Source of the DNA: Siphonodentalium dalli
Lineage: Eukaryota; Mollusca; Scaphopoda; Gadilida; Siphonodentaliidae
Assembly: GCA_032622095.1 (NCBI GenBank)
Contig: CP136061.1
Span: 22,694,991-22,758,990 of the forward strand
DNA: 64,000 bases
Direction of reading: 5' to 3'
Part shown: one piece after another, positions 1-64,000 of the stretch
Numbering within the stretch: position 1 is the stretch's first letter
Layout of the letters: every line of letters starts with the position of its first letter
Translations under genes and position numbers: made by a program
Notes under the pieces: model-generated
Seen by the model: only the letters and a program-made list of their open reading frames with translations
Told to the model about the DNA's origin: nothing
Databases searched by the model: none

Positions 1-1129
1 CTCTCGTTTAAGTCATAGTATCTAAATTTAAACTACTAGTCAGCACAGCAAGATTAAATCATAAATTGTTTACAATTACTGCATCAATATTCATAGTTCA
101 TTTCATGGATCCAATCCACCATTAATGTAGATTTTCTATTGAAATTAATAATACTTTCAGATAGTTAATTGTTTGAAGTTACTAATGTCAAACTTCTAAA
201 AGTTTTTAAACACAAAAGTTCACTGAAAATAGAATCATGACATCACAGAGTCCACTATTTCCTGGTGCAGAGAAAATTTAAGTAACATATACTGCCCTTA
301 AAATACATCGACCAACACATTCACAGAAGAAAAATCCCGGACGAGCCCCCATTTTGTAACCGGTAGTATATGGATTATATACACACGGTTCTTCAAACCA
401 TTTAATTAAATAACATCAGTCTGCGAATCATGATGTACATCAGATGACAAATTTCTCAGCTCTGTAAATTAAATAATAAAATATACAAAATAGGATTTCG
501 CTCTACTGGATCAAAGTTAACGATATCAGTTAATAAATGGACTATGCTATCTATTGAGCATAACTTCATTTCAGGAAAGTGGAAAACTGGGAAGATACCG
601 GATTTGATAAATCACCATTTATAAATCACCATTTATCAAAATCACTATTGATAATTCACCATTTATCAATAGCAAGGAATAAAGATAAACCAAATACAAG
701 TGTGGAAGTTCAAATAAATCTAAACTAATTCAAATTTCATACTACAATTATGCTTCAAGCATAACATTGTTTCTTAGAATAAAATTGAAAAGCCACAGCA
801 AAACAGTATTCAGACTAGAAGAGTCATTATGAAGCCAGAGAAATGTTTTCTTCTCTGAAATTGATCTCAGCGAAATTAATCTTTCAATTAATCATAAAAA
901 TTACGATTAAATGTCTCATTTTCAACTTACATCATCAATGTGACAATAACTCACCGTCTTTAACCTTCATGGTTCAAACATGAACATCGCCACCATATTT
1001 CTTGAAGTATAACTTCAAGAAACTACAAGAAATCAGACATCTTGTATCTTGTGTCAAACACAAGACAGCATGAGAAAATGGCTGCTGGACAAATCACGCA
1101 CGGACTAAGAAAAGTAACTCTGCCAATGA

Positions 1130-1200
1130 AAGAACGAACGATAACACTACCAATGAACGAACGATAACTCTATCAATGAACGAACGATAACTCTATCCTC
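1130..1200. repeat. Short tandem repeat GAACGATAACTC
   Basis: Three to four copies of an imperfect 22-24-bp unit, AATGAACGAACGATAACTCT, in tandem. Confidence 0.8.
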
Positions 1201-1426
1201 AACAGGTGTCACTGTTGCTGTGCGAAATTACAATTCCCATCACCTTGAATTCAAACCTATGATTGTGCCAGAGTTATTCCAACACCAGTTTAATAATATG
1301 TTTCATAACAGAATGGGTATGGAAAAGTTAGAAGTTGTGTTGATGCAATAATAATTACAAAAGGAACAATCATATATCAAAATATTCGAAGCTATATTCC
1401 CCTTTAAGGAATCTCCCAAAAAAACA

Positions 1427-1579
1427 AAAGCAACCAATCAAAACGTGGCTTACAAACCAGGTATGCTGCCCACGCATGGAAATAACGCTGATAAATAAAT
1501 ACGAAAAACTGGTCTACAAACAAGGTATGGCTGTCAACGCATGGAAGTAATGCTGATAAATAAATACGAAAAACTGGTA
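1427..1579. repeat. Direct duplication, about 76 bp
   Basis: Two adjacent copies of a unit carrying ACGCATGGAARTAAYGCTGA and ATAAATACGAAAAACTGGT, a simple tandem duplication. Confidence 0.8.
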
Positions 1580-1659
1580 TATTCATTCAGTCGAGTGGAG
1601 AGTACAGGTGGGTTTGTTTTGATGGAATTTTTTTTATTAATTATTTTTCTTCAGACACA

Positions 1660-1985
1660 ACTCCGGATACACGAGGTGTATGGTAAACCCAGCTTCAACC
1701 AAATGTTAAGAGTTCGACGAATAAAGCTCTATAAAGTGACGAAATGGAACGGATACACGAGGTGTATGGTAAACCCAGCTTCAACCAAATGTTAACAGTT
1801 CGACGAATAAAGCTCTATAAAGTGACGAATAAAGCTCTATAAAGTGACGAATAAAGCTCTATAAAGTGACGAATAAAGCTCTATAAAGTGACGAATAAAG
1901 CTCTATAAAGTGACGAATAAAGCTCTATAAAGTGACGAATAAAGCTCCATAAAGTGACGAATAAAGCTCTATAAAGTGACGAAAT
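1660..1985. repeat. Nested tandem array, 22-bp unit
   Basis: A block starting GGATACACGAGGTGTATGG is duplicated (from 1666 and 1752). Its tail, unit GACGAATAAAGCTCTATAAA plus GT, is then expanded about nine times to 1980. One copy has CTCCAT in place of CTCTAT. Confidence 0.9.
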
Positions 1986-2190
1986 GCTCGATGAAGCTCG
2001 AGAATAAGCTTCCATGTTTCAATTTCGTTTTCAGTCCCAAGATGGGTGCTTGGTGTTAACTGTGGACAACGTTGTCAACATTCCATTGATATTGATAAAT
2101 TAGGAAACTAAATCTATATTTACATTTGAATTTGCTGCATTTAAGTAGGAAAATATTGACAATTGCATGAGACACTCCATGGTGTTTGAA

Positions 2191-2661
2191 TAAACCCCAT
2201 TGCGGGCATGATTTTTGACACGTCAGAGTTTACTCCTGCCCCGCATTACGTTTTACTTTATCGTTGTACGGTATGTTTGGAAAGATGTCTCTTTATTCGA
2301 GTACTGAATAGGGATTTGGGGTTTTTAGAACCAAAACACGTCAAGGATTGAGTGTCCCATATAACGTTTTCAAAAAAATTCTCGAGAAGTGTCTGCAGAG
2401 AAAGTTTTGCTGCATGAAACTTAAATTTACCCAAACATTCCGAATGCGCTCGACTAAGATTGTATTTTTCTCGAGAACTGATATCTGAATTGTCTCTAAA
2501 CTCCTGTCACAGCATAAGTAGATATTGCATATCATATACGTCTTCCATTGGTTGGTATAACTTATAAATTGACTACTTTTAACTAATTAGACTAGCCCTG
2601 GTATGAAAAAGTCTAACTTGTGTCCCGATGTGCGGTTTACTGATGCCCGCACCGGGGTTTA
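2191..2661. repeat. Possible inverted-repeat element, 0.47 kb
   Basis: TAAACCCCATTGCGGGCATG at 2191 is inverted-repeated, with few mismatches, by TGATGCCCGCACCGGGGTTT ending at 2661. The interior has no recognisable coding. This fits a non-autonomous DNA element, but no target duplication was identified. Confidence 0.4.
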
Positions 2662-3710
2662 CTGCCCGCAGCGGGGATTATTAATGCTCAAAGCTGCTAA
2701 ATTATGCGGCATGTTCATGTTTAATGGCATGTTCACATGCAGCTACAAGAAAATATCTGCAAGAATAATCAGGTACACTTGTGTCCTGAGTGATATTTTA
2801 TTGCTGCAAAGATTACACCCGTGACAACGTGGCTACGATTGAGCTCAATCAGAACAGTAGTATTCGTGCTGGTTTAAGTGAACTGCGTCGGGTAAACAAT
2901 CTAAAGTCCATATATTGGCAATTCATAGCATTAATTAAATTTACAACAATTTAAATTTATTATAGTTGTTTGGGACTTGGGGTGGTGAAGCACAAACCCC
3001 TGTCGTACGCTGCAGCTCTCATATACATATATCATGATGAGACAGTGGCCACAAACCCCTGTCGCACATTGCTGCTCTCATGTAAAGAACTTATAATGAG
3101 AATGTGGTCACGTTATTTGGAAATGACAAATATTTATTGCCTTCATATGTGGAGAGTATATAAACATTACATAATAATATATACATGTATCAAGTTTTAT
3201 ATACACAAATATTGACAAGAGTTGTCCACCTGTATTGTATGTCCATTTGGCTATACGTCTAGGGCCAACCAGTATTACATGTAGCGCTTTCGCCTATTAT
3301 AAACGTGCAACTGGTGGAGAGGAAAGTGGCTGTGTCTATGGTTATGTTGGTTCTGTTTGACTCAACATCGTTTGTGACAATAAAATTGTTGCCACCTAGT
3401 ACAAACACTTGCATAGCGCTGTCCCTCAATTGATCCAAGAAGAAAACAACGTTTCAACACCATAGGCACCATAACTCATTTCCAATTAGAACGGTAGATT
3501 TGGTTTGTTTCATGTGGCTGTTGTGTATATCATGTTACCAAACATACATGTGTGTAGCGACACACGCACCCCCACCCCCGCGCCATCTATAGTCAATTTG
3601 TTTCAACAGTTGGAAATTTCATACCTGACACAATACTCAATATTAGTAGGAAATTTAACACCAACAATAGGTTAAAATTATTCTGGTACTACAAACAGTA
3701 ATAAGTGTGG

Positions 3711-3809
3711 TACAGTAATGCCCTAATTAATCGACTGCTTAACCACAGCATAATTATGGGTAACTTTTCAGGATTTAGTCGGCAGTCGATTAATTAGGGC
3801 ATTACTGTA
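3711..3809. mobile_element. Hairpin MITE, TA-flanked (Tc1/mariner-like ends)
   Basis: The left end TACAGTAATGCCCTAATTAA and the right end are perfect inverted repeats for about 28 bp (left arm continuing TCGACTGC), around a 45-bp loop. Total 99 bp. The outer TA and CAGTAATGCCC-type terminus suggest a mariner/Tc1-mobilised MITE; the transposase class is inferred. Confidence 0.8.
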
Positions 3810-4449
3810 TGTGTTGTTTTAGTAGAATAGTTGCATATCTTGCCACTTTAGTCAACATATTGGTTTGAACTTTCCACTAGGTCCCTCTCTCCTCGGTATC
3901 CAGTCCAAATTCAAGTACACAAATATAAAATAATAAGGCATGTCAGATAGCCTACCAGGTAGGAAATTTAAAGCCATGGGGAGGGGGTACAAATGCAATT
4001 ATGCGACCTTGGTAGTTTGCCCTGGTGCAAGTGGGGTGGGTGCAATTTGGAAATCCATGTAGTACTAAAGTTATCATCCGGAAACTAAATATGAACAGAC
4101 GGATGGACCAATAGAGACGTGTTTTTAAACGTGCGTATAACAAAGGCACCAAAACACAACCACCATATGCTATGGGAATGTCGCATTTATGCATGTACGT
4201 GTATAGTTATGCTTATTCGTCTGATCAGGATGAATACATGATGACTGACTATTTTAGATTCTACATATATGAACATGGCTAATCAATATTAATCCAATGT
4301 TATACTAGATACATACATATTTAACACACATAGATATAATATATTGAGTGCTGAAAACGAGGCTAATATCAGCTGGTGTAGTGTAAGAGATGTAACTATA
4401 GATACATCCTTAACGTCCATCATCCATGTAATTATAGGAATACATGTCT

Positions 4450-4640
4450 TCACTGTCCGCCTAGTTTCTCGTATGCTTTCGCGATCTGCAGGATAGAAAG
4501 TTCATCGAAGTATTTTCCAATAAACATCATGCCGACTGGCAAACCTCGAACCAATCCGGAATTGATTGTCAATGCTGGATGCCCAGATGCGTTGAATGGT
4601 GCAGTGTTTTCTATCTGGCCCAGGCCTGCGTCCATTTTTT
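4450..4640 (-). CDS. Amidase exon J (last coding exon, stop)
   Basis: The acceptor TTTTGTAG precedes 4640; two bases plus 62 codons and TGA at 4452-4450. It encodes [18 protein letters not shown], then [15 protein letters not shown] and a terminal helix ending KLGGQ, the standard end of amidase-signature proteins (TAPFxxTGHPAxSxPxG). The intron beyond the acceptor starts almost at once with an 18-bp minisatellite. No clear AATAAA was recognised just downstream on the minus strand. Confidence 0.93.
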
Positions 4641-7600
4641 CTACAAAATAATTGTGCAATGGGAAAACAGCAAAATAAATAAGTGTGCAATTCTAAAGCA
4701 AGGACGCAGCAACAGTGTGTGAAGGCATCTCAGTGTGTGAAGGCATCTCAGTATGTGAACGCATCTCAGTGTGAAGGCATCTCGGTGTGTGAAGGCATCT
4801 CAGTGTGTGAAGGCATCTCAGTATGTGAACGCATCTCAGTGTGAAGGCATCTCGGTGTGTGAAGGCATCTCAGTGTGTGAAGGCATCTCAGTGTGTGAAG
4901 GCATCTCAGTGTGTGAAGGCATCTCAGTGTGAAGGCATCTCAGTATGTGAAGGCATCTCGGTGTGTGAAGGCATCTCAGTGTGTGAAGGCATCTCAGTAT
5001 GTGAAGGCATCTCAGTGTGAAGGCATCTCAGTGTGTGAAGGCATCTCAGTGTGAAGGCATCTCAGTATGTGAAGGCATCTCAGTGTGTGAAGGCATCTCA
5101 GTGTGAAGGCATCTCAGTGTGAAGGCATCTCGGTGTGTGAAGGCATCTCAGTGTGTGAAGGCATCTCACCGCTAGGAATGTCAACAGTGTGTGAAAGGCA
5201 TCTCAGTGTGTGAAGGCATCTCACCGCTAGGAATGTTTTACACACAAAACTGGAAAATTTCAAGTATCAATCTGGTACCGATTTGCATGAATAAATATTT
5301 TCTTTGTTTTAAAATTTAGTCTAAATTTCATTAAGGCAAACATTTAAAGGTACTCAATCCGATCATGCGGTCTCCTTATCATCAAGTTATAACAACATTT
5401 CTTCAAAATACGCTTTAGTTATCAGAATCTCTAACAACAAATAAAAATAATGCTAACCGCTGTCAACTATGGTATAAATTTCCCAAAACGTGTTATTAAT
5501 CAACATGTTGTTCAACGAAATACGGCCGTATTATCACTTGAGTATCACGACATTTGGCCGTAATTACGACTTGATTTTAGAGTTATCCACCTCCATCCGT
5601 AATTTTGTTCGAGACCGTCGGTTTGACGACTTTTTTCTGGGCCACAAATAAGGACACATTTCGAGAAATAACAAATTTCAAAAATTTATATCTGATCACT
5701 CTGAGCTTCGATGGGTGGGTTCCTCGATTCAAATCAAATATTTGTACCCCCGAAGCCAAAGAAATAGTAATTTGGGAGCGTCTATTCGGATTATGCATCT
5801 TTAACTTTCACAAGTCAAAATATGATTGAAAAAAAGAAGTTATTTCCGATTTAAAAAGTTCAAATCATGTGCTCTATCATCGATGCAAACAATATGGTAA
5901 TTAAAATTAAAATGAATTTATAACTGGGGTAATAAATATATTTTCATGAATTTATAACTGGAGTCATAAATTTATTCTCATTATCATTTCCATTTTGTTT
6001 GTATCCTGAGTGTCATGAGTGTATTTCATGAGTGTGTTCCATGAGTGTATTCCATGAGTGTATTTCATGAGTGTATTTCATGAGTGTATTTCATGAGTGT
6101 ATTTCATGAGTGTATTTCATGAGTGTATTCCATGAGTGTATTCCATGAGTGTATTTCATGATTGTATTTCATGAGTGTATTTCATGAGTGTATTTCATGA
6201 GTGTATTTCATGAGTGTATTTTATGAGTGTATGTCATGAGTGTATGTCATAAGTGTATTTCATGAGTGTATGTCATGAGTGTATTTCATGAGTGTATTTC
6301 ATGAGTGTATTTCATGAGTGTATTTCATGAGTGTATTTCATGAGTGTATTTCATGAGTGTATTCCATGAGTGTATTCCATGAGTGTATTTCATGAGTGTA
6401 TTTCTTGAGTGTATTTCATGAGTGTATTTCATGAGTATATTTCATGAGTGTATTTCATGAGTATATTTCATGAGTGTATTTCATGAGTGTATTTTATGAG
6501 TGTATTTCATGAGTGTATTTCATGAGTGTATTTCATGAGTGTATTTTTGGCTTAAATTCATTCATTTGTTGTATATATTCTGTTGTTTATAAAAGGAGAT
6601 GGTCCCATAAATGGTCGGATTTAGGGTACAGTACCCCTTTAAGCTCAATCTACCGGAATGTATATATGCTGCTGCCTCCACAGAACAAATATAGGGCGAG
6701 AAACCTATACGTCACCATCAAAGTCTCTAACCCACCAAGCAAATACAGGCGAGAAACATATACGTCTCCATTAAAGTCTCTAACCCACCAAGCAAATACA
6801 GGCGAGAAACATATACGTCTCCATTAAAGTCTCTAACCCACCAAGCAAATACAGGCGAGAAACATATACGTCACCATCCACCGAGCAAATGCAGGGCGAG
6901 AAACCTATACGTCACCATTAAAGTCTCTAACCCACCGAGAAAATACAGGACGAGAAACATATACGTCACCATTAAAGTCTCGACCCCAACACGGTATGTT
7001 GCTTCATCCACAGAGCAAATACAGGGCGAGAAACATATACCTGCCCATTAAAGTCTCTAACATAACACAGTTGTTATTTTAAATTTGTTTAAAACATATA
7101 TAAACATTTGTCTGACGATATAAACTTTACATGTGGAAATTCATAATGCACATTCAAAAATCTGTAATCGTTTAAATCTCATATTTATAACTTAATTTTA
7201 CAAAGAAAACAGTGATGGATTGTGCCCCCGATTTTGAACATCAAACACAACTCAACCATTTAAAAGATGTTCGTGAAATTAACATAATCCCTTTCACTTG
7301 TAAGAACAATATCTCATGCAACAACTATATAGTTCAGCCACTGTACCAGATAACAACTATATAGTTCAGCCACTGTACCAGATAACAACTATATAGTTCA
7401 GCCACTGTACCAGATAACAACTATATAGTTCAGCCACTGTACCAGATAACAACTATATAGTTCAGCCACTGTACCAGATAACAACTATATAGTTCAGCCA
7501 CTGTACCAGATAACAACTATCCGAACGGCTGGAGCGACGGTTTAGGTATTACATTAGTGACGTATGTTCCTGAACGGCTGGAGCGATGGTTTAGGTACTA

Positions 7601-10600
7601 CATTAGTGACGTAGAGCGACGGTTTAGGTATTACATTAGTGACGTCAGTTTCTCGCCAGGATTCTCTCAAATAGTGTATGATTCTGACTAGAAGTTCTTC
7701 ATTGACATGCATCATGCTACAGTTGACTACACAGCTGTATGTGAAATGAAATCTGATTATAATTACTGAAGACTCTGTTTATGATATAGTAGCCAGGTTT
7801 AGATTGCCCTAGGTACCAGCTACGTCCACACTATAATTTTATTTATATATAAATACGTGTGTTGAGGGGGAATCACTCAGTGGTTAGACGGCTATGTTCT
7901 CTTTTCTAAGGTGTCGTTCCACTATCAAGACACCACAAGGGGTCATTGACCGTACACGAAATTTGTTTGCATTTAGACACTATTTTTGATAGGAATGGCT
8001 GCTGAATCTTGAATACATGAAAAAAATCTACCGTAAGGTTGATAATAGTATAAGCCTTATCAACAATTTCAAACAGTTGTCGATCACGGCTTTCTTCTCT
8101 TGAATGTAGCATAACGTGTACGGATGTTTGAATCCCGACGTTCCACAAGTCACATCTAAACCTAGCTAATAACATGTAAACTGCAAGACAGAGTTATGTC
8201 CCCCAAACCACTACCATCACATGCTGGCGTCGTTTGTTTTGTGTTTAATATGAGAATCCATGCTCTCCACGTGTAACGCGTTTCATTGTTAATCACTTTT
8301 CTGTCTAATTTCTGACAAATCTATAGTTGATTCAAGCTTAATTTGATTTAACCCTTTGAGTGCCAGGTCCGATTTTTGTATCAACCCATATACCCTGTGC
8401 CAATGCATTCTCTTATATATGCGAGTCGACCATAGGTCGCCTCGCATATATAAGAGAATGCATTGGCCTAACATTTTTTAGTTTGTTATTTTTTACAATA
8501 TTTTATAATTTTTTACAATTTTAATAATTTATTCTTATATTCTTTAACAGACTTATTTTGTAGGTTTAGGGCCGATGAGGTCGGCCCCTGGCACTCAAAG
8601 GGTTAAACATATTGTGAGGCCATCTGGATGGATAACACAGTTTCCCCAAAGCGGAATTTAGATATGTTATACTGAAGACTCTCCTGCGTATTTTTACATT
8701 AAAATAGCTTTCTGACCAATTTCTTCTGGGTTAACCCATCTTTGCGTACCACAACCATACTATCAAATTGTTTCTCTGTGACCTTTGACCCATGTGACCT
8801 ATAAGGCAAAATTGTGTTAGCTTCATGCCCAATCGCGATACAATTAAATTTTCCATAATTTTGATATATGACATGGCCGCATGCTCGAAGCATGCGTCGT
8901 GTTGGTGCGTGTTTTACCCTATACCATAAACAGAATGCACCAAAAACTCATATGGGACTGCCAGAAACGATGTCAGTTTTAATATTTTGCGCATATATTT
9001 CATGGAGGATTTTTGATATGTGGTGTGAAAAAGGTCCGGCACACCATGAACATCATTTCAATTATGTACAAATATGGTATAGGTTAGGCCATATTTCTCG
9101 TATTTTGACTGGACAGTATATAATGGTAAGCAGGCGGACTATTTTGCGATACTCTATCGGACAATTTCCAACTAATTTGATCTTATCCGGAAAATTTCCA
9201 ATTGAATGTGAACAGCTTAGTTTCTAACAATAATGCTGAATGAAATATAAGAAACACAAAAGTATCTAATAACAACTTGAAAAAAGCTTATGCGATAACT
9301 GCACGACAGTGCACGTGATCTGGTCGACCAGCGTAACGAGGGGACATAACTCTGCCTTGCGAGGTGGGGGGGGCAGAACTCTGCCTTGCAGTTTTAATAG
9401 CATGATCCATTCCTACCTTGTACTGACGCTCCCTCTTTTGGTAGTTCCGTTGCAACCCCTGTCATTGTTGGCATGACTATAGCATCATAATCTTTTAGCA
9501 CGTCTTCATAAGCTTGTTTTAGTCTCAACACCAGATTATGTCCCTTGTTGTAGAACTTGTTTTGGTAATGTTCACTCATGTACTCACTGAGTACCATGAG
9601 CATGCGTGTGGTGATGGAATAGTCATATGGTCTGAGTGCTGCTCCGCGAGTGGCCGCTTCTGACATGGACCCACAATGGTATCCACGCCAATTAAAGCCA
9701 CCAGCTGAAATGACGACCGATATTTTAGTTTAACCCTTTCAGTGCCAGAGGCCGATCTCATCGGCCCTAATTTACGGTCTGTAATAACGGCCCTAAAAAA
9801 ACAAAACAAAAATTCTTCAGATTGTTTTTTTTTTTTTTTGCTTGAATTTTTTTAGGTATACTTAAGCATACTATAGCGAATTTAAAAACAAACTGGATAA
9901 AACCTTAGGCGCATGTTATAACTCTAGTATTCATAGTAATAATTTCGATGCCCATGAAAAACGTAAGATTCCCTGGCAAAATAAGTCTGGCACTGAAAGA
10001 ATTAAAGAAGATAAGAAAAAATTATTAAAATTGTAAAAAATAATAACAAATGATGAAAAATTGTTAGGCCATTGCATTCTCTTATATATGCGAGGCGACC
10101 TATGGTCGACTTGCATATATAAGAGAATGCATTGGCACGGGGTATATGGGTTGATACAAAAATCAGACCTGGCACTGAAAGGGTTAAAGATGGATTATCT
10201 CTTCCTAAATACATTATATTTAGTTTCCTGTGAATAAATATATATGAGTCGAAAACACCCGTCCGGAAACGTTTCTATCAATTAATATTTATTATTATCG
10301 ATATTTTCTGATATAATGCAATAATCAGTTTGGACATTTTTTCATTACTAATTTTTTAACATACCGTGATGACCCGTTCAGAAGATCTCAGATAGAAATA
10401 GAGTTCCCCCACCTTCTATGGTCCACGATCCGTAAAATGTTCTAAATTGATCATATGTGTTTTACCAGAAAATTCGAAATAAAATCAATATTAATTGATA
10501 GAAGCGTTTCCGGACAGGGGTATTCGATTCATATTTATTATTTTATACCATGAAACTATATAAAACTTGATATATGAAGAGAAAGACCATCTTTTAACAC

Positions 10601-13600
10601 ATTTATTCTCTATCAACGATTAAACATGTAAATCACAATATATGTACATCCAACATAGTACATATAAATGGGAATAGAAATTGACAGTAAGCTTAAAGGC
10701 GTATTGGTGCCATCTCCTATATATTTGTATATAGAATTATATGAATTTAAGATATTTTATGAGGAATTATAGAAGCCTAGATTCACAGAGACGACGTTCT
10801 TACTGGCACACCAGACATACCCAACTTCAACTTAAACTTTATTTTAGTCTTTTAACATGGGTACATAGAGACCGTTTATAATCATAACATATTTACAATG
10901 ATAAATGAATCACTTAATATATATCCTTATTTGGAAGAACCGTATAAGAAAGCCACCGAAGGCACAAACCCTGTCCGCCAACGGTAATGTTCAGGAACTA
11001 TAACCATCAGATAGTGCCGGGTCTCAATCTCTGTCCTCCGCCGCTTTCCATGAACGGTGAATCCATGGTGCAATCACTGCACAGAATCGACCCCCATCAA
11101 CATATGATATATCCACATCGTATTAATGTGCATGCACTTAGGTTGTTATAAGAAGCAGCCCTTTTGGATTCTTCTACGACTCATTGGGACCAGTGGCATA
11201 TCAGAACTATGTTTATGGCGCCATCAAGGTTGTCAAAAACTAACTCTTTTAGAGTTGTTATCTGACAATTCAGTCTAATTATTCCCGGCCACACGCGTAC
11301 ACATCGTACATTATAGTGGGCATCTTACTGTCCTATTTGTGAGCACTGGAATATATTGTCAGTATGCTATTAACATGGTATCTTGGTAAACTATCGGCTG
11401 TACCCCACTTGACCCCGGGGAGCAGTAAATGGTTACTGAGTAGGCTCATTGGGGTAATAATTTGAGCGCTTTGGGCATCATGGGTTAGGCGCTTTACACA
11501 AACTGTACATTATTATTATTATTTATTATCTTGAATCACTATTCCCCCCCCCCCCCCCGATAACCATTTCGTATGGAATAATGTTGTGGCCAACCTAGAA
11601 TGGCGGAGAATATGCAACCTGCCAAACGAGAAAACCACCGAAGTGACAAAACATTGTGGCAATATATGTGTGTGTCTAGACATTTTGTCGCTTTTGGCGG
11701 ATTCCTCGTTTGGCGGGTTCCGTTTCCCCGCCCATTCTATGTTGGCTCTAACAGTAGTCCATAATTTCGTAAATCGCCAGGCAACTGTTGTAAAGGAAAC
11801 AAAACATATTGCTTGATGTGTGATACGATGGGACATACCGCTTCCCTAATGTCATACATTCTGCAAATTCTTGTACTATAATGACGTTATTGCTTGATGT
11901 GTGATAAGATTAGACATACCGTTTCCCTTTGTCATACATTATGTAAATCATTGCACTATAATGGCGTTATTGCTTGATGTGTGATAAGATTAGACATACC
12001 GTTTCCCTTTGTCATACACTCAGTAAATCATTGTACTATAATGGCGTTATTGCTTGATGTGTGATCAGATTAGACATACCGTTTCCCTTTGTCATACACT
12101 CTGTAAATCAATGTACTATAATGGCGTTATTGCTTGATGTGTGATCAGATTAGACATACCGTTTCCCTTTGTCATACACTCAGTAAATCATTGTACTATA
12201 TGGCGTTATTGCTTGATGTGTGATAATATTAGACATACCGTTTCCCTTTGTCATACATTCTGTAAATGATTGTACTATAATGGCGTTATTGCTTGATGTG
12301 TGATAAGATTAGACATACCGTTTCCCTTTGTCATACACTCAGTAAAACATTGTACTATAATGGCGTTATTGCTTGATGTGTGATAAGATTAGACATACCG
12401 TTTCCCTTTGTCATACACTCTGTAAATCATTGTACTATAAATGGCGTTATTGCTTGATGTGTCATAAGATTAGACATACCGTTTCCCTTTGTCATACACT
12501 CTGTAAATCATTGTACTATAACGCGTTATTGCTTGATGTGTGATACGATGGGACATACCGTTTCCCTTTGTCGTACACTCTGTAAATTATTGTACTATAA
12601 AGGCGTTATTACTTGATGTGTGATAAATTAGACATACCGTTTCCCTTTGTCGTACACTATGTAAATGCTTGTACTATAACGGCGTTATTGCTTGATGTGT
12701 GATACAATTAGACATACCGTTACCCTTTGTCATACACTCTGTAAATCATTGTACTATAATGGCGTTATTGCTTGATGTTTGATAATGTTTGATAAGGTGG
12801 GACATACCGTTTCCCTTTGTCATACACTCTGTAAATTCTTGTACTATAACGGCGTTCCATATCGGCATCCCTGAAAGCAGACGACAGATTCGACACAAGC
12901 TCCATGCAGAGTTCAGTCCCCTTCGATGCAGAACTTAGCTCCATGCAGAGTTCAGTCCCCTGCTATGCATGACTTAACGCTGCCAGCACGTACGCAGAAT
13001 GAGAGGAAATCACTAATTATTTTATTTGAGACTTGTATATAGGTTACAATTCATTCTGCATCATTTGAAAAATGTCAAGATCAAGCCAGAATAAATTGTA
13101 ACTGACAGAACACTTCAATAAAAAATGTTAGATTTAATTACGAAAAAATACGAATGCCTGCAGCGGTCAGACATAGCGTAGCGAGGGGACTGAACTCTGC
13201 AGCTTCGATTCTACAATGTGTTTTATAATTATAAATAGATCTTAATTTCTTAAATGTATATATATCGCATTGGTAACGCAGATGCCGTGGCTCCGTCGTT
13301 AAGCTGCATTACACTGGTTAGAGGATAAAAAGTTCAGAAGATATCAATCGAATTTTCTAACTTCAAACTGTCAGACGCACTCGAATCTTCAAATTAAATA
13401 TAGGTAACTTGGAAATGGCATCAAGACATGCCAATTCGAAATATTTCCGACCGAGCGGTAGGAATGTGTTTTATTGAGGTATGAAACCCATGGCAGTGAC
13501 AGTAACTGTTGGAAATTATTGCCGAATTAACATTCATGATTTTGTGTGGAGTTCAATCAAGTGCTATATGAATAATAATTAATAAATTATTACCATCCGA

Positions 13601-16600
13601 ATGCATTGGAATTGACACTTCATCTACCACCATTCCTAAACTTTTTAATTTTTGGCAGGCAGCTTTAACACACTCGCTAACTTCTGGCTTTGATTGTTTG
13701 AACCCCTCTGTGCACATTGCAATCTTCTTTCCTTTCATATCGACATCAAGCTGTGGAAACAGAATCATAAGCACAACATGCAAGTGTTTCTATCACGATG
13801 GGGAAATCATGTGATTTCGATGTTGGTGAGTACCACGCAGTAAAATGGCCGAAGCTAGTGCAAACGCACAAAAACATAATGAAGTGACACAAAATATTGC
13901 ATTTTAACTGTTTCGAGCATATGATAGTTTATTGTTAAACAAGTTGATACTATATTTATTCAGAAATACTCAGTCGGAGGTTCGTGGAATACACCAGTCC
14001 ATACATCTAGGACAATCCTTCGTCTGACAATTTTGGTCAGAATGTTAGAGGAAACAACTGTGAGTTTGGACACAAATGTAACACACGGATATTCACATTT
14101 TCGCACCAGTTTCTATATACATCGATCCATTTTAGTCAGTGGATAAATGAGTTGACTATTTTCTTACTTGAGAATGTTTTTATATTTCAAAAGGTTATAC
14201 ATGTCGCAATTTCTAGAACATGACAGAGACATCACTACCAAATTCTCAAATAAGTGTGCATGTGGTGTCCTACGAAATTTCTACCCAGGATAGTGTGGGG
14301 AAGTGTATATATACAGAAGCAGAAACAAAGAGGCAGAATGTGGATCTCCGTGGTTAGCGTGTCGGATCTGCTGTCAAAACATCGAGATGGTCTATTGTAT
14401 TGGGGAAATTATCGCTTTGATAACCTTTGGCGAATGTGGTATATTTTAGGTCATCTTGAAAACTTTTGTACCTATTAGACTGAAATTGTGTTTATCGTAT
14501 TTTAAGATGTGCAGCAGGACATGGTCAAAATTTTGGCGCAATCGGACATAAGGGTGATATATTTTAAACGCACCAATGGCGTCATAGAGTTAGACATAGA
14601 TTTAGGCTTGTATATACAGGAATAAGGGATTGCTCGTCACAAACATGACATGCAGGAAATTAATATAATAGTCATCACTATTGATTCACTAACGATATAA
14701 AGAAAGCCGGCAAACGACGCGCGGAGTTTGTCCGGAATTTGGCTTTGGTCTTTTAAATTTTGTAATGACGGACGCCGCTGAAAACACATTCGTCTTCGTC
14801 TTGTATCAGTGAAAATATCGTCTTGATAACCTTAGGGAAACGCTTTATGTCTCAGGTCGTCTTGAATATACCGATTGGCCTGAAATTTTGCGTGTCGCAT
14901 ATTAAGATGAATATGCTGCAGGACATGGTCAAAATGTGAGTGCAATCGGTCATGAGGGCGATGCATTTTTTTAATAAAAAAATATTCCTGCAAATGGCTG
15001 CGAGAAAATAAATAAAAAAAAAAATTCATTGCATATTTTATTTTTATTTTTTTTGGCAGCCATTTGCAGGACTATTTCTTATATCTGGTAAAGGACCAAA
15101 GCAACATCAATATTATTTAACCACGTTTTCAATAATCTGGCAGACATAAATACTCAGTACTGATTCACCTTTTCAGAACGTATGTAGTTTTATGGTGATT
15201 ATTCTTTTAAAAAAGTTCTGCAAATGGCTGCCAAAACAAAACTAAAATATGCCATGAAAAATGTTTTATTTTCTCGCAGACAGTCATGGTTTCTGATGGT
15301 AGGCTGAGCGCATACCCTAACTGTGTTCACAGTCTAGAAAAATGCAGTGTGTTTTTTGGAAAATATTTCCTATCAAACTGTCTATCGCCCTACATGAAAA
15401 CATAGTTGCTTTTATTTTTTTTATCTGTCATATAGTGAGAATACATATGAGTTGTTATAATACTATAGCATACATTGGTTATAAATGATGTTTTTTCCCT
15501 TCAGGTTGATTGCTTGAAGTTGAGATTTGTTTTAATTCACGAATGTGGCGCCTTCTTAAATAAATGGATAGGAAATTATATATTAAGCAAAATATTTGAT
15601 GGTTTAAAAGGACTTTGAACATAATTTATTTAATTTTAGTTATTTTTTTCAATAACAAAAATTATGTTATTTTGTATTTATAGGTCTAGTTTAGATGTTT
15701 TTATATAGGAAGCCTGCCATTTATACGAGAATACTCATATTATAACCAACGAGAGACCATGTGATCCTTACCAACTGTGTATATTCAGGTACTTTTATGC
15801 CTGGACTCTGTCTTGGGTCCAAACCGCCGTCGTAGCCAGCAATGGTCTGAATAAAGAAAACAAATATCTTGTCATATACCAATCCAAAATCTACCATGTA
15901 ATTAAATCAGCTGTACGTGAGAATACTGCTGAACACTCGATTGAATGGCCTGTTTTTTAAGGATGCCTTGTAGCCGAGGTCGTGGCCCATGGTGATTATG
16001 GTGGATGTCACAATCGCAATCTACATTAGATGATGAGTTTGTGTGTTCTAATCCTGATAAGGGCGAAAATCGAGACTGATTTTCAAGCTTGATTTGAGTT
16101 GAGGGACATATCGATGTACCATTTCGGTCGCAATATTACGCAATATTACGCAGAATTTTTTTATTTTTTCAGGAACATATGCACAACCTACCAAGTCTCA
16201 TACTTTCTTGTGTAAACGTCCTCATCGTGTAGTCACCAAAATGTACTTTGATAATTGCCCATATGCAAAGATGGGACATGGGGACATTTCCAACGGCACC
16301 CCCATCCCATTGAACATTGGACCGGGTTTAAACCCAAGTTTCACAAAAATCGATTGGTATTCCCACCCTTTGGGTTGGACAACTGTTTGAAATTTCCAAC
16401 CTGACAACCCACTAAGGTCAGCTAAGGTTGGAAAATTTCAAATAACAATTTCCGATCACATTATACAATATGCTACTGTTGGTCTAAAAACTAAACAATT
16501 ATATTAAAAAACCCTATAGGGAGCCCCATACAGGTGTCAGCTTGTATAGCTGAGTGTCGTCTGCTCATGTCTGTGAGAGGCTCCATAAGGGTAATTAGAT

Positions 16601-19600
16601 TGTATAAAATCACGATATGTTATTTTTGTTTACATTTATTAGCAGTTATAAAAATAATATAAAATTTGTTAGGCCAATGCATTCTCTTATATATGCGAGG
16701 CGACCTATGGTCGACTCGCATATATAAGAGAATGCATTGGCACAGGGTATTTGTACAATGTAGTTTATATGTAACTCTTGTTGCAGTATTGGTTGGAAAA
16801 TCAAGAGGTGTGAACATTTTGACAAAAGTTGTGGGGGGTAGACACAATCCCAATCCCAAACAGCCAGCTGCCCCCCATGGCACTGGACCGCTTACATGTA
16901 ATGGATAGAGTGCCCTCGTCTGAGTGTATAACTACATCATTTACATTGGGGAAACTACCCTTCTGATGAGTGTGCCCTTGTCCATAATGAATCGTATCGA
17001 AATAAGTTTAATAACTAATTCGTGGCCATATTGGATCCATCCAGCCCTGTTCCGTGGTTTTAGTGCTGCAGGTCAAAGTTCTTGAGTAGCATTTCCATAT
17101 GTGGAGCTTATTAATATTCATGACTTCCATATATGGAAATGTTACTCCAGAACTTTGACCTGTAGCACTAAAACCACCGAACAGGGCTGGGTGGATCCAA
17201 TATGGCCGCGTCTCAGTGACAAGGAGTATACATGTAGATTTCCAATCGTGTTTAAACGAGATCACTGATATATTGGATCCATCCACCCCCGTTCCGCTCA
17301 TTCAGTGCTACATGTAAACGTTCTGAAGGAGCTTTTGAATATTCGTTAATTTGATATATTGAATATTCAAAGCTCTTGATCCACGGAATGGGGGTTGGGT
17401 GGCTCCAATACTCTCAGTGAACTTGCTTATTACATTATTTAATTAGTAGAGAACTTTTGCGGCAATTCACAATTGTTTTGCACCTTTAAGAAAGAATAAA
17501 GTATATTACCTCCAACAACAAGGCACAGTCATGCACCGTCCGAGCCATCGGCCCTGTGAAGTCTAGCGTGATGCATATGGGGTAGATGCCTGTGTAAGGC
17601 ACGAGGCCCCAGGTGGGCTTCAGACCTACGATTCCGCAGTACGATGAAGGAATCCTAATAGATCCTCCCTGGTCGCCTCCTATCGCCATGTCGATTTCAC
17701 CCAACTGCACCTGTCATAGGAATTTTCATTGATATAACAAGATAGTCAATGACTGTGGGTCACTCACCAGACTGTAAAGACTTAGAAGACTGGGACTATG
17801 ATGACTACCGGTTGAACAGTCAGTACTTGACAAAATCAATTAAGACAAGTAGTTCTAAACATGGATATAACTGGAGGTTCTCGGATGAGCAGGGCTCTTC
17901 ACCTTGAACTTTCTAATTGCACACCACTGACAAATCTCCAACATCTTACTGTTTAAAGAAGACAACCATCCCGGTACCACAGTACTAAGTTCACAAAAAT
18001 CCTTTTCACACCCCTCTTAGGTTGAAATTTACACAACCTGACACCCCATTAAGTTATAATTTGTGGCCAATTCTGTCCAACAGTTTAACCTGAAGTGGGA
18101 ACATATGGACTGTTGATTTAAAAACATACATGTCGGAAAATCAAACCAAACTATGATAACAATTCTAACCTATTTTGGTGTGAACATCTAATCTACAACC
18201 ATGGTTTTTTTTAGCCGTTCTTCAATAACTGTGTTAACTGCCTTACTAATTGGTAAACACAGATCAGAACAACGAAAAATATACTGTAATTCCATGTGTT
18301 TCCTGGTGTTTTCAGTATCTAACAACAATATTAATTAAGCATTGTGTAGGTACACTATGTCACAAATTGCCCTAGACCCAATTATAGCCTTAATATATCG
18401 AGTGTGTTGTGTCTGACAGAGAACACTGGCCAGTGTAAATAGTGGTAAACAGGTCAGGGGTTCCACAATTATATGTGCATGGTCAAAGAACTCTTTAGTC
18501 TTATCCAACGGGATGGGGTGGGGAGGGGAATTGTTTTTTGGTTATGTATACACATAGATATATGGTTATTATACTGCCCGATATTAGTCGGCGGTATATA
18601 GTTGACGTCTCGAGTCGTCTGTCCGTACAAACATTTTGAATTTTAACTCAAGAGTCAGTTGTCATATTTGATGCCCTATGACATGGTGACGGACCAGAAA
18701 TGGGGGACGAATATGCATAATATCGCGGGTTGTGACCAATGCCTACCAGAGTTATGGGCCCTGTTCGACTTTATGAAATTCAGTCCATACAAAGTTTTTG
18801 CAATATAAGTTAAGTGTCGGTTGTCAAATTTTGATGTGGTTTGGTATGGTGATAGACCAGAATGAAGAATTGAATGTCATTTCTCAATGCATCTGAATGC
18901 ATCACATTATTTCAGTTCATCTATTTGTAAGTGATAACAGTATACAATTAGTATTTTAGTTTCGTCTTGTTGAGCAGTAAAGCTCCCAGATGTATTAAGT
19001 TCGGAAATTCAATGAGAATAGCGTCACCTTCATTTGGGATTGTCTGAGCAGTAAACCATCATAACCAATTCATTTTTATTTGGATAATTGTTGCAAATTA
19101 ACATTACTTGCAATCATTCAAGATGAGAAATAACCAGAAGGAATGAATTTGACTACATGCCAGAACAAGACAGTATTTCAGACATTAGAAATTTATGAGA
19201 TACCCTTTTCAATTTAATGTTATGCAACAATCAGGTTAATGATATCTACTAGTAGTCATCATTGAGTATTCACCATGTAGTATCCAATTTGTAATAGAGT
19301 TTTTTTGTTTTATTACTTTTATTCAGATAATACAACTGGGTAATATATTAATTTTGTTACTAAATATTTCTTCCGTTGATCATAAGTTTCCTGAACGTTA
19401 ATACGGTGGTCCACTGTGAAGTGGTCCGGGATACTGTGAAATCCAGAATGTTGCTAAATCTGAGGCTAAAGAGTCACTTTAGCTGCCTATATAGCCCTAT
19501 ACCAACAAGCATGGTACTAACATGCTTACAAACAACATTACATGGTCAGTACTTGTAAATTGTTTGAAAAAAACCCATTTTGGAAAAAAATTACAATCAC

Positions 19601-22600
19601 CATTTTTTCCGCCTCTGGACCACCCACCCACCCCGGCCCTATATACGGATTTTTTTTTGCAGACCCCCCCCCCCCCCCTGTATCAGGTATGAAATTTTCA
19701 CGTGGTTAAACTTTGATCAAAGTAGGGGGTCAAAACTCCACCCCTCTACACTCCCACGGATCATATGGCCATGATCAACGCTCTGAAAAATATTCCAGGA
19801 GTAAATAAACCTGAGTGACATTATGTCTTCAAGCTGCCGTGAGCAAATGTCGCAAATTGCGAAAGAAAAACAAAAGTGGCTCAAGAAAATGTGCTAGTGG
19901 TTAAAGAAAGTGGCTCAAAGAATTTAGGTGTGTGGCTCTTAAAATAACTGCCGTCGGACTAGACTGGTGCGACTCAAGAACAAACTAAAAAAATTTAGTG
20001 TCAAACTTTTCGGAATGTTTTTGGATAGAATGATCATTACTCTTCAAAATAAAAAAAATGGGCCACCTTGAAAATGTCCTTGAATCCAAGATGGCTGCCA
20101 AAATCCAAGATGGCCGCCATAAGGCCAATTTTCCTATCTTGTATCACATTGATGGTGCTGAATTTAGGTTTTATCAGCATGAAACCTTAATATATGCATG
20201 ACTAAACTGTTGCCAGATGATAACTTGATAAAAACACTAACAAACCAACCATATTGATGATAATTTTGATTCAAAATGGCCGCCAAAATCCTAAATGGCC
20301 ACCATAAGGCCAATTTTCCTATCATGTATAATGTTGCTGGGACTGAAAGTTAGTCTTATCAGCATGCAACATTGATGATTGTATGTCTTATTTATTCTTA
20401 GATGATGAATTAATAAAAAAAATATATATATTAACCACATTAACGATGACTGTTATTTCAAAATGGCCGCCATATTTCAAAATGGCCACCATGAGGCTAA
20501 TGTTCCTATCTTGTATCACATTGATGGTGTTGAATTTAGGTTTTATCAGCATGAAACCTTAATATATGCATGACTAAACTGTTGTCAGATAATAACTTGA
20601 TAAAATATAATAACAAACCAACCATATTGATGATGATTTTGTTCGAAAATGGCCACCAAAATCCAAAATGGCCGCCGTAAGGCCAATTTTCCTATCATGT
20701 GTAATGTTGCTGGGACTGAAAGTTAGTCTTATCAGCATGAAACATTGATGTTTGTACTTCTTAATTATTCTTAGATGATGAGTTAATAAAAAAAACTAAT
20801 ATATTAACCACTTTAATGATGAATGTTATTTCAAAATGGCCACCAAAATCCAAAATGGCCACCATAAGGCTAATTTTCCTATCATGTGTTATGTTTCTGG
20901 GACATAAAGTTAGTCTTAAATTATCAGAATGAAACATTGATATATGTTCATCTTAATTGTTCTTAGCTTATGAATTAATAAAAGATACTAATAAATTAAC
21001 CACATTAATGATGAATTTTAGTTCAAAATGGTCGCCAGAATCCAAAATGGCCACCATAAGGGCAATTTTCTTGTCATATGTAATGTTGCTGCGAATGAAA
21101 GTTAGTCTTAGCAGTATGAAACATTGATGTATGTATGTCTTAATTGTTCTTAAATGATGAATTAATAACAAAAAACTAATGTTGACCACATTGATAATGA
21201 ATGTTATTTCAAAATGGCCACCAAAATCCAAAATGGCCACCATTTGTTTAATTTTCCTATCATGTGTAATGATGCTGGGACTGAAAGTTGGCCTTATCAG
21301 CATGAAACCTTGATGCATGTATGTCTTAATAGTTCTTAGATGGTGGATTAATATAAAAAACCTAATAAAATGACCACATTGATAATGAATATATTACACA
21401 ATGGCCGCCAAAATCGAAAACGGCCGCCACAAGTTCAATTTTCCTAACGTGTGTAATATTTCTGTTACTGAAAGTTAGTCTTATCGGCATGAAACATTGA
21501 TGTTTGTATGTCTTAACTGTTCTTAAATTATGAATTAATAAAAAAAATGGACCGCATTAATAATGAATGTTTTTTAAAAATGGACGCCATATGGTCAATT
21601 TTCCTATCATGTGTTATGTTGCTGGGACTTAAAGTTAGTCTTATCAGCATGAAACATTAATGTAGGTATGTCTTGAAGATGGTCTATCTCTTCACATAAC
21701 AAGTTTTATATAGATTCGTGGGTATAAAATGATAAATATGAATATAACACCTCTGTTCAGAGACGCTTAGAACTATCAATTAATTTTGATTCTATTTGTA
21801 ATATTTTTTATGCGATGATTAAATGGGACATACATTTGTTACTATTTTAGAACAGACCGTTCAGGCGATATCAGGTAGTGGTTATTCGAGTTTACCCATT
21901 GCACTGAACATTAAATGTCCCAGATTGATTGTTTGTATTGTTGTATTCCATAGTTATAAGCGATAATGAGTCAAATTAAAGTTTATTTATGACAAAATTA
22001 CACAATAAAATTTCTGGTCTCTGTTAACAGTAACCACTATTGGTGGTTAGATAAACGATTACATATGTTTATACCAGAACATATGATCAAAATATAATCA
22101 ATATAATATATTATACCATGTAAACTATATAACACGTGTTTGCAAAGAGATAGACCATCTTTAATTGTTCTTAGACAATGAATTAATAAAATGAAAGTGT
22201 CAATGACACTGTAGCTCAATGTGGAGAGGGGATAATGTCATATCTTAGAGTCAATGGAGCAATAAGGAATGTGGAAAGTTTAAATGTTTAAGTTATACGA
22301 GATGTCAACCCAGAGAGACATCTGAAGTTTGGGATCAATGATCAATCGGATGTAAAAATAATGTTAGCTGTAGGGCAAGCCGAGGGATTTAGTCATGCAA
22401 AAAGTAAAATCAAAGATTGCTGTTGGCGGCCATATTTTTCAATGAAATTAAAAAAAATATATTACAGCTTCAATGAAGTTTGGTGATTATCACATCAGGG
22501 ATGTGGCCTGTAGGTATGCCACAGGATTTAGTCACGCGAAAAGTAAAATATAAGGGGCTTCCGGCGACGATGTTTTTCATTAAAAACAAGGAAACAGATA

Positions 22601-25600
22601 TGCTTGGCGACTCTTTCCTGAGGGATGTAACATTCGTAACGGTTGGTGCAGAGGGGAGTAAATGCCTGCCTAGTTCATGGAGGGTGACGACGACGATATG
22701 ATTATGAAGATCGCGACGACAATGATTATATGTGGTGATGATAATGATGATTATTATTATTATGACGATGAAATTGGTGATGATGAAAATGTTCATTATG
22801 ACGCTCGCTGTACGTGTATATTTTGTACATTCAACATTTCTTCATTCTATCTATCTTTTGTATTTAATTTTGTTTTCTCGTGTCAAATTGGATCAGAGAA
22901 TGAAGCAACTATTACGGCAATATTCACTGAGAACACCACTGTACACATCATACCTCTTCCCCAAAATGGCAGTGTGATCAACTCCTATACGGAGAGAATG
23001 TAGGCGATAATGGACACCCTTGAATTATAGCACATCTTAGTTTGCGCTGAAGAGGCCATCCACAGCAAACTTCTGATAATGTCATGGATATAGAATGGAA
23101 CATATGACAAGATTGATCCTTCTGGCATACGCCTTCGCTCAAATACACAATGTCTGTGACTCACGGCCATATTGGATCCATCCAGCCTGCTCTGTTGTTT
23201 AGTGTTACAGGTCAAATATCTGGAGTATCATTCCATATATGGAATTCATGAATATTCAAAAGCTCCAGATATGGAATGCTACTCCAGAACTATGACCTGT
23301 AACACTAAAAACGGAATGGGGCTGTATGGATCCAATATGGCCGCGACCCAGTGACAAGGCTTATTAGGCCATCTCACACATGGTGGACGAAGGTTGACCA
23401 CATGCGTTATGCCAGCATACAAATAGTTTGCAGCTTCTACCGAGACGGTGTGTGCGTTCATGCCGGCTTACCATATCTTAACCGGGTGCGATACAACTTC
23501 ATTCCAATATAGAATCAGGAAAATGAGTTATCTGAAGAAGATGATCAGTCATAAGAAAATGGGACTGTTAAAAACCCTTGGTTCATCGAAGACAACCTGT
23601 TCTGATATCCGCGTTGCCCAAACACTCATACGATGATATGTATACATAGCGTCACAGATAACAACTCCATAACTACAACAATGGTTTGAATGCTTAAACT
23701 GGCTCACACTATCACATTACTCTGGCTACACAAATCTCAAATCTAAATATGATAGTGTGACACCAGACAGTGTTGATGGAACAGAGAAGTCAGTGTCACA
23801 TATAGTTGCTCAGATTGATGACAGCAGCATCAGTGATGATAATGATGAAACTTTAAACGCTGACAATTCAGACAGTAATCATTACACACTAGTTATAGCA
23901 AGTTTATTGTTGAAACTATTATACTTCAAACTATCTATAAACGAGTAATATGTGGTTCCGTGTATCCTTGATTTATCATATCAACAGATAGTGAACCGAT
24001 TAGTGAAATCACTCTTTTCTATTTCTGCATCGCTCAACTCACAGGTACAGAACAGACACATTACCATTGACAGTGTTAAACGGATTATTTCCATTAAGGG
24101 AGGTGAATGTTCTCTGAATCTACACATATAAACTCATTATACTGACATGGCACAGGATGGTAGTGAAAGAAATTACTTATACAACCACATTCCACTTGTC
24201 AGTACAAAGTGTTGTATTTCATGACGTACAACCATGTATCGGTGTTCATGAGATGTTTTCTACAACAGATTGTCAATTACTAATTTCCACATAATGTATA
24301 AGTGGCCATCATTGATGTAATTTTTTTCACGATTACATGATTTTTCAATCACAAATGCAGCAATGACGTAGCAATATGGTGGCCAATTTGGATTATGGTG
24401 GCCATTTTGAGATAACTTTCATCATTAATATGGTCAGTTTATCAGTTTTCTTTTATTATTTCATAATCCAAGAACAATTAAGACATACATTCATCAAAGT
24501 GCATGCTGAAAAGACTAATTTTCAGACCCAGCAACATTACACGTGTTAGAAAAATATGACTATATGGCACCCATTTAGAATTTTGGTAGCCACTTTGAAA
24601 TATTCATCATTAATGTGGTCATTTGATTAGGTTTTATTAAAGAAAATTGGCTGCCATTTTGAAATAACATTCTTCCTTTATGTGTTCAATTTTGTTTTAT
24701 CAATTCATCATCTAATAACAATTTAGACATACAATATCAATGTTACACTCTGATAAGACTTAACTTTCAGTCGCAGCAACATTACACAGGATTGAGGAAA
24801 TTGGCCATATGGCGGCCGTTTTGGATTTTGGCAGCCATTTTGAAATGACATCAATCCTTAATGTGGTCAATTTATTAGTTATTTTATTAATTCATCATCC
24901 CATAACAATTAAAACATACACACATCAATGTTTCATGCCGCTAAGACTAACATTCAGTCCCAGCAACAAAACACATGATAGGAAAATTGACCATATGGCA
25001 TCCATTTTGGAATTTGGCTGCATTTTGAAATAACATTCATCCTTTTTGTGGTCAATTTATTAGTTGTTTTCATTAATTGATAATCTAAGAACTATTAATA
25101 CATACATACATCAATGTTTCATGCTGCTAAGACTAACTTTGAGTCCCAGCAACATAACATAGGATAAGAAAATTGACCATATGGCGTCCATTTTGGATAT
25201 TTTGGCGGCCAGTTTGAAATAACATTCATCCTGAATGTGGTCAATTTATTACTTTTTTTTATCAATTCATCATCTAATAACAATTTAGACATAAAACCTA
25301 AATGTTTCATTCTGATATGACTAATTTCAGTTGCAGAAACATTACACATGATTTACCATATGGTGGCCATTTTGTACTTTGGCGGCCATTTTGAAATAAA
25401 ATCCATCATTAATTTGGTCAGTTTACAAGTTATTTTATTAACTCATCATTTAATAACATTTACGACATACATATATCGATGCTTTATGCTGATAAGACTA
25501 ACTTTCAGTCCCAGCAACATTACACATGATAGGAAAATTGGCCTTATGGTGGCCATTTTGGATTTTGGCGGCCATTTTGGATCAAAATCATCATCAATAT

Positions 25601-28600
25601 GGTTGGTCTGTTAGTGCTTTTATCAAGACATCACATGACAACAGTTTAGTCATGGATATATCAAGGTTTCATGCTGATAAAACTGAACTTTAACACCATC
25701 AATGCGACACATGATTAAAAAATTTGACTTATGTCGGCCATTTTTTATTTTGGAGGCCATCTTGGATTCAAGGACATTTTCAAGGTGGCCCATTTTTTAT
25801 TTTGAATTGTGATGATCATTCTATCCAAAAACATTCTCAAAAGTTTGACACTAAATTTTTTTAGATTTTCTCTGGCATGCACCTGTCTATACAGATTAAT
25901 TTTAACAATCAGACAACATGTGTTTCTCATTAACAGTAACATCCACTTGTAATACTCGTTAGTTCATTGTGTTTTGATAGCGCATTTTACATAAGTACCA
26001 ACATTCAACATTCAATTCCTAAACATGAATCGTAAACGAAAGTTAGATTTCGGAGATAGTGCGGAACCGTCTACTAAAATGAAAAAAGTGACCGATTTCT
26101 TTGGAAAGCCATCTATGGAACGGACTCCTGATAAAACTGTAGTATGCGCTAAAGTAGTTGAATCGACAAAATCGTGTGATGCAACACCGTTGAAAAATCA
26201 AATGAACAATATTATCGTTCACAATGCCACGAGAACACCACAACAGGATTTGAAGAAACGCTTCTTTAGAGAAGAATGGAAGTTAAATCGCCAGTGGTTG
26301 TCTTACGATGAAGACAAACATGTAATGTTCTGTACAACATGCCGGGCTGCGGATGTTACCAATATGTTTGTATCTGGCTGTAATATCTTGGAAGAAAGAT
26401 TCCATACAGAAACATGAAAATTCCAAAGGTATGCATATTTATTCATTCACATCACGCTCGATCATGCATGATCTAAATCATCGCCAGAAATATGTATAGC
26501 AAATGTTTCCGTGTGATCCGAGTCTTGTCTTCGTAAATCCATGCGTTTATTTGATCGCAGCACCTCTGATTCAGTTGAGTCAGAGTAATTTAGATTTCTT
26601 CAATTTGTATTCTCTATATACACTGATTAGTCTGAATGCCATACAGTGATTAAGATGAGTGAAGAACTGAGTGCATAATTATCATGAAACATACAATGTG
26701 AAGCAACTCTATCTACAAATAAATGTTTTTACAATCCTGAATCTCCGGTCAAATTCGTTAATCTTCGTGGAAAATATCACGAATCTTATGAATCTATCGA
26801 TCTTTTTTATAATTAAATTAAATTAATTTATATATTACAAGTATCTAATAATATAAATTTATTTATTTCAGGAAATAATTCTCACAGTGCTGCCATGCGA
26901 ATAATTAGAGACGGTAAATCAATGAAAGACTCGCAGAAAGTTGTATTGTTCAGGGCAGCTGTTCAGGGCGGAAAAATCTATCACTGCCGCCATGAAAAAT
27001 GTTTACTTCATGGCGAAAAACCACTTGTCCAACAGTTTGTTTGAATGAATAAATGCACTGTTCCTTAAACAAGGAAACATCGACCTATCAACTCTTCGGG
27101 TGGATAAACACACGACATACGGCCACAATCGGAGTGTAAATGAGTTCCAAGAATAAATTTTGCTGTTATCGATGATTCAATAATCGAGGAAATTAATCAA
27201 AGTTCGTGTTTTAGCATTATGCTGGATGAATCTACTGACATTTCAACCTCGCAAACTGTAGTCATTCACGGACGTTACTTAATTCGATCTGATGGACGCT
27301 ACAACCCAAAGAGTGTTCTGCTTAGTGCTAAAGAGCTCCAAGAAAATATAACGACAGCAATTCATTCCGTTCTCGACAGGGGTCCGTGACTACCCGCCCC
27401 TGAGACGACCCGCCCCGTTACACTCCGAGACAACCCGCCCGGGACAACCCGCCCGCATAAAATTAATTAAGGGTAATTAGGGGCTAATTAGGAGGTGTGA
27501 GGGGATTATGAGATGTTTATTTAACGAAACTGGGTTGTTCTTTTTAGATTTTTATTTGATGTAACAATAAATACACATGTAATATAATATGAACACAAAA
27601 ATGTATCACCGATAATATGTTTATTCGAGTTTAATGAATGAAGTTTAAAAACAAAAATTCAAAACGGAATGAACGGAACCTGTCTTTGCAAGGCTTGCAA
27701 ATGAAATTAAGGTCGACGGCCACATACATCACAATCAACGGCATGTTGCTTAGGTAGCACCTCCAATTCGCAGTGAATGCAAGGAAATGTGCTTGCAGAA
27801 TGAAGATAACCCACACTCAATTAGAGTTAATATACCCAGTTCCGTCGGCATCGTTCAAAGGTTGTTTGTATACTCACCTCCAGTTAAGATCAGTAAACAC
27901 ATCTTTTGTTGGTCAAAATCTTTAATAATATATCATCAAAGAACATAAAAGAACACAATTACTATTAACAATTTCTGGACAACCCGCCCGTGTCTATCGG
28001 GACGACCCGCCCTGAAAACAGCAGAAGGGCGGGTTGTCTCAGGGGCGAATAAGGACAAACTTTGCCGTGGTGTAGCGACCGGTGGAGCTTCGGTGATGAC
28101 CGGCAGAAAAAGTGGTGTTGCACAACTACTGAAGAATGACTTCTCATGGATTATCTCTGTCCGCTGCATAGCACATCGCTTGAACTTAGCAAGTTGTGAT
28201 GCAGATGAACAGGTGTACTATTTAACCAAATTCCAGAACACACTTAAATCAATATAATCATTCTTCAGCAGGTCACCAAACATCAATGTGAATTGGAAAA
28301 AGTTCAAAAATTCTTTGATACCAACACGACAAAAATAAAGCAGGTGTGTTCAACGCGATGGTTGTCATTCGAAGGAAGTGTTCATTCCATTGTTGATAAC
28401 TTGCCTAGTTTGCTCACAGTGTTCTTCGAGGATGGGAGTCCAAAAGCAAGCGGTGTTTATAGAGAAATAGCATCCTACAAATTCCTATATGTAGCTCATT
28501 TTATGTGTGATGTTTTAAAACAATGTGCAATTCTTAGTAAAACATTTCAATACTCGGTTATCGACTTCACCGACATTGATCCTCTGACGAAATTAACGAT

Positions 28601-31600
28601 ATCAAAGGTATACATAGAAGAGTTCTCAAACACACCGGGACCTTGTTTAAAAACTTTTCTCTATGAAGTGCCACCGAAACAGCGATCTGATTCAGATGCA
28701 GAGTATACGCACATTTTTCCGTTACACGGGCATGACATAAAGGACAGACGGAAAGTTCGTAAAGACGCACAATCAGCTTGCGGCAAGTTTTCTTCAGCAC
28801 TGGTTGAAAATCTCAAAAGCAGGTTCACTGACAATGAGGACGCTGAAGTGTTGACAGGTTTGACAACAATTTTCGATCCTGCATCCAAACCTAGGCAGAT
28901 AGCAAATGCAATTCCTAAACTACTAACATTCAGACAACGGACTGATAAGGATATTACACTGGAAGATCTTACATCAAGTATAGAAACATTTCGAAGTATG
29001 TGTAAGGGTTAAGTATGTGTAAGGGTTAAGTATGTGTAAGGGTTAAGTGTGTGTAAGGGTTAAGTATGTGTAAGGGTTAAGTATGTGTAAGGGTTAAGTG
29101 TGTGTAAGGGTTAAGAAAGATATGAACGACATCGATGATCTTGTTCAGTTTGACAAAGAAAGGATACATATCCTACAATTTTAGACTTTGCAGAAACACT
29201 ATATTGTGTACCAGTGTCGACTGTGGAATGTGAGAGGGCCTTCTCGTACCAAAATTTAATCAAAGATAAACGGCAAAACAGACTTTATGTTCCACATTTA
29301 AACTTGTTAATGAAAATTGCAATTGCATGAAGGCCCTCCAATGTTAGATTTTAATTTTGGTAAATCATTTAATAAATGGGCAGATGTAAAATCTCGCAGA
29401 ATTTTTAATGTTTGATAATTAATATTGTTCTCATTGTTGTTATTTTATCTACCAGAACCTGTTATATTATATTAGAATAAATATTTGAGTTAATTAGCTT
29501 GTGTTGTTCTTTGAATATATTTAAATCAAAGTGGCTCCAAAAATATGGGTTGAAAAAACTGTGGCTCAAGTAATTGAAAAGTGGCTAAAAAAAATCACAA
29601 GTGGCTAAGGTGGTGGCTGAAGAAATTTTTTGGGCCAGTGTAAACACTGGACTGACATACCGCTACAGCGCTGCCACCACTGGAACCTCCTGCTGTGTGT
29701 GACGTGTTGTGTGGATTGAGAACAGCCGCTTTGGAGTTAGTGAAGCTGGACGCGCTGATACACATATCTTCACACGCGGTCTTCCCGATAATTCTTCCAC
29801 CTGCAGTCAGTAAAATGGTTCATTCTCGGATTGTTTAATTTCCCAACATATTTAGAGATAGAATGTATCTCCTATATACGTTTTATAAAATTTCTGGGGT
29901 AAACAAAATATAAATATGAATCGAAGACGCTTGTCCTGAAACGCTTCTATCAATTAATATTCAGTCGAACTCAGATAGATATAGAGTTATCCCGCTTTCT
30001 ACGCTCCGTGTGTCTCCATGAGCCAAAGAAATTAATATCCCAAATTTATTGTATGTATTATACCAGAAAATTCGAAATAAAATCATTATTAAAGACATAT
30101 TATGGGCTTGTTCGGGTGCGTAGAACTGACAAGTTAGTACTCAGGTGCTATGTCAACTGTGGGAATGTATCATTTTACTTTCATCGCCAAAAAACTCAAA
30201 GAAATCGACCGTACCACTCCATAGAAATCATCATCTGAACTAAATATTTACATCTCGATTCGGGACGCAACAATCATTTTCGCCACCAAGAGTCATTGCA
30301 TTTAATTAATATAGAAGAATGACGATTTGTGATGTAAATTTGATTAATATTCGTAAAAATAACTACCTTAACCCTTTCAGTGCCAGGGGCCGATCTCATC
30401 GGCCCTAATTCACGGTCTGTAAAATCGGCCCTAAAAAAATTAAAAAATAAATTATTTTTTTTAGATTTGTTTGGTTGAATTTTTTTTAGGTATGCTTAAG
30501 CATGCTATAGCGAATTTAAAAACAAACTGGATAAAACCTTAGGGGCATGTTATAACTAAGAACTATCACCAAGTATTCATAGTAATAATTTTGATGCCCA
30601 TGAAAAACGTAAGATTCCCTGGCACTAAACCTGCAAAATACTGAAAGAGCTAAAGAATATAATTTTGTTTTATTAAAATTGTAAAAAATTGTAAAAAATA
30701 ATAACAAATGATGAAAAACTGTTAGGCCAATGCATTCTCTTATATATGCGAGGCGATCTGTGGTCGACTCGCATATATAAGAGAATGCATTGGCACAGGG
30801 TATATGGGTTGATACAAAAATCGGACCTGGCACTCAAAGGGTTAAGCAAGATTATTCTCCATTTCTATTTTTCAACCAACCGGAGTGTATCACATTACTT
30901 TAATTGATAGAAGCGTTTCCGTACATACACAACTTGTTATATATGAAGTGATAGACCGTCTTTAAATATGTTCCTACTAGAGTTTTTGACAACGGTGACT
31001 TCCGTTACATACATTTATATTCCTTATTTTGTATCTCGGTCAAACAAAGAGTATTGTAGGGTGTCCAGAAGACACCACTCCGAAACACTGGAACACCCAG
31101 TCGATCACGCATGTCTTACTTGCGCCGTGTACCATCGTTGCTATAGTATAGCGCTTTCTATTGACAAACTCTGTGACGCGTTTAGCGTGTCACCTGACAC
31201 GATTGGACACGTTAGGTGTGTCGCATGATACGTTTTCTGTGTCACATGACATATTTTCTGTGTGATTTGACGCGCTTTCTGTGCACAACTTTTCATGTCG
31301 TTTGACGGTAAAGTTTTTCAGTGTAAGGTATGTGATCGATCATTCTCACCTGCGTCGAGTATCCTCGTTACTATGGTAGCATCTATCTCGGGTGTGTACC
31401 CTTCTAGAATCTTCGATCCGTTCATCATTGGCACCCCAGCTACGGGTACATTATCCTTGATCCCGAGTTTTTTACCTTCCAGTTTACCCGTCTCCGCACC
31501 TTTTACGTCACACATCCAGTACCTGTTGTATTCATATAGGAAAGTTGCAGTTTTGTCGTTAAGCACCTCCCAAATAGTGGCAAATACCAAACTCTTCCAC

Positions 31601-31736
31601 TTGTTATGCATAACCTATATAGACGATAATAAAGGGGGAAGTTGCTGTTTTTTTTCTCTCTCTCGCGCTCTCTCGCGCTCTCTATCTATCTATCTATCTC
31701 TCTACCCCCTCTCTCTCCCTCTATATCTATCTCCCT

Positions 31737-31767
<31 letters not shown>

Positions 31768-34700
31768 TCTTTCTTAGCAACCTGATGCCAATTAGACAAT
31801 ATGGGCGCTGCCAAAATTAGAGTTTTCGCCTATATTCGCCTGTCTTGGTAAACCACACACAATCCTCAGAGAACTATCGCCCGGACATCCAACAGTGTAT
31901 TTATATAGGTGCATCGCTCGTCTAATAGAGACCTTTCGCAAACTAAGTATTATGGTCACGGATTGAATACATTGTCCTAGTAAGGTGGACGCCATTACAA
32001 CTTACATACGATGGTTAACCCTTTACCCAACATAACGGCCCTGTGCCAATGCATTCTCTTATATATGCGAGTCGACCATAGGTCGCCTCTCATATATAAG
32101 AGAATGCATTGGCTTAACACATATTAAAAATGATCAAATTGTCGAAGAATGTAGAAAATATTATAAGAAAAAATGTTAAAAAACTTTTTTAGGCCAATGC
32201 ATTCTCTTATATATGCGCGGCGACCTATGGTCGACTCGCATATATAAGAGAATGCATTGGCACAGGGCATAACTGTAACCATCACAATGTGGTCAATGAA
32301 CCGGTTCCAAAGATATCCATATTTGTATGGTGTTATTGAGACAGACCGAAGATATTTTAGGCTGTTGAAGCTTTATTTGGGCGTTTTTGGCCGGTTTGTT
32401 GGGTAAAGGGTTAATTGGTGAGACGGCATATATACGCTCCACTATATTTTATGGAAAAAAGTAATGTGTGTCTGTTTCAGATCCCACGTTCCTGTACAAC
32501 ACACGGATAATGTTAGAGCGTCCCCAAGCAAGACCGGTGACACATCCACCCTTGACACATTTGTACAGTACATAATTAAATAGTGTGGGGTATATTTCGT
32601 CTGACATGAGAACCCCCCGTGCGTAAAGATCGAATTGTTTTGACACTGGCAGGATATTATCCATATCCGTAATCGTAATCATGATTTTGTGAAAGGTCTC
32701 TATTATGATAGTATCAGTCGCGTCACAAACTGGACGCTCATCATATTGAGATATTTGAATACGCTGTGTTCTTATATATAGATCCAGACCAGATATATTA
32801 ATGGCTTCGGTGGCAACATCAACAAAACGGTTTGTCCCATTTCTGTGCTTTTGTGTTAGTTTTGTCCTTGTAGCATGTCTGTTAAAAATAATAGTGGGTG
32901 TACCAGACTGAATGTGTCCGTCTGCCCATCTGTCCGTCTATCTGTAATTCGTCCGCACAGATATATATCGATATGCATGGAGGTTAGCCATCGGGAGTGC
33001 TTTTAAAAGAGTTCCAACGTGACGCTGTTTGCATTTTCCGTTATATATATAGAGTAATCATTCTTTGTTTATTTATTTAGAAAACTTCAGCAATGAGCCA
33101 TAGGGTCTCAATGAAATGTTTAATGGAGTGGCCATCACATGTGTTTTAATGTAGTGACCATCACAAGTGTGTTAATGGAGTGGCCATCGCAAGTGTTTTA
33201 ATGGAGTGGCCATCACATGTGTTTAATTGAGAATGAATGAATAATTTATTGGATAAGGCATGTAGACATATACATCTAGCATTTATAAAATACAAGGTGA
33301 ACAATAGAAATACAAATACAGTGTACACACAGAATCCGGGCGGTGATGTGACCTAATGGCCGTCTTCCCATTATCGCCCAGGCAAAAATTAAAGGCATCA
33401 GTTTGTTTCTGTTCAGCAGCTCTCGTCAATATACTTGTGGTGTGTTCAAATGAAGTACGATTTAGAAAGGCTAATTTATAAGGTATACCATCTCAATCGC
33501 AAGTCATGTCTATATCTTTATAAGTTAAACTAAATATTGAGAGTGAAACAGTGTGATGTACAATTCATATCAGTTCAGGGGAGAGTCATGCATGCGTTGT
33601 TGTACCTTCTCAACAAGTTACATTTCTAAATGTTTGCATATATATACATAATGTTGCAAAGATAAACTAAAATATGTACGTATATACTGGCGTGAATACA
33701 AGGTACATGTGAGAGAGCTAGATTCGTAGACAATATTCAGGGAAGGGGTTGTGTATTTTATAGCGCAGTTTAACAGGGAAATTCGCGATAGTACGTTATA
33801 GTAATGTGTATTAATAAAATAGTGTGATAATAATAAAATAATAAAATCTATAAATGTGACATAAGAGGAATTTATGCATTCAAATGTATATTATGACACA
33901 TAATTCGTGGGGGTTTGTGGTGTAATAGTACGAACACTTAATTTGTGTCTATTAAGTTTTATTATTTATTGATTTGTGCAGTCAGGGATTTTCACAGTTG
34001 ACTTTACTCTACTTTTATAGTTCTCAAGATAACCATCTGCTATAAGTCGTTTAAACGTAACTCTTGGACCAGAATATGTTATGGGGCGGCAACGAATTCA
34101 GGCAGTTGGGATTTGGTGAAGTGGCAATAGCTCAGTATAGTTGGTCGTATGTGTCTTATGTGCAAGATCACTTGGCGAGAAGCCCTGCCAGTCCAGAAGA
34201 GTATCTAAAAAGTGAGGCAGTAGTCCATTTTTTCCAGTCGTATGCGATAAGGGATGCTTTCAGTGAGTATAGGTTACGAACTTTAAATATTTTACTTCGT
34301 TTAAATAGTGGTTCCGTGTGGGAATTAAATTTGGCATTATTTATCAGCCCTTTTTCTGTAATTTGAATAATTTTTCAATATCTGCACATGTCGAGACACC
34401 CCAAACTTCAATTCCATAGGATAGTTTGCTATGTATAAGAGAGTCATATATGCGTTCTAATCCGTTTCTTGGAAGAAAGCTTTTTTTATATTTAGACAAT
34501 GTATAGTTTTACGTCGGAGATAGTCAGTGTGATACTTGAATTCCAGGTTTTCGTCTAAGTGAATACCGAGAAATTTGAAAGATGAATCGCCCACCAAAGC
34601 ACTTACATGTTGGATACATTGCTCATTTAATTTCAGTTTGTTACGAACAAGATAGCTCCTGTCAGATTTGGCGTTAAATATCATATACATCGACTTTGCA

Positions 34701-37700
34701 TTTAGAACGAGTTTGTCTGCAGTACACCATTGGAAAATGTTGTATAGTTCAGTGTTTGCGTCACGGAAGAGCTTCTCAGTGTCAGGATTGGACGTATATG
34801 CAGTTGTATCGTCTGCAAAAGACAGCATGTTGAAATTTGTAGCATTTGGCATGTCATTTACATATATTAAAAAGAGTATCGGTCCAAGTATTGAGCCTTG
34901 TGACACTCCAATGGAAACATCTTTATAATCTTATTTTCCCCCAGAATGATCTACATATTGCTTTCTGTTGGTTATATAGCTTCTGAAAAAATTGTTAACT
35001 ATTCCCCGGATCCCATAGTGTTTCATTTTACTCAATAGGATATTGTGATCTATCGTATCGAAGGCTTTTGAAAAATCTAAGAATAATGCCATTTATCTTT
35101 AGTTTTTTATCATTCATTTCGCCGATGTAATTTAGGAGTTTCAGGATAGGGTGAATACTGGAGTGGTGCTTTCTAAAGCCAAATTGCATTGGGTTTAATA
35201 TGTTCTTTTTCTCCAAGAAATCTGTCAATCTTCTGCAAGTAGCTTTTTCTAATATCTTAGAGAATACGGTGGCCATCACATGTGTTTTAGTGGAGTGGCC
35301 ATCACATGTGTTTAATGGAGTGGCCATCACACGTGTTTAATGGGGTGGTCATCACATGTGTTTAATGGAGTGGCCATCACATGTGTTTTAATGGAGTGGC
35401 CATCACATGTGTTTTAATGGAGTGGCCATCACATGTGTTTTAGTGGAGTGGCAATCACATGTGTTTTAATGGAGTGGCCATCACATGTGTTTTAGTGGAG
35501 TGGCAATCACACGTGTTTTAATGGAGTGGCCATCACACGTGTTTCAATGGAGCGGCCATCACATGTGTTTTAACGGAGTGGCAATCACATGCGTTTTAAT
35601 GGAGTGGCCATCACATGTGTTTTAATGGAGTGGCCATCACATGTGTTTTAATGGAGTGGCCGTCACATGTGTTTTGATGGAGTGGCCATCCCATGTGTTT
35701 TAATGGAGTGACCATCACATGTTTTAATGGAGTGGCCATCACATGTGTTTTAATGGAGTGGTCATCACATGTGTTTTAATGGAGTGGCCATCACATGTGT
35801 TTTAATAGAGTGGCCATCACATGTGTTTCAATTGAGTGGCCATCACAAGTGTTTAATGGAGTGGGCATCACATGTGTTTTAATGGAGTGGGCATCACATG
35901 TGTTTTAATGGAGTGGCCATCACATGCGTTTTAATGGAGTGGGCATCACATGTGTTTTAATGGAGTGTGCATCACATGTGTTTTAATGGAGTGGGCATCA
36001 CATGTATTTTAGTGGAGTGGCCATCACATGTGTTTTAATGGAGTGGGCATCACATGTGTTCTAATGGAGTGACCATCACATGTGTTTTAATGGAGTGGCC
36101 ATCACATTTGTTTTAATGGAGTGGCCATCACATGTGTTTTAATGGAGTGGCCATCACATGTGTTTTAATGGAGTGGCCATCACATGTGTTTAATGGACTG
36201 GGCATCACATGTGTTTTAATGGAGTGGGCATCACATGTGTTTTAATGGAGTGGCCATCACATGTGTTTTAATGGAGTGGCCATCACATGTGTTTTAATGG
36301 AGTGGCCATCACATGTGTTTTCAATAAAGTGTTGGTTGCGTTGTCGCATTTTCTCTGTTAGAGTTATCCTACTTTCTTTAGTTTAATGTGTGTTCCGCTA
36401 TGCCAATGAGTGTATTTGAGCAACACAGACTACAGCCGTAGCCGGCTAGGCATGCGCAGTAGAAAGCTACAGAAAGCTACAGCCGGCCACAGCTGGTGGT
36501 CACTAACTATTGTACCGCTACTCCGAACTTGGAATGTGGTTGATGGATAATATTATACCGGCATAATGTTGGCATTATGTTGCTATATCAATTCACCAAT
36601 GGTCTTCCTCGCTGCAGCAATCACATTTGAAGCAATTAACATTCGTACTAAGTCCATGCCTCCATAAATCTGATATTTAAAAGGTATGATATGTGATTAT
36701 ATCGCGTTCTCTAAATCGGCATATGCAAACAAGATATAATTATATATATTTTTACGAAATAAGTTTAATTATTCACCAAACAATAAATATATCATAGATA
36801 TAAAATATCTAGTTTGATGCCAACACAATGGGAATGACAATTATGTGTCCCCAGGGAGCAGTATTAAAAAAATATCTCCCCGATAAGAAATTCTCCTATC
36901 AGAGTCGGAGTACAATGTTTAGTGATAGACTGATAGTCGCCATTCATTTCCCTGGACGCTGTAGCTTCCTACTGCGCATGTCTTATAAGTCACAGTCGGC
37001 TACAGCTTTTTTGCTCAAATACACTCCACGTTTCAATTTGGCAGTGTAGGGATATAACATCACCGCCGTGGGAACCTCCTGTTTTTCTTTTAGTTTGTAT
37101 GTCCCTGTCCAGTAGAAGCTAGTCGTGTGACATAGTATGACAGCCATATCGTAGCCCAATGTTTATTCAAACTCTAAGATGCCCGTTACTTCGTTAAATA
37201 TCACTTTTACGAAATATACTTGAAAGTTTTGGTGGGTTTGGGATTCAATTTTACAAAGTCAGCCCAAAGTTTCACCCAAGGGGGCTTATCCCATACATCA
37301 ATTTTTCAATTTATTGTTTAACTAATCGTCTTCTATTTACATACAGAGTAATATAATTAATAATTCAATTAATCTAAATTATTACATGGCACATATGCGT
37401 GGTGTACATTTAGAGATATAGGTAGCCATTGGCCAAATATAAATACATCTATGTGTATAATGTGTATATCATAATGATTTGAGTGCAACAAAGCTAGTCA
37501 TTAAATTTGTTTGTTAGTTTGAAATTGAGGGGGGTTCAGATAAAAAATATGGCCGTCGATATATTCATATTTAAAGATACCCGTTCGATTGGGAATAATA
37601 AAGTACTGACAAAGTGATGTTTTGATTTGTTTGTGTCATGCTCACCATGCGTTGTGGGTGTTTTCCTTGGGGTCTGGTGGTGACCCGGAAGTTCTCGGAT

Positions 37701-40700
37701 ACTTGACCTCCAGATGATAGTCGTTCATCTCTGCCACTCGCTGGTATTCTGTCATTGTGTGCTGGAAAATTCCTGCAATTAAATGGATGGACATGTATTA
37801 GGACGACGCGAAGCTTCGGTTCGATCATAGGATTTGAATATTGTTCCCTTCTTGGCGTTCTTGTGGCAATCAGCAAACCTCGTCAGATCCCGTACCCATT
37901 CGGCAAACCTCGTCAGATTCCGTACCGTTTCCGACTCGGTTTTAGTACAACGCCATGATTGATTCGAACTATACAGCGTTATATTAGAAGGGTCAAGGAC
38001 AGGTGCGTCGTTTGTATTTAGTTGTATTCCGACAATTCGTGGGTAGGAAAACATGTAGAATTAAAGTCGAATTAAAGGGGTATTGTACACTATATCTGGC
38101 CAATTTTGGGACCATCTCCTTTTATACTCAACAGAATATATGCACCAAATGAATGAATTTGAGCCATGGATGAGTGCAAAATACACTCATTTACCGTACC
38201 AAATTCATTGATTTGTTGCATATTTTCTGTTGAGTATAAATGGAGATGGTCCCACAAATGGCCGGATTTAGTGTACAGTACCCCTTTAAGCATTATATAA
38301 TATATAAAATATCTATATGAAATTACCGCAATTTAATTTTGTAGGCACTACAAATTGCACAATTGTTGCGAGGTGACACCAATTGCACGTCGTTATGCCG
38401 TGTCAGACCATAATAACAGACACCGTGAATCGGTGCTATCAATGGCATTCGATTCGGATGCTTGGTCCATGTATGTTTCCGGATATTTTCAGACTATAGA
38501 TACTTCCCAGAAGATGATGCCTACGCAGAATGAGGTCCCCAGATGGCGAATATGGTGAAGCTAGCCTGCTGTGTGTGATAGCATCACTAAATTCACCATC
38601 TGGGGACCTCATTCTGCGAACCACAGACACACTATTTCAAGGCTTGCAATTGTGACCAAACTAGGGGCGGGACACCCTTCAATCACCCCCTGTTGCCACG
38701 TTATAGTTGTCTCGAAGTATCTCATTTACCCTTGCTCAACATCACACCGTCACCACAAACACAAAAGATGAAGTGATGTCTTAAACGGACATGGCTAATT
38801 CGAACCTCCAAAGTTTGTCTACTTAATTCGGAGGGACTGATACGATATGTCGATAACTACGCAAAATGTTGATATACCGGCCGCATATGCTCTGCAAATC
38901 ACTTGCCAAAGTCACAGCAGCCATTTTCCAGCCCTTTTCAATTTATCGCCATGCAGAAGTCAGACAAACGCTCTTTATTTCTACCATATCAGGAACAGAC
39001 TAATACGGAACGTTCTTTTCTGCCCCATGCATGTCGTGCGAATGGCTGTCTTTGTTGGGGGCCCAAACACCGTGTCCATTACTTCAATGCATCTTTGTGA
39101 GGGGTTGCAGAATGTTGGTAGAAAGGTAGTTCAGATATTTATCGATTTATTTCGATACCGGGACAAATTCTAAAGCGAATAATATTATGTGTATTTTGGA
39201 GCGCAACCCGCCATGTGGCTTTAAAGGCACGGGCGGCGCTCATTGCAGAAATATTCATATTTGTTCAAATCGCCATCAACAGAAGGAATATTAAAATATA
39301 TATAGTTTTGTTCATATTCCAAACATAATCAGCGCGTAAATCGTATATTGTCGTTAAGACATACGATAGAATACGTGAACAAAGAACATGCTCGTGTTAC
39401 AGAAGTTTTGCTTCAGTTTACATAAAACAGCGCAATTCTATTGGTTAATCACACACAAATGATATAAACGCTCTTTATTATTTCCATATCAGGAAAACAG
39501 TAACAAATAACGCTCTTTATGTTTACCATATACGGATCTAAACAAAAGCCAGATTCTTTAACGTTTTATGCTTTTGTTTACATAATAAAGGAAAACCATT
39601 TGACAATAACATACTGTTTATGCCACATTTCTGATTGGTATAAGAACAAAGTCTGTCTATGTTTTACTATTATTTCTGTTTATGGCGGTTTTTGACGGAG
39701 ATGAATATTTTAACAGCATACCCACCGCCAACGTCGCCAGTATACCTTTAAATTGCACAAATCAACAAAACCAGCCTCCATCGTGGACATACAAGTTTGA
39801 AAAGCAAAGTAGCGTTCAGACCAATTACTCAATTACTTAACGCTCTTTGTCGTGGATATTCTAAATGCATGTCGATCACATATATGCTCCCAAAAGAATA
39901 ATATTGATTATATTTGGAATAACGTGTGGTTGTTTAGCTAACGCACAATAGTGGTTACTGTTAACAGAGACCAGAAATTTTATTTAAATTTCGTCACAAA
40001 TAAACGTTAATTATAGACTCATTATTGCTTATAATTATGTAATAAAACAATAAAAACAAATTAATCTGGGACATTTTACGTTCAGAGCATAGCTATGGGA
40101 ACACCCTAATGATCTCTATCGCTATATGGTATCGCCCGAATGGACTGTTCTAAAAATAGAACAAATAAGTGTTCCATTTAATCATCAGTTTATAAGAAAA
40201 TATTCGAAATAAAATCCACATTAATTGATAGAAGCGTTTCTGGACATGGGTGTTCAATTCATATTTATTATGTTATACCCAAGAAACTGTTTCAGAATTG
40301 TTATATGAAGAGATAATCCATCTTTAAAATATTATTATGATTTTATTGTCCAAATGGATTTGATCTCATATTTAGTGCGACTATGTCACTTTAATCAATT
40401 TCTACACTTAACCATCATTGATGAATAGTTATCCCATAGGCAATGTTCAGATAATAAGTTTAACCCTTTTCTATACTAAAGCATCATTGATGAGTAGTTA
40501 TCCCATAGGAAATGTTCAGATAATAAGTTTAACCCTTTCTATACTAAAGCATCATTGAAGAGTAGTTATTCCACAGGAAATGTTCAGATAATAAGTTTAA
40601 CCCGTTCTATACTAAAGCATCATTGAAGAGTAGTTATCCCATAGTAAATGTTCACATAATAAGTTTAACCCTTCCTATACTAAAGCATCATTGATGAGTA

Positions 40701-43700
40701 GGTATCCCATAGGAAATGTTCAGATAATAAGTTTAACCCGTTCTATACTAAAGCATCATTGAAGAGTAGTTATCCCATAGTAAATGTTCACATAATAAGT
40801 TTAACCCTTCCTATACTAAAGCATCATTGATGAGTAGGTATCCCATAGGAAATGTTCAGATAATAAGTTTAACCCTTTCTATACTAAAGCATCATTGATG
40901 AGTAGTTAACCGATAGGAAATGTTCAGATAATAAGTTTAATCCTTTCTATACTAAAGCATCATTGATGAGTAGTTACCCCATAGGAAATGTCAGATAATA
41001 AGTTTAACCCTTTCTATACTAAAGCATCATTGATGAGTAGTTAACCGATAGGAAATGTTCAGATAATAAGTTTAACCCTTTCTATACTAAAGCATCATTG
41101 ATGAGTAGTTATCCCACAGGAAATGTTCAGATAATAAGTTTAACCCGTTCTATACTAAAGCATCATTGATGAGTAGTTATCCTATAGTGTTCAGATAATA
41201 AGTTTAACCTTTCTATACTAAAGCATCATTGATGAGTAGTTATCCTATAGTGTTCAGATAATAAGTTTAACCTTTCTATACTAAAGCATCATTGATGAGT
41301 AGTTATCCCACAGGAAATGTTCAGATAATACGTTTAACCCGTTCTATACTAAAGCATCATTGATGAGTAGTTATCCCTTAGGAAATGTTCAGATAATCAG
41401 TTCAGCAAGACCATGTTTGCTGAACTTGTTATCTGAACATTTCCCTCAATAAATAGTATGTACACTTTTAACGGAGAATCCATGCAGGGGTTAAATGTGG
41501 ATATCTGAAATTGCTCAGTGCTGTCATTCGTTCAGTACGTGGATTTCGTTACAAGGGATGTTTGAAGCTGTCTTCAGTAAGTTGTTTTCAGTAAGTTGTT
41601 TTCAGTAAGTTGTTTTCAGTAAGTTGTTTTCTTTACAAGTGATCTTTGAGCTAATAAATATAAAAACAAAACAAAACAAAAAAACATTATACGCCAAAAC
41701 CAGGTTCAGTGAAATTTGGTGATAAAACTAATCGGTAGTTTACCAACAGCTAGCAGCACCACACCACAAGCTGGTTTACGTCAGGGGAAACTTGGACTAA
41801 CTCATCTGCTATATGTATATAAGAAGTGGAAGAGATGTGGGTTAATAATTTGCAACAACTTCGTTGTAGCATATATATGACTTTATTGCTATAAATTTAG
41901 CATTTTCTAAACAAACACAGTCGCCGTTCATGCACCGATAATTCAGAATGCCGCGAGTTAATTTAAGTATGTAATGATTGTATTATATTACATGTCTTGC
42001 ACCTGTCAAAAGTTGTATCGAAAAGTGAATGGAGAAATAATTTAATTCATGAATTTTATATACGTCCGCATTGCAGTGGGCTGAAAACCAAGGGTCCTGA
42101 CTATTTACGACATCCGCGACATGTCTGTGGGTTGAATGGACATATTAAAATGACATGATATATACGCTAAAATGACATTGTTTGGTGTTTATAAGCATAT
42201 ACATGTACTGTATATGGTTTCTGACCGTTTCAAATTGGACAGCGGTTCACAAAGCTAACAATGACGTAAATTATATTCCGTAGCTGTAGTGGTATGGAAC
42301 GTTATTTAGTTTGTCCTTTCTGAGTTGATAAACAAACCAACCATATCCGATATCCCATGGAGTTCCCTTATTTCGTTTCAAAACTACTCATTTAAAAATA
42401 GTTCGTTTCATAAGTTAGTTTCAAATTTTTCACAACAGTGGTATACCGACTTTTCTTTCACATACACACTCTTTCTCGCTATCCCTCTACCTTTCTCTGT
42501 CTCGTATTCATCGTGAGTTTACCCCCTCTCCTTATTACCTTCCTAAGTTTATCCTTTCATCACATATTGTAAATTCGTCTGTATCATTACATAATATACC
42601 ATCATTTCTTAAACATATTATTTCTCGAACTCGGCCACTTGCCATTCACCGCGCTTTCTTTATTTCTACAATCTTTCTACTTGCCCGAGGAGATAGCTCA
42701 ACAAAAGCGGATATATGCTTGCTGCTAGATCCTCTTCCCCTTTTCTGTTCTACTCATGTTTTCATCATCAAAATGTTTATCATAATTGTAATATTAATAT
42801 TAACCCTTTACCCAACAAACCGGCCAAAACCGGCCAAATAAAGCTTCAACAGCCTAAAATATCTTCGGTCAGTCTCAATAGAACCATACAAATATGGATA
42901 TCATTGGAACCGGCTCCTTGACCACATTGTGATAGTTACAGTTATGCCCTGTGCCAATGCATTCTCTTATATATGCGAGTCGACCATAGGTCGCCTCGCA
43001 TATATAAGAGAATGCATTGGCCTAAAAAAAAACTTTTTTTAACACTTTTTACCATTTTTTCTTACATTCTTTAACAATTTTATAATTTGTAATGTGTTAA
43101 GCCAATGCATTCTCTTATATATGCGAGGCGACCTATGGTCGACTCGCATATATAAGAGAATGCATTGGCACAGGGCCCTTCTGTTGGGTAAAGGGTTAAT
43201 TGGGACGAATAAATATTGTTTAAAGGACCACTTAATTTTCGAGTCACCAATTATTTTTTTTATAGTGCTTTGATAAATTGATATACGGTTTTAATAACAA
43301 TATATGTCATAAATTACGATTAAAATACTATAATTCGTCACCATTGAATCGTCTGTGTCTCAGAAGATGCCCAAAGAGAAATATAAAAACAGCTGAAATC
43401 ATAGAAAGATTGCCCCCGTTATGGCTCCCAGAATGCAACAGAATAAAACAAAATGTATTTTCAATGGAAGGGGAATAACTATCTTTACGATATAGAGTTT
43501 TCTCCCATCCATTAAAAATAATGCACTTGCACTACAAAACAGATGAAACTTAAGCACAAAAACACGTCGGTCGCTCAACAAAAACAACATGTTCACAGTT
43601 TATTGCACCGGATAAGTTGATAATACAATGTTTTGAAGCTTCCTCTTTCAAATGGTATGTAATATGGCATATATTGTATATATGTGATCTGGGAATTCGA

Positions 43701-44911
43701 AAATTAAGTGGGCCTTTAAATCAACCATATGTGTGTGTTCTATAGATCAACCATATGTGTGTGTTCTATAAATCAACCATATGTGTGTGTTCTATACCAT
43801 AAATCGGACACATTAGCCCATTCGAACACCTTTTTGAATTAATTTTGGTCAACTCATCAAAAATCGCCTCTTATCCAAAAGCGATAGACCATAAAGAGCG
43901 TTCTTGATTATGAGCTTTTTAAAAATAATTTTCGACGTAATACTTTAATATGGATGTTCATGATGCCTTTGCGAATGATGGTGATTTAAAGGTATGCCCC
44001 AATCCAATTAGCTATTTTTGCTAATAAAATATGTTAAACTAAAGGAGGTTTTCATTTTCATTTGCATGTCAAGCGGAAATTTGGCTCAGGAAATTCTGAC
44101 ATATATTTAAAACTGACCGTGGATCTTTAAAATAAAAATTAAACGACAGTCGGTGATCTACACTATATACCCATCTTGCATGTAGGTCTGATAATATGGT
44201 GCCGGCTATCTGCATTTGCACAGCGGGCTAGCGTCACCAAATTCATCATCTGGGGACCTCATTCTGCGTGGTCTCATCTGCTATGGGTGACATATTATAT
44301 AGACTCAGAAATAAGTTCACAGATGGCGAATATTGTGATGTGCACCCATTGGGCAACTCGATTATGAAATGTGTCGTCTACCAATTTGGGGGAATAGAGA
44401 AACTAAACTAAACTAAAAAAGAATCTATTATTATACGTGAAGAGGTTTCTAAAGATACTAAGAAGCTTGTAAATTTTATAATATACAAAGTTTCCAGTGA
44501 ATACGAGGCCTAATCAGAATGAGGTCCCCCAGAGGGTGAAGTTATTTATGCTAGCCCGCTGTGCGCGTGGTAGTTAACGTCAATATATTCACCCCTGGGA
44601 ACCTCATTGTGCAATATCGATCTGGCACCATATTACCAGGGTCGATTTCGTGTGATTTGCAATGAATGCTGGCAGTCTGGTCAAAATTTCAAATAATTAG
44701 AAATTCCATGCCTAACTCAACATCAGTTGGATGAAATTTCACATCAAAATTAGGTTGAAACTGACATCATGGTTAGTGACCATCTAGCTGCGTTCTGGCT
44801 TACCATGGAACGTCTTTATTTCTTCGTCGGTGCATCTCAGATTCAGTTTCTCAGACATCCGCCGCACGTCATCTTCTGTTGGTGGTTTGGCCGCCGGCGT
44901 GTGGAATACAC
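4450..44911 (-). CDS. Amidase-signature hydrolase gene, ten exons (gene overview)
   Basis: Ten minus-strand exons (44911-44804, 37772-37646, 31522-31350, 29800-29661, 17710-17510, 15846-15772, 13750-13594, 12870-12808, 9704-9417, 4640-4450) have GT-AG borders and matching phases, giving 506 codons plus stop with no internal stop. Family knowledge: amidase-signature enzymes hydrolyse amide bonds with a Ser-cisSer-Lys triad. Counting from the first full codon, Lys100 (GIKDNV), Ser175 (GGSSGG) and Ser199 ([11 protein letters not shown]) are seen; the spacings 75 and 24 equal those of FAAH Lys142/Ser217/Ser241. The [11 protein letters not shown] and [11 protein letters not shown] blocks resemble the soluble Rhodococcus/Pseudomonas-type amidases rather than FAAH, and no membrane segment is seen. 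The 5' exon with the start codon is missing: the first exon seen begins with two bases of a split codon. Substrate unknown. An intact frame over ten exons argues for a working gene. Confidence 0.9.
4716..5235. repeat. 18-bp minisatellite in the last amidase intron
   Basis: About 30 copies of GTGTGTGAAGGCATCTCA with 14-bp short variants (GTGTGAAGGCATCTCA minus GT) and A/G changes. The array starts about 75 bp upstream (minus-strand sense) of the exon J acceptor. Confidence 0.95.
5344..5800. mobile_element. TTAA MITE, GGTACTCAATCC family, one-ended copy
   Basis: Left end TTAAAGGTACTCAATCCGAT matches the ends of the complete copy at 56731-57207. The shared interior includes CCCCGAAGCCAAAGAAATAG near 5748. 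The right inverted end is degraded. Confidence 0.65.
6005..6545. repeat. 13-bp minisatellite grown from a MITE
   Basis: Around 41 copies of TGAGTGTATTTCA with C/T and G variants. The array runs directly into the right half of a TTAA hairpin MITE (6546-6642). ATGAGTGTATTTT is itself part of that MITE's interior in the complete copy at 38072-38289. Confidence 0.93.
6546..6642 (-). mobile_element. Right half of a TTAA hairpin MITE
   Basis: The segment from GGCTTAAATTCATTCATTTG through GGAGATGGTCCCATAAATGG to CAGTACCCCTTTAA matches an arm of the complete copy at 38072-38289. The other arm is replaced by the 13-bp array. Confidence 0.8.
6690..7062. repeat. Tandem repeat, about 53 bp
   Basis: Seven imperfect copies of a unit carrying AAAGTCTCTAACCCACCAAG and GCGAGAAACATATACGTC. 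Later copies are more diverged. Confidence 0.9.
7318..7520. repeat. 32-bp tandem repeat, about 6 copies
   Basis: Nearly identical copies of AACAACTATATAGTTCAGCC followed by ACTGTACCAGAT. Each unit contains the palindrome CTATATAG. Confidence 0.95.
7521..7650. repeat. Tandem repeat, GAGCGACGGTTTAGG unit
   Basis: Three copies of GGAGCGAYGGTTTAGGTAYT followed by ACATTAGTGACGT, the first two preceded by GAACGGCT. The array begins exactly where the 32-bp array ends. Confidence 0.85.
7862..8175 (+). repeat. Possible tRNA-derived SINE fragment
   Basis: ATCACTCAGTGGTTAGACGG at 7872 resembles a polymerase III A box with tRNA D-loop sequence. A GTCGTTCCACTATC stretch about 40 bp on loosely resembles a B box. 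No tail repeat was found, so the call is weak. Confidence 0.35.
8348..8606 (-). mobile_element. TTAA MITE family A, copy 1
   Basis: Termini TTAACCCTTTGAGTGCCAGG and its inverse CCTGGCACTCAAAGGGTTAA, with TTAA at both edges as for piggyBac-type target sites. The interior holds the 67-bp palindrome (8400-8466) flanked by ACCCTGTG and CCTAACA, then a T-rich stretch and GGCCGATGAGGTCGGCCC. Orientation is opposite to the 9730 and 30368 copies. Confidence 0.88.
8400..8466. repeat. 67-bp palindrome, copy 1
   Basis: Begins CCAATGCATTCTCTTATATA and ends with its inverse. Arms are near-perfect with GTCGACC-ATA-GGTCGCC at the centre, which makes the only mismatch pair. Confidence 0.95.
9417..9704 (-). 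CDS. Amidase exon I
   Basis: The acceptor TTTCAG precedes 9704 and the donor GTAGGA follows 9417. Two bases, 95 codons, one base. It starts [20 protein letters not shown] and runs through a long helical part ([20 protein letters not shown], then a [19 protein letters not shown] helix) to [17 protein letters not shown], the family's conserved C-terminal YDxxxxPT motif. The intron behind it begins with the TTGCGAGG/GGGG stretch near 9360. Confidence 0.92.
9730..10187 (+). mobile_element. TTAA MITE family A, copy 2
   Basis: TTAACCCTTTCAGTGCCAGA on the left and CTGGCACTGAAAGGGTTAA on the right. GGCCGATCTCATCGGCCC follows the left end and the 67-bp palindrome lies at 10069-10135. It abuts the next MITE, the two sharing one TTAA at 10184. 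Located in intron I-side of the amidase just beyond the exon I acceptor. Confidence 0.88.
10069..10135. repeat. 67-bp palindrome, copy 2
   Basis: Same palindrome with two point changes (CCATTGCATT at the left, ACTTGCATA near the centre). Confidence 0.93.
10184..10597. mobile_element. TTAA MITE with TTAAAGATGGATTATCTC ends
   Basis: Left end TTAAAGATGGATTATCTCTT and the right end GAGAAAGACCATCTTTTAA are inverted. Subterminal inverted blocks read CGTCCGGAAACGTTTCTATC and GATAGAAGCGTTTCCGGACA. Related copies: 21670-22165, 29845-30965 and 39945-40330. Confidence 0.75.
10598..11811. other. Amidase intron, no gene recognised
   Basis: Unique-looking AT-rich sequence with a C homopolymer at 11545-11558. 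Two overlapping opposite frames at 11519-11836 are open but have no recognisable motif. Confidence 0.5.
11812..12856 (-). repeat. 80-bp minisatellite carrying amidase 5' splice sites
   Basis: Thirteen units, period about 80 bp; the one at its right end is exon H itself. On the minus strand each unit reads 48 bases of exon H, including ATGACAAAGGGAAACG, then the donor GTATGTC and about 25 bases of intron. Units differ by single-base changes and small indels. Most have CAATGATTTAC where the exon has CAAGAATTTAC, which puts a TGA in the amidase frame. Confidence 0.95.
12808..12870 (-). CDS. Amidase exon H (63 bp, mother copy of a minisatellite)
   Basis: The acceptor CTTTCAG precedes 12870 and the donor GTATGTCCC follows 12808. 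Two bases, 20 codons, one base. The peptide includes [20 protein letters not shown]. Between exons G and I it gives HSDG-MPIWNA and [15 protein letters not shown], matching the HxDGxxIWNAI...KGNGxGxNWKGYY stretch of relatives. The usual Glu-Gly after the IWNA helix reads Gln-Glu here. The 3' 48 bases plus donor are repeated twelve more times in the downstream intron. Confidence 0.85.
12871..13593. other. Amidase intron G-H
   Basis: Short intron with a duplicated GCTCCATGCAGAGTTCAGTC block (12900 and 12940). A related GCGAGGGGACTGAACTCTGC is at 13179 and a similar GCGAGGGGACATAACTCTGC at 9336, showing a dispersed short repeat. No gene seen. Confidence 0.6.
13594..13750 (-). CDS. Amidase exon G
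   Basis: The acceptor is TTTCCACAG before 13750 and the donor is GTAATAA after 13594. Fifty-two codons plus one base. It encodes a [11 protein letters not shown] strand, a helix with [11 protein letters not shown], and [11 protein letters not shown], which corresponds to the SIPMHxDG block in relatives. The final single G completes a Gly with the next exon. Confidence 0.9.
13751..15771. other. Amidase intron F-G
   Basis: No coding recognised. Contains a repeated GCAGGACATGGTCAAAAT block (14513, 14921) with similar flanks, so part of the intron is an old duplication, and a hairpin at 14987-15070. Confidence 0.6.
14987..15070. repeat. Hairpin with CCTGCAAATGGCTGC arms
   Basis: CCTGCAAATGGCTGC at the left is inverted by GGCAGCCATTTGCAGG at the right around an A/T-rich stem. 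A third arm, CTGCAAATGGCTGCC, occurs near 15218. Confidence 0.75.
15772..15846 (-). CDS. Amidase exon F (25 codons)
   Basis: A 75-bp exon between TATTCAG and GTAAGG, phase 0 at both ends. It encodes [17 protein letters not shown] and continues exon E directly (LLLE followed by [13 protein letters not shown]), matching the IAGYDGGDPRQ-like block of bacterial amidases. It is too short to stand out as an ORF and was found by looking for the expected block in the intron. Confidence 0.9.
16674..16740. repeat. 67-bp palindrome, copy 3 (no TTAA ends found)
   Basis: Perfect-arm copy, flanked by TTGTTAGG on the left and CACAGGGTAT on the right as in the family A elements. The TTAACCCTTT termini were not found nearby, so this is a truncated element or a solo palindrome. 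Confidence 0.93.
17030..17212. mobile_element. Hairpin MITE, GGCCATATTGGATCC ends
   Basis: GGCCATATTGGATCCATCCA on the left is inverted by TGGATCCAATATGGCC on the right. Inner arms CAGGTCAAAGTTCT and AGAACTTTGACCTG pair, as do the CCATATGTGG/CCATATATGG arms. Copies at 17268-17412 and 23165-23342. Confidence 0.8.
17268..17412. mobile_element. Diverged hairpin MITE of the GGATCC family
   Basis: ATATTGGATCCATCCACCCC on the left and GGGGTTGGGTGGCTCCAATA on the right, with paired GAATATTC/TTGATATATTGAATATTC arms. Lies 56 bp from the first copy. Confidence 0.65.
17510..17710 (-). CDS. Amidase exon E (nucleophile serine)
   Basis: The exon starts GTGCAGTTGG after the acceptor ATGACAG and ends GGAG before GTAATA. 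Its 67 codons are in phase 0 at both ends. It contains [18 protein letters not shown], the core amidase signature with the nucleophilic Ser, then [17 protein letters not shown] and [15 protein letters not shown]. These blocks are diagnostic for the family and this is the best conserved exon of the gene. Confidence 0.95.
17711..19959. other. Amidase intron D-E, distal part
   Basis: No gene recognised. Contains a dispersed repeat with GGTTGAAATTTACACAACCTGACACCCC near 18020 (relatives at 16385, 51650 and 56460). A 13-base C run lies near 19666, and GTGGCTCAA motifs are repeated at 19876-19940; they reappear past the hAT coding region at 29530-29620. Confidence 0.5.
19960..21690 (+). repeat. Left inverted arm made of about eight diverged tandem units
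   Basis: Units of roughly 200-280 bp alternate AAAATGGCCGCCAAAATCC, CCAATTTTCCTATCATGTG, GCTGGGACTGAAAGTTAGTC and AGATGATGAATTAATAAAAA. The outer 100 bp (GATAGAATGATCATTAC, CACCTTGAAAATGTCCTTGA) is the inverse of 25755-25850. It pairs as a whole with 24320-25890. Confidence 0.9.
21690..22165 (-). mobile_element. TTAA-type MITE, TTAAAGATGG family, between the arms
   Basis: Starts near GATGGTCTATCTCTTCACAT and ends ATAGACCATCTTTAA. Shares CTGTTAACAGTAACCACTAT and CATTTGTTACTATTTTAGAACAG-like sequence, inverted, with 39945-40330. Confidence 0.65.
23165..23342. mobile_element. Hairpin MITE, GGCCATATTGGATCC family
   Basis: GGCCATATTGGATCCATCCA and GGATCCAATATGGCC termini, with paired ACAGGTCAAATATCTGGAGT and ACTCCAGAACTATGACCTGT arms. 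It sits just upstream of the LTGCDTT coding remnant. Confidence 0.8.
23455..23636 (+). pseudogene. Remnant of an LTGCDTT-type invertebrate repeat-associated ORF
   Basis: The reading frame gives [19 protein letters not shown], then a Lys-rich segment with [12 protein letters not shown]. An HxLTGCDT motif recurs in multicopy proteins of unknown function in molluscs, cnidarians and other invertebrates (from memory). The conserved upstream part is missing or interrupted by the MITE at 23165-23342. Probably a dead fragment captured between the inverted arms. Confidence 0.5.
24320..25890 (-). repeat. Right inverted arm, mirror of 19960-21690
   Basis: About six units of the same family in opposite orientation: GGTGGCCATTTTGGATTTTG, GACTAACTTTCAGTCCCAGC, CATTACACATGATAGGAAAA. 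Its outer edge, TTCAAGGACATTTTCAAGGT, mirrors the left arm's outer edge. The hAT reading frame begins 135 bp beyond it. Confidence 0.9.
27395..28047. mobile_element. 0.65-kb insertion in the hAT gene with ACCCGCCC iterons
   Basis: The ends CGCCCCTGAGACGACCCGCC and GGCGGGTTGTCTCAGGGGCG are inverted repeats with one mismatch. Subterminal GACRACCCGCCC motifs recur: four within 60 bp at the left, two direct and one inverted at the right. The interior is AT-rich with no convincing coding. It splits the hAT frame between VLDRG and NKDKL. Confidence 0.85.
28995..29115. repeat. 17-bp minisatellite inside the hAT frame
   Basis: Seven copies of GTATGTGTAAGGGTTAA (some GTGTGTG) beginning at the codons for SMCKG and introducing the stop. 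Expanded from the transposase's own sequence. Confidence 0.92.
29332..29650 (+). mobile_element. hAT 3' non-coding end
   Basis: Contains repeated GTGGCTMAA motifs (29530-29620), as near 19876-19940 on the far side. It ends around CCAGTGTAAACACTG at 29636-29650; CAGTG-type termini are usual for hAT. The matching left end was not identified, so the element's full length is not proven. Confidence 0.55.
29661..29800 (-). CDS. Amidase exon D (cis-serine)
   Basis: The acceptor is GACTGCAG before 29800 and the donor is GTATGTC after 29661. Two bases plus 46 codons. It encodes [14 protein letters not shown] and the family hallmark [12 protein letters not shown], which supplies the bridging cis-serine. 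It ends in phase 0 and joins exon E across a 12-kb intron. A hAT-like terminus (CAGTGTAAACACTG) sits about 10 bp beyond the donor. Confidence 0.92.
30368..30845 (+). mobile_element. TTAA MITE family A, copy 3
   Basis: TTAACCCTTTCAGTGCCAGG and CCTGGCACTCAAAGGGTTAA termini, GGCCGATCTCATCGGCCC near the left end, palindrome at 30727-30793. Closely similar to copy 2. Confidence 0.9.
30727..30793. repeat. 67-bp palindrome, copy 4
   Basis: Same palindrome; centre GCGATCTGTGGTCGAC has two changes. Confidence 0.93.
31350..31522 (-). CDS. Amidase exon C (catalytic lysine)
   Basis: The acceptor is CAACAG before 31522 and the donor is GTGAGA after 31350. One base plus 57 codons plus one base. It encodes [12 protein letters not shown], then [19 protein letters not shown], with the catalytic Lys in GIKDNV, and ends in [11 protein letters not shown]. 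An open frame continues upstream to about 31611 but that part is intron: splicing at 31522 restores the conserved NAWYW and the correct phase. Confidence 0.92.
31650..31775. repeat. CT-rich microsatellite
   Basis: (CTCTCTCG)n, (CTAT)n and (CT)n runs in a row, in amidase intron B-C. Confidence 0.9.
32046..32112. repeat. 67-bp palindrome, copy 5
   Basis: Left palindrome of family B copy 1, one change at the centre-right (CTCTCATA). Confidence 0.93.
32194..32260. repeat. 67-bp palindrome, copy 6
   Basis: Right palindrome of family B copy 1, opposite central orientation, one change (GCGCGGCG). Confidence 0.93.
33110..33226. repeat. 26-bp minisatellite, left piece
   Basis: Four to five copies of GGAGTGGCCATCACATGTGT plus TTTAAT, cut off by the LINE at its right. 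Confidence 0.9.
33227..35271 (-). pseudogene. 5'-truncated non-LTR retrotransposon (LINE) with reverse transcriptase
   Basis: Minus strand. The 35028-35271 part encodes [19 protein letters not shown] and [18 protein letters not shown]. After a frameshift (an [11 protein letters not shown]-like segment) 34457-34920 has [20 protein letters not shown] and [10 protein letters not shown], the RT active-site box with FADD. Further frameshifted C-terminal sequence (FNSHTEPLF-like) runs to about 34000. The 3' end near 33230 has ATAAATTATTCATTCATTC. It is truncated at the 5' end and has inserted into the 26-bp minisatellite present on both sides. Jockey/CR1-like by motif; the clade is not certain. Confidence 0.88.
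35272..36322. repeat. 26-bp minisatellite, right piece, about 40 copies
   Basis: Same unit (GGAGTGGCCATCACATGTGT then TTTAAT) with a GGGCATC subtype clustered at 35860-36240. One array with 33110-33226 before the LINE inserted. Confidence 0.95.
36408..37028. mobile_element. 0.62-kb TIR element, GAGTGTATTTGAGCAA ends
   Basis: The left arm GAGTGTATTTGAGCAACACA, then GCATGCGCAGTAGAAAGCTACAG; the right end carries the inverse (CTGTAGCTTCCTACTGCGCATG ... TTGCTCAAATACACTCC). The AT-rich interior has no transposase. Confidence 0.8.
37646..37772 (-). CDS. Amidase exon B
   Basis: The acceptor TTGCAG precedes 37772 and the donor GTGAGC follows 37646. With a two-base start and two-base end it carries 41 codons. 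It encodes a segment ending in [18 protein letters not shown], equivalent to the YPRTPGxxPxxxENPxNAW block of Rhodococcus-type amidases. The terminal TG pairs with the first G of the next exon to give the Trp of NAWYW. Two other frames are open here, but only this one joins both neighbours. Confidence 0.88.
38072..38289. mobile_element. TTAA hairpin MITE, complete copy
   Basis: TTAAAGGGGTATTGTACACT on the left and AGTGTACAGTACCCCTTTAA on the right. Inner arms GGGACCATCTCCTTTTATAC and GTATAAATGGAGATGGTCCC pair. The centre holds ATGAGTGCAAAATACACTCAT. A half copy at 6546-6642 adjoins the 13-bp minisatellite. Confidence 0.88.
38521..38620. mobile_element. Hairpin MITE with CGCAGAATGAGGTCCCC arms
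   Basis: CGCAGAATGAGGTCCCCAGA (38523) is inverted by TCTGGGGACCTCATTCTGCG, loop carrying AGCCTGCTGTGTGTGATAGC. Diverged pieces at 44222-44330 and 44515-44615. Confidence 0.8.
38621..39944. other. Amidase intron A-B, dispersed AACGCTCTTTAT repeats
   Basis: No gene recognised. ACGCTCTTTATTTCTACCAT and similar blocks (CATATCAGGAA) recur at 38968, 39468, 39509 and 39839, with an inverse AAAGAGCGTT at 43893. Confidence 0.5.
39945..40330 (+). mobile_element. TTAAAGATGG-family MITE
   Basis: AATAGTGGTTACTGTTAACA at the left; GATAGAAGCGTTTCTGGACA and GAAGAGATAATCCATCTTTAA at the right. It is the inverse of the copy at 21690-22165. Confidence 0.7.
40400..41395. repeat. 68-bp tandem array, about 14 copies
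   Basis: Unit AAGCATCATTGATGAGTAGT, then TATCCCATAGGAAATGTTCA and GATAATAAGTTTAACCCTTT. Higher-order pairs (for example GAAGAGTAG followed by CATAGTAAATGTTCACAT) show segment duplication. Confidence 0.95.
41383..41447. repeat. Inverted end of the 68-bp array
   Basis: AAATGTTCAGATAATCAGTT, a short loop, then AACTTGTTATCTGAACATTT: the last unit is followed by its own inverse, making a 26-bp-arm hairpin. Confidence 0.88.
42954..43020. repeat. 67-bp palindrome, copy 7
   Basis: Consensus arms; centre GTCGACC-ATA-GGTCGCC; followed by CCTAA. Confidence 0.95.
43102..43168. repeat. 67-bp palindrome, copy 8
   Basis: Consensus arms; centre GGCGACC-TAT-GGTCGAC; followed by CACAGGG. Confidence 0.95.
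43720..43797. repeat. 24-bp tandem repeat, three copies
   Basis: TCAACCATATGTGTGTGTTC plus TATA, three near-identical copies. Confidence 0.9.
44804..44911 (-). CDS. Amidase exon A (first exon seen; N-terminal)
   Basis: The acceptor follows TTCTGCAG at 44912 and the donor GTAAGC follows 44804. The exon holds two bases of a split codon, 35 codons and one base. It encodes a [16 protein letters not shown] segment, a helical N-terminal region typical of this amidase group before the catalytic core. The last base pairs with GA of the next exon to make Gly. The acceptor tract lies within about 20 bp of a repeat beginning GGTACTCAATCC at 44931. The exon needs an upstream exon ending in phase 1, which was not found. 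Confidence 0.85.
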
Positions 44912-44930
44912 CTGCAGAATACAATATTAC

Positions 44931-45150
44931 AGGTACTCAATCCGATCAGACGGTCACAATATCATCATGATACAACAACAATAACAACAACATTTCTTCA
45001 AAATACGCTTTAGTTATCAGAATTGATTAATTGCAACAAAATAATGCTAACCACTGTCAATTGTGGTAGCAAATTTCCCAAAGAGTGTTATTTATCAACA
45101 TTTTGATCAACGAAATATGGCCGTATATATCACTGTGTATATATATGAAC
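44931..45150. mobile_element. Fragment of the GGTACTCAATCC MITE family
   Basis: Starts GGTACTCAATCCGATCAGAC and shares CATTTCTTCAAAATACGCTT and AGTTATCAGAAT with 5344-5460. It lies 20 bp upstream (gene sense) of exon A. Confidence 0.65.
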
Positions 45151-47354
45151 TGGTACATCGGAAGTCGTTCTATCGCCAGTATTGTGATGGTTCTTGACTG
45201 ATTTGTGACGGTTCCTTATCATTTTCGGGACAAAGTCACGCATAATTATAGAAATCTTGAATGTATTTTAATTTCCTGAATGAACAGATGCTGCAGAAGT
45301 GCCGTTACATGTATGTCGAAACCTGCACTCTAGATCACACTTAACTTGGAATTAACGAGTTAACGCGTAACTATCATCATGTTATCACTGAAAATCAAGC
45401 CACACAATTCCTTTATTTTTGGTGGCGTATACAATATGAAACGCATTCTGAAGACGAACACAGAGTATAGAGTATACGACGAACACAGAGTATAGAGTAT
45501 ACCCGTGTTATTCTTCTGTAAAATAGCTGAGAAAATATCCCGGTAGGGGTTGATAATTTGGAACAGTAGCCTCGTAATCAACGCGTATGCATGTTACGGT
45601 TCTATTTCAAGCCAATCTTGGTTGTGACGGTTCTATACATGATATTTATTCGAACGATTTCTGCACTGTGCGTCTTGTGTATCTGATATTTTAAACCAGA
45701 TAATGGGTGTAGCTTTATGTCATTTACATAATGCAAGAGGTATATTAAGAAATAATAAATAAATACCTAATACAGGAGATTGAGTGACATTAGTTGGCAG
45801 ACACCAAATAATAAAAGTCCAGAGGAGTGTAAATAATGTTATTAATATTACTATTTGATTTGTACTGTAGTACTGTACATCAGTCATCAATTCAAAAACT
45901 CATATTTATATGTGTTGAAATTAGTTTAAACTCTAAAGTTTAACTTAATCAGAACCTGGTTGAATATCTACCATATGGTTGTATAGAGTTTTCGGTCCTG
46001 ACTGACATACATGCTTAAATTGTGCTCCGTATCTATGCCAAAATTCTCAGAAAATACTTGTCTAATGATATCAGGAATCTGCCCATAGCTAGGGATGTTT
46101 TCCGTACCGTTGATTCAATGGACTTAATGTTAATTTCCGTTGAAACATGTGAGTTTTCGAATTCGCAACTGACACACCGTTGTACCAACAAAGACTATAT
46201 ACTCCATTGTTTACGTCGCCATTTTGGCGAACGTATCGACATTCGCTATTGTCTTCCACCACCAGCCATTGTGACGGGCTCTTGCCAATTAGACATTTCG
46301 GAGATGTGATAAACAGAACCCAAGTCGTGACGATTAGTGTAATGGAACAAGATAGATAGTGTCAATTGTCTCGGCGCTCATCACGATGACCACCATAAGC
46401 AAGAATCATTACCGTTAATGGGACTGTACGTCTGGACTGAAATGTGTGATATAAAACATTCGACAGAACAATTGGAATCTTGTTGTATTGTTCGAGCACA
46501 GACACTTATTGGTCATGAATATATACTCATTCAACCAATGAAGATGATCTCAGTCTAATTCGCGACAACCCGTCCCCAAATAGGACGTCGTTAGAACGAA
46601 CCAAATTAAGTGTTGATCCTGACAGGCGCCTATCGCTCACTCTGATCGCCTCCAACAGAGACGCCAAGGACATATGGTCGCTGTCACATGCAATGTTTAT
46701 TGGTTGATGAACATAACTTTTCTATACGAATATCAACTAGGTTTATGTGACTATACACAAGAATATGCGATAGCCGAGGCCTTTCGTGATTCCCATCAAT
46801 CAACGGGGCGAATTGTAACCAAGCACGTTTGTCACGTGACTGGTTTATGTGGATTACGTTTTCGACACCAGGTTACATTTAGTCTCGTACGGAATCGTTT
46901 TCTAAAATGTGATTCCATTCAAAGTCTTCCCCCACAGACATCTAAATGCTCACTGAGGGGAATTTGTCGCAGTTCTTTTTCACGGATTTACTGACGATGA
47001 ACTCTCATTCGTTCTGTCAGCTGATTTCCGGTTTGATCTGTGTAAGATACTTCCTTTCAATAATATAGCCAGAATCACAATGAGGTTCTCGGCAAAATTC
47101 CATATTTTAAAATGAATTTGTCATGCCCCATATGGAACTGGGACAAACAGAATAGAACGTAGTTGTCAGTTAATTAACTAACAAGTATAATAACAAAGTG
47201 AGTCACAATTTGCAACCTTTTCGGATGACGCAGAAAATAATGTTCGGGATATATGTAGGAAATTAACTTTTTTTAAATTTGGTTGCCATTTTGGAAGCCA
47301 TCTTGAGCAATTTTGTCTATAAATACCGTAGTGTGACACATTTAAGACAGAACA
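45150..47354. other. No gene recognised upstream of the amidase
   Basis: Contains a small tandem duplication GACGAACACAGAGTATAGAG at 45454-45500. Between about 46000 and 47050 the sequence is richer in G+C and CpG and some frames are open (for example 46022-46309), without family motifs. It could hold the promoter or first exon of the minus-strand amidase, but no exon with the needed phase was found. Confidence 0.4.
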
Positions 47355-48133
47355 AAACAATAAACACCTTTTATATCAAAGATAGTTACATTTTACTTGA
47401 AAAAATGGCCCAAACCTGAAAAGTTATTTTTTTTGCCGATATTTATGTCAAGTTTTTGAGAGAAAAATCCAATATTTATGGTGATGTCAGTGGTGACAAT
47501 AGTACCAATTAAACATGGTGCATCATACATGTTAGTATTCAATGTATAGAAGGCAGAATATGCAATTTTATACACCAACCACAACTTGTAAGCGATTGCA
47601 GGACACCCTGGGGCAACATTTACCATTTTTCATATGTTGGCGGCCATTTGGCTGCTATTTTGAGCCAAAGTAAGAATTTTGGTTCCAGTGAGTTGGAATA
47701 TGCATAGGTAATGATATTCCTCACTTACATTACAAATTTCTGTTCATTTCTTGTTGAAATATGACTAGAATCCCAATTGTGATTATTTTGTGAAATTTTA
47801 TACTGCGTTCTGAAATATCAAATTTTTGAGGGACCTGAAGGAGCTAGGACCCCAATAATTGCATATTTAATTGCTCCAATGATCAGGTAATATACAAAAC
47901 ACAAAATAAAGTCACATTATTCAACCTGTTCCAAACAACATGAACTGATCTAGAAGATATTTGTGTGAAAAATGTCATATTTTGAACTTCCGGCGGCCAT
48001 TTTGGTGGCCATCTTGGATGTTGAGCTTCAATTTTGGCCAAACAAAGTGTCATTATGTCTTAGCTTTTTTATAAAACAATAAACACCTTTTATATCAAAG
48101 ATAGTTACATTTTACTTGAAAAAATGGCCCAAA
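47355..48133. repeat. Direct repeat, 0.72-kb period
   Basis: About 57 bp starting AAACAATAAACACCTTTTAT and including ATTTTACTTGAAAAAATGGC is identical at 47355 and 48073. The second copy stops where a TATATATTTACTTGCGCCAG hairpin element begins. Interior has GGCGGCCATTTTGGTGGCC. Confidence 0.85.
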
Positions 48134-48538
48134 CATTTGTATATATTTACTTGCGCCAGTCCATGCTGGACGCAAGTAATGTTTTCAGTACGGATATCTG
48201 TTTATCTGTCTGTCCTTCCGCGAACATGTTACGTCATACCGGAAGTAGGCCTACATACTGTAAATAATGGACACGCTAATGTTAAATGGTTGCATCGATA
48301 ATTTGCATCGTTATCTGGTTTTATTTAGGTAATAAATCGTTCATAAATGAACAATATTGAATGATTTATTTCTGGAAACCGATCATGACGTCACGACGCA
48401 CATCAGGACGTCACGAGCTACATGGGCGCGCAAAACACCAGACATGACTGCGTCGATGTCCAGACAGCTGAGACTCGTATTACACGGACCGGCTAAACCA
48501 TTCCATCTGCCAACAACTTCGTGTTGTATTATTATAAA

Positions 48539-48947
48539 TCTCATATATATTTTGAAGACCTCTGTCTGTCTGTCTGTCTGTCTGTATGTTTGTCTGTATG
48601 TTTGACATTAATACAAATCTACGATTCTCGACCGATCGGGACGAAACTTGGTACGTGTGTGTAGTTTGACCAGGCGGTGGACGTTGTCGTATTGGCGAGT
48701 CCGTGCGACGCCCGTGCAGCGCATGCGCAGACGAGATCTCGGAAACGGGTGGAGCTATCGACTTGAAATTTGGTATGTGAATGTATCTTGCCCCGGATAC
48801 GAATTTTATCGGGTCGCCGAGTCCGTGCAACGCCAGCTTCGCGCATGCGCAGACCAGATCTCGGAAACGGGTGGAGCTAACGACTTGAAATTTGGTTTTT
48901 GAATAGCCCGGATGAATAGCCCGGACAACGTCGGGCTCATCGGCTAG
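48539..48947 (+). mobile_element. Helitron-like element 1 of a tandem array
   Basis: Starts TCTCATATATATTTTGAAGA, then a TCTG microsatellite, CCGATCGGGACGAAACTTGG, and two core units (GGAAACGGGTGGAGCTA). It ends with the hairpin CCCGGACAACGTCGGG, TCATCGG and CTAG. The preceding base is A. The TC start, 3' hairpin and CTAG end inserted between A and T are Helitron features; there is no Rep/helicase, so non-autonomous. Confidence 0.75.
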
Positions 48948-49385
48948 TCTCATATATATTTTGAAGACCTCTGTTTGTATGTCTGTCTGTCTGTCTGTAT
49001 GTATGTCATTTATACAAATCTACGATTCTCGACCGATCGGGACGAAACTTGGTACGTGTGTGTAGTTTGACCAGGCGGTCGTCGTTGTCGTATTGGCGAG
49101 TCCGTGCGACGCCCGTGCAGCGCATGCGCAGCGCATGCGCAGACGAGATCTCGGAAACGGGTGGAGCTATCGACTTGAAATTTGCTATGTGAATGTATCT
49201 TGCCCCAGATACGAATTTTATCGGGTCGCCGAGCCCGTGCGACGCCAGCTTCGCGCATGCGCAGACCAGATCTCGGAAACGGGTAGAACTATCGACTTGA
49301 AATTTGGTTTTTGAATAGCCCGGACAACGTCGGGCTCATCGATTTGGTTTTGAATAGCCCGGACAACGTCGGGCTCATCGGCTAG
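48948..49385 (+). mobile_element. Helitron-like element 2
   Basis: Begins TCTCATATATATTTTGAAGA directly after CTAG of element 1. The 3' hairpin segment GCCCGGACAACGTCGGGC occurs twice before the CTAG end; GCGCATGCGCA is duplicated internally. Confidence 0.75.
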
Positions 49386-49804
49386 TCTCATATATATTTT
49401 GAAGACTTCTGTCTGTCTGTCTGTCTGTCTGTTTGTCATTAATACAAATCTACGATTCTCGACCGATCGGGACGAAACTTGGTACGTGTGTGTAGTTTGA
49501 CCAGGCGGTGGTCGTTGTCGTATTGGCGAGCCCGTGCGACGCCCGTGCAGCGCATGAGCAGACGAGATCTCGGAAATGGGTGGAGCTATCGACTTGAAAT
49601 TTGGTATGTGAATGTATCTTGCCCCGAATACGAATTTTATCGGGTCGCCGAGCCCGTGCGACGCCAGCTTCGCGCATGCGCAGACAAGATCTCGGAAACG
49701 GGTGGAGCTATCGACTTGAAATTTGGTTTTTGAATAGCCCGGACAACGTCGGGCTCATCGATTTGGTTTTGAATAGCCCGGACAACGTCGGGCTCATCGG
49801 CTAG
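49386..49804 (+). mobile_element. Helitron-like element 3
   Basis: Same structure, directly joined; two core units and the doubled hairpin end as in element 2. Confidence 0.75.
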
Positions 49805-50363
49805 TCTCATATATATTTTGAAGACTTCTGTCTGTCTGTCTGTCTGTCTGTTGACCAGGCGGTGGTCGTTGTCGTATTGGCGAGCCCGTGCGACGCCCGT
49901 GCAGCGCATGAGCAGACGAGATCTCGGAAATGGGTGGAGCTATCGACTTGAAATTTGGTATGTGAATGTATCTTGCCCCGAATACGAATTTTATCGGGTC
50001 GCCGAGTCCGTGCGACGCCAGCTTCGCGCATGCGCAGACAAGATCTCGGAAACGGGTGGAGCTATCGACTTGAAATTTGGTATGTGAATGTATCTTGCCC
50101 CGGATACGAATTTTATCGGGTCGCCGAGCCCGTGCGACGCCAGCTTCGCGCATGCGCAGACGAGATCTCGGAAACGGGTGGAGCTATCGACTTGAAATTT
50201 GGTATGTGAATATATCTTGCCCCGGATACGAATTTTATCGGGTCGCCGAGCCCGTGCGACGCCAGCTTCGCGCATGCGCAGACCAGATCTCGGAAACGGG
50301 TGGAGCTATCGACTTGAAATTTGGTTTTTGAATAGCCCAGACAACGTCGGGCTCATCGGCTAG
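49805..50363 (+). mobile_element. Helitron-like element 4, four core units
   Basis: The TCTG head leads straight into TTGACCAGGCGG, skipping the CGATTCTCGACC segment of the others. It has four core units of about 122 bp with TATCGACTTGAAATTTGGTA, against two in its neighbours. Confidence 0.75.
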
Positions 50364-50442
50364 TCTATTATATATTTTGGAAGATATGTGTGTGTGAGGG
50401 TGGGGTGTGTGTGTGTGTGTGAGGGTGAGGGTGTGTGAGAGG

Positions 50443-50473
<31 letters not shown>

Positions 50474-51179
50474 GGGGGTGTGAGGGTGTGTGTGTGTGTG
50501 TGTGTAATCGATGGACTCGAAAACGGCAGAGCCGATTTCGATGAAACTTGGTATGTGGGGATATTTTCGGCCGGGGAGTGACATATGCCTATTAATTTGC
50601 AAATGCGACGTGACTTTGAACTTGAAATCGGGTAATTTCAAGGTCAAACGCCCGATTATCACGGGATTTCGATGAAACTTGGTATGTGGGGGTACCTTCG
50701 GTCGGGGAGTGGCACAAACCTATTAATTTTCCCTGCGACGTGACCTTGACCTTGAAATCGTGTCATTTCAAGGTCAAACGCCCGAATATCACGGGATTTC
50801 GATGAAACTTGGTATGTGGGGGTACTTTCGTATGGTGAGTCTCATAAGCATATTCATTTGCCCGTGCGACGTGACCTTGACCTTGAAATCGGGTCAATTC
50901 AAGGTCAAATCGCCAATTTTGATGGGATTTCGACGAAATTTTATACATAGGGTTACTTTTGTCCACTGAGTGTTTTGGACCCCGACCTGACATTGACCTT
51001 CAAAATGATCAATTCAAGGTCAAATCGGGTAAAACCGGATGGATTTCGACGGGCATGTTTGTCGGGTACTTTTGTCCGGGCAGTGTTTTGGACTGGTCAA
51101 ATCGTGACCCCACTTGACCTTGACCTTCAAAATAGACAATTCAAGGTCAAAGCCCGGACGAAGTCGGGTCACCTTCTAG
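50364..51179 (+). mobile_element. Helitron-like element 5, different core
   Basis: Starts TCTATTATATATTTTGGAAG, then a (GT)n/GAGGGTG head, then about five core units with GATTTCGATGAAACTTGGTA and GACCTTGACCTTGAAATC. It ends with GCCCGGACGAAGTCGGGTC, ACCTT and CTAG, followed by T. Same plan, different repeat core. Confidence 0.7.
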
Positions 51180-53100
51180 TATATATATATACTGCATGAA
51201 AACAAAAGTGGGCAATAGTACTGCCCATTAGAAGCCTATTTTATGTAACTTGAAACTCGAGGAAATGAGTTGAGATCAAGTCTAAAAGATGCGTGCGGAA
51301 TCGTTTTTTTTTTCGCAGAGACAGTGAGGTGCGAATATATTTATAGAAAGTTCAAAACATTTTCGAAAGATCCTGGTGCATATAAATCATGTCCGACCAA
51401 ACAGTCGAGCACGTGGTTCAATTGAAAAACAATTGCACTGAAAAATGTGAATGTGGAGACATGGATTATTAAAATGCCTTATTGATTAACTGGGAAAACA
51501 AGCTTTCTCATTCTCAACGCAATAGACATTTTGATTATATGTTCCCGAAGACTGTAGACAGGGATGTAGCCAGAGGGGGATGTGGGGGTGTCTCACCCCC
51601 CCCCCCCCCCCCCCCCCGCAGAGAGCTATATTTTCAATAGTTGGAAATTTCATACCTGCCACAACGAAAGTTCACACCAACAATAGGTTGGAAATGTTCT
51701 TGTAGTTTGATTATAAAACAATTTATTGGGGGGAATTTATTGTTTTTCGACCAATATTTGCATATGTTCCTATTTTTGGTCAAAAATGTTGACAGAAATG
51801 GTCAAATGGTCAAAAACTTCTAGTTAATTTAAGAAAACAATATTGTCATACAATTGGTCAACATTGTCATTGGAATTGTCATCAGTTGGAAATTTTCCAA
51901 CCTAAGTTGGGGTGTAGGGTTTGAAATTTCCAACAGTAGGAAGGCTTGAGGCTAGTCTAGATGTTAGGATTTTGCGATTTTCTTGTTCAGATTTCAAAAT
52001 TTTCCACACACCGGGCCGAACCATGGTCGGCCCGGTGTGTCATTGCCCCATCCACATGGCCAATACAAAACTGCTAATTAGTTTAACAAAACAATATTTT
52101 ACTACATTTGGTCAAACTTGTAGACATAAATGGTCATCAGTTGAAGAATTTCCCAACCTGAGGGGGAGCATGAGGTTTGAAATTTCCAACACTAGGAAAG
52201 CTTCAGTTGAGGCCAGTCTAGATGCTAGGATTTGCGATTTTCTTGTATAGTTTTCAAAATTTTCTCAAACCGGGGTATGTTGTCGGTAGCTGTGTGCATT
52301 TGTCTGGAATTAGACCACTAGTTGTTTTTTGGGGGAATTTTCAGGTTAAAATATCTTAATTTTCTCATACTGGAAACATAGAAGCATGGCTTATGAATAT
52401 ATATAGGAAATCAGGCCTGAGCATGAGGTACAAGGGGGGGGTGCAAATGGAATTATGCAAAAAGTTGTATTGGTGTGATTCCGACTCAAGGAGGAGGGTG
52501 CAGTTGGAATTTCCCAAGGTGGACACCCCCCCCCCCCAACGGAGACCCTGCAGCCAGATCCCTGACTGTAGATCAGTCGCTAAGGGAATGTTCTCATTGT
52601 CGTCATTGACACACTGTTAATCAAAGACTATAGCCAATGGTCGCGTGTCTTTTATTTAATTATGTCGGTATTTGTAATTTACTTTGATGGTTTTTGACAC
52701 TGAAGTGCAATGGCATACACATTTGATGTCATTCTAGTCAAAACTAGTAATTTAACCCAATTGGTATATAATATGGCATCATCGGCAACCAATCGTTTTC
52801 ACACCCTTTATATGAACGATGTCTATATATTGTTCTATAAATATGTCAAACAACTCGTACGTATTACTAAGACTAGCATTAGTGTAATAGATCAACTTGA
52901 GATAGCAGAGATATTTTGTCCGTATATATAGATGAACTGAGATTTGATATCTAGAGTTTTGTTATCGATCTCTCTCAAACGAGGGGCCAGCACCCGTGGT
53001 TCAAACTGTTGTTAGTAAGACACCACAAAACATGCCAAATGTGTGATGGGCGCAAGTATAGGCAGCTCCAATGAGTGCATTCTAGTTTACTATATTTTCC
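51180..53100. other. No gene; dispersed G/C-run repeats
   Basis: A long C run (51594-51617), another near 52531, and two diverged copies of a repeat with GGTTGGAAATGTTC, AATTTCCAACAGTAGGAAGG and TAGTCTAGATG-like sequence (51640-51990 and 52080-52270). Related pieces lie near 3605, 16385, 18010 and 56450. No coding seen. Confidence 0.6.
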
Positions 53101-53558
53101 CGCTTTAATTTGCATAAAACTGACTTAGGGTCTGGTCTGAAAAACGACGGCCATGATGGACGCCATCTCGTCTGGAGTCTACACGGCCACTTTTTGTTCT
53201 TGTTAACATTGCTTAAAACTTGAAGGACATAATAAGGAACAAAATGATTGGGGTGAAGTTAAGTCCCAGGGGGGTGCAAGTGTACCCCTATTAGCTCCCG
53301 GACTGACGAACTCGTAAAAGTTTCGTGCGAGAAATTTCAACGAAAACGACCGAAGATGATATCTGGGAGTACCTCGAGAAAAGGGCGTGAAACCCACATT
53401 CGTAAGGTTGATGTGGAGTAACCACAGAGGTACTCAGTCGTCGCGTATCCATGTATATTCCAGTGATATGGACAGACTCTATGAGAATGACTTCTGTTCA
53501 CTAGGCATCGAGTTTAGGCCATGGAATAATGACCCCCCGATAGCCACCCCTGTCAATA

Positions 53559-54181
53559 ATGGATGACATCAAACTTCTCACACGGAACGCTTCTGGAGTA
53601 TATCTTCCACTGTTTTGTACCTAAACTCAATATTCGACAGACAACTCTATGACATTGTTGGAATTTCCGAGCACTGGTTCAATGAAGATAACCTTAACTT
53701 CCTGAAAAGTATACATGACTCGTACATCCACTGGCGAAACATGGGAGAACCATAAGACTGAGTTCGGGTGGATCTTTCACGAGGGATGGCGTGGCTCTCT
53801 TAATAAGCAAGAATATCGCTAATCGTTGTGCAGCTCTAGATACGACTTGTGATCGCATCGTTGGTATGCAAGTCAAACTTAATTCTGAGAACATGCTCAC
53901 TTTGTTACAAGTATACCTGCCGAGCACGAATCACAGTGATGACTACTTTGATGAATGCTTAGCCTCTGTTGAAAACCACGTATCTATGTTTTCGGAGTGT
54001 GGACCCGTTCTAGTCATGGGTGACTTTAATTCGCACCTGAATCGTCGCCCTGAATACCATGTACCGACTGGTCACAGTAATAGAATGGTTCTCTTGAATG
54101 AGTTTCTCGTTCGTATTGAGTCTTACGCAATCACATGCTCTGTGGCATGTAAGGGACCAACCAACACATGTTATCCCTTCT
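53559..54181 (+). pseudogene. LINE endonuclease region, 5' part (split)
   Basis: Frames from ATGGATGACATCAAACTTCT give IKLLTRNASG, a YDIVGISEHWFNEDNL block after a frameshift, then an open frame from 53791 with VYLPSTNHSDDYFDE and VLVMGDFNSHLNRRPEYH. These are the SExW and GDFN motifs of APE-type endonucleases of non-LTR retrotransposons. It stops at CYPF, where the inverted-repeat element begins. Continues at 61393. Confidence 0.85.
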
Positions 54182-55839
54182 TAGTAGGGCGGCTCCGTGA
54201 CAAAATATAGGTGAATTGTGCATTTTATGGTAAAATCACCAAACTTTGTGTATGACATCCTGGCATGATACTTTGTTGATTTGGATATCATGCCAAGCTA
54301 GGGTGGGTCCACGGTTGCCATGGTAACCTCTGATAAAAAGTGGTCGCTAAAACGCCGACAAATTGCATTGAAAGGGCGTGGAATGATTCGTCTCCACATC
54401 TTGTGACAATTTTTAGTGGGCAATAATGACTAAACGAGTCTGTATTGAATATGTGGACATGTTTTGAGTTATCATGGTATAAATATGACTGGTGGTAAAA
54501 AATGACTATGTTGAATATGTCGAACCTACATGAATTCAATTTGGTAACAATTATGAGAATATAATAACTACTATTACATGCACACCCAAAAACCGTTCCA
54601 GCTGTTTCTTATCTCAATTTCTTCTCATGGACATCAATTAGAGTGCATGTCGACGCAAACTTATATCCACCGGGTTCATATATTTATATATTTTTCACAA
54701 CACTCTCGATGTGGCGACTTAGTCATAATTTTCATTTGATTCTAGGAAAAATAATTTCAGAAAACAACGTTTATAACAATTGTAGACCCCAGAGGCATAC
54801 TCAAACCACAACTGCATTGCAGGATGTCCGGGACAAGATAGACAGTAAACTACGCATATAAACAATTCTCATGCAGACGGCATAAAAGTATCAGATCCGG
54901 TGGCTCGGACATGTCACGGTATAATCGCATTTTATTCGCGACCGACCAGGATAAACATTAATAAAATTGTTATGTCACGAAGTTTGGTAAAACATTTATG
55001 ATCTAACATGGCTGATATGTTTTATATCGCCGATGTATGCGTGGGTCTCGATCAAGTTATCAGATTGCAGGAATTTAAAGCTACACCTTTATACGCATTA
55101 GTGTATACATGTAATGCACAAAAGCCTACGTTTGAAACATTTATCAAGTGAAAGGACAATAGTCGAGAAACGTTCGAAGTTTAAAATTGAAGTCTATCAC
55201 GTTTTGACGTCAGTCTTATAAATATTTGACTGTCCACATAACCTGTGATTATTCACATAAAAATCGAGTATGATTATTGATTATCCACACTGATACAGAT
55301 AAAATAATCAACTATGATTTATACCATCGAATTTATACCAGTTATAACTCAACGACTACCCCAGGTATCTAAGTAGCCCGTGTGGGAAAAACCCAGGTCC
55401 GCTATACCTGAGTCATGTCCGGATGCTGATGGGTCCAGTTATGCCCCAGCATCCATATTAATATATGCCTAGAATCCAAATGTATAGGCAAACCCCGCCC
55501 CCACCCCAAACCCTGACTCTAACAACTTTTTCTCTTGCAAAATAAGCAATAAAACAATAAGAGGATTTTGTGTCATGTGTGTGCTGGGTGGGGAGATATC
55601 CTGGCATGGACATCTTCCCCCACCCCAAAGTGTCGTGAATATATAAAGCAAAACAAAAAACAATAAAACTATAAGAGAAGAAAATTTTCTCACATAAAAA
55701 ACTTTAAATAATAATAAAAAAAAATTCAGAGTCAAACGATATCAAAATTAGTGAACATTTTGTTTATGCATACATGGGGCAAGATATCCAGGGGGGGGGA
55801 CATATCCTAGGATATACATTTAATAGTTATTCAGACAAC

Positions 55840-56060
55840 AAATGACACTGTTCGCAACCTGGGATCGTATTTTGACACAAACATGACAATGGATAACCAT
55901 ATCTCTAATATGTGTAAGAAGGCGTTCAGAGGTTATACAAAATCCAACAAATTAGACAATACCTCGATGTAGACTCAACGAAGACGTTGGTCCATGCTTT
56001 TGTCACGTCACACTTAGATTACTGTAATTCTTTACTGTATGGACTACCGGATTACCAGTG
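55840..56060 (+). pseudogene. CR1/Jockey-like LINE fragment, RT thumb region
   Basis: Frames give VRNLGSYFDTNMTMDNHISN and, after a frameshift, TLVHAFVTSHLDYCNSLLYG. Both are standard segments C-terminal to the RT palm in CR1/Jockey-like LINEs. Probably the 5' part of the same element as 59490-59835. Confidence 0.85.
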
Positions 56061-56730
56061 TGGATTACGATCCGGGGTCAATACTATGAAACTTTATCTT
56101 TGTAAGAATCTACAATTGTTTGTAAGAAATAACAATTTATCATTCCGCCAATACTATGAACCTACGATTACAAACATAAATCACAAATAGTACGTGTTCT
56201 TTGTATTTACAAATATCTCCAATCACGAAGAATGTTCGAGTACTATGAAACATAATTTTTCAGTTTTCGCACCCTTAACTCGGATAATATATCCATCTAT
56301 GATACGCAGGGACATGGCGACAAGGGGTCGATTCACCCCCTCGTGAAAATATTTTGTCAGCTGGAAATCTCAAGTACAACCCACATGCAGGGACGTCGCG
56401 ACAAGGGGTTTGGGTAATGTTTCTCGCCCCAAACATGTTATCAACACGTTCAACAGCTGGAAATTTAATACCTGAAACAACATGAATTGAAAATTTTACA
56501 ACAACAATAGGTTGAACTTGTTCTGTTATTTTGTTATTCCAACAATTTATTAGGGGGTATGTGTTTGTCTTAGACCAACATTTGCATATTTACATCCTTT
56601 GGTCAAAAGTTTGGATTGAAATGGCCTATATTTAGAAATTGTCAAACCATGGGGGTCAGCTTGGATGTGAGGTAGCAGTATGTGTTCCTTGTAACTACTG
56701 AAATTACCCAATTTATTGAAAGTTACAACG

Positions 56731-57207
56731 TTAAAGGTACTCAACCCGATAAAACTCCTCTCAATTACTATTTCAATGGCTTCGGGGGTCAAAAATATTT
56801 GATTCGAGTCGAGGAAGTCACCCATCAAAGCTCAGATTTGTTAGATATCGATTTTAGAAATCTATTATTTTTCATTATCGGGAATACTATCTGGCCCAGA
56901 ACTCATCAAAATTGCGTTAAAATTACCACTTGATTTTAGAGTTATTCATCCTTGTCTGTTTTAATAGATTTTGAGTACACATCCAGAGCAGATTACGGCA
57001 GATATTAGTACTCATCTCGAGAACATAACAAATTTGAAAAATCAATATCTAATAACTCTGAGCTTTGTTTGATGGGTTCCTCGACTCGAATCAAATATTT
57101 TTTACCCCCAAAGCCAAAGAAATAGTAATATAGGACCCTCTGATCGGATTGTTGTTGTTGGAATCTGTTGAGATGGGGACCCTCTTTACGGGTTGAGTAC
57201 CTTTAAG
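56731..57207. mobile_element. TTAA MITE, GGTACTCAACCCG family, complete
   Basis: TTAAAGGTACTCAACCCG on the left and CGGGTTGAGTACCTTTAA on the right. Arms with GGTCAAAAATATTTGATTCG and CGAATCAAATATTTTTTACC pair further in. Lies within the second LINE's interruption. Confidence 0.88.
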
Positions 57208-58336
57208 GAACTTGTCTAGAATGTCTATATAGGGTGTCAAACATAAATTGTCGATTTTCACACCCTTAAACCGGAGCATATAACCATCTGATTCGCAGGG
57301 ATGTAGCCCCCTTATGAAAATGTGTTATCAATAGAAATCTCATAAACAGGGACATGGCGATAGTGGTCTTGGGAACACGATGCCTGGCACATTCTTCCAG
57401 AAATACTGCCTTTTGGTAATTGGTTAGAGACATTTCGCTGTTGTTGTCTTGATCAAGTATAGTTCATAAATGACAAATAAATAAAAATGACGCGTGTTCC
57501 CAATGTGAGTATGATTTTTCGCTCAAGAAAGCATTGCGAGGTAAATGATACTCATGGTCATGGGCGGATTATCATTTGAGTTTCAATCGTCGACGCGAAT
57601 GCATTTGGTCACGGTAAAGGACACGAATACGAAGATGCAAGCACAGTTTTCACAAATGACTAGAGCATAAATGCAGTGACGTGGCAAGATGTTCTCTTCG
57701 ATGCGCCAACGTCGATATCCAACTGTATCCCCACCCCTCAATTAGAAACTTCTGTTTCTGTGAAATGTAATTGTTTACCCCGGTTGGCTTCTGATTTTCA
57801 AGCTGATTTTCAAGCTGTAACAGTAAGTTGTCCACCCCCTTGGGTTGGACATATTGATTAAATATGACTAACTTAGTGTTAGTCACAAACATTTTGAGTA
57901 ACTTTGGTAAAGTATTGGAATTATTTGCACATAATTCAGCAACTTTAGTTTTCACCTTCCAATTGACTAAGAAAAGTTATGACTAAATCATGGCAATTTT
58001 GACTAATTAGTCGTTTGGATCCCCATTTCTAAGTCGTTATGACTAACATCACCCTAGTTATTTTGATTAATGTTATGCCTCAGTCATGTTGTCTGAACTA
58101 AATCAGTCATCCTGAGAAAAAACGTTTGACTAACATATGTTAGTCATATTGACTAACTTTTGTTATCAGCGTAGAAAAATTAAAATACTTTCCTCTTGAT
58201 ATACGATTCCATCGCTATGTGGAATTTATGGGCATTTTTTTTATTCAAATAGTGCATATGGAAATAATAGCCAAACTGAGCCCATATAGCCACGTCCCTA
58301 TCTAGATATATTATAAGATATCGGAGCAGTTTGAAA

Positions 58337-58690
58337 TTATAAAATGACCACCACTCCTATTGGTTTGGTTTGGTTTGGTTTATTAGGGTTTAGCGTCGTT
58401 CTAGCCGCTATGCCACACACGACGTTGTCAATTTTACGGGTGGAGGAAAGACCACGCAGAGGCTTGATTTCACCGAGAAATCGTCCCACTGCGTGTAGAA
58501 ACCACCGACCCCCGGAAAGCAACTGACAAACTTACCCAGATACACGATACCGATCACCTTCCCTATGACGGGGTTAGAACCAGCTTCGTCAGCGCTGGAT
58601 GGCCTGTGACGGTGTAATGCACCTGGACCGACTGGACCATCGGGGGCCCCCACCACTCCTATAACCGAGACCATTAACACGTCCCTGCTT
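58337..58690 (-). repeat. SINE-like repeat with (CCAAA)n tail
   Basis: On the minus strand the unit ends CTAAACCCTAATAAACCAAA followed by CCAAACCAAACCAA, a short tandem tail as in SINEs/LINE ends. Upstream GATGGCCTGTGACGGTGTAA-type sequence (plus strand 58600) has no coding motif. The family is not identified. Confidence 0.45.
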
Positions 58691-59489
58691 CGATACACCC
58701 CCCGATAAAATGAAGCCACGTTACTGCCTCGATGTGTTATAATAAGAGTAGCGGATCAGTTTGAAATCATAGGATGGTCACAATATATATAATGCTATAC
58801 CATCAATCACAAACTGAATGGTTGTAAATTTGTAATTTGTTTAAACAATGATACCAAATTGGTTGTAGTACTCGTTATTACACTGACTTGTACTTACATA
58901 CACACACTACAAACGAACAGTTTATTTGTTAACTTTGCGCAGACAAGTGGTCATCAACTTAGCAATAATCCATATATAATCCATGAACCGATTGGATAGC
59001 TCTGATAAGTGATCACCTCTCAACTTATGATTGGTTATTTCTTTGGTAACTTTGGCTTGTCGTGATTCAATATATTGTGAATCACTCACAGGCAAAGGTT
59101 TGTCCGTAAGCAATCTACAATAATCAACAGTAGATCTTTGTGAAATATGCGAGATTTTGTTAGCTCATCGTTTCATAGTACCGGCGTTATCACTATTCAC
59201 AATATGATAGCACGCATTGTAACTTCCCCATATAAATCGTTGTCAGTTATTTTAGCTCTATATACATGTCCGTCTAATTTGAACTGGTATTCAGATAACA
59301 TTGATAACGGGTGCATGTGAGCAGAGTGGTGAGTTAGTTTTTTCTAAGTTTTACAGCTGCCTTTTAGGGGTTTCACCTCTCGCCCAGTATATAAGGTATT
59401 ACAATAATACGGCTAAATTTTCCCTGTACTATGAAATCACTGTGATAGTTAACACAAATTTGTAATTACAAATTAATAAATACAATTTG

Positions 59490-59835
59490 TATTTACAGGT
59501 ATCAAATTGTTCATAGTATTGACCCCCGATAGCAGTATGCTTTTGTACATTCATTTCAACAAACAGAAAACGTTTGGCGATAGGGCATTTTCATTTGCAG
59601 GTCCACATCTATGGAATAGCATTCCACCTCACTTGAAAATATTCACTGATTTAAATAAGTTTAAGACCGGCCTCAAAACATATCTCTTTGGTGTAGCATA
59701 TAATTCCTAGATATATGTGCATGTACATGTATTATGCTGATTAGGCAATGAGCTCGATGTAATGTAAAGCGCCGTTGAATATGTACTCATAATATTGAGC
59801 GCTATACAAATTAATTATTGTATTGTATTGGGAAC
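59490..59835 (+). pseudogene. CR1/Jockey-like LINE 3' end
   Basis: The frame 59570-59710 reads KTFGDRAFSFAGPHLWNSIP and LNKFKTGLKTYLFGVAYNS then stop, the usual C-terminus of CR1/L2/Jockey-like RT ORFs. The 3' end GAGCGCTATACAAATTAATT is followed by TTGTATTGTATTG, a microsatellite-like tail. Confidence 0.88.
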
Positions 59836-61392
59836 ATCTGTTTTAAGACAATCAACCTAAATGTGGTCACATTTGTTCATTTAATTATAGGTATGTGGGT
59901 GTCTGACCAGGTAACACAATTGCCAGGGTGACTGCACAGCACACAAGCACACTACAGGATGACAGGCTAGTGAATTAGCTGGTTGACAAAAAGGTTTTTA
60001 GTCAAACAAGGAGATTAGCGGAAAGTAAAAGTGGGTGTCTGACCTTCCCACACCCATTCGATGTAGTGGGAGGAGCTTACGGTTGCTAGGAGACAATGAG
60101 TCTTCAGAAATAGTTTAATTAGATTAACAGCTCTTATGCTATAATACACATTAAAACACATCTGCATATTATCCCTTTATCTTGATACGTCTGTTATCAG
60201 CCAAAAATGCTTAATAATTTGGGTAGCATGTATGTTCTTATAACGTCCACGGTTATTCTTTTAATAATAAACGGGTATTCTTTTAAGATTATCCGTGATC
60301 ATTATTAAGAATACGCAAGGGATTATTTGATAGGTAATTCGGTCGGAGTAGAGAACATCAAATAATACGACACACAAAACGACTACCGTAACAGGGACTC
60401 AGATGTGGCGACAGTAGGGGTGGAAGGGGGGGGGGGGTAATAAGTAATTAGCGAGGAATGTGTTGTTGTTGAGACAAACAGTCCCATATTTTCATAGTTT
60501 TGGCCTGGTCACTTCCAATACTGTTTGCCGAAGTCTCAATCTACATATGAGCTAACTTTCACCTTTTATGGTCAGTTCTGTCAAAACATGGGCACTAAAT
60601 CACTGTCCTATACACTCTAGTGTCGGTACCAATATGAGGGTCAGTGCACATTTGTGATCTTAATTTTGATGTAAAGTGTGTGGCGTTTATTTGTCACAGC
60701 ATTACTTCTGGGTACAGAAACAAATGCCATAACTATTTCATATTTAAACAAATCCAGCCAATTATCAACTTTTGGCACATATTCCATAACCAGGTTTGAA
60801 AAGAAACGCGTGCATACTTGAAACCTCCCCTTGGGGTTATACATAGACACATAGTGATTACATGTATCATGGAAACTCTCGCATGATAATCTACCAATGC
60901 CTAGTTATGTCGAGTTATAATATGTTGGTTTGCTTGAAAGTGCCATATGTGTCAGAGTCACTGACTAGTGTTTTGTCTAACCAAAGTTTATGGCTGAAAT
61001 ATAAAAATTGTACACAAATTCCACCACCATAGGCATGCGAAGAACACATAAGGGCAATTTTCGCAGAAATGGCAAACATTTTATCCGCCATTTTTAATTT
61101 ACCCATATATAAAAGACAAAATTGTCAACGGGTATACAGCCTGGTACATGTCCAACTCAAATTGATACAAAGTGAGCAGTTTCCGGTGCAGTTACTGGGC
61201 AACAGCAATGCACAATGGATAACATTAAGAGAAAAAACATATATTTTCGCCAAAATGGTTGGCATGGCAACCATGGCCATTTTCCAGCTTGGCATGATAT
61301 CCTAATTGACTTATATTCATGGGTTGTAGATATATGCCAACTTTGGCGCTTTTACCATAAAATGCATGATTTTTCATTTATCCGCCCCACTA

Positions 61393-62395
61393 TCTCCTCA
61401 GCGGCGTCACGTCTCGAATTGATCATATCACCGTGTCGTCTATTGTTGAAGATCTCGTGACTCACTGTTCGATAGTTGATGACAACGAACTCAATACTTC
61501 TAATCACATGCCGTGACGTGCTTCGTCGCAATACCTGTTTGTCAAATAACTTCTTCGACATTCGATAAACTGTCATTTAACTGGGATAAAATAGACATTA
61601 ACGCTTACCAATCTGCACTAGAATACTACTTGTCAGGTATTACACTATGTCCAGTTGTAAGTAGAACTCAACTGCAAGACATGTATGCGGATATTGTTGA
61701 TGCTGTGACTTGTGCTGCTTTCTTCTTCTCCTAGGATGTCAAATCACAAATCTAGAAAATCATTTTGGAATGCCGAACTCCGGATACTGCATGGCTGTCT
61801 GAAAGTCAAACGGTCCGAATGGATAGCTGATGGTAAACCACACGCGTGTGAGGTGGTTTCATATGTCGATTATAAAGACGCAACACGTAAATTCAGGAAG
61901 TCTCTTCGTTCGGCAAACCGTATCAGAGATCAGGAAAAGCATGAACAACTTGAGTTTTACTCAAACAACGATCGCACTCGCACTTCGTCACACGTGTGTG
62001 GTCTCAGTAATGTGATGGAATTCAATGGCGAAACCATTCGAGACACAGGTGATATTGTTTCAGCTTGGCGCTCATAATTCGAACATCTTTACACCCCAGT
62101 CAATCACGACGACCCAGAGTTCGAACAGACCATACAAATGTGACTCGCGTCCTTATTTAAACCGACACCACGTTGACTATAATTGTTCTATATTATGTGA
62201 CCCCATCACCATTGCAGACCTGGACGTAGTTCTTGTGTCTCTAAAACGAAGGAAAGCTGGTGGAATAGACCGGGTGACAAATGAACATTTGATACACTGC
62301 AGCCAGTCACTGAAACAAATGCTGTCATCTATTCAATGGAATTTTGGAGTTAGAATGGGTCCCTTCACAGATGAAAATCAGCATAATCATGACTG
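61393..62395 (+). pseudogene. LINE continued: endonuclease end to RT start
   Basis: Resumes with LLSGVTSRIDHITVSSIVED, the SxIDHI endonuclease motif. Then FDKLSFNWDKIDINAYQSAL, SRKSFWNAELRILHGCLKVK, a basic linker region, FEHLYTPVNHDDPEF, and VSLKRRKAGGIDRVTNEHLI, the RT entry motif (KxxGxDxxxxEHL). Several frameshifts. RT is cut off near 62350 where a 175-bp tandem array starts. Confidence 0.88.
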
Positions 62396-63565
62396 TGTCA
62401 ATTAAGAGCGTATCCGCACTGTATAATGGGCCCAATTGACTATAACCATCATATTTGACCTATCATGATATTCAAAAGTTCGAAATGACCCATATAACCA
62501 GCATTTCGAACTGAATGTGGTCCTTTTATTACACAACGTTTAATGTTGTCCAACTTCAACCCATGATTGGGTCAATTAAGTGCGTATCCGCACTGTAGAA
62601 CTGGCCCAAATGACTATAACCATCATATTTTGGCCTATCACGATATTCACAATTTCGGGATGACCCATATAACCAGTATTTCGAACTGCGTCTGGTCATT
62701 TTATTACACAACGGTCAATGTAGTCCACATTCAACTCATGATTGTGTCAATTAAGTGCATATCCGCACTGTAGATTGGGCCCAAGTGACTATAACCATCA
62801 TAGTTTGGCCTATCACGATATTCACAAGTTTGTGATGACCTATATCACTTGTATTTCGAACTGCGTGTGGTACTTTTATTACACAACGGTTAATGTTGTC
62901 CAACTTCAATCCATCGTTGTGTCAATTAAGGGCGTATCCGCACTGTATAATTGGCCCAAATAACTATAACCATCATATTTTGGCCTATCACGATATTCAC
63001 AAGTTCGTGATGACCCATATAACCAGTATTTCGAACCGCGTGTGGTCCTTTTATTACACAACGGTCAATGTAGTCCAACTTCAACCCATGATTGTGTCAA
63101 TTAAGTGCGTATCCGCACTGTAGAATGGTCGGAAATGACTATAACTATCATTTTTTGGCCTATCACGATATTCACAAGTTCGGGATGACCCATATCACCA
63201 GTATTTCGAACTGCGTGTGGTCCTTTTATTACACAACGGTCAATGTAGTCCACATTCAACCCATGATTGTGTCAATTAAGGGCGTATCCACACTGTAGAT
63301 TGGCCCCAATTTACTATAACCATAATATTTTGACCTATCACGATATTCACAAGTTCGGATGACCCATATCAACTGTGTTTCGAACCGCGTGTGGTCCTTT
63401 TATTACAGAACGGTCAATGTAGTCCAACGTCAACCCACGATTATGCACTGTATCCGCGCTGTAGAATGGGCCCAAATGACTATAGTCATCATATTTTGGC
63501 CTATCACGATATTAACAAGTTCGTGATGACCCATATAACCAGTATTTCGAACTGCGTGTGAATTC
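62385..63565. repeat. 175-bp satellite-like array, about seven copies
   Basis: Unit marked by GTGTCAATTAAGTGCGTATC, ACTATAACCATCATATTTTG, GCCTATCACGATATTCACAA and CCTTTTATTACACAACGGTC. Starts recur near 62395, 62570, 62745, 62921, 63095 and 63271. Each unit stays open in one frame for about 68-76 codons, which is a by-product of the repetition. Confidence 0.95.
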
Positions 63566-63915
63566 AGTTTGAAACACTTTTTAATATTTTCATTCCTTAG
63601 CAGTATAGCAGCATAGCACCGCTAGAATTCAGTTTGAAACTCTTTTTAATATTTTCATTCCTTAGCCGTATAGCAGCGCTAGAATTCAGTTTGAACCATT
63701 TATTTTTTAATGCATTATAAGTTTAGCAGTCCTAGAGCCCTTTTAAAACTCCATTTTCTTTCATTTTTTTCATTCGTTAGCAGTTTACCAGCATAGCACC
63801 GCTAGAATTGAGTTTGAAACTCTCTTTTTTAATATTTTCATTTCTTAGCAGTTTAGCAGCATAGCACCGCTAGAATTCAGTTTGAAACTCTTGTTTTTTA
63901 ATAGCTTCATTCCTT
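63560..63915. repeat. Tandem array, AATTCAGTTTGAAACTC unit
   Basis: Five imperfect copies of GAATTCAGTTTGAAACTCTT, TTAATATTTTCATTCCTTAG and CAGCATAGCACCGCTA, period 60-90 bp; starts within the last 175-bp unit. Confidence 0.9.
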
Positions 63916-63922
63916 ATATCAG

Positions 63923-64000
63923 TTAAAGGTACTCAACCCGTAAAGAGGGTCCCCATCTCAACAGATTCCAACAACAACAATCCGATCAGAGGGTCCTATA
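63923..64000. mobile_element. TTAA MITE, GGTACTCAACCCG family, cut by the window end
   Basis: TTAAAGGTACTCAACCCGTA followed by AGAGGGTCCCCATCTCAACA, matching the inverse of 57150-57207. Confidence 0.85.

Follow-up and report, generated by a model that had tools for sequence, protein, structure and literature searches.

In an amidase gene, the 3' part of a coding exon is repeated within the following intron as an array of 80-bp units, each of which also includes the exon's 5' splice site and the first intron bases. The window (the whole stretch of 64,000 nucleotides of Siphonodentalium dalli DNA that we analysed) holds one of three gene copies that carry such an array, with one real donor followed by twelve decoys. 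We consider that the array is probably an exon-derived minisatellite whose decoy donors are mostly ignored, and which is tolerated by the gene rather than useful to it.

The amidase gene and its exon H

By reading splice sites and frame we modelled an amidase gene of eight exons (B, C, D, E, G, H, I and K) on the minus strand of the window. Exon B (31350–31522) is the first exon modelled and is followed by exon C (29661–29800), which encodes the GGSSGGSA motif and ends in the donor GCG/GTATGT, exon D (17510–17710), which carries the GGDQGGSIR motif, and exon E (15772–15846), placed by the same splice-site and frame reading. Upstream of exon H lies the 157-nt coding exon G (13594–13750), which ends in phase 1, and downstream of it the 288-nt coding exon I (9417–9704), which starts in phase 1. 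Exon H itself (12808–12870) is 63 nt long, has phase 1 on both sides and encodes 21 amidase residues, the first of which, a glycine (G), is shared with exon G. Exon K (4450–4640) is the last coding exon and contains the stop codon. In the window we found no second copy of any of the seven exons other than H, and a search of Rfam returned 0 matches at the gathering threshold.

The spliced product of exons B to K is a stop-free protein of 428 residues, which scores 298.4 bits against the Pfam Amidase family (PF01425), where the curated cut-off is 27, and matches PDB entry 3a1k with 400 bits over residues 9–427. The amidase of PDB entries 3a1i and 3a1k is the closest solved relative by score, and we take it to be a Rhodococcus enzyme, bacterial and hence encoded without spliceosomal introns. 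Stretches that read as the Lys-cisSer-Ser motif, presumably the catalytic motif of the amidase signature family, were found within the part aligned to 3a1k, and GGDQGGSIR is one of them. Amidases of uncultured Binatota/Binatia bacteria share 53–54% identity with the protein in the best segment, with residues 1–424 aligned.

Its splice sites, its frame and the protein relatives all indicate that exon H is a real exon of this gene. The acceptor side of the exon ends in GCTTTCAG and its donor side begins with GTATGTCCC; the real 5' splice site, which we call d0, lies at 12801–12807 on the minus strand and reads ACG/GTATGTC. Exon H had been predicted to supply amidase residues and to fit its neighbours in phase, and both the splice-site and frame reading and the relatives agree with this. 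Relatives lacking a counterpart of its peptide had been named as a refutation, yet all 80 bacterial relatives aligned have a gapless one, over 28 residues that include the 3 preceding exon H, reach a few past it and cover both junctions; these 80 are the best of at least 566 confirmed relatives, all of them bacterial, and the gap costs used favour gapless alignments. Skipping exon H would delete 21 residues in frame. Because all 80 relatives are gapless here, the ancestral length is the one given by joining G, H at d0, and I, and not the one given by a skipped exon H or an added microexon. In this alignment an enzyme of conserved length comes from d0 only, which points to d0 as the productive donor, and thus we infer the use of d0 from the protein alone. 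Within the stretch of exon H that was amplified, a residue pair that is E-G in 80 of 80 bacterial relatives is Q-E in the window.

The array in three copies of the gene

TRF detects a tandem repeat at 11807–12856 (period 80, 13.0 copies, 91% matches, score 1656), which overlaps the 3' end of exon H and its donor, unit 1 being the one that overlaps the exon. The unit comprises 48 nt from the 3' end of exon H, followed by the donor ACG/GTATGT and about 31 intron bases, and matching to the array starts at base 15 of the exon, with the first 14 bases outside the repeat. Cutting the sequence at its donors gave the same picture as TRF, so that the original prediction of an 80-bp unit of this make-up in 13 copies is upheld, as is its count of twelve decoys downstream in the intron. 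All 13 donors lie on the minus strand and read GTATGTC after exon-like sequence. The first intron base of the real donor is 12807, and those of the twelve decoys (11832–12717) are 12717, 12637, 12558, 12479, 12398, 12318, 12238, 12159, 12079, 11999, 11919 and 11838. The last unit and a remnant occupy 11807–11919 on the minus strand; AAGAATTT and GTATGTCCCA are common to the last unit and the exon unit, and the last unit looks as if it were near the founding duplicate.

The window also contains other repeats. A second intronic array at 4713–5223 has an 18-bp unit in 29.1 copies and stops some 70 bp short of exon K on its upstream side, and another TRF repeat, at 7320–7520, has a 32-bp unit in 6.3 copies with 100% matches. 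Since its units match perfectly, the expansion of the 32-bp array is probably very recent. Furthermore, a near-palindromic element occurs eight times (8402–8464, 10071–10133, 16676–16738, 30729–30791, 32048–32110, 32196–32258, 42956–43018 and 43104–43166). Its arms are 33 nt and its loop 3 nt long in the two copies measured, arm matches with at most three mismatches number 16 against 0.00 expected by chance, and the element resembles a short mobile element of the fold-back type.

We searched the 2.2-Gb genome for the repeat unit and obtained at least 41 matches, which, among those listed, lie at three places only, all on contig C1: the window, 1096977–1098380 and 963287–964054. A search with exon H led to these three places too, at 100% identity, and exons G and I adjoin the array at each of them. 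The array is far beyond chance, since all 41 matches listed fall in three copies of the amidase gene. That a dispersed satellite landed in the intron is not supported, since all of the 41 matches listed, a lower bound, are in the three gene copies. Exon H likewise had 41 listed matches in the genome, none of them away from the three gene copies; only 3 of these, one per gene copy, reach its first 14 bases, and thus the direction was from exon to array.

Over the 428 codons of exons B to K, the frame is open in each of the three genes, with dS of 0.014–0.018 and dN of 0.005–0.007 between copies; the resulting dN/dS of 0.35–0.41 is based on few changes, namely 9, 11 and 12 in the respective pairs. 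These near-identical paralogues have unequal numbers of units, with 13 donors in the window copy, 18 in copy 2 and 10 in copy 3, that is, 3 real donors and 38 decoys (12, 17 and 9). In exon K of copy 2 (L011), one extra base right before the stop codon lengthens the reading frame. Probes at 2200–2900 and 54500–55300 of the window matched interspersed repeats plus the surroundings of the other copies, and so did not mark where the duplicated segment stops. Among the 14 exon matches in the genome, none spans two exons, and no retrocopy showing junctions was found.

As outgroups we considered 20 amidase matches in the genome, comparing the two located at C1:247.8 Mb and C1:52.1 Mb and leaving out those at C9:130.7–130.9 Mb and C1:252.4 Mb. 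The best candidate for a counterpart of exon H in a distant paralogue (L014:5437–5496; E 0.016, 30% identity, cut-off 50) was short and weak and was not accepted. One of the two paralogue stretches compared (L013) has two tandem arrays, and the other (L014) gives seven TRF rows, including one with a different, 65-bp unit at L014:4460–5237.

Units inside one array differ by 8–10% on average. For the window, the mean exon-unit divergence of 0.167 is an overestimate, since units d0 and d1 are misaligned at a 10-bp duplication that follows d0. The aligned introns of the window copy differ from those of the other two by about 0.6–2.7% in substitutions, indels aside, and since units within an array differ more than introns between copies, the array predates the copying of the gene. 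When the decoy units of the window are compared with those of copy 2, nine of the twelve have an identical partner (gaps ignored), two differ from theirs by 1.2–1.3% and one, d9, by 2.5%; the shared units keep their order, except d9, whose partner is ambiguous. Copy 3 contains an identical partner for six of the twelve. In copy 2, a block of four units is duplicated (d2–d5 equal d6–d9 at 0–1.3% difference), and the exon-adjacent unit type, d1, occurs once more than in the window copy. Thus turnover on the exon side continued after the gene was copied.

Could the copies and their unit numbers be artefacts, made of uncollapsed haplotypes or of faulty assembly of a long repeat, with fewer real gene copies behind them? 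The copies do differ by only ~1–3% in substitutions, two of them are just 134 kb apart, and assembly affects the unit number of long arrays. However, the window copy is ~21.6 Mb distant on the same contig, copy 3 is without ~1.2 kb of the H–I intron (about 10380–11600 in the window) that the window copy and copy 2 keep, and the array is present in all of them, the unit types that they share following one order. We therefore regard this explanation as improbable, and the variation in unit number would hold even between haplotypes. Returning to the minisatellite, we hypothesize that a tandem duplication, which took in the 3' end of exon H, the adjoining 5' splice site and the first part of the intron, preceded the copying of the gene. 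The array would then have expanded and contracted by single units and by blocks, a turnover that can be read from the units themselves and that may have proceeded by slippage or unequal exchange.

The decoys as splice donors

The GT is intact in all 38 decoys, and 34 of them keep the real 9-mer, ACGGTATGT; GCGGTATGT is found in two, ACCGTATGT in one and GCGGTGTGT in one. Pairing with U1 yields −5.0 kcal/mol at the real donor and at 36 of 38 decoys, the other two having −1.4 and −4.4, and the exon C donor of the same gene likewise has −5.0 kcal/mol. By these measures further units contain donor-competent sequence, and nothing in the donor sequence gives d0 an advantage over the decoys. In predicted RNA folding, d0 ranks first of 13, fifth of 18 and first of 10 donors for openness with a window of 200, and third of 13, third of 18 and first of 10 with a window of 80. 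This is a weak hint that d0 may be more open than the decoys, the near-identical copies being non-independent trials.

Each of the 38 decoys, when exon H is extended to it, brings in a stop at codon 35 or 41, so that a decoy could yield a productive transcript only by forming a microexon of its own. Amidase-frame stops also occur within the exon-like part of 33 of the 38 decoys (TGA in 24). The original prediction that most decoys carry a TGA in this frame holds, with TGA in 8 and any stop in 10 of the 12 window decoys; the frame was counted back from each donor, which means that the 81-nt last unit reads shifted. With 33 of 38 decoy units carrying such a stop, conversion of exon H by the array would be expected to endanger the gene.

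Every decoy extension is thus poisoned and nearly every decoy matches the real donor in U1 energy, as would suit decoys that are used often or in a regulated manner. They might act as an off-switch by poison extension, or as a landing zone for U1 snRNP that scales with unit number, and amounts of enzyme would then differ among the copies. The donor hexamer fits such a role as well, GTATGT having one variable column of six, compared with 37 of 80 in the whole unit (25 distinct units). However, random sets of six columns equal this conservation in 6.7% of draws when cells are counted (P 0.07) and in 13.5% when variable columns are counted (P 0.13), neither of them significant, and at least this degree of conservation is seen in 9 of 72 nine-column windows, one of them the donor window itself. 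Nor does GT alone differ significantly from random columns (P 0.28), and conservation above background of the kind of a poison element was absent, the donor columns being not significantly above the rest of the unit. Together with the instability of unit number between copies, this makes frequent or regulated use of the decoys rather unlikely. A more specific version, in which the ladder is a splicing attenuator tuned by copy number, seems quite unlikely to us: each unit would be an extra U1 site diverting transcripts, 9, 12 and 17 decoys would give graded amounts of enzyme, and unit number would be a fast-changing dial of expression.

The conservation data show neither upkeep nor removal of the decoys. 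Homogenisation of the array may well suffice to keep them donor-like. The decoy donors are undecayed, a state that a harmful array would not have to keep and that counts against our explanation, but homogenisation would account for it, and the conservation is not significant.

For a tolerated minisatellite with mostly ignored decoys, we propose three features that would probably favour d0: a better 3' splice site at exon H than at the units, its position as the earliest donor to be transcribed, and quick pairing across the 63-nt exon. Occasional use of a decoy leads to an early stop, and such transcripts would presumably be lost by nonsense-mediated decay, at a cost of leakage low enough for the array to persist. 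Against this, the donor sequences offer no ground for choosing d0, and classical test substrates with duplicated donors often favour the donor closest to the 3' splice site, which in this gene would be a poison site.

The decoys might also be used in another way, as 5' ends of introns that follow separate microexons. The original prediction had noted TTTACAG in some units as framing a 21-nt in-frame microexon; such a microexon is possible in 6 of the 12 window decoys, and the motif is corrected to TTTACAG-AGTGTATGACAAAG, with 21 nt spanning from the AG to the donor. In 19 of all 38 decoys an AG precedes the donor by exactly 21 nt, and splicing in such units, which by reading run from phase 1 to phase 1, would add copies of ECMTKGN to the protein. 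The consensus unit has a CTAAT motif resembling a branch point 49 nt upstream of this AG, and the pyrimidine content of the putative acceptors (8–9 of 17) is within the overlap with the gene's own (7–14 of 17). However, their longest pyrimidine run is 3, compared with 4–8 in the eight acceptors of the gene, and both columns of the AG are variable. Furthermore, an insertion at this site is absent from all 80 of the best bacterial relatives and from PDB 3a1i. We consider it highly unlikely that units are spliced in as microexons.

Comparison with known systems

The choice among identical 5' splice sites is an old question that has been addressed mainly with artificial duplicated-donor substrates. 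The amidase gene offers a natural series within one genome, in which a real donor is accompanied by 9, 12 or 17 decoys that include 48 nt of the exon, and the small number of coding differences between the three genes (9 to 12 per pair) could serve to separate their transcripts. If d0 is used nearly alone, donor strength and the adjoining 48 nt cannot account for the choice, and position or the upstream acceptor must decide.

Non-productive donors beside a real one are known from the Drosophila P element, in which a pseudo-5' splice site traps U1 snRNP. Such U1-trapping pseudo-sites are single or few and are regulated by proteins. In contrast, the amidase gene has 9–17 tandem copies and no known regulator. 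A pseudo-5' splice site described in oestrogen receptor alpha likewise traps U1 snRNP (PMC6002489), and the likeness of our array to it consists in the non-productive donors next to the real one.

A closer parallel is the minisatellite of human IFI6 (6-16, G1P3), although the IFI6 repeat unit is much shorter than 80 bp. This minisatellite is described as supplying several splice donors (Turri, Cuin and Porter 1995, NAR 23:1854), and two downstream repeat units are reported to serve as donors, giving three mRNA species (PMC4526556). The alternative donors of IFI6 are thus, by these accounts, used and make isoforms, whereas in the amidase gene all 38 decoy extensions would run into a stop. In addition, the unit here is 80 bp long and includes 48 nt of coding exon. 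Minisatellites that vary in unit number between recent paralogues are described for human segmental-duplication genes (De Grassi and Ciccarelli 2009, PMC2812944), and the same account places some of them at an exon–intron boundary and ties them to cryptic splice sites. Those repeats are given there as averaging 30 bp in four copies, and as lengthening exons or introns or creating novel introns (PMC2812944), whereas the amidase gene has 10–18 units of 80 bp, within an intron and with the exon intact.

Among the papers listed, our literature search found no other intronic array of exon-plus-donor units, which is no proof of absence. As read from its units, the amidase array combines the two features found separately in these systems, a minisatellite that carries donor sequences, as in IFI6, and a paralogue-variable repeat at an exon–intron boundary, and its kind is already in print. 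What is peculiar to the amidase array is the size of its unit, the share of the exon in that unit and the number of its decoys.
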